A stretch of 37,986 nt of DNA from Enterococcus viikkiensis. Its GTDB lineage: Bacteria; Bacillota; Bacilli; Lactobacillales; Enterococcaceae. The position numbers and the translations under genes are program-made. The DNA is taken from assembly GCF_005405345.1 (NCBI RefSeq), contig NZ_BJDW01000025.1, positions 1-37,986 on the forward strand, read 5' to 3'. Below the pieces are notes generated by a model. The model did no database searches. It saw nothing but the letters and a program-made list of their open reading frames with translations, and was not told where the DNA came from. Shown here in pieces: positions 1 to 37,986 of the stretch. The first letter of the stretch is position 1, and every line of letters starts with the position of its first letter.

Positions 1-77
1 TCATAGAAGATGTGTGTTATGCTTTGCATATTGGTTTTATCTTCCTATAAAACGGCTTAGAAGCCCGTCACCCGCTT
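1..77. repeat. attL: attL core (77-base direct repeat)
   Basis: Identical over all 77 bases to 37910-37986. An exact long repeat bounding a complete phage genome with an adjacent integrase gene is the signature of a tyrosine-integrase attachment core. On the minus strand the core holds an open frame of 12 codons ending in TAA at 39-37 (residues AGDGLLSRFIGR), which may be the 3' end of the host target gene. I do not recognise that gene. The exact crossover point within the 77 bases cannot be seen. Confidence 0.9.
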
Positions 78-82
78 CCTTA

Positions 83-133
83 AAGAACGTTGAACCCTTG
101 ATATATAAGGGTTTCTAACGTTCTTATTTTTTT
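83..133 (+). terminator. Rightward terminator just inside attL
   Basis: A 9-bp stem (83-91 with 117-125) encloses a second 7-bp stem (93-99 with 107-113), followed by a run of seven T at 127-133. This is a strong intrinsic terminator for transcription entering from the host on the left. It would stop host read-through from running antisense into the integrase gene. On the opposite strand only three T follow the hairpin, so leftward termination of the integrase transcript here would be weaker. Confidence 0.8.
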
Positions 134-158
134 GATTACACAAAAATTACACAAAAAG
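132..158. repeat. Integrase arm-type repeat, left
   Basis: This 27-base segment is repeated exactly at 37857-37883. Each copy contains two tandem 11-mers, ATTACACAAAA, so the two arms carry four copies. Short tandem direct repeats flanking the core on both sides are typical of arm-type sites bound by the N-terminal domain of phage tyrosine integrases. Binding is inferred. Confidence 0.65.
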
Positions 159-174
159 TATAAAAATCGTATTT

Positions 175-1317
175 TTAGAGGATGTCTTTCATGTAATCGA
201 AGACCTTCTTTTTGTTCTTATTCCTATTATCTTTGGTCGCAGATGCATACTCATAAGATTGTGAAATATTTTTATGGCCAAGTTGGTTTTTTATATATAT
301 TGGATCAGCTTCGGCTAAAATCATGGCGTCAGCTCTTGCATGTCTAAAAGCGTGAGAAGTTATCCTAGGAAGACCGGCAAGTTTGCAAGTCTCTTCAATA
401 TAATCATTTACTGCATCGTTAGAAATTGGCCATGTGTTTTGCTCGTTCACAAAAATTAAGTTTCTTGGATTTTTAACTTTTCCTAAAATGACACGTTCAT
501 TTTGAATTCTCTTATGTTTTTTGAGCTCCATAAATAGAGAGTAGGGGACATCGACGTCTCGAATACCACTTGGAGTTTTAGTATCGCCAAGACCTCGATC
601 TTCTTCATCATTTTGATAAGCCCGCTGAATTTTAATTACTCCGTGTTTTTCATCTAAGTCAGACCAAAACAAGGCTGCAATCTCTTGATATCGGCATCCA
701 GTGTAGAGCTGCGCCAAGACAAAATATTTACTAATAGTGTCAGGGCGAGCTAGAAGTGTAGCTCTGAATTTCTTTGTCTCCTCGTAACTAATCGTGATAT
801 TTTTATCATGTTCGGGTTCGACACCTGTTAGCTTAGCGTTTCTAGCTGGATTAGAATGGATATACCTCATATCAACAGCTTCAAGAAAGACGGCTTTACA
901 GATTTCATGTCTATTTTTAACTGTTGTGGTAGATAGAGCGTCGCCTTTGATCCCACCTTCGCTGCCTAACCAATTCAAAAACTTTTGATAGCTTAATTTT
1001 GTAACACCCAAAAGGGTCTGCTGATCGCCAAAGAACTGTTGAAGATTTTTTCTTGTCAGTAAATATCTTCTTAAAGTTCTATTCGATACTTTTCCTCGTT
1101 TAAAAGTATCTACATATTCATCAAAAAAATCGAGTAGGTTAGTTTGGTGGACAGATTCACCACGAGAAACTTTACTTAAAAACTCAATTTCAGCTTCTTT
1201 AACTGCTTTTTTTGTAGGGCCTGTAAGCATCTTGCTTTCCCAAGTATTTGTGATTGGGTCCTTATACCTAAACCGAAGTCTCCATTTACCCTTTTCGATC
1301 ATTTTCGGTTCTGCCAT
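175..1317 (-). CDS. int: Tyrosine integrase
   Basis: Site-specific recombinase that would integrate and excise the prophage at the 77-base core. The 380-residue product has an N-terminal arm-binding segment (about 8-55), a helical core-binding domain (about 60-160) and a catalytic domain with R209, K247, H322-x-x-R325, H348 and nucleophile Y357, all in the expected spacing, so it looks intact. The ATG at 1317 is chosen because GAAAGGA lies about nine bases upstream on the minus strand. An in-frame ATG at 1368 has only a poor ribosome site. The gene sits beside attL and its arm repeats, transcribed toward the left end, the usual arrangement for Gram-positive temperate phages. Confidence 0.95.
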   Translation of the reverse strand: MAEPKMIEKGKWRLRFRYKDPITNTWESKMLTGPTKKAVKEAEIEFLSKVSRGESVHQTNLLDFFDEYVDTFKRGKVSNRTLRRYLLTRKNLQQFFGDQQTLLGVTKLSYQKFLNWLGSEGGIKGDALSTTTVKNRHEICKAVFLEAVDMRYIHSNPARNAKLTGVEPEHDKNITISYEETKKFRATLLARPDTISKYFVLAQLYTGCRYQEIAALFWSDLDEKHGVIKIQRAYQNDEEDRGLGDTKTPSGIRDVDVPYSLFMELKKHKRIQNERVILGKVKNPRNLIFVNEQNTWPISNDAVNDYIEETCKLAGLPRITSHAFRHARADAMILAEADPIYIKNQLGHKNISQSYEYASATKDNRNKNKKKVFDYMKDIL

Positions 1318-1448
1318 AATCAATTGTCCTTTCTGATTATTTAGTATTAAATCAGGAATAGAGTCCATAAAGCCTATTAATTCGCATTATTTTCATACTC
1401 CATTCTGATTTTTAGATATAAAATCAAACGTATGTTCTTTTTGGCGTG

Positions 1449-1468
1449 AAAAGAAAAGCCCGAAGGCT
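1449..1468 (-). terminator. Leftward terminator after the lysogeny operon
   Basis: On the minus strand a short AGCC-TTCG-GGCT hairpin with a stable tetraloop is followed by TTTTCTTTT. It lies directly beyond the stop codon of the leftward gene at 1473-2195 and probably ends the repressor transcript before int. Apart from this hairpin I see nothing in 1318-1472. Confidence 0.6.
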
Positions 1469-1472
1469 GATC

Positions 1473-2195
1473 TTAATTCCATTTAAATTCGTTAGCAGAA
1501 AGTATTCTTGAACCACCATACGAATTTTCACCATTGTATACATAGATATGTGGTCTAGTATCCAAAGCTTCATTACTCATTACTATTCCTTGAGCTGAAC
1601 TAGCTAAACTATCTTTGTCTGACTCTGATAAAGTTTGAAAATCAGCGGTGACCTGCATATCAATATCAGAACCGTCATATTTGATAGATTGAACGTACAT
1701 CCAATTAGTATAGTCAGGATTAGGGGTACCAGCTGAAGTAAGGTTACCATTTCCATCGATTGTTCCCATTGCCCATCCTTGATTAAGTTTTAAATCCTGG
1801 TCAATTAGAGCATTTGTTTCAGCATACTTTTGTTCTTCCTCTTGTTTTTTTGCTGCTTTTTCTGCTTCCTTACTTTCCTTGACTCTTTGTTGTTCTGCTT
1901 CTCTGGATTGAGATTGCTCAATACGTAATTTTTCTTCAGATTCCTCTTTTGATTTAGATTCTTGAATTTCTGAAGAGGAAAGCGAACTCTCTTTAGTGTT
2001 TTGTTCTGTCGCTGAATTAGCATCCTTGCTATCTTTATCTGTTTCGTCATTAGGTGAGAAAACTCCAATAATTAATAATGATAATACAATTAAGCCTATC
2101 GAAATATTTCTGTTTTTTTTATTAGGCCTTTTTTTTATGAAATACCACGTCCCCACACAGCCTGCAATAAAAACTAAACTTGCCAACATATCCAT
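1473..2195 (-). CDS. Membrane protein with coiled coil, lysogeny module
   Basis: Product of 240 residues. Residues about 3-20 and 30-47 are hydrophobic and probably form two membrane helices separated by a basic loop (KKRPNKKNR). Residues about 50-130 are extremely rich in E, K, S and Q and look like a coiled coil. The C-terminal 100 residues look folded (Trp, Tyr and Gly spaced through beta-like stretches). A strong AGGAGG precedes the ATG. I do not recognise the family. Its place between integrase and repressor, in a transcript likely on in lysogens, is where superinfection-exclusion and lysogenic-conversion genes are often found in low-GC phages. A surface-exposed exclusion role is therefore possible but only inferred from location and topology. 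Confidence 0.8.
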   Translation of the reverse strand: MDMLASLVFIAGCVGTWYFIKKRPNKKNRNISIGLIVLSLLIIGVFSPNDETDKDSKDANSATEQNTKESSLSSSEIQESKSKEESEEKLRIEQSQSREAEQQRVKESKEAEKAAKKQEEEQKYAETNALIDQDLKLNQGWAMGTIDGNGNLTSAGTPNPDYTNWMYVQSIKYDGSDIDMQVTADFQTLSESDKDSLASSAQGIVMSNEALDTRPHIYVYNGENSYGGSRILSANEFKWN

Positions 2196-2268
2196 TTTTA
2201 ACTCCTCCTAAAATTACATTTTATTTGTTGGATTACCCTATACAGAAAACCCCTATCTTCTCAAAAGA

Positions 2269-2736
2269 CTATCGAAACCATTCAAATACTCCTACTGTAC
2301 CGTTTGCTCTAAAAATGATTCTGTAATTTTTATACGACATGCCTTCTGGATACATCTTTGAGTAGGTCTTTACAGCATCTTTTAGGGCTTCTGTCGTAAT
2401 TCCCAAAAACTCGGCTGATTCCCACATATAGGTGAATCGTTCGTAATAACAAGCTATGAAATCTTCCGGACTAACAATAAGTGTTGATCCGATATCACGT
2501 GCTTTTTGCTCTTGCTTTCGCTTTTCATTTGTATCTTGATCAATAATATCGCCGTAGCTCGTCAAGTGATGGGCGATTTCTTCTGCAACAGTAGAAGTAA
2601 GCTCACTTGATGATTGGCTAGGATTTAAATATATAACGTTGTCTATATACAAGCCTTTTTGCTTTTCGGGCATTTTATTCTCAAACCTATATTCGAGACT
2701 TGGAAACCTTGCCATTAACTTCTCAACATTATTCAA
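2269..2736 (-). CDS. ImmA/IrrE-like metallopeptidase-family protein
   Basis: Product of 155 residues placed nine bases downstream of the repressor gene, the standard position for ImmA-type proteins. In ICEBs1, ImmA cleaves the ImmR repressor to trigger induction. The expected zinc motif HExxH appears here as EEIAHH (within TVAEEIAHH), so the first histidine is replaced by glutamate. The same substitution is common in phage members of this family, and it is unclear whether they are proteolytic. The rest of the fold fits: an N-terminal beta region (YIDNVIYLN) and a helix after the motif. The role in clearing the repressor at 2746-3060 is inferred from family and neighbourhood. Confidence 0.8.
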   Translation of the reverse strand: MNNVEKLMARFPSLEYRFENKMPEKQKGLYIDNVIYLNPSQSSSELTSTVAEEIAHHLTSYGDIIDQDTNEKRKQEQKARDIGSTLIVSPEDFIACYYERFTYMWESAEFLGITTEALKDAVKTYSKMYPEGMSYKNYRIIFRANGTVGVFEWFR

Positions 2737-2745
2737 ATATTACAC

Positions 2746-3060
2746 CTACTTACCATGATCTCTGTTTTTAATGTAATCAATAAATGAGAGGATATCTTTC
2801 ATGTCTTCTTCAGAAGCATCCTCATCTATATGAGCTGCAACTGTTTGAATGTTATGATCATCGGTTTCATCATCAAAATACGAAATAGACACCCCGAGTG
2901 CTTTAGAAAGTTTTTTTACAGTATCTAAAGTAGGGTCTTTTCGGGTTCCATTCTCAAATCGTGAAATCTGAGATGCGCTCACACCGGATTTTAAAGCCAA
3001 TTGATTCACGCCATAGCCTTTAGAATTACGCAATTCTCGAAGTTTTTCACCAAATTCCAT
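2746..3060 (-). CDS. CI-like repressor (XRE family HTH)
   Basis: Product of 104 residues. An XRE helix-turn-helix occupies about residues 6-60 (LRELRNSKGYGVNQLALKSG, then SASQISRFENG), followed by an acidic C-terminal tail of about 40 residues. There is no LexA-type autocleavage domain, so induction probably depends on the ImmA-like partner next door. The ATG is preceded by GAAGGGGGGA. It is transcribed leftward from a promoter at 3085-3113 whose spacer contains one of four related operators. It would keep the rightward early promoter off in the lysogen. Confidence 0.9.
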   Translation of the reverse strand: MEFGEKLRELRNSKGYGVNQLALKSGVSASQISRFENGTRKDPTLDTVKKLSKALGVSISYFDDETDDHNIQTVAAHIDEDASEEDMKDILSFIDYIKNRDHGK

Positions 3061-3084
3061 AAAAATCCCCCCTTCTTATTATTT

Positions 3085-3113
3085 ATAATATAGCCATCTG
3101 GCAATAATCACAA
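3085..3113 (-). promoter_or_regulatory. Leftward repressor promoter
   Basis: On the minus strand TTGTGA (3113-3108) and TATTAT (3090-3085) are separated by 17 bases, upstream of the repressor ATG. The spacer contains operator 3091-3104. Both hexamers are close to the sigma-A consensus. The repressor could therefore regulate its own synthesis. Confidence 0.65.
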
Positions 3114-3187
3114 AGAAAAATTGCAAATTGGCAACAAAAAGTGTTGCCTTAAGACAATTTAAATGGTATATTATTGTCATAAGGCAA
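3091..3187. promoter_or_regulatory. Four-site operator array of the genetic switch
   Basis: Four 14-base imperfect palindromes built on TTGCC/GGCAA half sites: 3091-3104 (TAGCCATCTGGCAA), 3121-3134 (TTGCAAATTGGCAA), 3144-3157 (TTGCCTTAAGACAA) and 3174-3187 (TTGTCATAAGGCAA). Their centres are 30, 23 and 30 bases apart, a symmetrical layout. The first lies in the spacer of the leftward promoter. The third covers the -35 box of the rightward promoter and the fourth covers its start region. The CI-like and Cro-like proteins are the obvious ligands. Confidence 0.7.
3144..3172 (+). promoter_or_regulatory. Rightward early promoter
   Basis: TTGCCT (3144-3149) and TATATT (3167-3172) have a 17-base spacer. 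The -35 box is inside one operator, and the transcription start would fall inside or beside the operator at 3174-3187. This promoter should drive the early operon starting with the Cro-like gene at 3202. Confidence 0.65.
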
Positions 3188-3201
3188 CGGAGGTGGTAAA
3201 A

Positions 3202-3456
3202 GTGAAGATTTTACTCAAACAAGATATATTTGAAAAATTAATGCAAGACAATGATTTTGACCCATATTCATTAGCGAAAAAAATGAACGTTGCGCCTTCA
3301 ACCATCTATCGTATTATGAATGGAGATCGCGGAGTTGGCGGTGAACTGATTCCTAAAATACTTAAAGCTTTTAATTTCTCAGAAAAAGATTTTGATAAGC
3401 TTTTTATTTTTAGTGATACGTTGCCATATGACAATGGTTCGAAGGAGGTGATCTAA
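3202..3456 (+). CDS. Cro-like HTH protein
   Basis: First gene of the rightward early operon, opposite the repressor, so probably the Cro counterpart that turns off repressor synthesis. The GTG at 3202 is chosen because GGAGGTGG lies just upstream. An ATG at 3163 is in frame but sits on the -10 box of the promoter and would not be in the message. The 84-residue product has a helix-turn-helix (YSLAKKMNVAPSTIYRIMNG) and a C-terminal helix. Its stop codon overlaps the next start in TAATG. Confidence 0.8.
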   Translation: MKILLKQDIFEKLMQDNDFDPYSLAKKMNVAPSTIYRIMNGDRGVGGELIPKILKAFNFSEKDFDKLFIFSDTLPYDNGSKEVI

Positions 3457-3572
3457 TGACTAAGCAAGAAAAAATTGAATTAGTAATAGATGCAAGACCA
3501 AATCTAAAAAGAATCATTAAATGTGCGAACGATGAACAGCTTGATCGTCTAGTAGAAGAAGTTCAAAAATAG
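3456..3572 (+). CDS. Small protein, 38 residues
   Basis: A short open frame starting in the TAATG overlap with the Cro-like gene and preceded by an excellent ribosome site (GGAGGTG, eight bases before the ATG). The product begins MTKQEKIELVIDARPNLKR and ends in EEVQK. It is charged, mostly helical in appearance and without membrane segments. I do not recognise a family. The ribosome site and translational overlap are the main reasons to call it real. It may be a small partner or modulator of the switch proteins. Confidence 0.6.
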   Translation: MTKQEKIELVIDARPNLKRIIKCANDEQLDRLVEEVQK

Positions 3573-3643
3573 CTACAGCGTGAATTATATGAGGCAGCTT
3601 TCGCTTAATGATTCAAGCTTTGCTTACAGTATCTCAATAAGCC

Positions 3644-3671
3644 AATCTGAAATACAGATTGTGTATTCAGA
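3644..3671 (+). promoter_or_regulatory. Two competing hairpins before the next HTH gene
   Basis: AATCTG pairs with CAGATT (3644-3660). Alternatively TCTGAA-A-TACA pairs with TGTA-TTCAGA (3646-3671). The two hairpins share bases, so only one can form at a time. They end about 18 bases before the ATG at 3690 and directly upstream of its GAAAGGAAGG ribosome site. This could be an operator or a translation switch. No ligand can be named. Confidence 0.3.
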
Positions 3672-3689
3672 AGAAAGGAAGGAAATTAG

Positions 3690-4229
3690 ATGAATGTAGT
3701 ATCACAAGTATTAAGACGGCCAATTATTAACTGGCTTGTTAAAAGCGAGATAAGCAAAAAAGAAATTTCAAAAGCTCTAGGAGTTTCACGGCAAACGCCG
3801 ACTGATTGGACAAAGGATAAACCTGCAAATGTGACTCCTGAAAATGGCGTTCGATTATCTGAATTCGCCAACGATTCAGAATTGACTATGAGCATTATCT
3901 ATCAATTCTTCGGTGTATTTAGACCTATGGATGGTGATCTTTATAGAAGAGACCTTTCGGCATCGGATGATCTGAGAGAGTTAGAAGAGAACGAGAGGGA
4001 TGAAGCTAAAGCAATCGCTCAACGTGTTCTTTTGAAACGAGTGCAAAAGTTAGATTCAAAGGACTTTGATTTACTGCTTAAATTTTCTAAGGAACAAGCT
4101 GAGGCGGTATTCGCAAACATTCAATATTTAAATGCGTTATGCGATATACAAAATATTTCAATTATGGATTTGTTTGACACCTTTATGAGAGATTGGCAAG
4201 CAGCGGGTTATTTCGGAAAGGATGAATGA
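3690..4229 (+). CDS. HTH-containing phage regulator
   Basis: Product of 179 residues. Residues about 18-40 (SEISKKEISKALGVSRQTPT) form a helix-turn-helix with a Trp just after it. Residues about 80-175 form a charged, helical region ending in a segment rich in aromatic residues (FMRDWQAAGYF). I cannot assign a named family. It is probably a DNA-binding regulator acting early in the lytic programme. The ATG has GGAAGGAAA upstream. The stop overlaps the start of the next gene, so the two are probably translated together. Confidence 0.8.
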   Translation: MNVVSQVLRRPIINWLVKSEISKKEISKALGVSRQTPTDWTKDKPANVTPENGVRLSEFANDSELTMSIIYQFFGVFRPMDGDLYRRDLSASDDLRELEENERDEAKAIAQRVLLKRVQKLDSKDFDLLLKFSKEQAEAVFANIQYLNALCDIQNISIMDLFDTFMRDWQAAGYFGKDE

Positions 4230-4231
4230 TA

Positions 4232-4507
4232 ATGGTTGATTCAGAAAAACAGATGAATGAATTAGCTCGAAGATTATCACGCAATTTATATCTTTGCATG
4301 GGCTTCAATAAGCCGATAAAAATTACTGATTTATCCCAAAAAAGTGGAGTATCAACTGCAGTAATTAGCAGAATTAAAAATGATTGGCAAGGAAAAGAAA
4401 AAGTGAAGCTTGAAACGGTCGTTAAATTGGCAACAGCGTTAAATGTTGACAGTGTTGATTTATTAAGTAATGAGTCAATTTTTGAAAAATTGGAGGTACG
4501 AGCATGA
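4232..4507 (+). CDS. Small XRE-type HTH protein
   Basis: Product of 91 residues with a typical XRE helix-turn-helix (ITDLSQKSGVSTAVISRIKN) followed by the usual recognition-helix extension (LETVVKLATALNV). Two ATG codons are possible. The one at 4232 is preferred because it lies nine bases after AAAGGA, whereas 4226 is only three bases from it. It is the fourth HTH protein of the window, so the switch region is rich in regulators. Its stop overlaps the next start in ATGA. Confidence 0.75.
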   Translation: MVDSEKQMNELARRLSRNLYLCMGFNKPIKITDLSQKSGVSTAVISRIKNDWQGKEKVKLETVVKLATALNVDSVDLLSNESIFEKLEVRA

Positions 4508-4689
4508 AAAATTATGTTAGAGACACAGCGATTGGATTGTTGATTTTGCTTTTTCTTTTAAAAATGTCACAAACCAATCTTTTTGAAGTAGTAGTTTTAG
4601 TTACTGGTGTAGCGATTGTAAATGTTCTGTCATTTATCTCTCAGAAACACAGGGTAGAAAATGAAGACACAAAAAAAGAGACTTACTAG
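4504..4689 (+). CDS. Small two-helix membrane protein
   Basis: Product of 61 residues with two hydrophobic stretches, about 9-21 (AIGLLILLFLL) and 27-45 (FEVVVLVTGVAIVNVL), then a charged tail. GGAGG lies upstream and the start overlaps the previous stop (ATGA). I do not recognise a family. Small membrane proteins in phage early operons are often host-takeover or exclusion factors, but nothing here fixes the role. Confidence 0.65.
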   Translation: MKNYVRDTAIGLLILLFLLKMSQTNLFEVVVLVTGVAIVNVLSFISQKHRVENEDTKKETY

Positions 4690-4762
4690 CCGGCAAGCAA
4701 AAGTAAGACTCAAAAGGTTAATCTATTTGACCTCATTCTATCAAATACAGGAGGAGTTAACA

Positions 4763-5095
4763 ATGTTTATTTATGATCGAGCTATGGAAGACACCAGCAA
4801 CGGCGTGTTTATCAATATTACCGAATCAAATAATATCGATTCAGAGTATGACTATATGTTTGATGATTTAGGTTCAGAAGTTCACCCAGAAGACCTAGTC
4901 ATGAAAGTTGTTTTTTCCAAAAAAGAGATATGCGGTGATCGATTACTAAAAGTTACTTTCGCTAAATACGTTACGATCGACAACTATGTTGATCTGATTG
5001 ATGACATCGGTATCGAGTATCAAGACTATAGCTTCGCCATAGAAGGCAAAGAATATCTTCAAAAGAAATTAGAGGGGGCGTTAGAGCGTGAGTAA
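4763..5095 (+). CDS. Hypothetical acidic protein
   Basis: Product of 110 residues, acidic (many D and E), beginning MFIYDRAMEDTSN. The frame stays open upstream to an ATG at 4661, but the ATG at 4763 has a strong AGGAGGAG at the right distance and the upstream part overlaps the preceding gene, so 4763 is chosen. No membrane segment and no cysteine cluster. It directly precedes and overlaps the bet gene, so it may help recombination. The function is unknown. Confidence 0.7.
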   Translation: MFIYDRAMEDTSNGVFINITESNNIDSEYDYMFDDLGSEVHPEDLVMKVVFSKKEICGDRLLKVTFAKYVTIDNYVDLIDDIGIEYQDYSFAIEGKEYLQKKLEGALERE

Positions 5096-5915
5096 TGAAA
5101 TTTTAGAAAAACCGATTGAATATGAAGCGAACGGCGAGGAAGTCAAGTTAACAGGAAACATGGTTAAACAGTACCTCGTTTCTGGTAACGGTAAAGTTAC
5201 TGATCAAGAGTTGGTGATGTTTCTACAACTTGCTAAATATCAAAAACTAAATCCTTTTCTAAATGAAGCATATCTAGTTAAGTTCGGCTCTCAACCAGCT
5301 CAAATAATTGTTTCTAAAGAAGCATTTATGAAGCGAGCAGAAAATCACCCACAATATGATGGATTTGAAGCTGGTATTGTGGTCCAACGTGGAGACGACA
5401 TCAAGGAACTATCTGGTGGTATTAAGCTTCCTAAAGACAAGTTGATCGGTGGCTGGGCGAAGGTTTATCGAAAAGATCGTAAGATGCCGATTGAATCTCA
5501 AGTAGCATTAGAAGAATTCTCTAAAGGTCAAGCAACTTGGAAAAATATGCCAAATACGATGATTCGAAAAACTGCAATCGTTAATGCTTTGCGAGAAGCC
5601 TTTCCTGAAACGTTAGGCGCCATGTACACGGAAGATGATAAACAACCATTAAATCATGCAACAACATCTAAGGACATTGCTCCTGAACCAGAAAAGACGA
5701 AAGCGATAGAAGATAAGCTATTTAAACAATCAACTATCAAAAAACCAGTTCAAGAGTTTATCAATGAAATTGATCTTGAAGAAGCGGATAAAGAACTAGA
5801 CAAAGACATTGAGCAAGAAGAGCTTGATCTAAATTATCCTGATCCAAATACTCATAACTTTGATAGAGAGGACGTGACTCCGATTGATGACGGAGAAGAC
5901 AATTATCCTTTCTGA
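5088..5915 (+). CDS. bet: Bet/RecT single-strand annealing recombinase
   Basis: Single-strand DNA annealing protein of the RecT/Red-beta group, which pairs complementary strands during phage recombination and works with a 5'-3' exonuclease. The 275-residue product carries recognisable conserved segments: LQLAKYQKLNPFLNEAYLVK (about 47-66), SKEAFMKRAENHPQYDG and MIRKTAIVNALREAFPE. The C-terminal 85 residues are acidic and low in complexity, as is common in these proteins where that part binds partners. Start is GTG at 5088 with GAGGGGGCG upstream. The exonuclease gene begins inside its 3' end, so the pair is translationally coupled. Confidence 0.9.
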   Translation: MSNEILEKPIEYEANGEEVKLTGNMVKQYLVSGNGKVTDQELVMFLQLAKYQKLNPFLNEAYLVKFGSQPAQIIVSKEAFMKRAENHPQYDGFEAGIVVQRGDDIKELSGGIKLPKDKLIGGWAKVYRKDRKMPIESQVALEEFSKGQATWKNMPNTMIRKTAIVNALREAFPETLGAMYTEDDKQPLNHATTSKDIAPEPEKTKAIEDKLFKQSTIKKPVQEFINEIDLEEADKELDKDIEQEELDLNYPDPNTHNFDREDVTPIDDGEDNYPF

Positions 5916-6693
5916 TGAAAACTATTATTCAAATGAGGCTGACTGGCAGTACATGTCAGTCAGCCAATACAAAAGTTTTTTAACGTGTGAAGCAGCAACG
6001 CTTGCTGAATTAAAAGGTGAATGGCAAGCAGATAGAGATAAGAAACCTTTGTTAGTTGGAAATTACGTCCATTCTTATTACGAATCAAAAAAAGCTCACA
6101 AAACCTTCAAAGATGAAAACAAAGAAAAAATGTTCTCCAGTCGCAAACCATTCGGACTTTTAAAAGACTTTCAAATCGCAGAACAAATGATTGATCGACT
6201 AAAACAGGAACCCGCATTCAATCAGATTTATCGAGGAGATAAGGAAGTCATTGTGACTGGTGAATTATTTGGAATCGAATGGAAAGGCAAGATTGATTGT
6301 TTAAATCTAAATGATGGTTACTTTGTTGATATCAAGACAACAAAAGATATACATGAAAAGAAGTATGACATTTATTGGGGCCCTAGAGCTAACTTCATCG
6401 AACGTTACGGATATGCGCTTCAAATGGCTGTCTATCGAGAGTTGTTAGAGCAACAGTACAATAAACAGTTCGTTCCATTCATTGCAGCAGTTAGCAAACA
6501 GACACCTAGTGACGTTGGTTTAATTACTTTAGACGAATCGAAGATGCAATCAGAACTATCGAGATTAGAAGAAAACATTGATCATATCCATCGAGTGAAG
6601 ATGGGACAAGAAGAACCAACTCAATGTGGTCAATGCGATTACTGTAGAGGACACAAACGAATCACTGGTTTTATCAATATGAATGATTTGTAG
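5887..6693 (+). CDS. PD-(D/E)XK exonuclease (RecE-like) with Cys cluster
   Basis: Partner nuclease of the Bet protein, expected to resect double-stranded ends. The 268-residue product shows RecB-type motifs in order: H62 in VGNYVH, D137 in GKIDCLN, D148-x-K150 in YFVDIKTT, and QxxxY (Q179, Y183). In addition C34 near the N-terminus and C247, C250 and C253 near the C-terminus give the 1+3 cysteine pattern that holds a 4Fe-4S cluster in AddB and Cas4. The cluster here is inferred. Start is ATG at 5887 (an overlapping TTG precedes it). It has no strong ribosome site and probably relies on coupling to bet. Confidence 0.85.
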   Translation: MTEKTIILSDENYYSNEADWQYMSVSQYKSFLTCEAATLAELKGEWQADRDKKPLLVGNYVHSYYESKKAHKTFKDENKEKMFSSRKPFGLLKDFQIAEQMIDRLKQEPAFNQIYRGDKEVIVTGELFGIEWKGKIDCLNLNDGYFVDIKTTKDIHEKKYDIYWGPRANFIERYGYALQMAVYRELLEQQYNKQFVPFIAAVSKQTPSDVGLITLDESKMQSELSRLEENIDHIHRVKMGQEEPTQCGQCDYCRGHKRITGFINMNDL

Positions 6694-6704
6694 GAGGGAA
6701 TTTG

Positions 6705-7544
6705 ATGGCTAGACCAACAAAACAAGGCATTGATTATTTCTCCTTAGACGTTAATTTTTTAAAAGATATCAAAGTAAGAAAGATAAGAAAAGCTTGCGGA
6801 CCACAATCTATCGAGATACTACTTTGCCTGCTGGGTAATATTTACCGTGAAAATGGGTATTACATTGGGTGGGATGAAGATACAGTGTTCTTAGTTGCTG
6901 ACGAAGTTGGGGCGAAAGAGGGCTTAGTTGAAGAGGTTGTAGCAAAAGCAATTCAATCAAAATTCTTTGACCACCAAAAATATGAACAATACAAAATTTT
7001 AACTTCAAATGGGATTCAAAAAAGATACTTTGAAGCAACTACAAAAAGAAAAGGTGTCGAAGTTAAAAAAGAGTTTTTAGTTAATGATGACAGTAACCCT
7101 AGTTCAACTGTAGTTAATGACGGCAATAACTACAGCTCAAGTGGAATTAATGAGGGCGATAATGAACAAAGTAAAGTAAATAAAACTAAAGTAAATAAAA
7201 GTAAAACAAACAACTATGTTTTCGGCGTTTTTGAATTCTTGGAAACAAATCATTTTGGGAATCCGTATTCTGAACCGATGGCAACAGACATCAGTGGATG
7301 GATAAAGAACCTAAGGGGAAAAGGACTCAAGGACTCCCAAATTGATGATTGGATGATTATGGGCGTTAAAGTAGCTTCTGGAAATAACCGTCGTTTTTGG
7401 AATTATGTTGACGGTGTTTTGAGAAATTGGGATAACAATGCTGCGTACACCAAAGAAGATATCGAAAATCAAAAGAAAAATAAATCCGGCGGCAAAAAAT
7501 TAGAAAATACAGGCTCAAGTGAATACGGCAATTTGGGCTGGTAG
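6705..7544 (+). CDS. DnaD-like replication initiation protein
   Basis: Product of 279 residues. The N-terminal about 100 residues look like the winged-helix domain of Lin1244/Lin1753-type phage proteins (GIDYFSLDVNFLKDIKVRKI). The C-terminal part (FGVFEFLETNHFGNPYSEPM through FWNYVDGVLRNW) is the DnaD-like region. Such proteins bind the phage origin and recruit the helicase loader encoded next. The linker contains three 11-residue repeats (VNDDSNPSSTV, VNDGNNYSSSG, INEGDNEQSKV) that correspond to DNA repeats 33 bases apart, a possible origin. The ATG at 6705 follows GGAGGG. A TTG directly upstream is less likely. Confidence 0.85.
   Translation: MARPTKQGIDYFSLDVNFLKDIKVRKIRKACGPQSIEILLCLLGNIYRENGYYIGWDEDTVFLVADEVGAKEGLVEEVVAKAIQSKFFDHQKYEQYKILTSNGIQKRYFEATTKRKGVEVKKEFLVNDDSNPSSTVVNDGNNYSSSGINEGDNEQSKVNKTKVNKSKTNNYVFGVFEFLETNHFGNPYSEPMATDISGWIKNLRGKGLKDSQIDDWMIMGVKVASGNNRRFWNYVDGVLRNWDNNAAYTKEDIENQKKNKSGGKKLENTGSSEYGNLGW
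7078..7200. other. Candidate replication origin inside the DnaD-like gene
   Basis: Three related DNA repeats start at 7079, 7112 and 7145, exactly 33 bases apart, sharing the core AGTTAATGA followed by a variable G/C-containing part. They are followed by two copies of TAAAGTAAATAAAA at 7172-7185 and 7187-7200 in a very A-rich strand. Iterated sites plus an A/T-rich stretch inside the initiator gene are the usual look of phage origins. Because the repeats also encode 11-residue protein repeats, part of the pattern may be protein-driven. Confidence 0.4.
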
Positions 7545-7554
7545 GAGGTAGCGC

Positions 7555-8403
7555 ATGGAAAGTTTAGGACAAGCGATGCAAAAAATCATTGACCGAGTAT
7601 TCATTACTGTTGGCAGTTGCCCAGATTGTGGAGCTGAGATGTACCAATGGCGTGAAAAGCTACCTAGTGGCGAAGATCGCTGCGGGCCGACTTGCATGAT
7701 TTGTGGACACAAAGAGCTTAAGAGAAAGCAAGATTATGATACTCGAGTGATGTATAACGAAAGTTTGAAAAAGCGTGCGTTAAATTACTTCAAACATAGC
7801 TCTATCGTGCCGGATAAAACACTGTTTGAGAAGCGACTGAAAGGTTACATGGTGACAGACCAGGAGACTAAGAACGCGCTAGAGATCGCTAAAAGAGCAG
7901 TGAATGAATTTATTTTAGGCGAACCAGTTCATGTTGTGTTTACTGGGAAATCAGGCACGGGTAAAAGCCACTTAGCGATGTCTATAGCATGGGATGTTTT
8001 AGAACGATCAAATTATGATAGAGACGTGCTGTATGTTAACTATCGCGAGTTATTAGATCAATTGAGATTCGCGATGAACGACAAAGAAGCACAAAGACAA
8101 ATACAAGGTGCTCTTATGGCGGAGTTAAAAACAGCTGACCTAGTTATCATCGATGATATTGGAGCCGAGCTAGGTGGAAACAAGACATCTGATAGTTCGC
8201 GATATAACAACGATACGCTTACCGGGTTGTTGGAAGCTCGTCAAAATATGGCAACTGTTGTAACAACTAATCTAACGGCTAAAGAGCTCCAAGAAGCATA
8301 TGGAGAACGAATTTTATCAAGAATATTGCAAAACTCAAAAGGCTTTGTCGTATCAATGAAAGCAACAAAGGACAAACGTTTGATCGGTGGGATAGGGGCA
8401 TGA
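7555..8403 (+). CDS. dnaC: DnaC-like helicase loader (AAA+ ATPase)
   Basis: Loads the replicative helicase at the phage origin. The 282-residue product has a Walker A motif GKSGTGKS (131-138), a Walker B motif LVIIDD (196-201), a sensor-like VVTTN segment, and the C-terminal ILSRILQNSKG segment typical of IstB/DnaC-type ATPases. The N-terminal part has five cysteines (C22, C25, C43, C47, C50), a likely zinc-binding module as in DnaI. A strong GGAGG lies upstream. Its stop overlaps the start of the resolvase gene (ATGA). Confidence 0.9.
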   Translation: MESLGQAMQKIIDRVFITVGSCPDCGAEMYQWREKLPSGEDRCGPTCMICGHKELKRKQDYDTRVMYNESLKKRALNYFKHSSIVPDKTLFEKRLKGYMVTDQETKNALEIAKRAVNEFILGEPVHVVFTGKSGTGKSHLAMSIAWDVLERSNYDRDVLYVNYRELLDQLRFAMNDKEAQRQIQGALMAELKTADLVIIDDIGAELGGNKTSDSSRYNNDTLTGLLEARQNMATVVTTNLTAKELQEAYGERILSRILQNSKGFVVSMKATKDKRLIGGIGA

Positions 8404-8902
8404 AGCCTTGGAGTCAGTTTGAAAAACATATTGAGAGCGTGAATCAATTCTATCGTGTCAAAGGATTTGGGGTTGTCGAAAAGATTCCGAACGGCACGAA
8501 AACAATCAGGCAAGGCGGCCGCCAGATCATCGTTAGAGACACGAAAACAGGATGTGACTTTATCGGACATTTAGACGGCACACCGATTGCCTTTGACTGC
8601 AAATTGACCGCTAACAAGACAAATTTTCCGTTTGGGTCAGGCAAGGTCGTTACAGTTAAGCCACATCAAAAAGCTTTTTAAAAGATTTTAAAAAAGACGG
8701 GGCTTGTGCATTTCTGCTAGTTGCTCTTGAAAATGCTAGGAGAGTGTTTCTGGTCGATATTGACGACTATTTGAGCATTGAACAAGAAATGCTAACAATC
8801 AAGCGTAAATCGATTCCTATCGCACGATTAGAGCAATATGAGGTAGATCAGGCGACAGGGATTATCGACTACCGCAGAAATATCTTAGAAGACTTGAAGT
8901 GA
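8400..8902 (+). pseudogene. recU: RecU-like Holliday junction resolvase, frameshifted
   Basis: The first 93 codons end at TAA 8679-8681. The -1 frame then continues without a stop for 74 codons to 8902. Together they give a RecU-type resolvase of about 167 residues: GCDFIGHLDGTPIAFDCKLT with the active-site acidic residues and lysine, then VKPHQKAF joined to LKDFKKDG and a LLVAL strand. The break falls in a run of five T (8675-8679), where six T would restore the frame exactly. It may be a one-base loss, a sequencing error, or -1 slippage of the UUU codon just before the stop, which would give the same protein. No other damage is visible, so the lesion is recent or recoded. Confidence 0.75.
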
Positions 8903-8916
8903 GAAGAGGTTTAGGA

Positions 8917-9363
8917 ATGGAAATAGCACAACATAAAAAAAGAGATCGAACCGGTGAAGTTTATGGACAATACACGATTATCGGGCCTACCGAAAATCCT
9001 AGAGAGTGGATTGCTCGGTGCTCATGTGGGAGAGAGCGAGTAGTTAAAAATGATAACATTTGGAAATTGACTAGTTGCAAAAGCTGTGCTGCTAAAAAAC
9101 GGAATAAAAAGCCGAAAAATGATAAGTTTGAAGAAATGAAAAACTGGTTAAAGCCAAAGCGACCGAAATTTAACAATGATGCTTTTTACAAAATTGAGGA
9201 TAGAGACAGATTTTATCAACCAATCGTTGGAAAATTGATAAACGAATATAGAAATACAGCATCGTTTGAGATTGTTAACTGGCACGAAGTTGATTACAAA
9301 GAGCTGAAAAGGTGGAATCATCGGATCAGCGTGAAAAAGGGAAAAGTAACAAAAATTGAATAG
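8917..9363 (+). CDS. Putative zinc-ribbon DNA-binding protein
   Basis: Product of 148 residues. The first 65 residues (GEVYGQYTIIGPT, then WIARCSCGRERVV and SCKSC) resemble the N-terminal zinc-ribbon module seen in phage AP2 or HNH-type DNA-binding proteins, with paired cysteines CxC and CxxC. The rest is basic and lysine-rich. I do not recognise a complete family. The ATG at 8917 has AGAGGT upstream. A GTG at 8899 is in frame but overlaps the resolvase gene. A DNA-binding role is inferred from the cysteines and charge. Confidence 0.65.
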   Translation: MEIAQHKKRDRTGEVYGQYTIIGPTENPREWIARCSCGRERVVKNDNIWKLTSCKSCAAKKRNKKPKNDKFEEMKNWLKPKRPKFNNDAFYKIEDRDRFYQPIVGKLINEYRNTASFEIVNWHEVDYKELKRWNHRISVKKGKVTKIE

Positions 9364-9386
9364 GTAACTGTGAAAGGGTGGTACTC

Positions 9387-10388
9387 ATGGAGATGAAAGA
9401 ACAGTTTGTAAATTCTGTAATTCGGAACATGGAGCCAGAACTTGAAGCAAAGCAACTTAGAAAACTAAAAATCATTTTAACAATCAATTTAGATAAAGTC
9501 CGATTAGAAGAAGAGCGTCGAGACGTGATCATTTATGATGAGTCATCAGACTTAGCAGCATATAAACAGTATTTTGTATCGATGAAATTACGAGGGCTGT
9601 CAAAAGGAACTGTAGAACTAGCGATGAGGACAATAGACAAGTTTAATCGTTGGGTCCGAGTTGCTTTTAAAGACGTAACTACAAACGATATACGACTCTA
9701 TATCGCTCACCGAGAAATGAACGATCATCTATGCACGGCTACTTTGGATAGAGAGCGCGGTTGTATCTGCCGTTTTTTCCGCTGGCTGTTTGAAGAGGAA
9801 TACATCCCTAAAGATCCTGGCCGACGCGTTGAAACAATCAAAGTTGAGAAGCGACTCAAAAAGGCCTTTACACCAATTGAGGTTGAATTAATGAGAAACG
9901 CGTGTGTGAAACCTAAAGAAAAAGCGGTCTTTGAATTATTGCTTTCAACTGGATGCCGAGTGACTGAACTAACTTTGTTAGCTATGGAAAACTACGATCA
10001 ACAATCAGGATCAATAACCGTGATCGGTAAAGGCAATAAAGAGCGGAGAGTTTTCGTAAATGCCCGCGCAAAAGTTGCCGTAGATAATTACTTGAAACTG
10101 AAACCGCACATGCTTGGCCCGATAATTTGTGGCTTGCATGGAGTCGGAACTGGTATGACTGCGAATGGAATTCAAAAGATGATCAAAGAAATCGCTAAGC
10201 GTGCGAGTGTTGCATACGCTCATCCTCATAAATTTAGAAGGACGGCTGCAACTTTTGCGATTAAACAGGGCATGGAAATCAATAATGTGCGGATTTTCTT
10301 GGGACACAGCAGCATCAGCACTACGCAAGGGTATATTGATGTGAGCGGTATGGACTTCAAGCAGATTCATGATCGGTATATCGCTTAA
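9387..10388 (+). CDS. Second tyrosine recombinase (XerC/D-like)
   Basis: A complete second tyrosine recombinase of 333 residues in the middle of the early operon, far from the attachment sites. The N-terminal SAM-like core-binding domain is at about 52-148 (YKQYFVSMKLRGLSKGTVEL). The catalytic residues are all present: R191 (STGCRVTEL), K215, H281-x-x-R284, H307 and Y316 (LGHSSISTTQGY). It is as short as XerC/XerD and is not similar in sequence to the integrase at 175-1317. It may resolve phage multimers or act on another site. The partner site is not visible. ATG at 9387 after AAGGGTGG. Confidence 0.9.
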   Translation: MEMKEQFVNSVIRNMEPELEAKQLRKLKIILTINLDKVRLEEERRDVIIYDESSDLAAYKQYFVSMKLRGLSKGTVELAMRTIDKFNRWVRVAFKDVTTNDIRLYIAHREMNDHLCTATLDRERGCICRFFRWLFEEEYIPKDPGRRVETIKVEKRLKKAFTPIEVELMRNACVKPKEKAVFELLLSTGCRVTELTLLAMENYDQQSGSITVIGKGNKERRVFVNARAKVAVDNYLKLKPHMLGPIICGLHGVGTGMTANGIQKMIKEIAKRASVAYAHPHKFRRTAATFAIKQGMEINNVRIFLGHSSISTTQGYIDVSGMDFKQIHDRYIA

Positions 10389-10428
10389 AAATATGATGTG
10401 AGGAAACTGAACAATTAAGGAGGAATTT

Positions 10429-10626
10429 ATGGATCAAAGAAATAAAAACCACAAAATAGTAATAGAGGTTATCGATGGGGAGCTTCATGCATATACAGAA
10501 GCTGGAAATACTGACGTGTTAGCAGTTTTAAGCGCATATTCAATTGAATTGGCAAAAGAAATGGAACTAGACAAAGATGGATATTTTCGATTATTGAAAA
10601 AAATCTGGGATACTATGGAAATTTAA
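10429..10626 (+). CDS. Small hypothetical protein
   Basis: Product of 65 residues with a very good ribosome site (AAGGAGGAATTT). It contains a short beta-like start (HKIVIEVIDGELHAYTEAG) followed by a helical part. No membrane helix and no cysteines. I do not recognise a family, and the neighbours (recombinase before, methylase-like after) do not define a role. Confidence 0.65.
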   Translation: MDQRNKNHKIVIEVIDGELHAYTEAGNTDVLAVLSAYSIELAKEMELDKDGYFRLLKKIWDTMEI

Positions 10627-10675
10627 GCTCCGCAAACTGGCGCTATCAAGTAGTTTTTTTGAAAGGAAAATATTT

Positions 10676-11236
10676 ATGAAAGTAGCTGTAATATGTGAAT
10701 TTTCAGGAATCGTCCGAGATTCCTTTATAAAAAAAGGTCATGAGGCGGTGTCTTTCGATTTACTTGAAAGTGAAGCGCCAGGTCCTCATATGATTGGAGA
10801 CGTACAAAGTCTTGGAAGAGACTATTTTAAGCAATTCGATTTGGCTATCTGTCATCCGCCATGTACCCATTTAGCGGTCAGTGGCGCTAGGTGGTTTAAA
10901 GATAAGCAACAAGAGCAAGCCGAGGCATTAGAATTCGTTCGATGGTTGATGGATTTACCTGTTGAAAGAATCGCAATCGAGAATCCAATATCAGTCATTT
11001 CAAGCAAGATTAAAAAGCCTGATCAAATCATTCAACCTTGGCAATTCGGACACGGAGAAACTAAAGCAACTTGTTTATGGTTAAAGAATTTGCCATTGCT
11101 AGAACCAACTAACATTGTTGATGGTAGAGAAAGCAGGGTTCATCGTATGCCGCCTAGTGAGAATAGATGGAAAGAGAGAAGTAGAACTTTCCAGGGGATT
11201 GCCGAAGCCATGGCTAATCAATGGAACCTACATTAA
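10676..11236 (+). CDS. DNA cytosine methylase-like protein
   Basis: Product of 186 residues related to C5-cytosine methyltransferases. It has the PPC motif with the catalytic cysteine (61-63, CHPPCTHLAVSG) and an ENP version of the ENV motif (102-104). The GHGETKATCLWLKNLP stretch is characteristic of a short phage family. Full-length enzymes are about 300-450 residues with a target-recognition domain, which is absent here, so this is a minimal form. It may modify phage DNA to avoid restriction, but whether it methylates cytosine is not shown. The ribosome site is GAAAGGAAA. Confidence 0.8.
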   Translation: MKVAVICEFSGIVRDSFIKKGHEAVSFDLLESEAPGPHMIGDVQSLGRDYFKQFDLAICHPPCTHLAVSGARWFKDKQQEQAEALEFVRWLMDLPVERIAIENPISVISSKIKKPDQIIQPWQFGHGETKATCLWLKNLPLLEPTNIVDGRESRVHRMPPSENRWKERSRTFQGIAEAMANQWNLH

Positions 11237-11274
11237 CGGACAGCAATTACAGAACTTTTGAAAGGATGATTTGA

Positions 11275-11460
11275 ATGGAAAAAATGTCTCAAACAGAGAT
11301 AGTTGAAGAAATAAACAGTTTGAATGAAAAGCTGAGTTGTTTTCAGCAACAAGGTGTAGATATTGACGAAATTCAAGAGTTAATGAACATGCTAGAAGAA
11401 TCAATATCATTATCACAAGTTTTATTTTTTCAATATGTGTATAAGGAGGACGGCGAATGA
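11275..11460 (+). CDS. Small coiled-coil-like hypothetical protein
   Basis: Product of 61 residues, mostly helical with many E, Q, L and I in heptad-like spacing (EIVEEINSLNEKLSCFQQQG). AAAGGA lies upstream and the stop overlaps the next start in AATGA. No family recognised. The gene end carries a 17-base sequence repeated at the next gene boundary. Confidence 0.6.
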   Translation: MEKMSQTEIVEEINSLNEKLSCFQQQGVDIDEIQELMNMLEESISLSQVLFFQYVYKEDGE

Positions 11461-11768
11461 AAGTCATAGCTCGTGGAAGACGGTCAGGTAAAACACTGGA
11501 CCTTATAAAAGAATCAGCCTTATCAGGAAACTACATTCTCGTTCGTAATCACAGTGAGGCGCAAAGGCTCTTTCAACTAGCAAAGGAAATGAAACTGTCT
11601 ATTCCTCTTCCTGTGACGGTAAGCGAAATACCATTAGGTAGGATTCAAGGGACATCAATCAAGCGTGATGGAATACTTGTAGATAATGCGGAGCTTGTTT
11701 TACAGCAGTTGATAGGAGCTAAAATCAACACTCTTACAATTTCCACTACTGAGGAGGACGGCGAATGA
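11457..11768 (+). CDS. Small P-loop protein
   Basis: Product of 103 residues. It begins with a Walker A-like motif GRRSGKT (residues 7-13). A hydrophobic strand ending in D-N-A-E (GILVDNAELVLQ) at about 72-83 could be a Walker B site. This looks like a minimal version of a helicase or packaging-type ATPase fold, too short for a complete enzyme. It overlaps both neighbours by four bases (ATGA). ATP binding is inferred from the motif alone. Confidence 0.65.
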   Translation: MKVIARGRRSGKTLDLIKESALSGNYILVRNHSEAQRLFQLAKEMKLSIPLPVTVSEIPLGRIQGTSIKRDGILVDNAELVLQQLIGAKINTLTISTTEEDGE

Positions 11769-12181
11769 TACCGAAATTTAGAGCGTGGTACACACCGTTT
11801 GGTGGCTCGGTGAAACAGTTCAATAAAATGAAACATGGATCAGCGGGGAGTTTGTTAACACATGCCGAAATGAGTCCGGATGACTATAAAATTATGCAAT
11901 CCACAGGACTGAAAGACAAAAATGTTGTTGAGATTTTCGAAGGGGATATACTTAAATGCACTTCTGGGATTTACACCAATCTTGGAGCGACTGGAACAGG
12001 AGAGTATGAAGAGACTATAAAACAAGTGATTTGGAAGGATGACAGTTGGGGAACTAGAGTCATTAGTTCAAATTTAACAAGTAAAGGTGCGGAAAAAAGC
12101 GGGCTAGTTATATCCGCTAAATACGCAGAAGTCCTTGGCAACATCTACGAAAACCCAGAGTTATTGGAGGAAATAAAATGA
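11765..12181 (+). CDS. YopX family protein
   Basis: Product of 138 residues with the hallmarks of the YopX family: KFRAWYTPFG at the start, a central QSTGLKDKNVVEIFEGDI and a C-terminal VLGNIYENPELL. YopX proteins are very common in the early operons of low-GC phages, and their role is not known. The start follows GAGGAGGACGGCG and overlaps the previous stop, and its own stop overlaps the next start. Confidence 0.9.
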   Translation: MIPKFRAWYTPFGGSVKQFNKMKHGSAGSLLTHAEMSPDDYKIMQSTGLKDKNVVEIFEGDILKCTSGIYTNLGATGTGEYEETIKQVIWKDDSWGTRVISSNLTSKGAEKSGLVISAKYAEVLGNIYENPELLEEIK

Positions 12182-12384
12182 TTAAAGTAACTGAAACATT
12201 ACTAGGGAAACCCGAAAAAGTATCTTACGTGTCAGAAAATGAGGCGACGCAACTAAGACTTAAATATCAGTTCAAAATGCTTTTAGAGGGAATATATATG
12301 AATGATGTTGATGGAAGAGATCGAAAATTTCAGTTAGTAAAAAATGGGACGTTGCTGGGATATTTTTCGATGGAAAAAGTGTAA
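12178..12384 (+). CDS. Small hypothetical protein
   Basis: Product of 68 residues with no recognised family. It starts in the ATGA overlap with the YopX gene, with GGAGG upstream. It contains a charged helix (ATQLRLKYQFKMLLEG) and a C-terminal beta-like part (FQLVKNGTLLGYFSM). No cysteine cluster or membrane segment. Confidence 0.6.
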   Translation: MIKVTETLLGKPEKVSYVSENEATQLRLKYQFKMLLEGIYMNDVDGRDRKFQLVKNGTLLGYFSMEKV

Positions 12385-12429
12385 GTAACTACGCTAACTC
12401 AGTCTATCACGTAAGAAAAGAGGTATGAA

Positions 12430-12918
12430 ATGAATAAACAAGAATTGATTAATCATATTAAAGATCAAAACGAATGGTTGGGAAATCACCGTTTCATTTT
12501 AATTAAAAAAGAGGAATTAATTTCTATGATCGAGGATTTAGACGAACCACAGAAAGTCAAAGTGCCGGCGTTTGTGGCGGAGTGGTTCGAAACTAATAAG
12601 TACGTTCTAGATCGAGCGATTCTAGACTATATGTTTGAGGACTATGCGAGCGACAATAGTGAGTTTGGTAAATGGTTTGATAATAAAAATGGCAAACCGA
12701 TTGAGACACTTGTACGTATGCTAGACGGCTACGAGGTTGAGGAAGAGCCGAAGTGGATAGTTTGTTATAGCACTATGTATCTAAAGAGTCCATTAGAAAC
12801 AGGACAAATTGAGACAGTAGAAATTACGCCCAAAAAAGAACTAGCATGTCATTTCAAAAGCTATAAAGAAGCAAAACAACAGACGTCATTAATAGGTGGC
12901 GCAGTCGAGAAAGTGTAG
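12430..12918 (+). CDS. DUF1642 family phage protein
   Basis: Product of 162 residues. The VKVPAFVAEWFE segment (about 41-52) and the following helix with repeated aspartates match the DUF1642 family, which is frequent in Lactobacillales phages and of unknown function. The C-terminal part (WIVCYSTMYLKSP to YKEAKQQ) looks like a small beta domain. AAAAGAGGT lies upstream of the ATG. Confidence 0.8.
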   Translation: MNKQELINHIKDQNEWLGNHRFILIKKEELISMIEDLDEPQKVKVPAFVAEWFETNKYVLDRAILDYMFEDYASDNSEFGKWFDNKNGKPIETLVRMLDGYEVEEEPKWIVCYSTMYLKSPLETGQIETVEITPKKELACHFKSYKEAKQQTSLIGGAVEKV

Positions 12919-12926
12919 GTGTGAGA

Positions 12927-13262
12927 ATGAGTTTAGTCTATAACAATGATAAGCCAATAGGAAAATGTGAATCGTATTCGATTGATAAGATACCTGGCAC
13001 AACTCCTTTTGTAATGTTAACCAATTATGAGCCTTTGCGATCGGAACTCAACCCTGACCAGCAGATCGTGTTGGAGTGGTTGAAGGAGTACACGCTTGAT
13101 GATTCTGACTTTCGGAATGCTATATTCGAATTAAACAAACTATACAGTGCTGGATTTTCTTATAAAAAAGAAGAAATAGCATTTAAGAAGTTGAATGACA
13201 GAGAACTAGCACAAGTCCTCGCTGCCTTTGCGGAATGGGGAATTGCAAATGCTGAAGAGTGA
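12927..13262 (+). CDS. Hypothetical protein
   Basis: Product of 111 residues, acidic, beginning MSLVYNNDKPIGKCESY. It has a probable helical C-terminal half (NDRELAQVLAAFAEWGIANA). The ATG at 12927 has AGGTG five bases upstream. A GTG at 12921 is also possible but lies on the ribosome site. The family is not recognised. It overlaps the next small gene by 14 bases. Confidence 0.65.
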   Translation: MSLVYNNDKPIGKCESYSIDKIPGTTPFVMLTNYEPLRSELNPDQQIVLEWLKEYTLDDSDFRNAIFELNKLYSAGFSYKKEEIAFKKLNDRELAQVLAAFAEWGIANAEE

Positions 13263-13422
13263 TGTTGAAACACTAGAAGATATCAGAATAGTCAATGTGT
13301 TGCTCGAACTAGTGTATCATCGTGAGTTTAATGCTGTCGGTGGCGAATCGTTTATTACAATACAAATCGATGAGGCAATTGAAAAAATGAATGAAATCAT
13401 TGAAATGTTAGAAGCGGAATGA
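13249..13422 (+). CDS. Small hypothetical protein
   Basis: Product of 57 residues, helical and acidic (IDEAIEKMNEIIEMLEAE at the end). The ATG at 13249 has GGGGA upstream inside the preceding gene. The frame could also start at a TTG at 13228, which has no ribosome site. This is the last gene before the leftward terminators and the ArpU gene. No family recognised. Confidence 0.55.
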   Translation: MLKSDVETLEDIRIVNVLLELVYHREFNAVGGESFITIQIDEAIEKMNEIIEMLEAE

Positions 13423-13471
13423 TTTGTGACCCTCAAAAATGATGGTCGCAAACTAACCGACGCAATTGTAT

Positions 13472-13499
13472 AGAAAAAGGTAGCCGACCACCGGCTACC
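13472..13499 (-). terminator. Leftward terminator 1
   Basis: A perfect 8-bp stem (13479-13486 with 13492-13499, GGTAGCCG/CGGCTACC) with a five-base loop. On the minus strand it is followed by TTTTTCTAT. On the plus strand no T run follows, so it acts on leftward transcription even though all nearby genes point right. Confidence 0.7.
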
Positions 13500-13552
13500 C
13501 AACATTGACCAATATCTAGTTTCCGCTAGATTACTTAGAATTTAACATATTC

Positions 13553-13582
13553 ATAAAAAAAACACCAAGCTTTCGCTCAGTG
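13553..13582 (-). terminator. Leftward terminator 2
   Basis: On the minus strand CACTGAGC-GAAA-GCTTGGTG forms an 8-bp stem (two wobble pairs) capped by a GAAA tetraloop and followed by eight T. This is a textbook intrinsic terminator for leftward transcription, about 55 bases from terminator 1. Confidence 0.75.
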
Positions 13583-13605
13583 CTATAGGTTATCTAGACA
13601 ATAAC

Positions 13606-13614
13606 ATTATAGCA
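13606..13614 (-). promoter_or_regulatory. Possible leftward extended -10 promoter
   Basis: On the minus strand TGCTATAAT forms an extended -10 element. No clear -35 box is visible upstream. A transcript starting near 13599 would run into terminator 2 after about 45 bases, so it would be a tiny RNA. The sequence also lies just before the ArpU ribosome site and could be there by chance. Confidence 0.3.
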
Positions 13615-13629
13615 TAAGGAGCGGGTGGC

Positions 13630-14046
13630 ATGATAGCGCTATTAAGAGAAGTCGATTTTTACCAAACAAAATGTAATGCAAGAGAAATTCTTAAAAAATA
13701 TCGTAAATGGAATCGGATAGCTGGTAAATCAAATATAGATATTAAATCTCCAATCATGTCTGATATGCCAAAAGGGGATCGATGGGGGAATAAAGTAGAG
13801 GACGGAATGATTCAGTTTATGGAAGCGGAAGGTGAAAGAGACGCTATCTTAGCCGCTCTCATGGCTTTAGGGATTACTAGTCGTCAAGTGCTCTATTATC
13901 GCTACTGTACTCCCGACACCTATTCCAATTATAAGATTGGGCGTGAAATCGGCTACTCTGAGCGTAGCGTTGAAAGACTCATGTCAGAAGCGTTGATCGA
14001 ATTCGCGGACGCATATAAAAAAGGTAGGTTAATCGCATATCGTTAA
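13630..14046 (+). CDS. ArpU family late transcription regulator
   Basis: Product of 138 residues similar to the ArpU group, first described as an autolysin regulator in Enterococcus hirae and common before the packaging genes of low-GC phages. The N-terminal half is a charged helical region (NAREILKKYRKWNRIAG). The C-terminal half has a sigma-like helix-turn-helix (YKIGREIGYSERSVERLMSE, about 105-124). It is expected to switch on the late promoter. Two TTGGCGGTTTT repeats just downstream are candidate binding sites. The ATG follows AAGGAGCGG. Confidence 0.85.
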   Translation: MIALLREVDFYQTKCNAREILKKYRKWNRIAGKSNIDIKSPIMSDMPKGDRWGNKVEDGMIQFMEAEGERDAILAALMALGITSRQVLYYRYCTPDTYSNYKIGREIGYSERSVERLMSEALIEFADAYKKGRLIAYR

Positions 14047-14054
14047 TAAATATT

Positions 14055-14113
14055 TTGGCGGTTTTTTGCGGGATTGTTGGCGGTTTTAACACTTAAATCG
14101 CTGTTAATATAAT
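14055..14113 (+). promoter_or_regulatory. Probable late promoter with two activator-like repeats
   Basis: TTGGCGGTTTT occurs at 14055-14065 and again at 14077-14087, 22 bases apart (about two helical turns). The second copy ends on a poor -35 box (TTTAAC, 14085-14090), followed 17 bases later by a perfect TATAAT (14108-14113). A good -10 with a poor -35 under tandem direct repeats is the layout of an activator-dependent promoter. ArpU, encoded immediately upstream, is the natural candidate. Confidence 0.6.
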
Positions 14114-14132
14114 ACTATCAAATAGTATATCT

Positions 14133-14212
14133 ACAGCTGATCAGACGAACATTTTAAACAGGACAACCGTTTTTACGGATTGAAAAAAGAGCATCTGAAT
14201 CAGCTGTTTTTA
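14133..14212 (+). terminator. Terminator-like closed stem in the late leader
   Basis: ACAGCTGAT and ATCAGCTGT (9 bp, extended by CAGA/TCTG) lie about 50 bases apart and close a domain that contains its own CCGT-TTTT-ACGG hairpin. The closing stem is followed by TTTTTAT. It could stop early transcripts, or be the first domain of a structured RNA that controls read-through into the late genes. Confidence 0.45.
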
Positions 14213-14543
14213 TAAACGAGAGCGCAAAAATTCTAGGCTACTCACAAATAACCTAGAAAAAAAGGAGGTGAACAGCTCCCTTCTTGATTTCTACAATCTT
14301 AGCGTTCTTGATGACGGCACACCAAAAAAATAAAAAAGATTGGAAGTGAAAACTCCTTTCTTCTAAATGTCTCGTGCCGTCTATTGTTATGTCACTTCAA
14401 GCAACTGAAACAACGTGTTGGAACGTTGGGCGTGGAAGGATTTATTCTGAAACGTTTAAACATTGGCTATCTCGTCATAGCCTTATCGGTCAGTAAGCGG
14501 GGAAGGACAATCCAAACCGCCTCTGCTGACAATACATAATCGA

Positions 14544-14567
14544 GATCACTCATCGAGTGGTCTTTTT
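14544..14567 (+). terminator. Rightward terminator of the leader RNA
   Basis: An 8-bp stem (GATCACTC with GAGTGGTC, one wobble) with a three-base loop is followed by TTTTTATT. It would end a transcript from the late promoter after about 450 bases, so late genes need either read-through or a second promoter. Confidence 0.7.
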
Positions 14568-14617
14568 ATTATGGCCGAAAACATACATTTTTGATGGCCT
14601 AGAAGGAGAAGTAGAAC

Positions 14618-14683
14618 ATGAAACAAGTGCTAGATCGGATCAAACGTTTATTTGGCAAGAGTAACGGGCTGGTGACTAGATAA
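14618..14683 (+). CDS. 21-residue basic peptide
   Basis: Open frame of 21 codons with AAGGAG nine bases before its ATG. The peptide (MKQVLDRIKRLF, then GKSNGLVTR) is basic and could form an amphipathic helix. It lies between the leader terminator and the leftward terminator at 14692-14720. No family recognised. The ribosome site is the main support. It could be a leader peptide or a membrane-active peptide. Confidence 0.4.
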   Translation: MKQVLDRIKRLFGKSNGLVTR

Positions 14684-14691
14684 TAGAGAAC

Positions 14692-14720
14692 ACAAAAATA
14701 GACCGCTGTTTCCGCAGCGG
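14692..14720 (-). terminator. Leftward terminator 3
   Basis: CCGCTG (14703-14708) pairs with CAGCGG (14715-14720). On the minus strand the hairpin is followed by TCTATTTTTG. The plus strand side has no T run. It is the third leftward intrinsic terminator in a 1.3-kb stretch where all recognised genes point right. Confidence 0.6.
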
Positions 14721-14877
14721 CCTAATAAAACAAATTTTAATTACCAATCGTAGAAAAAATATATCATAATAACGCTTACAGTACATTAGAAAAGAGAACG
14801 AAAACAATTAGAGTTTAATTTTTCTTAGAAGTCTTTTTTTACAAAACAAACACAGATAGCGAGGTGGTGGAATATGG

Positions 14878-15408
14878 ATGGCTAAACTAACAGAAAAACA
14901 ACATCGTTTTGCAGATGAATATATTCGATTAGGCAATGCAACGGAAGCGGCAAGGCTGGCGGGGTATAAAAAGCCTAATCCACAAGGTACAGAAAACCTA
15001 GCAAAACCTAGTATTAAATCCTATATTAACGGCGTTCTTGAAGAAATGGCATCGAAGCGAATTATGCAGGCTTCTGAAGCTATGGAACTGTTAACTACTA
15101 TTGCTCGTGGCGAAATGGAAGAGACAATGTATATAGGTACTTCTGACGGTGTAATCACTATCGAGGATAAAAAGCCGGACATAAATCAACGAACCACCGC
15201 TTTGAAAGAGATACTTAAACGTTATCCAATTGATCGTGAAGGTAAAGAACGATTATTACAAGCTCAAGCAGACAAGGCTACAGCAGAAGCCGCACTTGCT
15301 AAGAATAAAGCTGATAAATTAACTCAAAGCGGAAAAGTTAATGAGTTGTTACAATCGCTTCTAGACGTTAAGTCTGGAGGTGATGGAAGTGGTCAAGCTG
15401 ATGTTTAG
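14878..15408 (+). CDS. terS: Terminase small subunit
   Basis: DNA-recognition subunit of the packaging motor. The 176-residue product begins with the typical KLTEKQHRFADEYIRLGNAT and the helix-turn-helix EAARLAGYKKPN, followed by a central oligomerisation region and a helical, alanine-rich C-terminus. The GAGGTGG ribosome site lies upstream. In the ancestral arrangement terL starts inside its 3' end (GTG at 15389). That start is still present but leads only nine codons before a stop, because an HNH endonuclease gene now separates terS and terL. Confidence 0.9.
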   Translation: MAKLTEKQHRFADEYIRLGNATEAARLAGYKKPNPQGTENLAKPSIKSYINGVLEEMASKRIMQASEAMELLTTIARGEMEETMYIGTSDGVITIEDKKPDINQRTTALKEILKRYPIDREGKERLLQAQADKATAEAALAKNKADKLTQSGKVNELLQSLLDVKSGGDGSGQADV

Positions 15409-15418
15409 TTCCGTATAA
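15389..15418 (+). pseudogene. Stranded original start of terL
   Basis: GTG at 15389 is preceded by GGAGGTGA at ideal spacing and opens a nine-codon frame (MVKLMFSSV) ending in TAA. The true terL coding sequence resumes beyond the HNH gene with a similar beginning (LLKFSTKQ). This looks like the original terL start, cut off when the HNH cassette was inserted. Confidence 0.55.
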
Positions 15419-15468
15419 TAATGAATAGTTCCCGAAGTTGTGGTAAAATATAATCACGAGGTGATTAT

Positions 15469-15999
15469 ATGGAAATGTGGAAAAGAATAACAGATTACCC
15501 TAACTATGAAGTGAGCAGCTTGGGGAACATTAGAAATTCAAGAGGCAAAATAATGAAACAGAGAGTCACTAGGCGTAATTATAAAGAAATCGGACTAAGA
15601 AATGGCACCGATAAACAGAAGTTTTTCTTAATACACAGGCTGGTCGCTAAGTATTTTCTAGAGGAAATCGAATCGAAAGCGTATGTTAACCACAAAGATG
15701 GAGATACGTATAATAATAACGTTAATAATCTAGAGTGGGTCACACAATCTGAAAATCAGTTACATGCTTACAAAACAGGTCTTCAGAAACTGACACCAGA
15801 GCAAGTAGAGAGACTCAGAGGCTTCGCTGAGGACAAGAAACGTCCTATAAGAGTAGTAAATAAAAAGCTAGGAATAGATGCAGCTTTCGACAGCATCGCT
15901 GAAGCAGCGTCAAACGTAGAGTGTAACGAAAAGACTTTAAGAAATGTTTTGAAAGGTCGAAATAAATCGAGATTAGGTTATAAGGTCACATATCTGTGA
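15469..15999 (+). CDS. HNH homing endonuclease (NUMOD4-HNH)
   Basis: Product of 176 residues with three modules: a NUMOD4 segment (WKRITDYPNYEVSSLGNIRN, about 4-23), an HNH_3 core (HRLVAKYFL, then VNHKDGDTYNNNVNNLEWVT) and a C-terminal NUMOD/HTH part (IAEAASNVECNEKTLRNVLKG). Free-standing endonucleases of this type spread by cutting related phages near their own insertion site. It carries its own expression signals: a TATAAT at 15449-15454 (weak -35) and a terminator overlapping its 3' end. It is inserted in the 5' end of terL, and about 110 bases downstream terL has a 5-base insertion at its P-loop codons. Confidence 0.9.
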   Translation: MEMWKRITDYPNYEVSSLGNIRNSRGKIMKQRVTRRNYKEIGLRNGTDKQKFFLIHRLVAKYFLEEIESKAYVNHKDGDTYNNNVNNLEWVTQSENQLHAYKTGLQKLTPEQVERLRGFAEDKKRPIRVVNKKLGIDAAFDSIAEAASNVECNEKTLRNVLKGRNKSRLGYKVTYL

Positions 16000-16007
16000 T
16001 CTTTTTT
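15984..16007 (+). terminator. Terminator at the 3' end of the HNH gene
   Basis: GGTCACA (15984-15990) pairs with TGTGATC (15995-16001), one wobble pair, with a four-base loop, then six T. The hairpin overlaps the last codons of the HNH gene. Having its own terminator within the late operon suggests the endonuclease unit arrived as a cassette. It may reduce terL expression. Confidence 0.65.
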
Positions 16008-16032
16008 GTTTTAGGAGAGAGGGTGATAGACC

Positions 16033-17324
16033 TTGTTAAAATTCAGTACCAAACAAACTCAAAACATTAATCAAGTAATTTCAGGTATAACTTTTGAATT
16101 AAACGAGGGCACTTAACTCCCCGGAGCGGAAAAACCACTGCTGATATCTTTAAAATGGCAGACTTCTATTTACGTTCTCCTGACCAAAACCATATGGTCA
16201 CAGCTTATAATCAGGAACAAGCCTATCGGATGTTTATGGATGGCGACGGTCTCGGCTTAGCCCATATATTTGATGGATGTTCTGATATTCGGCATGATGA
16301 ACATGGGGATCATTTGCTTTTATACGCACCAAATGGAGAAAAGAAAATTTATTACAAAGGTGGCGGAAAAGTTAATAGTGTAGGCGCTATTACAGGTATG
16401 TCGCTAGGTTCGGTTACCTTTCTTGAATTTAATCTACTGCATAAAGATTTCATCAATGAGTGCTTTAGGCGGACGTTTGCTGCAGAATGGCGCTATCATC
16501 TAGGCGAACAAAATCCGCCGGCTCCCAACCATCCCAATTTAGAACTGTTAGAACGTTTCGAGAAATCGGGACGTTTTTTATTTAGACATTGGACTCCTGA
16601 TGACAATCCCATTTTGTCTGCTGATCGAAAGCAACAACTGTATGACGAGTTGTCTAGTAGTGAGTATTTACTGGATCGTGACTGGTACGGTAAACGCGTG
16701 CTACCACAAGGTGTTATCTACTCAATGTTTGGGAAAGACAATAAGGTCGAATTAATAAAAGGCCGAGTGATAGAAACGTTCTTTACAGCGGATGGCGGAC
16801 AGTCGGATGCAACTACTTGTGCTTTCTGGTTGGTAACGAATTATGAGGGTAAGTTTTATTTGTACCGTCTTGCTAACTATTATCACAGCGGATCAGACAC
16901 CGGAGTTACTAAAGCTATGTCTATTTATGCTAAAGAGATCAAACAATTTGTGACGTGGTGTTATGACAAGTGGAAAGAACTTCCGCATTGGAATTGGTTC
17001 TTTGTCGATCCAGCTTGTAAAACGCTTAGAACAGAGCTTGAATTGATTGGTGTCGGAACAGAAAAAGCTGACAACAATAGCTCTGACAAAGTATCTAGCA
17101 ATGGAATGAAGATTGAAGTCGGTATTGAGCGACTGCAAAATACGATACAAAGTAAACAATTCTTATTACTAGATACAAACGATAAATTTGATCACTACAA
17201 TTTCGAAAAAGAATTATCTATGTATGTTCGTAACGATAACGGACTACCAATCGACAAATACAATCATGCGCTTGATGAAGCGCGTTACGGCAACAATTAT
17301 TTTTACAAGACTTATATCGCCTAA
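16033..17324 (+). pseudogene. terL: Terminase large subunit, frame broken by a 5-base insertion
   Basis: ATPase/nuclease of the packaging motor. From TTG 16033 (GAGGGTGAT upstream) the frame reads LLKFSTKQ to FELNEGT and stops at TAA 16114-16116. The rest, from PRSGKTTADIFKMADF onward, is in the frame of the ATG at 16155. Removing five bases (TAACT, or equivalently ACTTA) joins NEGT to PRSGKTT and restores the Walker A motif and a 428-residue protein, normal for the family. The nuclease part is intact, with acidic residues in ADGGQSDA, FVDPAC and ALDEARY. Without recoding the long product lacks the P-loop and cannot package DNA. ACT stands on both sides of the stop, so a ribosome hop is possible. 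An assembly error is the simple alternative. Confidence 0.8.
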
Positions 17325-17341
17325 AAGAAAGAGGTGAATTC

Positions 17342-18841
17342 ATGTTTGAGAAATTGAAAAATCTATTGAGAATTGGAGGTGCGAAAGTGGGAGTCGTACA
17401 AACGTTAAATGATATTACTGATCATCCTAAAATATCTACAAACGCGAATGAATTGATGCGAATTCGAGAAAACAAACGGATTTACAGAAATACTTTTGGA
17501 GATGTTACTTATACAAATAGCGACGGCCATGAGATGAAACGCCCGTTTCATTCACTGAATGTGTCTAAAGTCGTTTCAAGAAAGCTTTCTAAGCTCGTCT
17601 TTAATGATGGTTGCGATATTAGTGTGGATGATAAAACTGCAGACAAGTTCTTACAAGAAGTTTTTTCTGATAACAAGTTTCGGAAAAATTTCGGTGAAGA
17701 GCTGGAGGCTGGGTATGCTATCGGCGGCTTAGCTTTGCGGCCTTATGTTGATACGAATACTAATAAGATTCGCATTTCTTATTGTCGAGCGGACACCTTT
17801 TACCCGTTGCAATCAAACACCAATGATATATCAGAAGCGGCAATTGCCACGGTTACGCAGCAAACAGAAGGTCAAAAGACAATCTATTATACGTTGCTTG
17901 AATTTCATGAGTGGGAGAACGGAACGTACTTTATTAGAAATGAGTTGTATCGTTCAGAAGAACAGAGCCAAGTTGGCGTTAAAGTAGCATTGTCTGCGCT
18001 TGATAAATATGCGTCTTTGCAAGAAGAAGTTGCTATGAAGGGCTTTAGTCGTCCACTATTCGTCTACATTAAGTTAGCCGGAAAGAACAATATTGATTTG
18101 AATAGCCCGCTTAGTTTAGGCGTGATCGATAATGCAAAACGGCAATTGATTGATATTAATGAAAAGTACGATGAATTCATGTGGGAAATTGAGGAAGCCA
18201 AACGTAAAATTCTTGCTTCTGATCATTTCTTTAAAGTTCGTTATGACGAAAAAGGTAATCCTACACGTCGCTTCGATAGCAAAACTGGAGTTTTTCAACA
18301 TTTGAAATCTGACGAACCATTTATCGATGAGTTTTCTCCTTCATTACGATCAAAAGAGTTCATCGACAGCATCAACTTTATTCTTCGTATTATCGAACTT
18401 CAGACTGGATTTAGTTCGGGTACGTTCTCATTTGACGGCCAATCAGTCAAAACGGCAACAGAAATCATCAGTGAGAACTCTGAGACGTTCTCTACTCGTT
18501 CTGATAATGTTTTGATCGTTGAAGAAGCGTTGAAAGAACTCATTACTACTATTTTCGAATTGGCTAAAGCCTACAAGCTTTACTCTGGTAAAACAGATGT
18601 TGGAGTAAATATTGATTTTGATGATGGTGTTTTCCAATCACAAGATGCTAAAGCAGATTATTACTCTAAACTGGTTACTGCTGGTCTTTCGTCCAAATTG
18701 TCAGCTATTCAAAAACTGACTGGAGCGACAGAAAAAGAAGCGATGAAAATCATTTACGAGATTAGAGCTGAGAGTCTTGATCTTGATTATTCAACACAAG
18801 AAGAAAATTCTGCTAGATCGATGTTAGGAGATGATGAATAG
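17342..18841 (+). CDS. Portal protein
   Basis: Forms the dodecameric portal ring through which DNA enters the head. The 499-residue product resembles the A118/SPP1-type portals of low-GC siphophages in length and features: an N-terminal helical part, an adaptor-like central region (IRENKRIYRNTFGDVTYTN, RPFHSLNVSKVVSRKLSKLVF), and the C-terminal crown helices (STRSDNVLIVEEALKELITT). It directly follows terL with GAAAGAGGTG before the ATG. The stop overlaps the GTG start of the next gene by one base. Confidence 0.9.
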   Translation: MFEKLKNLLRIGGAKVGVVQTLNDITDHPKISTNANELMRIRENKRIYRNTFGDVTYTNSDGHEMKRPFHSLNVSKVVSRKLSKLVFNDGCDISVDDKTADKFLQEVFSDNKFRKNFGEELEAGYAIGGLALRPYVDTNTNKIRISYCRADTFYPLQSNTNDISEAAIATVTQQTEGQKTIYYTLLEFHEWENGTYFIRNELYRSEEQSQVGVKVALSALDKYASLQEEVAMKGFSRPLFVYIKLAGKNNIDLNSPLSLGVIDNAKRQLIDINEKYDEFMWEIEEAKRKILASDHFFKVRYDEKGNPTRRFDSKTGVFQHLKSDEPFIDEFSPSLRSKEFIDSINFILRIIELQTGFSSGTFSFDGQSVKTATEIISENSETFSTRSDNVLIVEEALKELITTIFELAKAYKLYSGKTDVGVNIDFDDGVFQSQDAKADYYSKLVTAGLSSKLSAIQKLTGATEKEAMKIIYEIRAESLDLDYSTQEENSARSMLGDDE

Positions 18842-19101
18842 TGTCAGATCAATTATTTGAGTGTGGGAAATGTGGTCAGTTAACTCATTTAATCACTGGC
18901 AAAACATGGATGGAAAACGAAATTATTCATGAATATGCTGAATGCGAACATTGCCACAAGAAAACAACTATTTTCTATTCTGGCAAAGAGATTCGCTCGC
19001 TTTTAATTAAACAGAAAAATACTAAGCCAAGTAAATATCGAGCAAAACTTGCAGCTGAGATTCAAAATAAGATGGATAAGTTAAAACAAGAGATGGAGTG
19101 A
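18841..19101 (+). CDS. Small zinc-ribbon protein
   Basis: Product of 86 residues starting at GTG, with TAGGAGATG upstream. Two CxxC pairs (CGKC near the start, CEHC about 27 residues later) form a probable zinc ribbon, followed by a lysine-rich helical tail. It sits between portal and minor head protein in the A118-like arrangement. A structural or assembly role is possible but unproven. Confidence 0.7.
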   Translation: MSDQLFECGKCGQLTHLITGKTWMENEIIHEYAECEHCHKKTTIFYSGKEIRSLLIKQKNTKPSKYRAKLAAEIQNKMDKLKQEME

Positions 19102-19105
19102 TAGC

Positions 19106-20263
19106 ATGATCACACCGCATCAGCTAGATTTGTGGTCCAGCAATATGGGGCACCTCTATCAATCGTTAGAAGGCGAATTAATACGTTTGATCGCTAAACG
19201 ATTGAATAGCGGTCATGACAATATACTCGACTGGCAACAAGAAAAGTTGCAAGAGCTACACTTGTTCAACAAGGACGCGATCAAAGCTATTTCTCAAATC
19301 ACCGGCATTGCAGAATCAGAAGTGACTCGAATATTTGAAACTTCGGGTCAAAAGATTGTTAAAGATATTGATGGTCAATTGCCTTATGATCCGTTACCAT
19401 TACCAAATGATCTAGACGATATCATGAGAGCGTATCATGATCAAGTTTGGTCCGATATTAACAACTACGTGAATCAAACATTGCTATCTACTAACTTTGG
19501 ATATAGTACGGCAACAACTCGAATGTATAACGACATCATTAACAAGACGACTGCTGCTTTTAACAGTGGTCTTTTTACGTTTGATGAAGCGTTGGAAAGG
19601 ACGATTCAAGGATGGGCACAAAAAGGAATTCGTTCAGCGTTCGTTGATAAGGGCGGGCATTCGTGGAGTCTAGAACGATATGTTAGAACGGTTTTGAAGT
19701 CAACACTATCAAATACCTATGATCAGCTTAGGAAAGATCGTATGGAAGAATACGGTGTGCATACAGTTGTGGTAACAAGTCATATGGGAGCACGGCAAGC
19801 ATGTTCGAGAATACAAGGCCACATCGTTGATTTAAGAGAATCGGTTCCTTCAAATAGCGAATACAGAAGTATTTACGATCCTTATTGGCAAGCAGAGTAC
19901 GGAACAGCTGGAGGCCACCGGGGAGTTAATTGCAATCATCTGCACATTCCGTTTATACCTGGCGTTAATACAAACAATCAACCACTTTTTGACCAAAAAG
20001 AAAATGAAAAAGTCGCTGAGCTAACAAAAAAGCAACGAATGTACGAACGACAAATTGTTAAGTTCAAAAAGAATCAAATGGTAGCAGACACCTTAGGTCA
20101 TTCTGGTAGCGCCAAAAAATGGGGACAGAAAGTCCGTGCCATGCAAGCAAAGCAACGTGAGTTAGTTGCATCAAATGAATACTTATCACGCAATTACGCT
20201 AGAGAGAAAGTATACACGCCACTAAACACGCTTATGAAAGATTTTAGATACGATAATTTTTAA
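19106..20263 (+). CDS. Minor capsid protein (Phage_min_cap2 family)
   Basis: Product of 385 residues like the minor head proteins next to the portal in A118-like phages. The recognisable block is VVTSHMGARQACSRIQGHIV, followed by YDPYWQAEYGTAGGHRGVNCNHLHIPFIPG, typical of the family with its conserved His and Cys residues. A helical, charged C-terminus follows. Proteins of this group are thought to sit inside the head and help DNA ejection or portal incorporation. Confidence 0.85.
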   Translation: MITPHQLDLWSSNMGHLYQSLEGELIRLIAKRLNSGHDNILDWQQEKLQELHLFNKDAIKAISQITGIAESEVTRIFETSGQKIVKDIDGQLPYDPLPLPNDLDDIMRAYHDQVWSDINNYVNQTLLSTNFGYSTATTRMYNDIINKTTAAFNSGLFTFDEALERTIQGWAQKGIRSAFVDKGGHSWSLERYVRTVLKSTLSNTYDQLRKDRMEEYGVHTVVVTSHMGARQACSRIQGHIVDLRESVPSNSEYRSIYDPYWQAEYGTAGGHRGVNCNHLHIPFIPGVNTNNQPLFDQKENEKVAELTKKQRMYERQIVKFKKNQMVADTLGHSGSAKKWGQKVRAMQAKQRELVASNEYLSRNYAREKVYTPLNTLMKDFRYDNF

Positions 20264-20275
20264 GGAGTGATCGTT

Positions 20276-20449
20276 ATGGAAAACAGAAACCGCAATAACG
20301 AAAATGATTTTGTAGAGTTCTTCAAAGGTCTTGATGTCAATTATCAAAAGTATCTAATTAACGAAATGCAAAAGAAACCACCAGACGAAAAGGCGCAACC
20401 GCAACAGGCAGTTAGTGCCGGTCAGGTTGGTGATCCAAAGTCTCGTTAG
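20276..20449 (+). CDS. Small hydrophilic protein
   Basis: Product of 57 residues, rich in N, Q, K and P and without hydrophobic segments. The ATG at 20276 has AAGGAGTGATC upstream. Its position between minor capsid and scaffold genes suggests a minor structural or assembly role. No family recognised. Confidence 0.6.
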   Translation: MENRNRNNENDFVEFFKGLDVNYQKYLINEMQKKPPDEKAQPQQAVSAGQVGDPKSR

Positions 20450-20471
20450 CCGCGTGAAGGCTATTTATTTT
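20447..20471 (+). terminator. Weak attenuator between minor head and scaffold genes
   Basis: TAGCC (20447-20451) pairs with GGCTA (20459-20463), then TTTATTTT. The 5-bp stem overlaps the preceding stop codon. It is probably only a partial terminator or RNA-processing signal separating low- and high-level head genes. Confidence 0.35.
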
Positions 20472-20548
20472 GCCCTAACCATGGCGTTAAACTGTTTAAT
20501 CCGATCGTGGTCGTTGCCACGTTAAAACTCGAAAGGATGGAAAAGGTA

Positions 20549-21109
20549 ATGAAAAGAGAACAACTAAAAGATTTAGGTTTATCAGACGAACAAATCGGTT
20601 CAATCATGGCATTACATGGTCAAACGGTTAACGAATTGAATAAAGGGCTAGCTACTGCAGAGCAAGAACGGAATCAATTCAAAGAACAGCTTGATTCAAA
20701 CCAAACTGAACTAAATACATTGAAAGAGTCAGCGAAAGGTAATGAGGAATTAACGCAGAAACTAGCTGATTTGCAAAGTAAGTTCGACACCGTTAAATCT
20801 GAATCAGAAACGAAGCTATTAGAGCAACAAAAAGATTTCGCAATCAAGCTTGCTTTAAAAGAAGCGAGTGCGCTTGATGAAAGCATTGTTTTAAACCTTT
20901 TAGACCGAGACACGATCAAAGTTACTGATAATGGATTGCAGGGCTTAGACGAGCAATTAAAAGGTTTAAAAGAAAACAAAGCTTTCTTGTTTCAAAATAA
21001 AGAACCAGAACAAAAAACGCCGCAAGTGGTGGCTGGTGGAAATCCTGCTGGTGGTAGCGGCGGAGATAAGACAGTATTACAAAAAATTCAGGAAAGATTA
21101 GGTGAATAA
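20549..21109 (+). CDS. Scaffolding protein (Phage_GP20 family)
   Basis: Product of 186 residues, mostly coiled coil ([20 protein letters not shown] and onward), with the conserved C-terminal motif [20 protein letters not shown] of the GP20 family. It guides assembly of the procapsid and leaves before DNA packaging. The ATG at 20549 is preferred, with AAAGGA 11 bases upstream. The frame is open further upstream, but the alternative ATG at 20537 sits on the ribosome site. It lies directly before the major capsid gene. Confidence 0.85.
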
Positions 21110-21111
21110 AT

Positions 21112-21972
21112 ATGGCTTTAGTATTAGATAGTAAAGATTTAGCGATCATCGATAAAGAATTTAAGGCAGACTCTCAAGTTTGGGACGTATTAACTCAAGG
21201 CGCAAAAAGCATTACTGCAGCTGATTTTGTCGGGGTGAATGAAGTTCGAATTAATAAAATGTCGGGGTTTGTTGATGCATCAGCGTATAAACGTAACGGT
21301 GAAAATGCTCGTAACCAAATCAGTATTGCGAAAGAAACGATTAAGCTAACTCATGAAGATTGGTTTGGTTACGACGTGGACCAATTGGACCAATCGGAAA
21401 GTGCTGCATTAACAATTAATAATGTTGTTACAGAACACAAACGGTTAATCACAGTTCCGCGTCGTGACAAAGTAGCGGTTCAGGTAATGTTTGATAATGC
21501 TGGAAACAAAGTTAATGAGACTTTGACAGAAAAAAATATTTTGGCAGCTTATGATGCAGCAGAAGAATACATGACGGACAACGAAGTTCCGGGCGGGTAC
21601 GTGATGTTTGTTTCAGCTGCAACATATCGTTTATTGAAAAATGCAGAAGGTGTGAGCAAAACATTTTCTACTAATCAAATGCAAATTAATGGCATCAACC
21701 GTACTGTAGCTCAAATTGACGGCGGTGTTCCTATTCTAAAAGTTGCTAAAGATCGCATTAGTGGCGTATCTATCGAGGATACAATTAACTTTATTATTAC
21801 GCCTTTAACAGCAATCGCACCGATTGTAAAATTCGGTACAGTCGATACTGTTCCGGCGTCTCAAGATCGTTCTGGATACCGTGATACAATCAAAGGATTA
21901 GATTACTACGATGCTATGGTATTCGACAACGCTAAGAAAGCGATCTATGTTTCTTACGTCCCAAAAGCGTAG
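21112..21972 (+). CDS. Major capsid protein
   Basis: HK97-fold shell protein of 286 residues, starting two bases after the scaffold stop. It resembles A118-type capsid proteins: N-terminal [20 protein letters not shown], a long middle region with [19 protein letters not shown], and the C-terminal [19 protein letters not shown]. Just before the TAG stop lies the slippery sequence C-CCA-AAA. A -1 shift there continues into an 86-residue extension with an immunoglobulin-like domain, so a minor, longer capsid protein of 371 residues is expected. Confidence 0.92.
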
Positions 21973-22023
21973 ACCCCAATGAAGTGACGTTGAGCAAAAA
22001 AACGTTATCTCTAACCGTTGGGG
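21960..22023 (+). promoter_or_regulatory. -1 frameshift signal at the end of the capsid gene
   Basis: The heptamer C-CCA-AAA at 21960-21966 is read in the capsid frame one codon before the GCG-TAG end. Seven bases after it a stem can form: CCCCAA (21974-21979) with TTGGGG (22018-22023), enclosing ACGTT (21987-21991) with AACGT (22002-22006). Slippery site, short spacer and downstream stem together are the standard -1 frameshift signal. Confidence 0.75.
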
Positions 22024-22226
22024 CAACTGAAACATTAAATGCAACTGTAACGCCAGCTGAAGCGAGCGACAAGTCCGTTTCTTACAGTTCGAGTGATTCG
22101 ACAGTTGCAACAGTGACGCCAGTCCAAGGAAAGGTTACTGCTGTTAAAGCTGGATCAGCTACGATTACAGTGACAACATCCAATGGAAAAACGGCTACTT
22201 GTGCTGTAACGATTACTGAAGGTTAG
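21966..22226 (+). CDS. Immunoglobulin-like (BIG2) capsid extension, -1 frame
   Basis: Read as a continuation of the capsid protein after -1 slippage: [12 protein letters not shown], then about 75 residues of a BIG2 domain ([45 protein letters not shown]). It could be called as a separate 80-residue gene from a GTG at 21984, but there is no ribosome site and the domain's first strand begins before that codon. Such domains on virions are thought to help phages stick to surfaces or cells. It ends within a terminator hairpin. Confidence 0.8.
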
Positions 22227-22250
22227 TCTTTTGACTAGCCTTTTTATTTT
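22221..22250 (+). terminator. Terminator after the capsid gene
   Basis: GGTTAGTC (22221-22228) pairs with GACTAGCC (22233-22240), one wobble, with a TTTT loop, then TTTTTATTTTT. A strong intrinsic terminator inside the late operon, overlapping the stop of the capsid extension. It probably lowers expression of connector and tail genes relative to the capsid gene. Confidence 0.8.
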
Positions 22251-22265
22251 TGAAAGGAGGCTGTC

Positions 22266-22667
22266 ATGGACTATTTAACGTTTGAGGAATACAAAGAACT
22301 TACTGGAAAAGGCGATGAGTCAAAGACAAACTTTGATAAATATTATCGCAAAGCAGTTGCTGTAATTGACAACATCACAAATCACTTTTATCAATTTAAT
22401 AATATTAATGAAGACAAGATTGCCTTTCGAGTTAAACAATACAAATTGGCTTTAAGTAGTCAGATTGATTATTTTTCGGAAATGAGTGCTGATACTTTTG
22501 AAAGTTTGAATAAGTCGCCACAGTCATTTTCAGCTGGTCGAACAAGCGTTTCTAACGGAAGTAGGTATAATTCTTCTGGCGCAAACGAAAGCAAGTCATT
22601 AGTTGCTGAAGACATCTATATTTATCTTGAAGGAACAGGATTGCTATATCGAGGGGTTCGCTCATGA
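22266..22667 (+). CDS. Head-tail connector protein
   Basis: Product of 133 residues, first of four small genes between capsid and tail tube. Features fit the gp6-like adaptor group: helical N-terminal half (FEEYKELTGKGDESKTNFDKY) and a C-terminal half rich in S, N and G. AAAGGAGG lies upstream. It should form the ring under the portal. The assignment rests mainly on gene order, with moderate sequence similarity to phage connector proteins. Confidence 0.75.
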   Translation: MDYLTFEEYKELTGKGDESKTNFDKYYRKAVAVIDNITNHFYQFNNINEDKIAFRVKQYKLALSSQIDYFSEMSADTFESLNKSPQSFSAGRTSVSNGSRYNSSGANESKSLVAEDIYIYLEGTGLLYRGVRS

Positions 22668-23005
22668 CGATGCCGAAACCACCAAAAGATTTCTTAGTCG
22701 ATTCTTTTGAATACAAAAAATATTTAGGTGAGGGCGATTGGAACGAACCCAAATATGCGGATCCAGTAGTTATAACCAGTTGTCGTATTGATAGAGGTAG
22801 CCAATACTCATTTGGTCCAACTGGTAAACAAGTGCTTTTTAATGGATTGATCTTTTGCTACGCAGGATTAACCAGTCCGTTGCCTGACTTTAAAAACCAA
22901 TCACTAGTGGTTTATGATGGTCAAAATCATACGATTACTAATGTTGTGCCGGTGACAGAAGCTTACTCTGATCAAATCTATTCTTATGAAATAGAGGTGG
23001 TATGA
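22664..23005 (+). CDS. Minor capsid protein, Minor_capsid_1 family (head closure)
   Basis: Product of 113 residues. It has recognisable segments of the family: KPPKDFLVDSFEYKKY near the start, PVVITSCRIDRGSQYS in the middle, and a beta-rich C-terminal part (NHTITNVVPVTEAYSDQIYS). It probably acts as head-closure or stopper protein. It overlaps the previous gene by four bases (ATGA) and the next by one or more. Confidence 0.8.
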   Translation: MTMPKPPKDFLVDSFEYKKYLGEGDWNEPKYADPVVITSCRIDRGSQYSFGPTGKQVLFNGLIFCYAGLTSPLPDFKNQSLVVYDGQNHTITNVVPVTEAYSDQIYSYEIEVV

Positions 23006-23331
23006 TGAGTGTTAAAGTCAACATTAAAGGCGTTCGAGCAAAGGTCAGTCCGCAAGCAATGAAGCGAGGGCGATATGCTTTAGGGAACCAAGCGATGGCA
23101 GATATGAATCCTTATGTACCAAAGAAAGATAATATTCTTAGAAATTCCGCTCACTTAAAAAATGACGGCTCTGCTATTTTGTATGAAACCAAATATGCAA
23201 AGCGTCAGTTTTATTTAAGAGGTAGAAAATACTCTACGCCGGGAACAGGCCCACGTTGGGATCTTAAAGCAAAATCGATTCACGGAAGATCATGGAAACG
23301 AGCTTTTTTGAAAGGGGCTGGAATTAAGTAA
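23005..23331 (+). CDS. Minor capsid protein, Minor_capsid_2 family (tail completion)
   Basis: Product of 108 residues, basic, with the typical pattern of the family: ALGNQAMADMNPYVPKKDNI, then LRNSAH and a C-terminal WKRAFLKGAG. Such HK97 gp10-like proteins complete the tail end or join head and tail. The second of two adjacent ATG codons (23005) is chosen for spacing to GAGG. The stop overlaps the next start (TAATGG). Confidence 0.8.
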   Translation: MSVKVNIKGVRAKVSPQAMKRGRYALGNQAMADMNPYVPKKDNILRNSAHLKNDGSAILYETKYAKRQFYLRGRKYSTPGTGPRWDLKAKSIHGRSWKRAFLKGAGIK

Positions 23332-23729
23332 TGGACTTTATCGACAGAATAAAAGACGCAATCAATACGATTGATGGATTGCCTATTCCGATTAAAAAAG
23401 GCTACCTTTCAGAGAAAGAGAGTTTAGTGATCTATCCTTTGCCAGGCAGTCAGGTAGTAACAGAGTATTATGACGGCATCAAAGACCAAGAAATTAACTA
23501 CGAGATCGCAATGAAATCCAAAAACGGCGATAGAATTGAGCAGTCTTTATGGCTAATTTCGGACTATCTCGAACAATTACAAGAAGTGCATAGCACGAAT
23601 GAATCATTCGAATTTAATAGACTAACAATAACGAGCAAGCCTTTCATTAACGATGCTGATGAACAAGGCTGGTTCGTTTTTTTGTTGGATTTTCAAGCAA
23701 AACTTACAACATTTGAGGGGGAAAATTAA
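23331..23729 (+). CDS. Minor capsid protein, Minor_capsid_3 family (tail terminator)
   Basis: Product of 132 residues, placed directly before the tail tube gene as tail terminators are. Conserved-looking parts are IDRIKDAINTIDGLPIPIKK, YPLPGSQVVTEYYDG and the C-terminal FLLDFQAKLTTF. It would cap the growing tail tube and bind the head side. Stop and next start overlap in TAATG. Confidence 0.8.
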   Translation: MDFIDRIKDAINTIDGLPIPIKKGYLSEKESLVIYPLPGSQVVTEYYDGIKDQEINYEIAMKSKNGDRIEQSLWLISDYLEQLQEVHSTNESFEFNRLTITSKPFINDADEQGWFVFLLDFQAKLTTFEGEN

Positions 23730-24211
23730 TGCTTTTAAAAATGGATTTACAAACATTTTCAAGAAATAAAAACGCAAAGCGTGAACATTATTTAGCTGAA
23801 TACACGCCTGGACAAGAAACAGCGCCGACATCCACCGATGAAAACTGGCTACGTTTAGCTAAATATATCAGCTCAATCGGTGATGATACCGACGAACAAA
23901 CAGATGATACAGGTTTCTACGATGGCGATGGCACACCAGAAACAACCGTAACGAGTGTCGCAGGAGCTTATAGTCCAGAAGGTTTCTATGATCCAGAAGA
24001 TGCGGCACAAGCTCTTGTGGCTGGCAAAAAATATAAGATTGGTGAAGGCCGAAAAGTTTGGCATAAAGTCGTTATGACAAATGGCGATACGTATATCGGT
24101 CGTGCAACCGTCACGGATATTATTGCCGGCGCTGGGGATGCGACAGAATATGAAGATTTCAGTTGCACAATTACATTTGATCGTATTCCAGACGTTACGC
24201 CAAAAAAATAG
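23729..24211 (+). CDS. Major tail protein (tail tube)
   Basis: Product of 160 residues, positioned between tail terminator and tail chaperones. It contains the tube-protein look: LDQ-like start (MDLQTFSRNKNAKREHYLAE), a central beta-rich region (WHKVVMTNGDTYIGRATVTD) and a final strand (FSCTITFDRIP). GAGGGGG lies upstream. The gene ends CCA-AAA-AAA-TAG, with seven A in a row. A -1 shift continues into a 90-residue fibronectin type III domain, so a longer form is expected as a minor component of the tube. Confidence 0.88.
   Translation: MLLKMDLQTFSRNKNAKREHYLAEYTPGQETAPTSTDENWLRLAKYISSIGDDTDEQTDDTGFYDGDGTPETTVTSVAGAYSPEGFYDPEDAAQALVAGKKYKIGEGRKVWHKVVMTNGDTYIGRATVTDIIAGAGDATEYEDFSCTITFDRIPDVTPKK
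24202..24208 (+). promoter_or_regulatory. -1 frameshift heptamer at the end of the tail tube gene
   Basis: A-AAA-AAA in the tail tube reading frame, immediately followed by the TAG stop. This is among the most slippery known heptamers. In the -1 frame translation continues ATA-GCA-CCC without a stop to 24480. No clear stimulatory stem was seen at short spacing downstream. Confidence 0.7.
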
Positions 24212-24480
24212 CACCCGACGCACCAACGATTAACGTCACTGCCGGTAACGGAAAGGTAAGTTATACACTTACTGATCCGGCCGGTGCTTCGGGAATTACT
24301 GGCTATAAGATTTTGTATCGAACAGGATCAGCTGCTTTTGCTGAAAAAGAAGTAACGGCTAAAACAGGAGAGATTACTGGATTAACGAACGGATCTCAAT
24401 ACGACTTTAAGGCTCAAGCAAAAAATGAAGTCGGTTATGGCAAAGAGAGCACCATTGTCAAAGCCACACCAACCGCTTAG
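24208..24480 (+). CDS. Fibronectin type III extension of the tail tube protein, -1 frame
   Basis: A 90-residue open frame without its own start codon or ribosome site, reached only by -1 slippage from the tail tube gene. The sequence has a clear FN3 pattern: APDAPTINVTAGNGKVSYTL, GITGYKILYRTGS, then ITGLTNGSQYDFKAQAKNEV with the conserved Tyr and Leu, ending VKATPTA. Such domains decorate tails of other siphophages and are thought to aid weak binding to cell surfaces. The combined protein would have 250 residues. Confidence 0.82.
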   Translation: MAPDAPTINVTAGNGKVSYTLTDPAGASGITGYKILYRTGSAAFAEKEVTAKTGEITGLTNGSQYDFKAQAKNEVGYGKESTIVKATPTA

Positions 24481-24493
24481 GGGGAAATAACAC

Positions 24494-24883
24494 ATGAAAG
24501 CTATTAATATTGACGTAAACCGCACCGGGTTTCCAGTGACATTAGCCGGAATCGAATTCTTTTTTGATTGTTCAACAGAGCATATCGAAAAGTATGAATC
24601 AAAATATGTTGAAGTAGAAAATAAGCTGAAAGAATTAGATGAAACTGATTCGGTCGAATCGCAAAAAGAAGCGTTAAAACTCGGTTACGATGTCATGCTA
24701 GGTGAAGGTGCCTTTAACCAGTTATATGAAAAGGTGCCGGACTTACTGGCATGGATCAATGCCTTTTTCGATTTGTCATCTGGCATTGGAAAAAATGTGG
24801 ACGAATTTAAAAAAGAGCAGGAACAAAAATCAAGCCAACTTAAAAGTAAATACTTGAGTAAGAAATCTAAGAAAAAGGGGTGA
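24494..24883 (+). CDS. Tail assembly chaperone (gpG-like)
   Basis: Product of 129 residues between tail tube and tape measure, the position of lambda gpG-type chaperones that coat the tape measure protein. It is helical with a lysine-rich end (SKYLSKKSKKKG). AGGGGGAAA lies upstream. The end reads A-AAG-GGG-TGA, a canonical -1 heptamer (24874-24880) before the stop. Slippage would fuse it to the next gene, as in the G/GT pair of many siphophages. Confidence 0.8.
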   Translation: MKAINIDVNRTGFPVTLAGIEFFFDCSTEHIEKYESKYVEVENKLKELDETDSVESQKEALKLGYDVMLGEGAFNQLYEKVPDLLAWINAFFDLSSGIGKNVDEFKKEQEQKSSQLKSKYLSKKSKKKG

Positions 24884-24888
24884 CAGCG

Positions 24889-25458
24889 ATGCGGTTAAAC
24901 GATCCGCTTGTTACCTCTTTTTCTTTTTGTGGTGAAACTTATCCGATTGACTTATCTTTTGACAATGTACTCGATGTATTTGATGTGCTGTCAGATTCAG
25001 CACTTTTTAAAGAGCAAAAGATTGAACTGGTTATTGATTTATTGGTAGAAGAGACTAATTTATCTATTATCGAAAAGTTGGAAATGTGGGAGTACATTAA
25101 ATCAAACTTTATTTTAATCGGCGACAGCGCCACTCCTGAAACTGATGAATTAGGAAACGAAATGCCGACGAAAGTTAGCAAAAAAAGCATAGATATTTCG
25201 TTAGATGCGAAGTATATCTATGCTTCTTTTCGCCAAATTGGAATCAATCTTTTTGAAGAACAAGGAAAGCTTTCTTGGCAAGAGTTTCAAGCTCTTTTAG
25301 AAAGCCTTCCAGAAAATACGATTATGCAAAGGATCATTCAAATTCGGAATTGGGAACCGCAAAAAGCAATGGACGCAAAAGAAAAACGAAAAATGCGAGA
25401 ACTGCAACGGAAGTACGCTCTTCCTAATACATTAAGAGAGGAGGAAGATGATGGCTGA
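24889..25458 (+). CDS. Gp15 family tail protein / second chaperone
   Basis: Product of 189 residues of the bacteriophage Gp15 family: LVTSFSFCGETYPIDLSFDN near the start and FRQIGINLFEEQGKLSWQEF in the second half. It may be made alone from ATG 24889 (AAGGGG upstream), or joined to the preceding gene by -1 frameshift (its frame is open from 24880), giving about 321 residues. Its 3' end overlaps the tape measure gene. Gene order fits the T part of a G-GT pair. Confidence 0.78.
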   Translation: MRLNDPLVTSFSFCGETYPIDLSFDNVLDVFDVLSDSALFKEQKIELVIDLLVEETNLSIIEKLEMWEYIKSNFILIGDSATPETDELGNEMPTKVSKKSIDISLDAKYIYASFRQIGINLFEEQGKLSWQEFQALLESLPENTIMQRIIQIRNWEPQKAMDAKEKRKMRELQRKYALPNTLREEEDDG

Positions 25459-28387
25459 TGGAACAGTAACAATAGTAGTGAACGTTAATGGCAAAGATGT
25501 CACTGGTCTAAACAAAACTTTAGACCAGTTGCAAGGTAAATCGGCTAAAGCTGGTAAGAGTATTAGAGATATGGCTCTTGCGGTCGGTGCTGTAAAAGCG
25601 GTTAGTGCTGTATTCAATGTATTGAAAAATTCAGTTGGTGATGCCGTATCACGTTTTGACACGATGCAGAAATTCCCAAAAGTGATGAAAGCTCTTGGGT
25701 TTAGCGCTAGCGATTCAAACAAATCAATCAAAAAGCTTTCTGACGGTATTGATGGACTGCCTACAAAGTTAGACGATGTTGTAGCAAATACGCAACAGAT
25801 GACAGCAATAACTGGTGATTTGGATAAATCGACAGACACAGTTTTAGCATTAAACAATGCCTTTCTAGCTTCTGGTGCTTCGACTGAGGATGCCAATCGA
25901 GGAATGCAACAGTTTAATCAAATGCTTTCGACAGGAACCGTTGACTTAGAGTCATGGAAAACCTTGCAAGAAACGATGCCTTTAGCTTTGCAAAAGACTG
26001 CTGAAGCGATGGGCTATACAGGAAAAACCGCTCAACGTGATTTGTACGGTGCTTTAAAAGACGGGAAAGTGACGTTCGAAGACTTCCAAACCCAATTAAT
26101 TAAGTTAGGTACTGGTACTGGTGATTTGGCAAAACTAGCAAAAGAAAATAGCTTAGGATTAGCTACCTCATTCGGGAACTTGAAAAACTCTATTTCAAAA
26201 AATTTAGCAAATATTTTAACTAAGTTCGATGAAATTGTTAAAAAAGTTTCAGGCAAAACGATTGCACAACATATCGATGGTTTAAAAGGAATTATTAACT
26301 CTGCTGGTGAAGCAATTGTTAAATCAATGGATAATATTATTCCGATAATTGAAAAAGTAACCGGATTTGTAAAAGAAAATGCTACTGCATTTAAGATTTT
26401 AGGTGGAATTCTAATAGGCGTCGTAGCCGGGTTTGTTGCTTTTCAAAGTACCGTCGCTATTATGAATAGCGTTTCTAATGCTATCAAAGGCATAAAAACA
26501 GCTTTTTCAGTTATGAAGGCTGCAATCCTGACAAATCCATTTGCTTTGCTGATTGCTGGTGTTGCTGCGTTGGCAGCAGGGATGGCATATCTTTACAAGA
26601 CAAATGAAAAATTCAAGGCGTTTGCCGACGGAATCATTGGTGAAACAGGGAAAATGATCAGTAACTTTCTTCGTTCTAGAGAAGTAACGGAGTTATTAAG
26701 GAAAGCGATGGATGCCATTTCGGGTATCGGTCAAAAAATTGCGGGTGTATTTTCATCTATTGTCGGGGCCGTCACTAAGAGTAATTCTTCGTTTGATGGG
26801 TCTAATGTTTTATTATCCGCATTTAAGTTTATACTTTCTAGTTTGCTGGGACCGCTAGGATTAGTGGGCAAGGCATTAGATTTTCTAGCTAAAATTGTAG
26901 GAAACGGAAGTATAGAAAGTGGAATAGATAAGATACTTGAGTCTATTTCTGGGTTATCTGGGGGTATAAAAACATACGGACCGCAATTAGGCCAATCGTT
27001 TGGTACTGCAATTCAAGGGATTTTAAGTACGATTGCTTCTGCCTTACCTGGCATTATCGCTGGAGGGTTACAAATCGTTAGTGGTCTAATTATGGGGATT
27101 GCGCAAGGTTTACCATCTTTGACCGCTGCAATCGTTCAACTGATTGGGTCATTAACAATGACGATCGTCACGTTGATTCCAACCTTAGTAGCGTCAGCAA
27201 CGATGATAATAACTGCATTGCTTTCTGCTTTAGCTACTGCGCTCCCGCAGTTATTAGCAGCAGGCGTTGCTCTAATCAATTCTTTGTTACAGGGTATTAC
27301 ACAACAACTTCCTTCCTTAATCGCTAATGGATCTGCTTTAATCGTAGCTTGGTTAGGTGCATTAACGCAACATTTACCAGAGATAGTAGCCGCTGGGATG
27401 GAACTATTAAGCCAGTTTCTACAAGGAGTAGCGTCTAAAATTGGAGATGTCACTAATGCAGCGATTTCAGTCATTGTCAATTTCGCCAAAGCAGTTAATA
27501 GTCGAATGGGAGATATTGTTAACACGGCAGTTGATCTTGTTCTTAACTTTGCCAAAGCGATTACCTCTAGAATGCCTGATATTATCAAAGTCGGTGTTGA
27601 TTTAATTGTTAGCATACTTCAAGGGATCTCTAACAATCTTGGTCGGATTATTGATGCTGCTATTAATCTTATAGTCGTATTCTTACAAGGAATTGCAAGA
27701 AAGATTTCTCAAGTAGTAGATGCAGCAATGGGCATTGTAGATGCGTTGGTTCGCGGAGTGTTACAAGCTCAAGGAAGATTAATGGATGCTGCTATTGAGC
27801 TTATTAATGGGTTTGCGAATAATATTCGCAATCGTAAATCTGATATTCAAAATGCCGGAAGAAATTTGTTAGAAGCTCTTTTGGGTGTATTTGTTCCAGA
27901 TTCATTATGGAGCGCTGGTAAAAATTTGATTTTTGGTTTTGCTAATGGGATTGCCGATGCGGCATCTTTTGCAGTACGTGCAGCATCTAGAGTAGCTAGG
28001 AATGCAGTAGATGCAGTTAAAAGCGCATTAGGGATACATTCGCCATCAAGAGTATTTAGAGACCAAGTTGGTAAATATATTCCTCAAGGGATTGCGGTTG
28101 GTATTGAAGCAGATGCTGATACAGCTTATAAAGCAATGCAGAGTTTATCTAATGGTTTATTCGATGATATTACTCCAGAAGTCGCACTTGGAGCAAATAG
28201 AGTTGGTTTAGCTAATTCAGCTGGATCGATTATCAATAATTCTTCCAATTCTAAAACGTTTAGCCCATCCGTCAACATCAATATCGATAAAGCGGACATG
28301 AGCAGCGAACGAAGTATTGAAGAACAATCAGAAGAGTTGGCACAATTGACAGCAAGACAATTAAAGGGGCGTTTAGGATGGACTTAA
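25451..28387 (+). CDS. Tape measure protein
   Basis: Longest gene of the window, 978 residues. It sets tail length and leaves the tail with the DNA. The N-terminal part has the conserved tape-measure region (FDTMQKFPKVMKALGFSASD, LDDVVANTQQMTAITGDL, QTMPLAL-type segment). The middle has strongly hydrophobic segments (about 310-370 and 510-600). Residues about 600-850 contain repeated units of the type I-x-x-A-x-x-L-I-x-x-F-L-Q-G-I. The end carries an ALGIHSPSRVF motif typical of these proteins. At roughly 0.15 nm per residue a tail near 150 nm would be expected. The second ATG is preferred by spacing to AGGAGG. Confidence 0.93.
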   Translation: MADGTVTIVVNVNGKDVTGLNKTLDQLQGKSAKAGKSIRDMALAVGAVKAVSAVFNVLKNSVGDAVSRFDTMQKFPKVMKALGFSASDSNKSIKKLSDGIDGLPTKLDDVVANTQQMTAITGDLDKSTDTVLALNNAFLASGASTEDANRGMQQFNQMLSTGTVDLESWKTLQETMPLALQKTAEAMGYTGKTAQRDLYGALKDGKVTFEDFQTQLIKLGTGTGDLAKLAKENSLGLATSFGNLKNSISKNLANILTKFDEIVKKVSGKTIAQHIDGLKGIINSAGEAIVKSMDNIIPIIEKVTGFVKENATAFKILGGILIGVVAGFVAFQSTVAIMNSVSNAIKGIKTAFSVMKAAILTNPFALLIAGVAALAAGMAYLYKTNEKFKAFADGIIGETGKMISNFLRSREVTELLRKAMDAISGIGQKIAGVFSSIVGAVTKSNSSFDGSNVLLSAFKFILSSLLGPLGLVGKALDFLAKIVGNGSIESGIDKILESISGLSGGIKTYGPQLGQSFGTAIQGILSTIASALPGIIAGGLQIVSGLIMGIAQGLPSLTAAIVQLIGSLTMTIVTLIPTLVASATMIITALLSALATALPQLLAAGVALINSLLQGITQQLPSLIANGSALIVAWLGALTQHLPEIVAAGMELLSQFLQGVASKIGDVTNAAISVIVNFAKAVNSRMGDIVNTAVDLVLNFAKAITSRMPDIIKVGVDLIVSILQGISNNLGRIIDAAINLIVVFLQGIARKISQVVDAAMGIVDALVRGVLQAQGRLMDAAIELINGFANNIRNRKSDIQNAGRNLLEALLGVFVPDSLWSAGKNLIFGFANGIADAASFAVRAASRVARNAVDAVKSALGIHSPSRVFRDQVGKYIPQGIAVGIEADADTAYKAMQSLSNGLFDDITPEVALGANRVGLANSAGSIINNSSNSKTFSPSVNINIDKADMSSERSIEEQSEELAQLTARQLKGRLGWT

Positions 28388-29139
28388 CGAATTATCCATA
28401 TTTCCAATTTAGAGGGAAAAAATCAAATGACTTCAAAATGCGAATCAGAAATGAAATGGAGTTTGTAATCCCAGAAGCCTCTTTAAATTTCAGCGATGTT
28501 GATGGTAGAAATTCCGAAGTTATTTTTGATCGTGGGAAGTACAAAGATATAGAAAAGGTATTTCCAGTAAGGATTTATAAAGAATCAAATAGTACGATAG
28601 CCACACAGCTAAGAAATATTGCTGGGTGGCTGTATTTATCTCACGACTATTCTCCATTAATTTTTAGCGAATACGGTGAATATTACTATAAAGCTCTTGG
28701 TTACAGCGGTACTTCTGCTCATGACAAAGTGCGAGAGTGGCTTGATATTGACTTTACGCTCAAATGTCAGCCTTTTGTTTTTCGTTTGGACGGCGAAGAC
28801 GAACGAGAAATCATGAGTGGTAAATCTATTTCAAATCCTGAGCCAATAAGTAGCCTGCCAATCGTAACATTTAACAAGACAACCGCGACGGCTGACAGCA
28901 ATATCTACATTAACGGCACGCAATTCCGCATCGCAAAAGAAGCAGGTACAGGGATTATCACTATTGATAGTGAGACAGGGATCGCTTATAAAGATGGCGG
29001 AGTTAACGTATCGAAATATTGCTTAATGAACAATTCTGGTTATAACCCGATCACACTCGAACCAGGTAAAAATGAAATATCTTTTAACAATATTGATCAA
29101 TTTAAAATTAAACCAAGATGGAGGAATCTAGCTGTATGA
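28378..29139 (+). CDS. Distal tail protein (Dit)
   Basis: Product of 253 residues of the Sipho_tail/Dit family. It forms the hub at the tail tip on which the baseplate is built. The N-terminal belt domain is at about 1-135 (FQFRGKKSNDFKMRIRNEME, then VFPVRIYK and LRNIAGWLYL), followed by a galectin-like C-terminal part (NTTATADSNIYINGTQFRIA-like region). It starts within the tape measure 3' end, and its stop overlaps the next start. Confidence 0.88.
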   Translation: MDLTNYPYFQFRGKKSNDFKMRIRNEMEFVIPEASLNFSDVDGRNSEVIFDRGKYKDIEKVFPVRIYKESNSTIATQLRNIAGWLYLSHDYSPLIFSEYGEYYYKALGYSGTSAHDKVREWLDIDFTLKCQPFVFRLDGEDEREIMSGKSISNPEPISSLPIVTFNKTTATADSNIYINGTQFRIAKEAGTGIITIDSETGIAYKDGGVNVSKYCLMNNSGYNPITLEPGKNEISFNNIDQFKIKPRWRNLAV

Positions 29140-31442
29140 GTTCAATTATTTTACATGACAAAACAAATAATGATTGGAATTCTCTTGGATTCGGTCCACT
29201 GGTTGATGCAATGAATCCAAGAGTAACAAGAGAAAAACACGGTATTTATGATCTGCAGTTTCAATATCCAGTAAATGGTCCATTGTTCGACGAACTAAAA
29301 ATTGGACGTTGGATTGTTTCTGATGCCGGACCGACAATCGTTTCCCAAGCACAACGTTTTGAAATTGCGACGATAACAAAACCGATTGACGGAATTGTTA
29401 CGGTTTATTGTGAACATAAGCGGTATCAATTGCTGCGAACGATCGTCAAAGTTGGAGAGAAAATGTCCACCACAAAAGCACAACTTGCTTTAAATAGATT
29501 GTTGCAGCTTAGCGAACCGAAAAGTGATTTCACGTACTTCAGTGATGTTCAAACAGATGCTGGCATGGATTTTTCTGATCCGGCAAAATTTGAAAATGTA
29601 CAATCGGCTTTAGGCGGCGTTCGAGGATCTATCTTAGATAACTTTGGCGGCGAATATCTTTTCGATAACAATAAAGTTAGCTTGCTTCAATCTGCCGGAA
29701 AAGAATCCAATGTCATTATTGCTTATGGCAAAAATTTGACAGATGTTACTCAAGAAGAGTCAATCGAGAGCACGTATACCTCTGTTTACGGTTGGGCCAA
29801 AGACGAGGAAGGAAAAGTAATAACGCTTCCTGAAACATACATTGATTCGGAATACGTTGGCTCGTACACTCAACGCCGAATACAGATGAAAGATTTTAGC
29901 GACGAGACGATTACAACCACTGCACAACTAAGAACAGCGGTTCAAAATTTCATCAAAAACAATAAAATCGGTGTCCCGAAAGTCAGCATTAAAGCAAAGT
30001 ACGAAGAATTATCTAGCTCAGTTAATGCAGACAATTTAAAGTTACTAGAATCCATTGATCTCTGTGACTATGTCACTATCAGTTTTAACCAGTTGGGCAT
30101 CAACACGTCAGCTCAAATCGTAAAAACTGTTTGGAATGTTGGATTAGATAAGTACGATAGTGTTGAGCTAGGAGACGCAAGAACTGATTTTGCAAAGGTA
30201 CTTGAAGATAACAAAACTGATACGGGGCAAATAGAAGATAAACTTGATTGGCTTGAGGACGCACAAAATGAAGCATCTAATATTTTGAATAATCCTGGAA
30301 GAGGTAATGTAGTAATTTATCCTTCATTAGCTGATCCGCAAGAAATATTAATTATGGATACAAAAGATATAGATACTGCAAAAAATGTATGGAAGTGGAA
30401 TGCGGGCGGTCTTGGGTTCAGCTCTACAGGTTATAACGGAACATACGACCTAGCTATGACAAATAATGGTGCAATAGTTGCTGACAGAGTAACAACTGGA
30501 ACATTAAAGGCAATTAATATCATAGGTGTAACAATTAGTGGTAGTACCATTTCAAGCGATGGTTTAGATTATAAAATCACAATGAACAACGGGAAAATGA
30601 CTTGGTTTTCAAATTCAAAAAAGAAGGATGTTATCTCTTTAGAGTCAGTAGATTCACCTCAAACTGATGTTGGCGTGGTTCAATACAAAATGTCTCCAGG
30701 TGGGGGCTTTAGAATCGTTGATACTAAGGGAAATCTAGTTATGAGTTCTTGGGATAATGGTGTTAAAGATTCCACATGGCTAAGTTTTTCAGCATCTAAC
30801 TTTGATTGGAATAGTAACTCTTTTGGCGGAAACACTAGGATTAGTGCAGATGCAAATCAAATTACTATTAACGCACCTACTGCGTACACTTTTAGGAATG
30901 GCAATCTGACTAACGGGATGAGCTGGGGGCTATATAATAACCAAGACAGCTTTTTTAATGATGGTTTGAGAGTTAGAAATGGGTTAAGCGTTGCGGGCGG
31001 ATTAAGTGTTAGTGGGACAAAAAGCTCATTAGTAAAAACAAAAAACTATAACGAAAGACTATTGTATGCATTTGAAACACCAGAATATTTATTTGCAACG
31101 TACGGTAAAGCGACTACTAATGAAGATGGATATGTAGAAGTGAAAATTGAACCGATGTTTTTGGAGACGATCAATACGGAATCGAAGAACTATCACGTAT
31201 TTGTTTCCCCATACGACAATTCTAATGCATATGCATGCTATTTAGAAACTGACAGGTTTTTAATTAAATCTGATAAACCTAATGTTGAAGTTAGTTGGCA
31301 ATTGGTAGCATATCGAAAAGGATACGAAGATTTCTACTTGGAAACACCAGAAACAAATGGAGATAAATCACCAGACTTAGTTCAATATCCGCTAGAGAAC
31401 GGAAATGTTAAAGATTATGAGGAGGTAGACCATGACAAATAA
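29136..31442 (+). CDS. Tail-associated protein (Tal, prophage tail endopeptidase family)
   Basis: Product of 768 residues. The first about 370 residues match the prophage tail family that plugs the tail tip (YDLQFQYPVNGPLFDELKIG, then VYCEHKRYQLLRTIV and DLCDYVTISFNQLGI). The remainder is a long beta-rich region with glycine- and asparagine-rich segments, probably an extended fibre part. No clear muralytic catalytic motif was identified by eye. ATG 29136 follows GGAGG. A start at 29118 would place the ribosome site inside the gene. Confidence 0.85.
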   Translation: MSSIILHDKTNNDWNSLGFGPLVDAMNPRVTREKHGIYDLQFQYPVNGPLFDELKIGRWIVSDAGPTIVSQAQRFEIATITKPIDGIVTVYCEHKRYQLLRTIVKVGEKMSTTKAQLALNRLLQLSEPKSDFTYFSDVQTDAGMDFSDPAKFENVQSALGGVRGSILDNFGGEYLFDNNKVSLLQSAGKESNVIIAYGKNLTDVTQEESIESTYTSVYGWAKDEEGKVITLPETYIDSEYVGSYTQRRIQMKDFSDETITTTAQLRTAVQNFIKNNKIGVPKVSIKAKYEELSSSVNADNLKLLESIDLCDYVTISFNQLGINTSAQIVKTVWNVGLDKYDSVELGDARTDFAKVLEDNKTDTGQIEDKLDWLEDAQNEASNILNNPGRGNVVIYPSLADPQEILIMDTKDIDTAKNVWKWNAGGLGFSSTGYNGTYDLAMTNNGAIVADRVTTGTLKAINIIGVTISGSTISSDGLDYKITMNNGKMTWFSNSKKKDVISLESVDSPQTDVGVVQYKMSPGGGFRIVDTKGNLVMSSWDNGVKDSTWLSFSASNFDWNSNSFGGNTRISADANQITINAPTAYTFRNGNLTNGMSWGLYNNQDSFFNDGLRVRNGLSVAGGLSVSGTKSSLVKTKNYNERLLYAFETPEYLFATYGKATTNEDGYVEVKIEPMFLETINTESKNYHVFVSPYDNSNAYACYLETDRFLIKSDKPNVEVSWQLVAYRKGYEDFYLETPETNGDKSPDLVQYPLENGNVKDYEEVDHDK

Positions 31443-33915
31443 AATTTTGAATCTGGATATCTCAAAAGAGCCCAAATTGAATCCAATTATTTACGGCCGT
31501 GTCGGCGATGGTGGCAGTCAGCGAGTTACATTAAATACGTCGAAACGTGACGAACAACTAGATTTAACAGGATATACGATTACGTTTGAAGGTGTGACAA
31601 GCGGCGGAAAGACAAAAGTGTTTGATTCTGATAATGTCGTCGTTACATCTGAAGGTTTAAAAAAAGGTACGTTTGATTATGTTTTTCCGAATATGGCTTT
31701 TGCCGTCAAAGGAAAATATGAACGAGCGTACTTTTCTTTTATTAAAGATGGGATTAGAGACACCAGCGGCGAAATCGAAATCATTGTATTTGGTAACGCT
31801 GATATAAATGCAGCAGAAGCGGAAACGGTCATCACTGAATACAATAAACTATTCGCTGAATTACAGGAACTTCAAAAAAATAATATTGCTGATTTGCAAG
31901 AGCAAGCTGAAACTATTCAAACCCGTTTATCCGAACTTGCTAAACGACTAGACGAACTTGAACTAGGTGTTAGACTTCACGATGCCTATGCTTGGTCAGC
32001 AGACGGGACTGACAGGTTCACTAAGGTTTATCCGGGAAAAAATATCTTTAATCACATTGCAGACTATCCAGACAATTTAATATGGAATAGAGAATTAGTG
32101 TGTTATGAAGCTGTAAGCCCGAACATAGCTTTTGCGATGTTCTATGTTGGAAAATTGATAACTGATTTAAGTAAAACGTACACAATGTCTTTTGAAATTG
32201 AAGCGCTAAACGACACTATTCAATTTGCAAATAGCGTTTTTTATTTAAACTCTACTACTTCCGTTCAACACAACAAACCAATTTTAATCAAAGATAAAAA
32301 AGTCAAGGTATTTGCTACTTTTAAACTTACCACAACCTCGAATACGCTTGTGCATACTTATTTCAATAAGTCGCCACAAGGGGCATTCAGAATTTATAAC
32401 GTAAAGGTTGAAGAAGGCAACACTCAGACAATTTATACTACACCACCATCAGAAGACCCAATAAATGCGGTACCACAATATAGAGGAATCGGTTTAGTAG
32501 ATTCTGATAATCCAGCGGACTATTCGTGGCAAGCTGAGGATAACACGATTGCTAAAAAAGCAACTCTTGATTCCCATACTGAAAATATCAGTAATCCACA
32601 TAAAGTCACGAAAACGCAAATTGGACTAGGAAACGTTGATAACTACGGTGTAGCTACGCAATCAGAAGCAGAAGTAGGATTAGCTGAGAATAAATTTGTC
32701 ACTCCTTTAGGAGTCAAGCAGCACACGGACAAACGTATCGCGACAGCTTCTGATGTATTGATTGGAACAAATAAAAAACAATTGTTGACTCCGTATTCGA
32801 CAAAATTATTTTATGATAGCCAAGAAAAAAATCGTAGCAAGTTTTTGTCTGTTCGAACTAAATATGCAGCGCATCGTGGAAACAACAGCGTATTTCCAGA
32901 AAACAGTTTGGAGGCGTTTAAGTCTGTAACACGTCATGAATTTTTTGAATGTGACGTACAAGTCACGAAAGACGATGAGTGGATCGTTATGCATGATACG
33001 ACTGTCGACCGCACGACGAATGGGACAGGAAACGTCAAAGATTTAACCTACGCTCAGATTCGGGCATTAAAAATAGATGCTGGCAGTAATATTAATAATT
33101 TGCAGGACTGGCAAAAGGTAGTTCCTGATTTAAGCGACGTATGCCAGTGTGCCCGTTATGGAAAATCAATCCCGATGATCGAAATCAAAGGGGGGGCGGG
33201 CGAAGTCTATTCAGATGCGCAACTAGACAAGTTCATGGATACATTACATCAATTCAGAATGTTACCAGATGGCGCGATTGTTATTTCATTTGATGCAGAT
33301 ATTCTAGCTAGGATACGCCAAAGATCAAACGAAATAGAGTTGATGTGGATTCAAAATTCTATTCCACTAAACGGATTAGATATTTGCAAAGCTAACCGAT
33401 TTGGAATTGATGTCGCTTATAATTCGGCAACGCTCACAAAAGAAAATATCACTGCTTTCCATAAAGCTGGCTTGCTAGTTGGAACGTGGACGACGCCTGA
33501 AGAAAATCACCAACAACAGGAGGGACTGGGTGTCGATATTATCACCACTAATTCAAAATCTGGATTTTTAAGATATGGAAGTTTGACATTGAAAAACGGA
33601 TTTACAGGAAATACGAATAACGGGCTTCAAAATTATAATGTCGTTGAAGAGATTTCACCTGGACAAGTACGAGCCTATTTCAATGTGCTGAATGGGGTAA
33701 ATACATCAGATTCACTTGTTGCAACATTCCCCGATTGGGCTGTACCTTTTGCGAACAGCTGGCAATTCTGCAATATCAGAACAAGTTCTGGTTCAATTTT
33801 AGCGACAGCGAACGTGATGGGTAAAACATCTGAAAACGCAGGAATCTGGATAGGATTGAACTGGACCCAAAGAACAACTTGGGCTGCAGGAGTGCTGCAC
33901 TGGTCTCTTTATTAG
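31432..33915 (+). CDS. Baseplate/fibre protein with BppU domain and glycerophosphodiesterase domain
   Basis: Product of 827 residues. The N-terminal about 140 residues are a BppU-type baseplate attachment domain (YGRVGDGGSQRVTLN, IVFGNADINAAEAETV), then a coiled coil (AELQELQKNNIADLQEQAET). Around 380-400 is a tail-fibre motif (NPHKVTKTQIGLGNVDN). Residues about 478-715 form a GDPD domain with catalytic HRG, ENSLEAF, the acidic ECDVQ pair and MHD histidine, ending GTWTTPEEN. The last 95 residues are a separate beta domain. The enzyme part probably cleaves glycerophosphodiester links in teichoic acid or a similar wall polymer during adsorption. Confidence 0.88.
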   Translation: MTNKILNLDISKEPKLNPIIYGRVGDGGSQRVTLNTSKRDEQLDLTGYTITFEGVTSGGKTKVFDSDNVVVTSEGLKKGTFDYVFPNMAFAVKGKYERAYFSFIKDGIRDTSGEIEIIVFGNADINAAEAETVITEYNKLFAELQELQKNNIADLQEQAETIQTRLSELAKRLDELELGVRLHDAYAWSADGTDRFTKVYPGKNIFNHIADYPDNLIWNRELVCYEAVSPNIAFAMFYVGKLITDLSKTYTMSFEIEALNDTIQFANSVFYLNSTTSVQHNKPILIKDKKVKVFATFKLTTTSNTLVHTYFNKSPQGAFRIYNVKVEEGNTQTIYTTPPSEDPINAVPQYRGIGLVDSDNPADYSWQAEDNTIAKKATLDSHTENISNPHKVTKTQIGLGNVDNYGVATQSEAEVGLAENKFVTPLGVKQHTDKRIATASDVLIGTNKKQLLTPYSTKLFYDSQEKNRSKFLSVRTKYAAHRGNNSVFPENSLEAFKSVTRHEFFECDVQVTKDDEWIVMHDTTVDRTTNGTGNVKDLTYAQIRALKIDAGSNINNLQDWQKVVPDLSDVCQCARYGKSIPMIEIKGGAGEVYSDAQLDKFMDTLHQFRMLPDGAIVISFDADILARIRQRSNEIELMWIQNSIPLNGLDICKANRFGIDVAYNSATLTKENITAFHKAGLLVGTWTTPEENHQQQEGLGVDIITTNSKSGFLRYGSLTLKNGFTGNTNNGLQNYNVVEEISPGQVRAYFNVLNGVNTSDSLVATFPDWAVPFANSWQFCNIRTSSGSILATANVMGKTSENAGIWIGLNWTQRTTWAAGVLHWSLY

Positions 33916-33944
33916 CACACTTTCGGGTGTGCTTTTTTATTTTT
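33914..33944 (+). terminator. Terminator after the fibre gene
   Basis: AGCACAC (33914-33920) pairs with GTGTGCT (33927-33933) around a TTTCGG loop, then six T and TATTTTT. A strong intrinsic terminator between the tail and lysis genes, overlapping the fibre stop codon. It probably adjusts lysis gene expression or marks a module boundary. Confidence 0.8.
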
Positions 33945-33965
33945 GATTGGAAGGTGGAAAGATAT

Positions 33966-34337
33966 GTGCATTTTTTAGATGAGCTTTTGGAGTTAAACGG
34001 GGTATTAATGTCGTTCGGGGTTGGTGGAATTGTTGGCGTTCTGGCTTGGGTTGGAAAACTCATTAAGAAAAACAGGGAGACAACAGAACAAACGAAACAA
34101 TTAACGGAAAAACGATTTGTCGTGCTTGAAGCGGCCAACGTCGCAATCTTGCATAACGAGATATACAAGCAATGCACGTACTTTATTTCTCAAGGTGAGA
34201 TATCGGTGGATGACTTGGATAATTTAGATTATCTATGGCGTGGCTATCATGGTCTTGGTGGAAACGGTACGGGCGAGCTACTTTACAACAGAGTCAAAGA
34301 ATTACCATTGAAGGGAGGTGATCCACGTGCAAAATAA
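33966..34337 (+). CDS. Membrane-anchored lysis-cassette protein
   Basis: Product of 123 residues with one hydrophobic segment at about 14-32 (LMSFGVGGIVGVLAWVG), a short basic stretch, then a soluble part ending in a conserved-looking DDLDNLDYLWRGYHGLGGNG motif. Proteins with this YxxLGGNGTG ending are common directly before holins in low-GC phages. Their role is not settled. GTG at 33966 is chosen, with AAGGTGG eight or nine bases upstream. The frame is open further back into the fibre gene. Its end overlaps the holin start. Confidence 0.7.
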   Translation: MHFLDELLELNGVLMSFGVGGIVGVLAWVGKLIKKNRETTEQTKQLTEKRFVVLEAANVAILHNEIYKQCTYFISQGEISVDDLDNLDYLWRGYHGLGGNGTGELLYNRVKELPLKGGDPRAK

Positions 34338-34539
34338 GACATATGAGACACTCAAATGGGTAGCAGCAATTGTAATCCCTGCGTTAGCTACTTTCATTGG
34401 ATTAGTTGGTAAAGCAATTAATTGGGAATATACCGATACTACGGTAATTATTGTTTCCGGGCTAGGTGCGTTCTTAGGAACCATTTTAGGTGTATCTAAT
34501 AGAACCTACAAGATGTTTTACAATCAGAATGATTCATAG
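34327..34539 (+). CDS. Holin, Dp-1 type
   Basis: Product of 70 residues with two membrane helices (about 10-28, WVAAIVIPALATFIGLVG, and 39-57, VIIVSGLGAFLGTILGV), ending SNRTYKMFYNQ, a pattern of the Dp-1 holin family. GTG at 34327 follows a perfect GGAGGTGAT. It should set lysis time by opening or depolarising the membrane. Because the endolysin carries a signal peptide, the holin may act by depolarisation and not as the export route. Confidence 0.82.
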   Translation: MQNKTYETLKWVAAIVIPALATFIGLVGKAINWEYTDTTVIIVSGLGAFLGTILGVSNRTYKMFYNQNDS

Positions 34540-34549
34540 GAGGACTAGA

Positions 34550-35605
34550 ATGAAAAAGAAAATTGCTGTTTTGAGCCTGTTTATGGCTCTTTTTTTGTTG
34601 CCAATTCACGGATTCGCGTATACGGTTAATCACGAATTTAATTTAGGGCCAGGCGAAGGAAGCTCACAATTAGCCCAAAATCGCTATATCATCGTCCACG
34701 ATACGGCAAATCCGAACGCTTCAGGCCGTAACGAAGCAACGTATATGAAGCGCAACTGGCGAAATGCTTATACTACGCACATTGTTGGCGATGGGATTGT
34801 TTATCAGGTTGGTCAGCCAGGATATGTAAGTTACGGCGCTTTGAACGCCAATCCTTATGCACCAGCACAAATTGAGTTACAAGCTACGCCAGATAAAGTC
34901 TTGTTTGCTAAAAACTACGCTGTATATATCGAGTTGATTCGTGATCTCTGCAATCAATTCGGGATTCCAAAAACGTTAGATAACATCTACGGAACGAATG
35001 GCGCTAAGTCGCATTTATGGGTAACAAATAATTTTGGTGGCGACCACACCGATCCCTATGGATACCTAGCGTCTATGGGAATCAGCAAAGCGCAGTTCGC
35101 TAACGATATCGCCAATGGTTTAAACAATCAACCAAACAAACCAACACCGCCAAATACCGTTAATGTAGACAAAGAAGTGAAGTATGTTCGAATCAAAGAG
35201 TCCGCTCGTGCTTACGGTCGTTCTAGTCAAAAACGCGTGATTCCTTCTGGTGCTAGAAACATGGCGTTTACAGTCATCAAGCGGATTGATGTAGCGTATG
35301 ATGCTAGAATTAACTACGAGTATCTAGTCGAGTATCAAGGAAAACGAGAGTGGGTTATTTCGACTGATGTTGACGCTGTCAATGCTTTTGATCCGCAAGT
35401 GATCGAAGTTGCAAAGCACAGCACTAACTTTAGTCCAAGCTCGCAACATCGAGTAACACCAAACACGATCAAAGATAAAAGGTACACCGTTCAAAAAGTT
35501 CACCAGTTGATTTTTGGCGGGAAGCTGCAAAATGAATACTTAATCAAATACAATGCTAACAAACCAGCTGAATGGATTCTTGAACAGGACGCTGTAGCTA
35601 AATAG
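34550..35605 (+). CDS. Endolysin: secreted N-acetylmuramoyl-L-alanine amidase
   Basis: Product of 351 residues. Residues 1-23 form a signal peptide (MKKKIAVLSLFMALFLLP, then IHGFA), unusual for a classical endolysin. An Amidase_2 domain (about 24-190) follows with zinc ligands in YIIVHDTAN and GGDHTDP, cleaving the amide between muramic acid and the stem peptide. The C-terminal half has two related SH3-like wall-binding repeats (RSSQKRVIP and PSSQHRVTP cores, each about 70 residues). ATG 34550 follows AGGAGG. The frame is open upstream but lacks a ribosome site there. Last gene of the late operon, followed by a strong terminator. Confidence 0.88.
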   Translation: MKKKIAVLSLFMALFLLPIHGFAYTVNHEFNLGPGEGSSQLAQNRYIIVHDTANPNASGRNEATYMKRNWRNAYTTHIVGDGIVYQVGQPGYVSYGALNANPYAPAQIELQATPDKVLFAKNYAVYIELIRDLCNQFGIPKTLDNIYGTNGAKSHLWVTNNFGGDHTDPYGYLASMGISKAQFANDIANGLNNQPNKPTPPNTVNVDKEVKYVRIKESARAYGRSSQKRVIPSGARNMAFTVIKRIDVAYDARINYEYLVEYQGKREWVISTDVDAVNAFDPQVIEVAKHSTNFSPSSQHRVTPNTIKDKRYTVQKVHQLIFGGKLQNEYLIKYNANKPAEWILEQDAVAK

Positions 35606-35611
35606 TAAAAC

Positions 35612-35648
35612 AGCCCTCGACTTTAAAAAGTCGGGGGCTTATTTTTTT
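35612..35648 (+). terminator. Strong terminator at the end of the late operon
   Basis: AGCCC plus CGACTTT pair with AAAGTCG plus GGGCT (one mismatch between the two stem parts), followed by ATTTTTTT. On the minus strand the hairpin is followed by GTTTTAC, so it may also end the leftward operon that converges here. Confidence 0.8.
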
Positions 35649-36123
35649 CGTGCCATTTTCTAGCATTGACGGCACTTCGAGTTGGTTCTTTACTATTGTG
35701 TTCGCCTTTTCGATACGCGGACAGGTTATTAACTGATCCAATAGAAATAGATAGTTTCTGAGCGACTTCACTTGAAGAAAATCCTTCGTTTAGCAATTCA
35801 TTAACTTTAATGCTTTCAGGAGTAGAGTAGACGCCTTCAGTGATTAATAGTTTCCGGACTTTTACACGTGATATTTCGTGTTGAATTGCTGTTTCTCTAA
35901 TTGATTCAGTTTTTTGATACGTCTTAACAACCGCTTTGCTATCCACTTTAATCATCTTTTGTGGAAGATATTTTGCTTTGAGATTTTTCCGAAATTGTAC
36001 AGCATCTTCAAAATTTAAAAATCCTCTTTTTTGGTAATGTGAACCGTTAACCCACAATTCAGATTGATATTTAGTGACGCCGTTTTGCTCATAAGAGCGA
36101 ACACCAGGTACGCTAGTCTTCAC
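35623..36123 (-). CDS. AP2/HTH DNA-binding protein
   Basis: Product of 166 residues. The N-terminal about 50 residues (GVRSYEQNGVTKYQSELWVN, then GFLNFEDAVQFRKNL) resemble the AP2-like beta-sheet DNA-binding domain common in phage proteins. A helix-turn-helix (LLNEGFSSSEVAQKLSIS, then IGSVNNLSAYRKG) lies in the C-terminal half. Start is GTG at 36123 after GGAGG. Last gene of a three-gene leftward operon. It is a candidate regulator of its own operon, whose promoter overlaps a palindrome, but this is inferred. Its stop lies within the shared terminator. Confidence 0.7.
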   Translation of the reverse strand: MKTSVPGVRSYEQNGVTKYQSELWVNGSHYQKRGFLNFEDAVQFRKNLKAKYLPQKMIKVDSKAVVKTYQKTESIRETAIQHEISRVKVRKLLITEGVYSTPESIKVNELLNEGFSSSEVAQKLSISIGSVNNLSAYRKGEHNSKEPTRSAVNARKWHEKNKPPTF

Positions 36124-36313
36124 GTTTTTCCTCCAATTTCTTCTTAGCTAATTCAATAATATCATTTAATTGATCGTCCGTTGCGTGCAACTTAATAAAA
36201 CTTTTTGCAGACGAAAAGTTTTTTAAATTTCTACGATGAGTCTTAGCTTCTGCGCTAAGACCCTGTTCGTATTTTTTTTGGTTATCTGGATAGTAAGTAT
36301 TATTTTCTTTCAT
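36113..36313 (-). CDS. Small hydrophilic protein
   Basis: Product of 66 residues, rich in K, E and N, ending in a helix (LNDIIELAKKKLEEKRED-like). AAAGGA lies about 12 bases upstream of the ATG. It overlaps the following gene by 11 bases. No family recognised. Its place in the operon with two other unrecognised genes gives no function. Confidence 0.6.
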   Translation of the reverse strand: MKENNTYYPDNQKKYEQGLSAEAKTHRRNLKNFSSAKSFIKLHATDDQLNDIIELAKKKLEEKRED

Positions 36314-36330
36314 ATCAATATAATTCCTTT

Positions 36331-36831
36331 CTAGTAGTTGTCATGATCCGCGTCGCGTACAGTGATTGTTTTATAAGCTGTTCTTACGAAACTGAAAGCG
36401 TCGTTTCCTTGATGTTTTTTGCGGATTGCTTGTAATTCGCGGGCTTCTTTTTCGACTGATGCAGGAACTTTAACGTCGTAACGGCTTCTCATGTTTCCAA
36501 CGCCGTTTCCTTCGTACCATTTTGATTTAGATACTTTATGTTTGATAGTGACTAACTCGCCGTCAAAATCAGCATTATCAATGATTTCTTTTAATTCTAA
36601 AGCTCGTTTCATGTCTGATTCAGTTTGTTCCGCTAACTCAATATATTTAGCGATTTCGATTTCAGCAGCTTCTTTTAATTCTGGATAAGTTTCGATAAGA
36701 TAGTAGTTATCATCTGATTTACTAAGCTTACCTTTATCAGTGAATTTTTCGAAAGTATAACCTAGCTTTCTCAATTCTCCGCCAACTTCAATTTTTTCAT
36801 TTGTATAAGCGACAACTTGATGTTTAATCAT
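36331..36831 (-). CDS. Hypothetical protein, first gene of a palindrome-controlled operon
   Basis: Product of 166 residues, lysine- and glutamate-rich, with a helical centre (LKEAAEIEIAKYIELAEQ) and a C-terminal part (SFVRTAYKTITVRDAD). The ATG at 36831 is chosen, nine bases after AAAGG. An in-frame ATG at 36840 lies on the ribosome site. It is transcribed from a perfect consensus promoter at 36867-36895. No family recognised. As the first gene of a strongly controlled accessory operon in a prophage it may be a lysogenic-conversion or defence gene, but no motif supports a specific role. Confidence 0.7.
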   Translation of the reverse strand: MIKHQVVAYTNEKIEVGGELRKLGYTFEKFTDKGKLSKSDDNYYLIETYPELKEAAEIEIAKYIELAEQTESDMKRALELKEIIDNADFDGELVTIKHKVSKSKWYEGNGVGNMRSRYDVKVPASVEKEARELQAIRKKHQGNDAFSFVRTAYKTITVRDADHDNY

Positions 36832-36865
36832 GATGATCATCCTTTCATATCTCTTTCTATACTTA

Positions 36866-36895
36866 TATTATAGTACAGGTACTATAATATGTCAA
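36866..36895 (-). promoter_or_regulatory. Perfect consensus promoter overlapping a 24-base palindrome
   Basis: On the minus strand TTGACA (36895-36890) and TATAAT (36872-36867) are separated by exactly 17 bases. A perfect palindrome with 11-base arms (TATTATAGTAC and its complement) and a two-base centre spans 36866-36889, covering the whole spacer and the -10 box. Such a promoter would be very strong unless a protein occupies the palindrome. Confidence 0.8.
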
Positions 36896-36939
36896 TGGTT
36901 TTGCTGAATAATTCAATAAAATCATATAAAAACGCACAT

Positions 36940-36965
36940 AAAAATACCTCCTCAAAAAGAAGGTA
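36940..36965 (-). terminator. Leftward terminator of the YolD operon
   Basis: On the minus strand an 8-bp stem (36945-36952 with 36958-36965, one wobble, five-base loop) is followed by TTTTTATG. It separates the SOS-controlled genes from the palindrome-controlled operon downstream. Confidence 0.7.
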
Positions 36966-36970
36966 CGTGA

Positions 36971-37225
36971 TCACACAGCTATTCTATTAAATTCTTTCAT
37001 TATCTTCGTTTCACCGATCACACCATACTTTTTCACTACGAATTGTTTTCTACTATTATATTCACCAGCTGCGGCAATCCTCATACCGTCTTCCACATCT
37101 GCCAGAAAATTAAGAGAGTGAGTAGCAATTAAACACGATTGATTGTTTAGCTTAAAATAGACGAGGGGACGCTCAGAAAACTTTAGTATCTTGATGCTAG
37201 TTACAATACCATTCAAACTCATCAT
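36971..37225 (-). CDS. Small beta-rich protein, possibly OB-fold
   Basis: Product of 84 residues with alternating hydrophobic strands (GIVTSIKILKF, VYFKLNNQSCLIATHSL, GMRIAAAGEYNSRKQFVVKK), a pattern that fits a small OB-fold. GGGAGTGG lies upstream of the ATG within the preceding gene, which it overlaps. Third gene of the YolD operon. A nucleic-acid-binding role is a guess from the strand pattern. Confidence 0.6.
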   Translation of the reverse strand: MMSLNGIVTSIKILKFSERPLVYFKLNNQSCLIATHSLNFLADVEDGMRIAAAGEYNSRKQFVVKKYGVIGETKIMKEFNRIAV

Positions 37226-37424
37226 TTAAACCACTCCCATAATTTAAAATATAGTAATCGAAATCAGTCAATCCATTTGATTTACTACAATAAAAAGAAA
37301 AGCAACGCTCTCCGACTTCATAAATTGCATTAGGACCAAAATCCCACAATACTGTTTCCAATTTAGAAAAGGGGATATATCCAAATTCGTAAGCTAAAAT
37401 TGGATTCACTTTAGCTCGCTCCAT
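37197..37424 (-). CDS. Small hypothetical protein in the YolD operon
   Basis: Product of 75 residues, rich in aromatic residues (FGYIPFSKLETVLWDFG, then FDYYILNYG, ending EWYCN). The ATG at 37424 lies inside the end of the YolD-like gene with only a weak GG-A ribosome site, so translation is probably coupled. A TTG at 37433 is an alternative. No family recognised. Confidence 0.55.
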   Translation of the reverse strand: MERAKVNPILAYEFGYIPFSKLETVLWDFGPNAIYEVGERCFSFYCSKSNGLTDFDYYILNYGSGLNDEFEWYCN

Positions 37425-37804
37425 TTTTTCCAATCATAAAGTTCCACGTTTCTTATCTCGTCATAGTCTACTTTCTGATCATCAATGTAGATCCCAAGCT
37501 CATCAAATCCACGGATCATACCAGTGATATCATCAAGATATTTTCCTTCAACGTCTAATTGTTCCAGCTGAATAGCAACGGGCCGTGACTTCAAACGAGC
37601 GTGTTCTAATACTTGTTCGATTTCGTGAGTGTACATCTGTGGTTTCTGTTCATTAACTTTCGCTCGTTCTGTTTTATCTTTTTTCATAGCAGCAGTATGG
37701 TCAGACAAAAAGAATCCTGTCATCCATTTCATCATTCCGCGATCGTGATACGCACGTTTCGCTTCTAAGAATACTTCTTTAGCACCTTCGTCTGTGTAAG
37801 CCAT
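37406..37804 (-). CDS. YolD-like protein, SOS-controlled
   Basis: Product of 132 residues with the YolD-like signature RGMMKWMTGFFLSDHT (about 22-37) followed by a small beta domain (HARLKSRPVAIQL, DVEGKYLDDITGMIRG). In other low-GC bacteria and phages YolD-like genes are often next to a Y-family DNA polymerase (UvrX), which is missing here. The promoter just upstream carries a LexA box, so the gene should be switched on by DNA damage along with prophage induction. The ATG at 37804 follows GAGGTGATC. Confidence 0.85.
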   Translation of the reverse strand: MAYTDEGAKEVFLEAKRAYHDRGMMKWMTGFFLSDHTAAMKKDKTERAKVNEQKPQMYTHEIEQVLEHARLKSRPVAIQLEQLDVEGKYLDDITGMIRGFDELGIYIDDQKVDYDEIRNVELYDWKKWSELK

Positions 37805-37823
37805 TATAGATCACCTCGCAAAC

Positions 37824-37852
37824 ATTATACAAACATATGTTCGGCGTGTAAA
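37824..37852 (-). promoter_or_regulatory. SOS-regulated promoter with LexA box
   Basis: On the minus strand TTTACA (37852-37847) and TATAAT (37829-37824) have 17-base spacing. The spacer contains CGAACATATGTTTG (37843-37830), an exact match to the Gram-positive LexA/DinR consensus CGAACRNRYGTTYG. Host LexA should repress the YolD operon until DNA damage. Confidence 0.85.
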
Positions 37853-37856
37853 GCGA

Positions 37857-37883
37857 TTGATTACACAAAAATTACACAAAAAG
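37857..37883. repeat. Integrase arm-type repeat, right
   Basis: Exact copy of 132-158, containing two tandem ATTACACAAAA units, in the same orientation. It lies between the YolD promoter and attR. Confidence 0.65.
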
Positions 37884-37900
37884 GAAATAATTTGCATAAG

Positions 37901-37924
37901 AAAAACACATCATAGAAGATGTGT
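37901..37924 (-). terminator. Leftward terminator at the attR junction
   Basis: On the minus strand ACACATC-TTCTAT-GATGTGT (37924-37905) forms a 7-bp stem followed by TTTTCTTAT. One arm of the stem lies in the 77-base core and most of the other arm is phage sequence. It should stop host transcription entering from the right, possibly replacing the terminator of a host gene whose last codons lie in the core. Confidence 0.65.
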
Positions 37925-37986
37925 GTTATGCTTTGCATATTGGTTTTATCTTCCTATAAAACGGCTTAGAAGCCCGTCACCCGCTT
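37910..37986. repeat. attR: attR core (77-base direct repeat)
   Basis: Exact copy of 1-77 at the other end of the window. It bounds the prophage on the right, so the excised circle would be 37909 bases long. Confidence 0.9.

Follow-up and report, generated by a model that had tools for sequence, protein, structure and literature searches.

The window analysed here, i.e. the whole 37,986-nucleotide stretch of contig NZ_BJDW01000025.1 of Enterococcus viikkiensis, carries a prophage in which an HNH homing endonuclease gene adjoins an interrupted terL, with 119 nt separating the stop codon of the HNH gene from the codon at which terL resumes. The features of this region, all on the forward (+) strand, are as follows.

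14878..15408, + strand: terS, terminase small subunit (Terminase_2, E 5.9e-25; phrog_51)
15469..15999, + strand: free-standing HNH endonuclease gene between terS and terL (HNH_3, E 6e-11; NUMOD4, E 1.4e-8)
16033..16116, + strand: first frame of terL, from a TTG start through 27 sense codons to ELNEGT, then TAA
16111..16113, + strand: proposed take-off codon ACT (Thr), from the sequence and from the take-off position of 21 distinct Thr-type breaks
16114..16118, + strand: gap TAACT, presumed untranslated, i.e. a stop codon (TAA, 16114-16116) followed by C
16116..16118, + strand: proposed landing codon ACT (Thr), the same codon as at take-off
16119..17324, + strand: second frame of terL, 401 sense codons running from PRSGKTT, which completes Walker A, to the end of the gene (TIGR01547, phrog_10250)

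The HNH gene also gave an I-HmuI NUMOD-like match, weak and under its cutoff. A scan for structural genes found portal, major head, tape measure, tail and endolysin genes in the prophage. Two integrase-like genes (phrog_1 and phrog_216) were seen in this contig with its one prophage, at 175-1368 (- strand) and 9378-10388 (+ strand).

As the original prediction had it, and with the coordinates it gave, terL reads NEGT-stop and resumes with PRSGKTT five bases later in another frame, from the CCC at 16119; the repeat of ACT 16111-16113 at 16116-16118, in the frame of the downstream terL, was likewise confirmed by the window sequence. The 27 residues up to and including take-off match the N-terminus of intact relatives (ELNEGTPRSGKTT), and what follows the break belongs to the PBSX family of TerL proteins (TIGR01547, E 5.5e-54; phrog_10250, terminase large subunit) and has no Pfam match. 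The take-off codon ACT is directly followed by the stop TAA, as in T4 gene 60-type bypassing, and the landing codon is identical to it (ACT/ACT). A search of the window's genome by DNA and by protein returned one place each, i.e. no second terL copy of this kind, and megablast returned no near-identical phage or plasmid record for the window. Two other causes of the break were discarded: sequencing or assembly error is ruled out, the break recurring in independent records, and a group I intron is ruled out because 5 nt is too short.

The distribution of the break was assessed with a degenerate pattern (EGT, a stop plus two bases, then xxxGK), in which stop+C and a Thr landing codon with a free third base were built in for the Thr type. 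Scanned over IMG/VR, it matched 27 stretches, all 27 of which proved to be terL P-loops whose first frame ends in EGT and whose resumed frame runs on (L429 and L440 with almost nothing upstream, L437 ending 35 codons downstream; L numbers are our locus labels). For one of them, L258, BLAST gave only 22 % identity between its terL and the window-type query, and the terL of L229, found separately and broken too, is 23 % identical to that query. In the order, where 345 genomes were scanned, only the window and Enterococcus hermanniensis matched, and in the phylum, with 398 genomes, only the window did; a reversed control pattern gave no match among the genomes listed for these two sets. A degenerate viral scan for the Ala type, whose pattern was badly drawn, returned two contigs with one identical unrelated sequence.

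Altogether, breaks were recorded at 49 places, of which 27 are distinct within 60 bases on either side; 21 of these are of the Thr type, some being near copies. The other designs, which came from reading HNH-adjacent terLs, are given below, each as take-off codon, gap and resumed reading.

L013/L014: EGTPR(CGA)-TAACCGT-SGKTT, Arg to Arg over 7 nt
L154 (Ruminococcus flavefaciens MAG): FLE(GAA)-TGAC-GTTASGKTT, Glu take-off, 4 nt, landing on GAC (Asp)
L182 (Limosilactobacillus caviae): VWY(TAC)-TGACTTAT-GGASSGKS, Tyr to Tyr over 8 nt
L080: YGGA(GCC)-TGACT-IRGGKS, Ala take-off GCC, landing on ACT (Thr)
L486/L487: VWY(TAC)-TGACTAC-GGASSGKS, Tyr to Tyr over 7 nt
L500: YGGA(GCT)-TAGCT-KGGGKS, Ala to Ala over 5 nt

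Because stop+C and the Thr landing were part of the pattern, only the 11 distinct breaks found without it (the window, L004, L013, L229, L258, L353, L154, L182, L080, L486 and L500) were counted for codon matching. The gap starts with stop+C right after the take-off codon in all 11, and the landing codon is synonymous with the take-off codon in nine, the exceptions being L080 (Ala to Thr) and L154 (Glu to Asp). Counted by design, landing matches in five of seven (Thr, Arg, the Ala of L500, Tyr over 7 nt and Tyr over 8 nt). The third bases of the 21 Thr-type breaks are pyrimidine at both codons in 18 (identical in 11), ACA/ACG in one and ACT/ACA in two. The two Tyr designs, L182 and L486, have HNHs that are 97 % identical and the same Tyr landing; their final frames differ because the gaps are of 8 and 7 nt, and both restore VWY-GGASSGKS, the reading of the intact phage LfeSau (HFVEVWYGGASSGKS).

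These features bear on a recoding alternative, a conventional frameshift (-1, or else +1) close to GAG-GGN-ACY that would add residues such as GHLT before PRSGKT. Many Thr-type breaks do read G-(H/N/Y)-L-T in the resumed frame, and the unmatched landing codon of L154 goes with a GAA UGA C that we take to resemble the RF2 +1 site. Leu-Thr in the resumed frame is nevertheless forced by ACY-TRA, which always yields a YTR (Leu) codon; the wobble base of the Gly codon varies (C, A, T, G), altering the residue in the shifted frame and not in frame 0; and gaps of 4, 5, 7 and 8 nt require shifts of differing sign, yet all restore the P-loop. Moreover, the resumed frame is open for just four codons ahead of resumption in 9 of the 21 Thr-type breaks, no -1 re-pairing is possible in the GAA-GGA versions, and the spacing of Walker A would be spoiled. 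We therefore regard a simple frameshift as improbable.

Termination followed by reinitiation, with TerL made as two chains, is given a very small probability. It draws on an SD-like GAGGG upstream, on an ATG, GTG or TTG that five of the six non-Thr designs hold in their resumed frame (ATG or TTG in some), and on the Streptococcus pyogenes type, where a TTG in the resumed frame is the place at which annotators start terL. Set against this, 18 of the 21 Thr-type breaks have no ATG, GTG or TTG in the resumed frame before resumption (L440 being cut by the contig end), the chain would be split inside the P-loop, and the N-terminal part is still recognisable.

Broken and intact sites were compared for signals around the take-off. 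The take-off codon is ACY in 17 of 18 broken and 26 of 85 intact homologues (Fisher p 5e-7; the sequences are not independent), GAG precedes take-off in 15/18 Thr-type broken and 38/85 intact sites (p 0.004, relatedness uncorrected), and pairing with the anti-SD is slightly stronger at broken sites (energy p 0.027, relatedness uncorrected). The GAG enrichment and the pairing may point to Shine-Dalgarno help. No stem-loop at the take-off or other stimulatory RNA structure was found at these sites, the fold of the window having a z of +0.72 and broken and intact sites being alike.

A 40-nt insert (hand-counted) was also observed in the terL P-loop YGGAA/GGGKT of L057 (2105-2250) and L078 (697-850), with an HNH gene adjoining. 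The relatives 11b and phi10:1 are intact and read YGGAAGGGKSALG. The landing codon matches in L057 (GCT/GCA) and not in L078 (GCT/GTA), the stop does not directly follow the Ala codon, unlike in the 11 pattern-free breaks, and the insert fragments have a possible hairpin (z -0.29 and -2.43). These inserts, left out of the 27 distinct breaks, are possibly a longer bypass. That breaks lie at five different positions, over gaps of 4 to 8 nt (perhaps 40 nt, with L057/L078), suggests several independent origins.

The closest comparison was provided by E. hermanniensis DSM 17122 (G008; L004), where a break of identical design lies between the same parts with an HNH gene adjoining, whose protein is 73 % identical to that of the window. 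The two differ synonymously on either side, by GGC/GGA 5' of the break and by CCCCGGAGC/CCTAGATCA 3' of it. In sixty-base steps, identity is 87-100 % over 11 of 12 steps in terS and upstream (the remaining step having 60 %), 52-78 % from about 15374 to the break, and 83-100 % in eight steps from 16143 to about 16620, so that 19 of the 20 steps on both sides of the 15374-to-break block are at 83-100 %. The divergent block resembles a cassette that was exchanged and has its end at the P-loop. Divergence is not confined to this putative cassette, however, since identity falls again (51-83 %) past about 16620.

Codon changes between the two species were then used to judge whether terL is maintained. 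The 27 codons 5' of the break comprise 12 identical, 9 synonymous and 6 nonsynonymous; the first 170 codons 3' of it 122, 47 and 1; and the remaining 231 post-break codons 73, 82 and 76, respectively. All 401 post-break codons give dN 0.15 and dS 1.49, and the post-break codon changes between L485 and L486 are 69 synonymous versus 10 nonsynonymous. Judged by these counts, terL downstream of the break is kept under purifying selection, a pattern not expected of a dead gene. A null mutation that leaves terL broken and the prophage defective, which the original prediction held out as the plain alternative, would fit a frame truly interrupted in the P-loop and the frequency of decay in prophages; the recurrence of the break in E. 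hermanniensis and many further phages, the purifying selection 3' of it and the portal, major head, tape measure, tail and endolysin genes found leave it unsupported, and we hold it to be highly unlikely.

The HNH gene was considered from two directions. Starting from terL, 162 loci were taken by similarity (60, the best 80 of 127, and 22), partial matches at 26-30 % identity being left out (L413-L423, 11 loci); removal of 51 duplicates and one locus without a P-loop left 110 distinct loci. An HNH gene lies upstream of three of four broken and none of 105 intact terLs in this set (with the best 80 of 127 in one part; Fisher p 2e-5), one further intact terL having too little upstream to judge. 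Two of the three HNH-bearing broken loci are query loci (the window and L316), and without them the figures are 1/2 and 0/105, relatedness uncorrected. Seen the other way, the similarity sets hold 106 distinct terLs that have upstream sequence in view and no HNH, and 105 of these are uninterrupted.

Starting from HNH genes, 312 distinct places were collected, 179 with a downstream ORF, and their contexts, partly read base by base, include at least 13 distinct loci with a broken terL when the 40-nt type is counted. Sister HNHs accompany different breaks: the window (Thr over 5 nt) and L013 (Arg over 7 nt), whose HNH is a 59 % identical orthologue of the window's; L154 (Glu over 4 nt) and L227 (Thr over 5 nt); and also L182 and L486. 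Such pairs are what we would expect from repeated selection for a P-loop that cannot be cut and can still be read. An HNH tree was built from rows with 13 broken, 4 intact and 45 other loci drawn at random (L487 being misplaced among the others). On it the label 'broken' is not clustered (4 changes, with all 500 shuffles as low; bootstrap unsettled) and only the sister pairs are firm; the HNHs of broken terLs may have one origin.

In six loci (L243, L305, L465, L497, L498 and L525; terL identified by phrogs) an HNH gene lies upstream of an intact terL. Uninterrupted P-loops in HNH-carrying phages had been named beforehand as what would speak against the original prediction, and these six loci come near to that; their HNHs are distant relatives of that of the window. 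In addition, 24 of the 27 pattern loci, some with little upstream sequence (under 400 nt in at least L429, L432, L440 and L441), have no HNH of the window's family within 4 kb in view, and one of the three that do has it about 2 kb off. L353, for instance, has a break without a window-family HNH, and in the S. pyogenes prophages Javan447 and Javan523 the break is present with no HNH annotated beside terL. A break can thus exist without the HNH gene, and some HNHs of the wider family are found next to intact terLs. The terLs of Javan470, Javan178 and Javan157, at 94.8-97.8 % identity, are annotated full-length. In Javan447 (L452, 2498-3709) and Javan523 (L569, 1198-2409) terL is annotated from a TTG inside the break, and would read MTPRSGKTT, without the N-terminal part.

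Some other ATPase/helicase-like genes, named by eye, also have an HNH gene 26-91 nt ahead of their P-loop (L490, L512, L466-L474 and L010), a hint that P-loop DNA may be a common HNH target. In L239, L241, L242, L249 and L267 an HNH gene is followed by a group I intron-like 3' end (ATAGTCC) and a terL-like exon; judged by eye, these HNHs are probably intron-encoded, and intron-like loci (e.g. L239 and L242) were excluded from the broken/intact comparison.

The comparison of terLs with and without the HNH gene, proposed with the original prediction, thus gave a divided answer, with HNHs in 3/4 broken and 0/105 intact loci on the one hand and many HNH-free breaks found by the pattern on the other. 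The link between HNH genes and breaks is suggestive, not strict. It may be that the hop is real and the HNH incidental, or that the break is an escape allele against the nucleases of competing phages, with no cassette. The 24 pattern loci without a window-family HNH, the S. pyogenes prophages and the HNHs upstream of intact terLs and of other P-loop genes would agree with this; the restriction of HNHs to broken terLs in the similarity loci (1/2 versus 0/105 even without the queries), the differing breaks that go with sister HNHs at one and the same P-loop and the divergent block in the window/E. hermanniensis comparison argue the other way. On balance we think this explanation rather unlikely. 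The prediction that the HNH gene and the break form one mobile cassette, the break shielding the target, has weaker support than that of a hop, with the association and the divergent block in its favour and the looseness of the association against it.

The ribosome hop put forward in the same prediction is strongly supported by the comparison, in that the break recurs, gap lengths and frames vary, landing mostly matches and selection continues downstream. Taken together, recurrence, varied gaps, matched codons and selection argue against decay, simple frameshifting and reinitiation. We conclude from these sequence comparisons that the break in the window's terL is probably a short programmed translational bypass, i.e. 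a stop-hop; hopping as such is very likely and the cassette of HNH gene and break plausible. The ribosome would translate to ACT (Thr27) and stall at a poorly terminated UAA-C; peptidyl-tRNA-Thr would release, the ribosome advance five bases and the tRNA re-pair on the second ACU. Translation would then restart at CCC and give an uninterrupted NEGT-PRSGKTT Walker A. With less certainty, the persistence of the break would be due to the loss of the site that the neighbouring HNH homing endonuclease recognises or cuts. The HNH gene and the break would move as one cassette, and the break could outlast the HNH gene as a resistant allele.

In T4 gene 60, a 50-nt gap with a stop after the take-off codon GGA and a matched GGA landing has an HNH gene, mobA, nearby, and the interruption is missing from relatives (PMC5009743, PMC3014915, PMC11194080). 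The terL breaks share with it the take-off codon followed by a stop, the matched landing, the nearby HNH gene and the uninterrupted relatives. They differ in the gap (5 nt versus 50) and in that no take-off stem-loop was found in them; furthermore, the T4 gene encodes a topoisomerase with a single design, whereas here it is terL, in many phages and several designs. To our knowledge, T4 gene 60 is the only well-studied natural bypass in phages. The terL hop very likely works like that of gene 60, without a take-off stem-loop or long gap, and in several designs.

For Streptomyces phage Hau3 and for prophage Strep C.1, a review cites the suggestion of bypassing in terL and discusses it as possibly regulatory (PMC5009743). 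We read the Walker A region of phiHau3 (L565, 2329-3995) as GGC-TTACTCCGGT-AAG, with the Gly codons GGC and GGT linked across 10 nt. Its break falls at the same protein site as those described here (terL Walker A, LKGWG / GKDPLLA) and uses Gly-Gly codons; unlike them, its 10-nt gap begins with the codon TTA (TTAC) and not with a stop, and its annotated HNH gene does not lie immediately ahead of terL. For the tape-measure gene of Corndog (Cluster O mycobacteriophages), the report describes an HNH insertion for which a bypass was considered and a non-AUG start is possible too (PMC4351075). It resembles our case in having an HNH gene beside an expressed phage gene with suspected ribosome bypass, and differs in that the gene is not terL and its N-terminus is unresolved there.

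Synthetic stop-hops were reportedly obtained in E. coli by Weiss et al. in 1987; they are alike in being short hops between matched codons and differ as artificial constructs. Stop-hops, in which the ribosome jumps a short way forward across a stop from one codon to a matched one, are described in the review (PMC5009743); the existence of shorter-distance bypasses with matched codons, it adds, has been presumed for a long time. No report of such a break in terL of Bacillota phages was found in a search of open-licence papers.

As a general reading, we lean towards the view that natural short stop-hops are recurrent in phages and that HNHs targeting the conserved P-loop of terL repeatedly selected small cleavage-blocking inserts, which ordinary bacterial ribosomes skip through re-pairing at a matched codon. 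Such breaks mislead gene callers, two S. pyogenes prophages being annotated with a terL start at an internal TTG. If the reading is true, the terL breaks would be the missing class of short natural bypasses, in an essential gene of many phages; as many phages and several designs are involved, codon matching, stop context and gap length could therefore be read from nature and put to the test. They would also offer a simple route by which selfish endonucleases and their targets co-exist.
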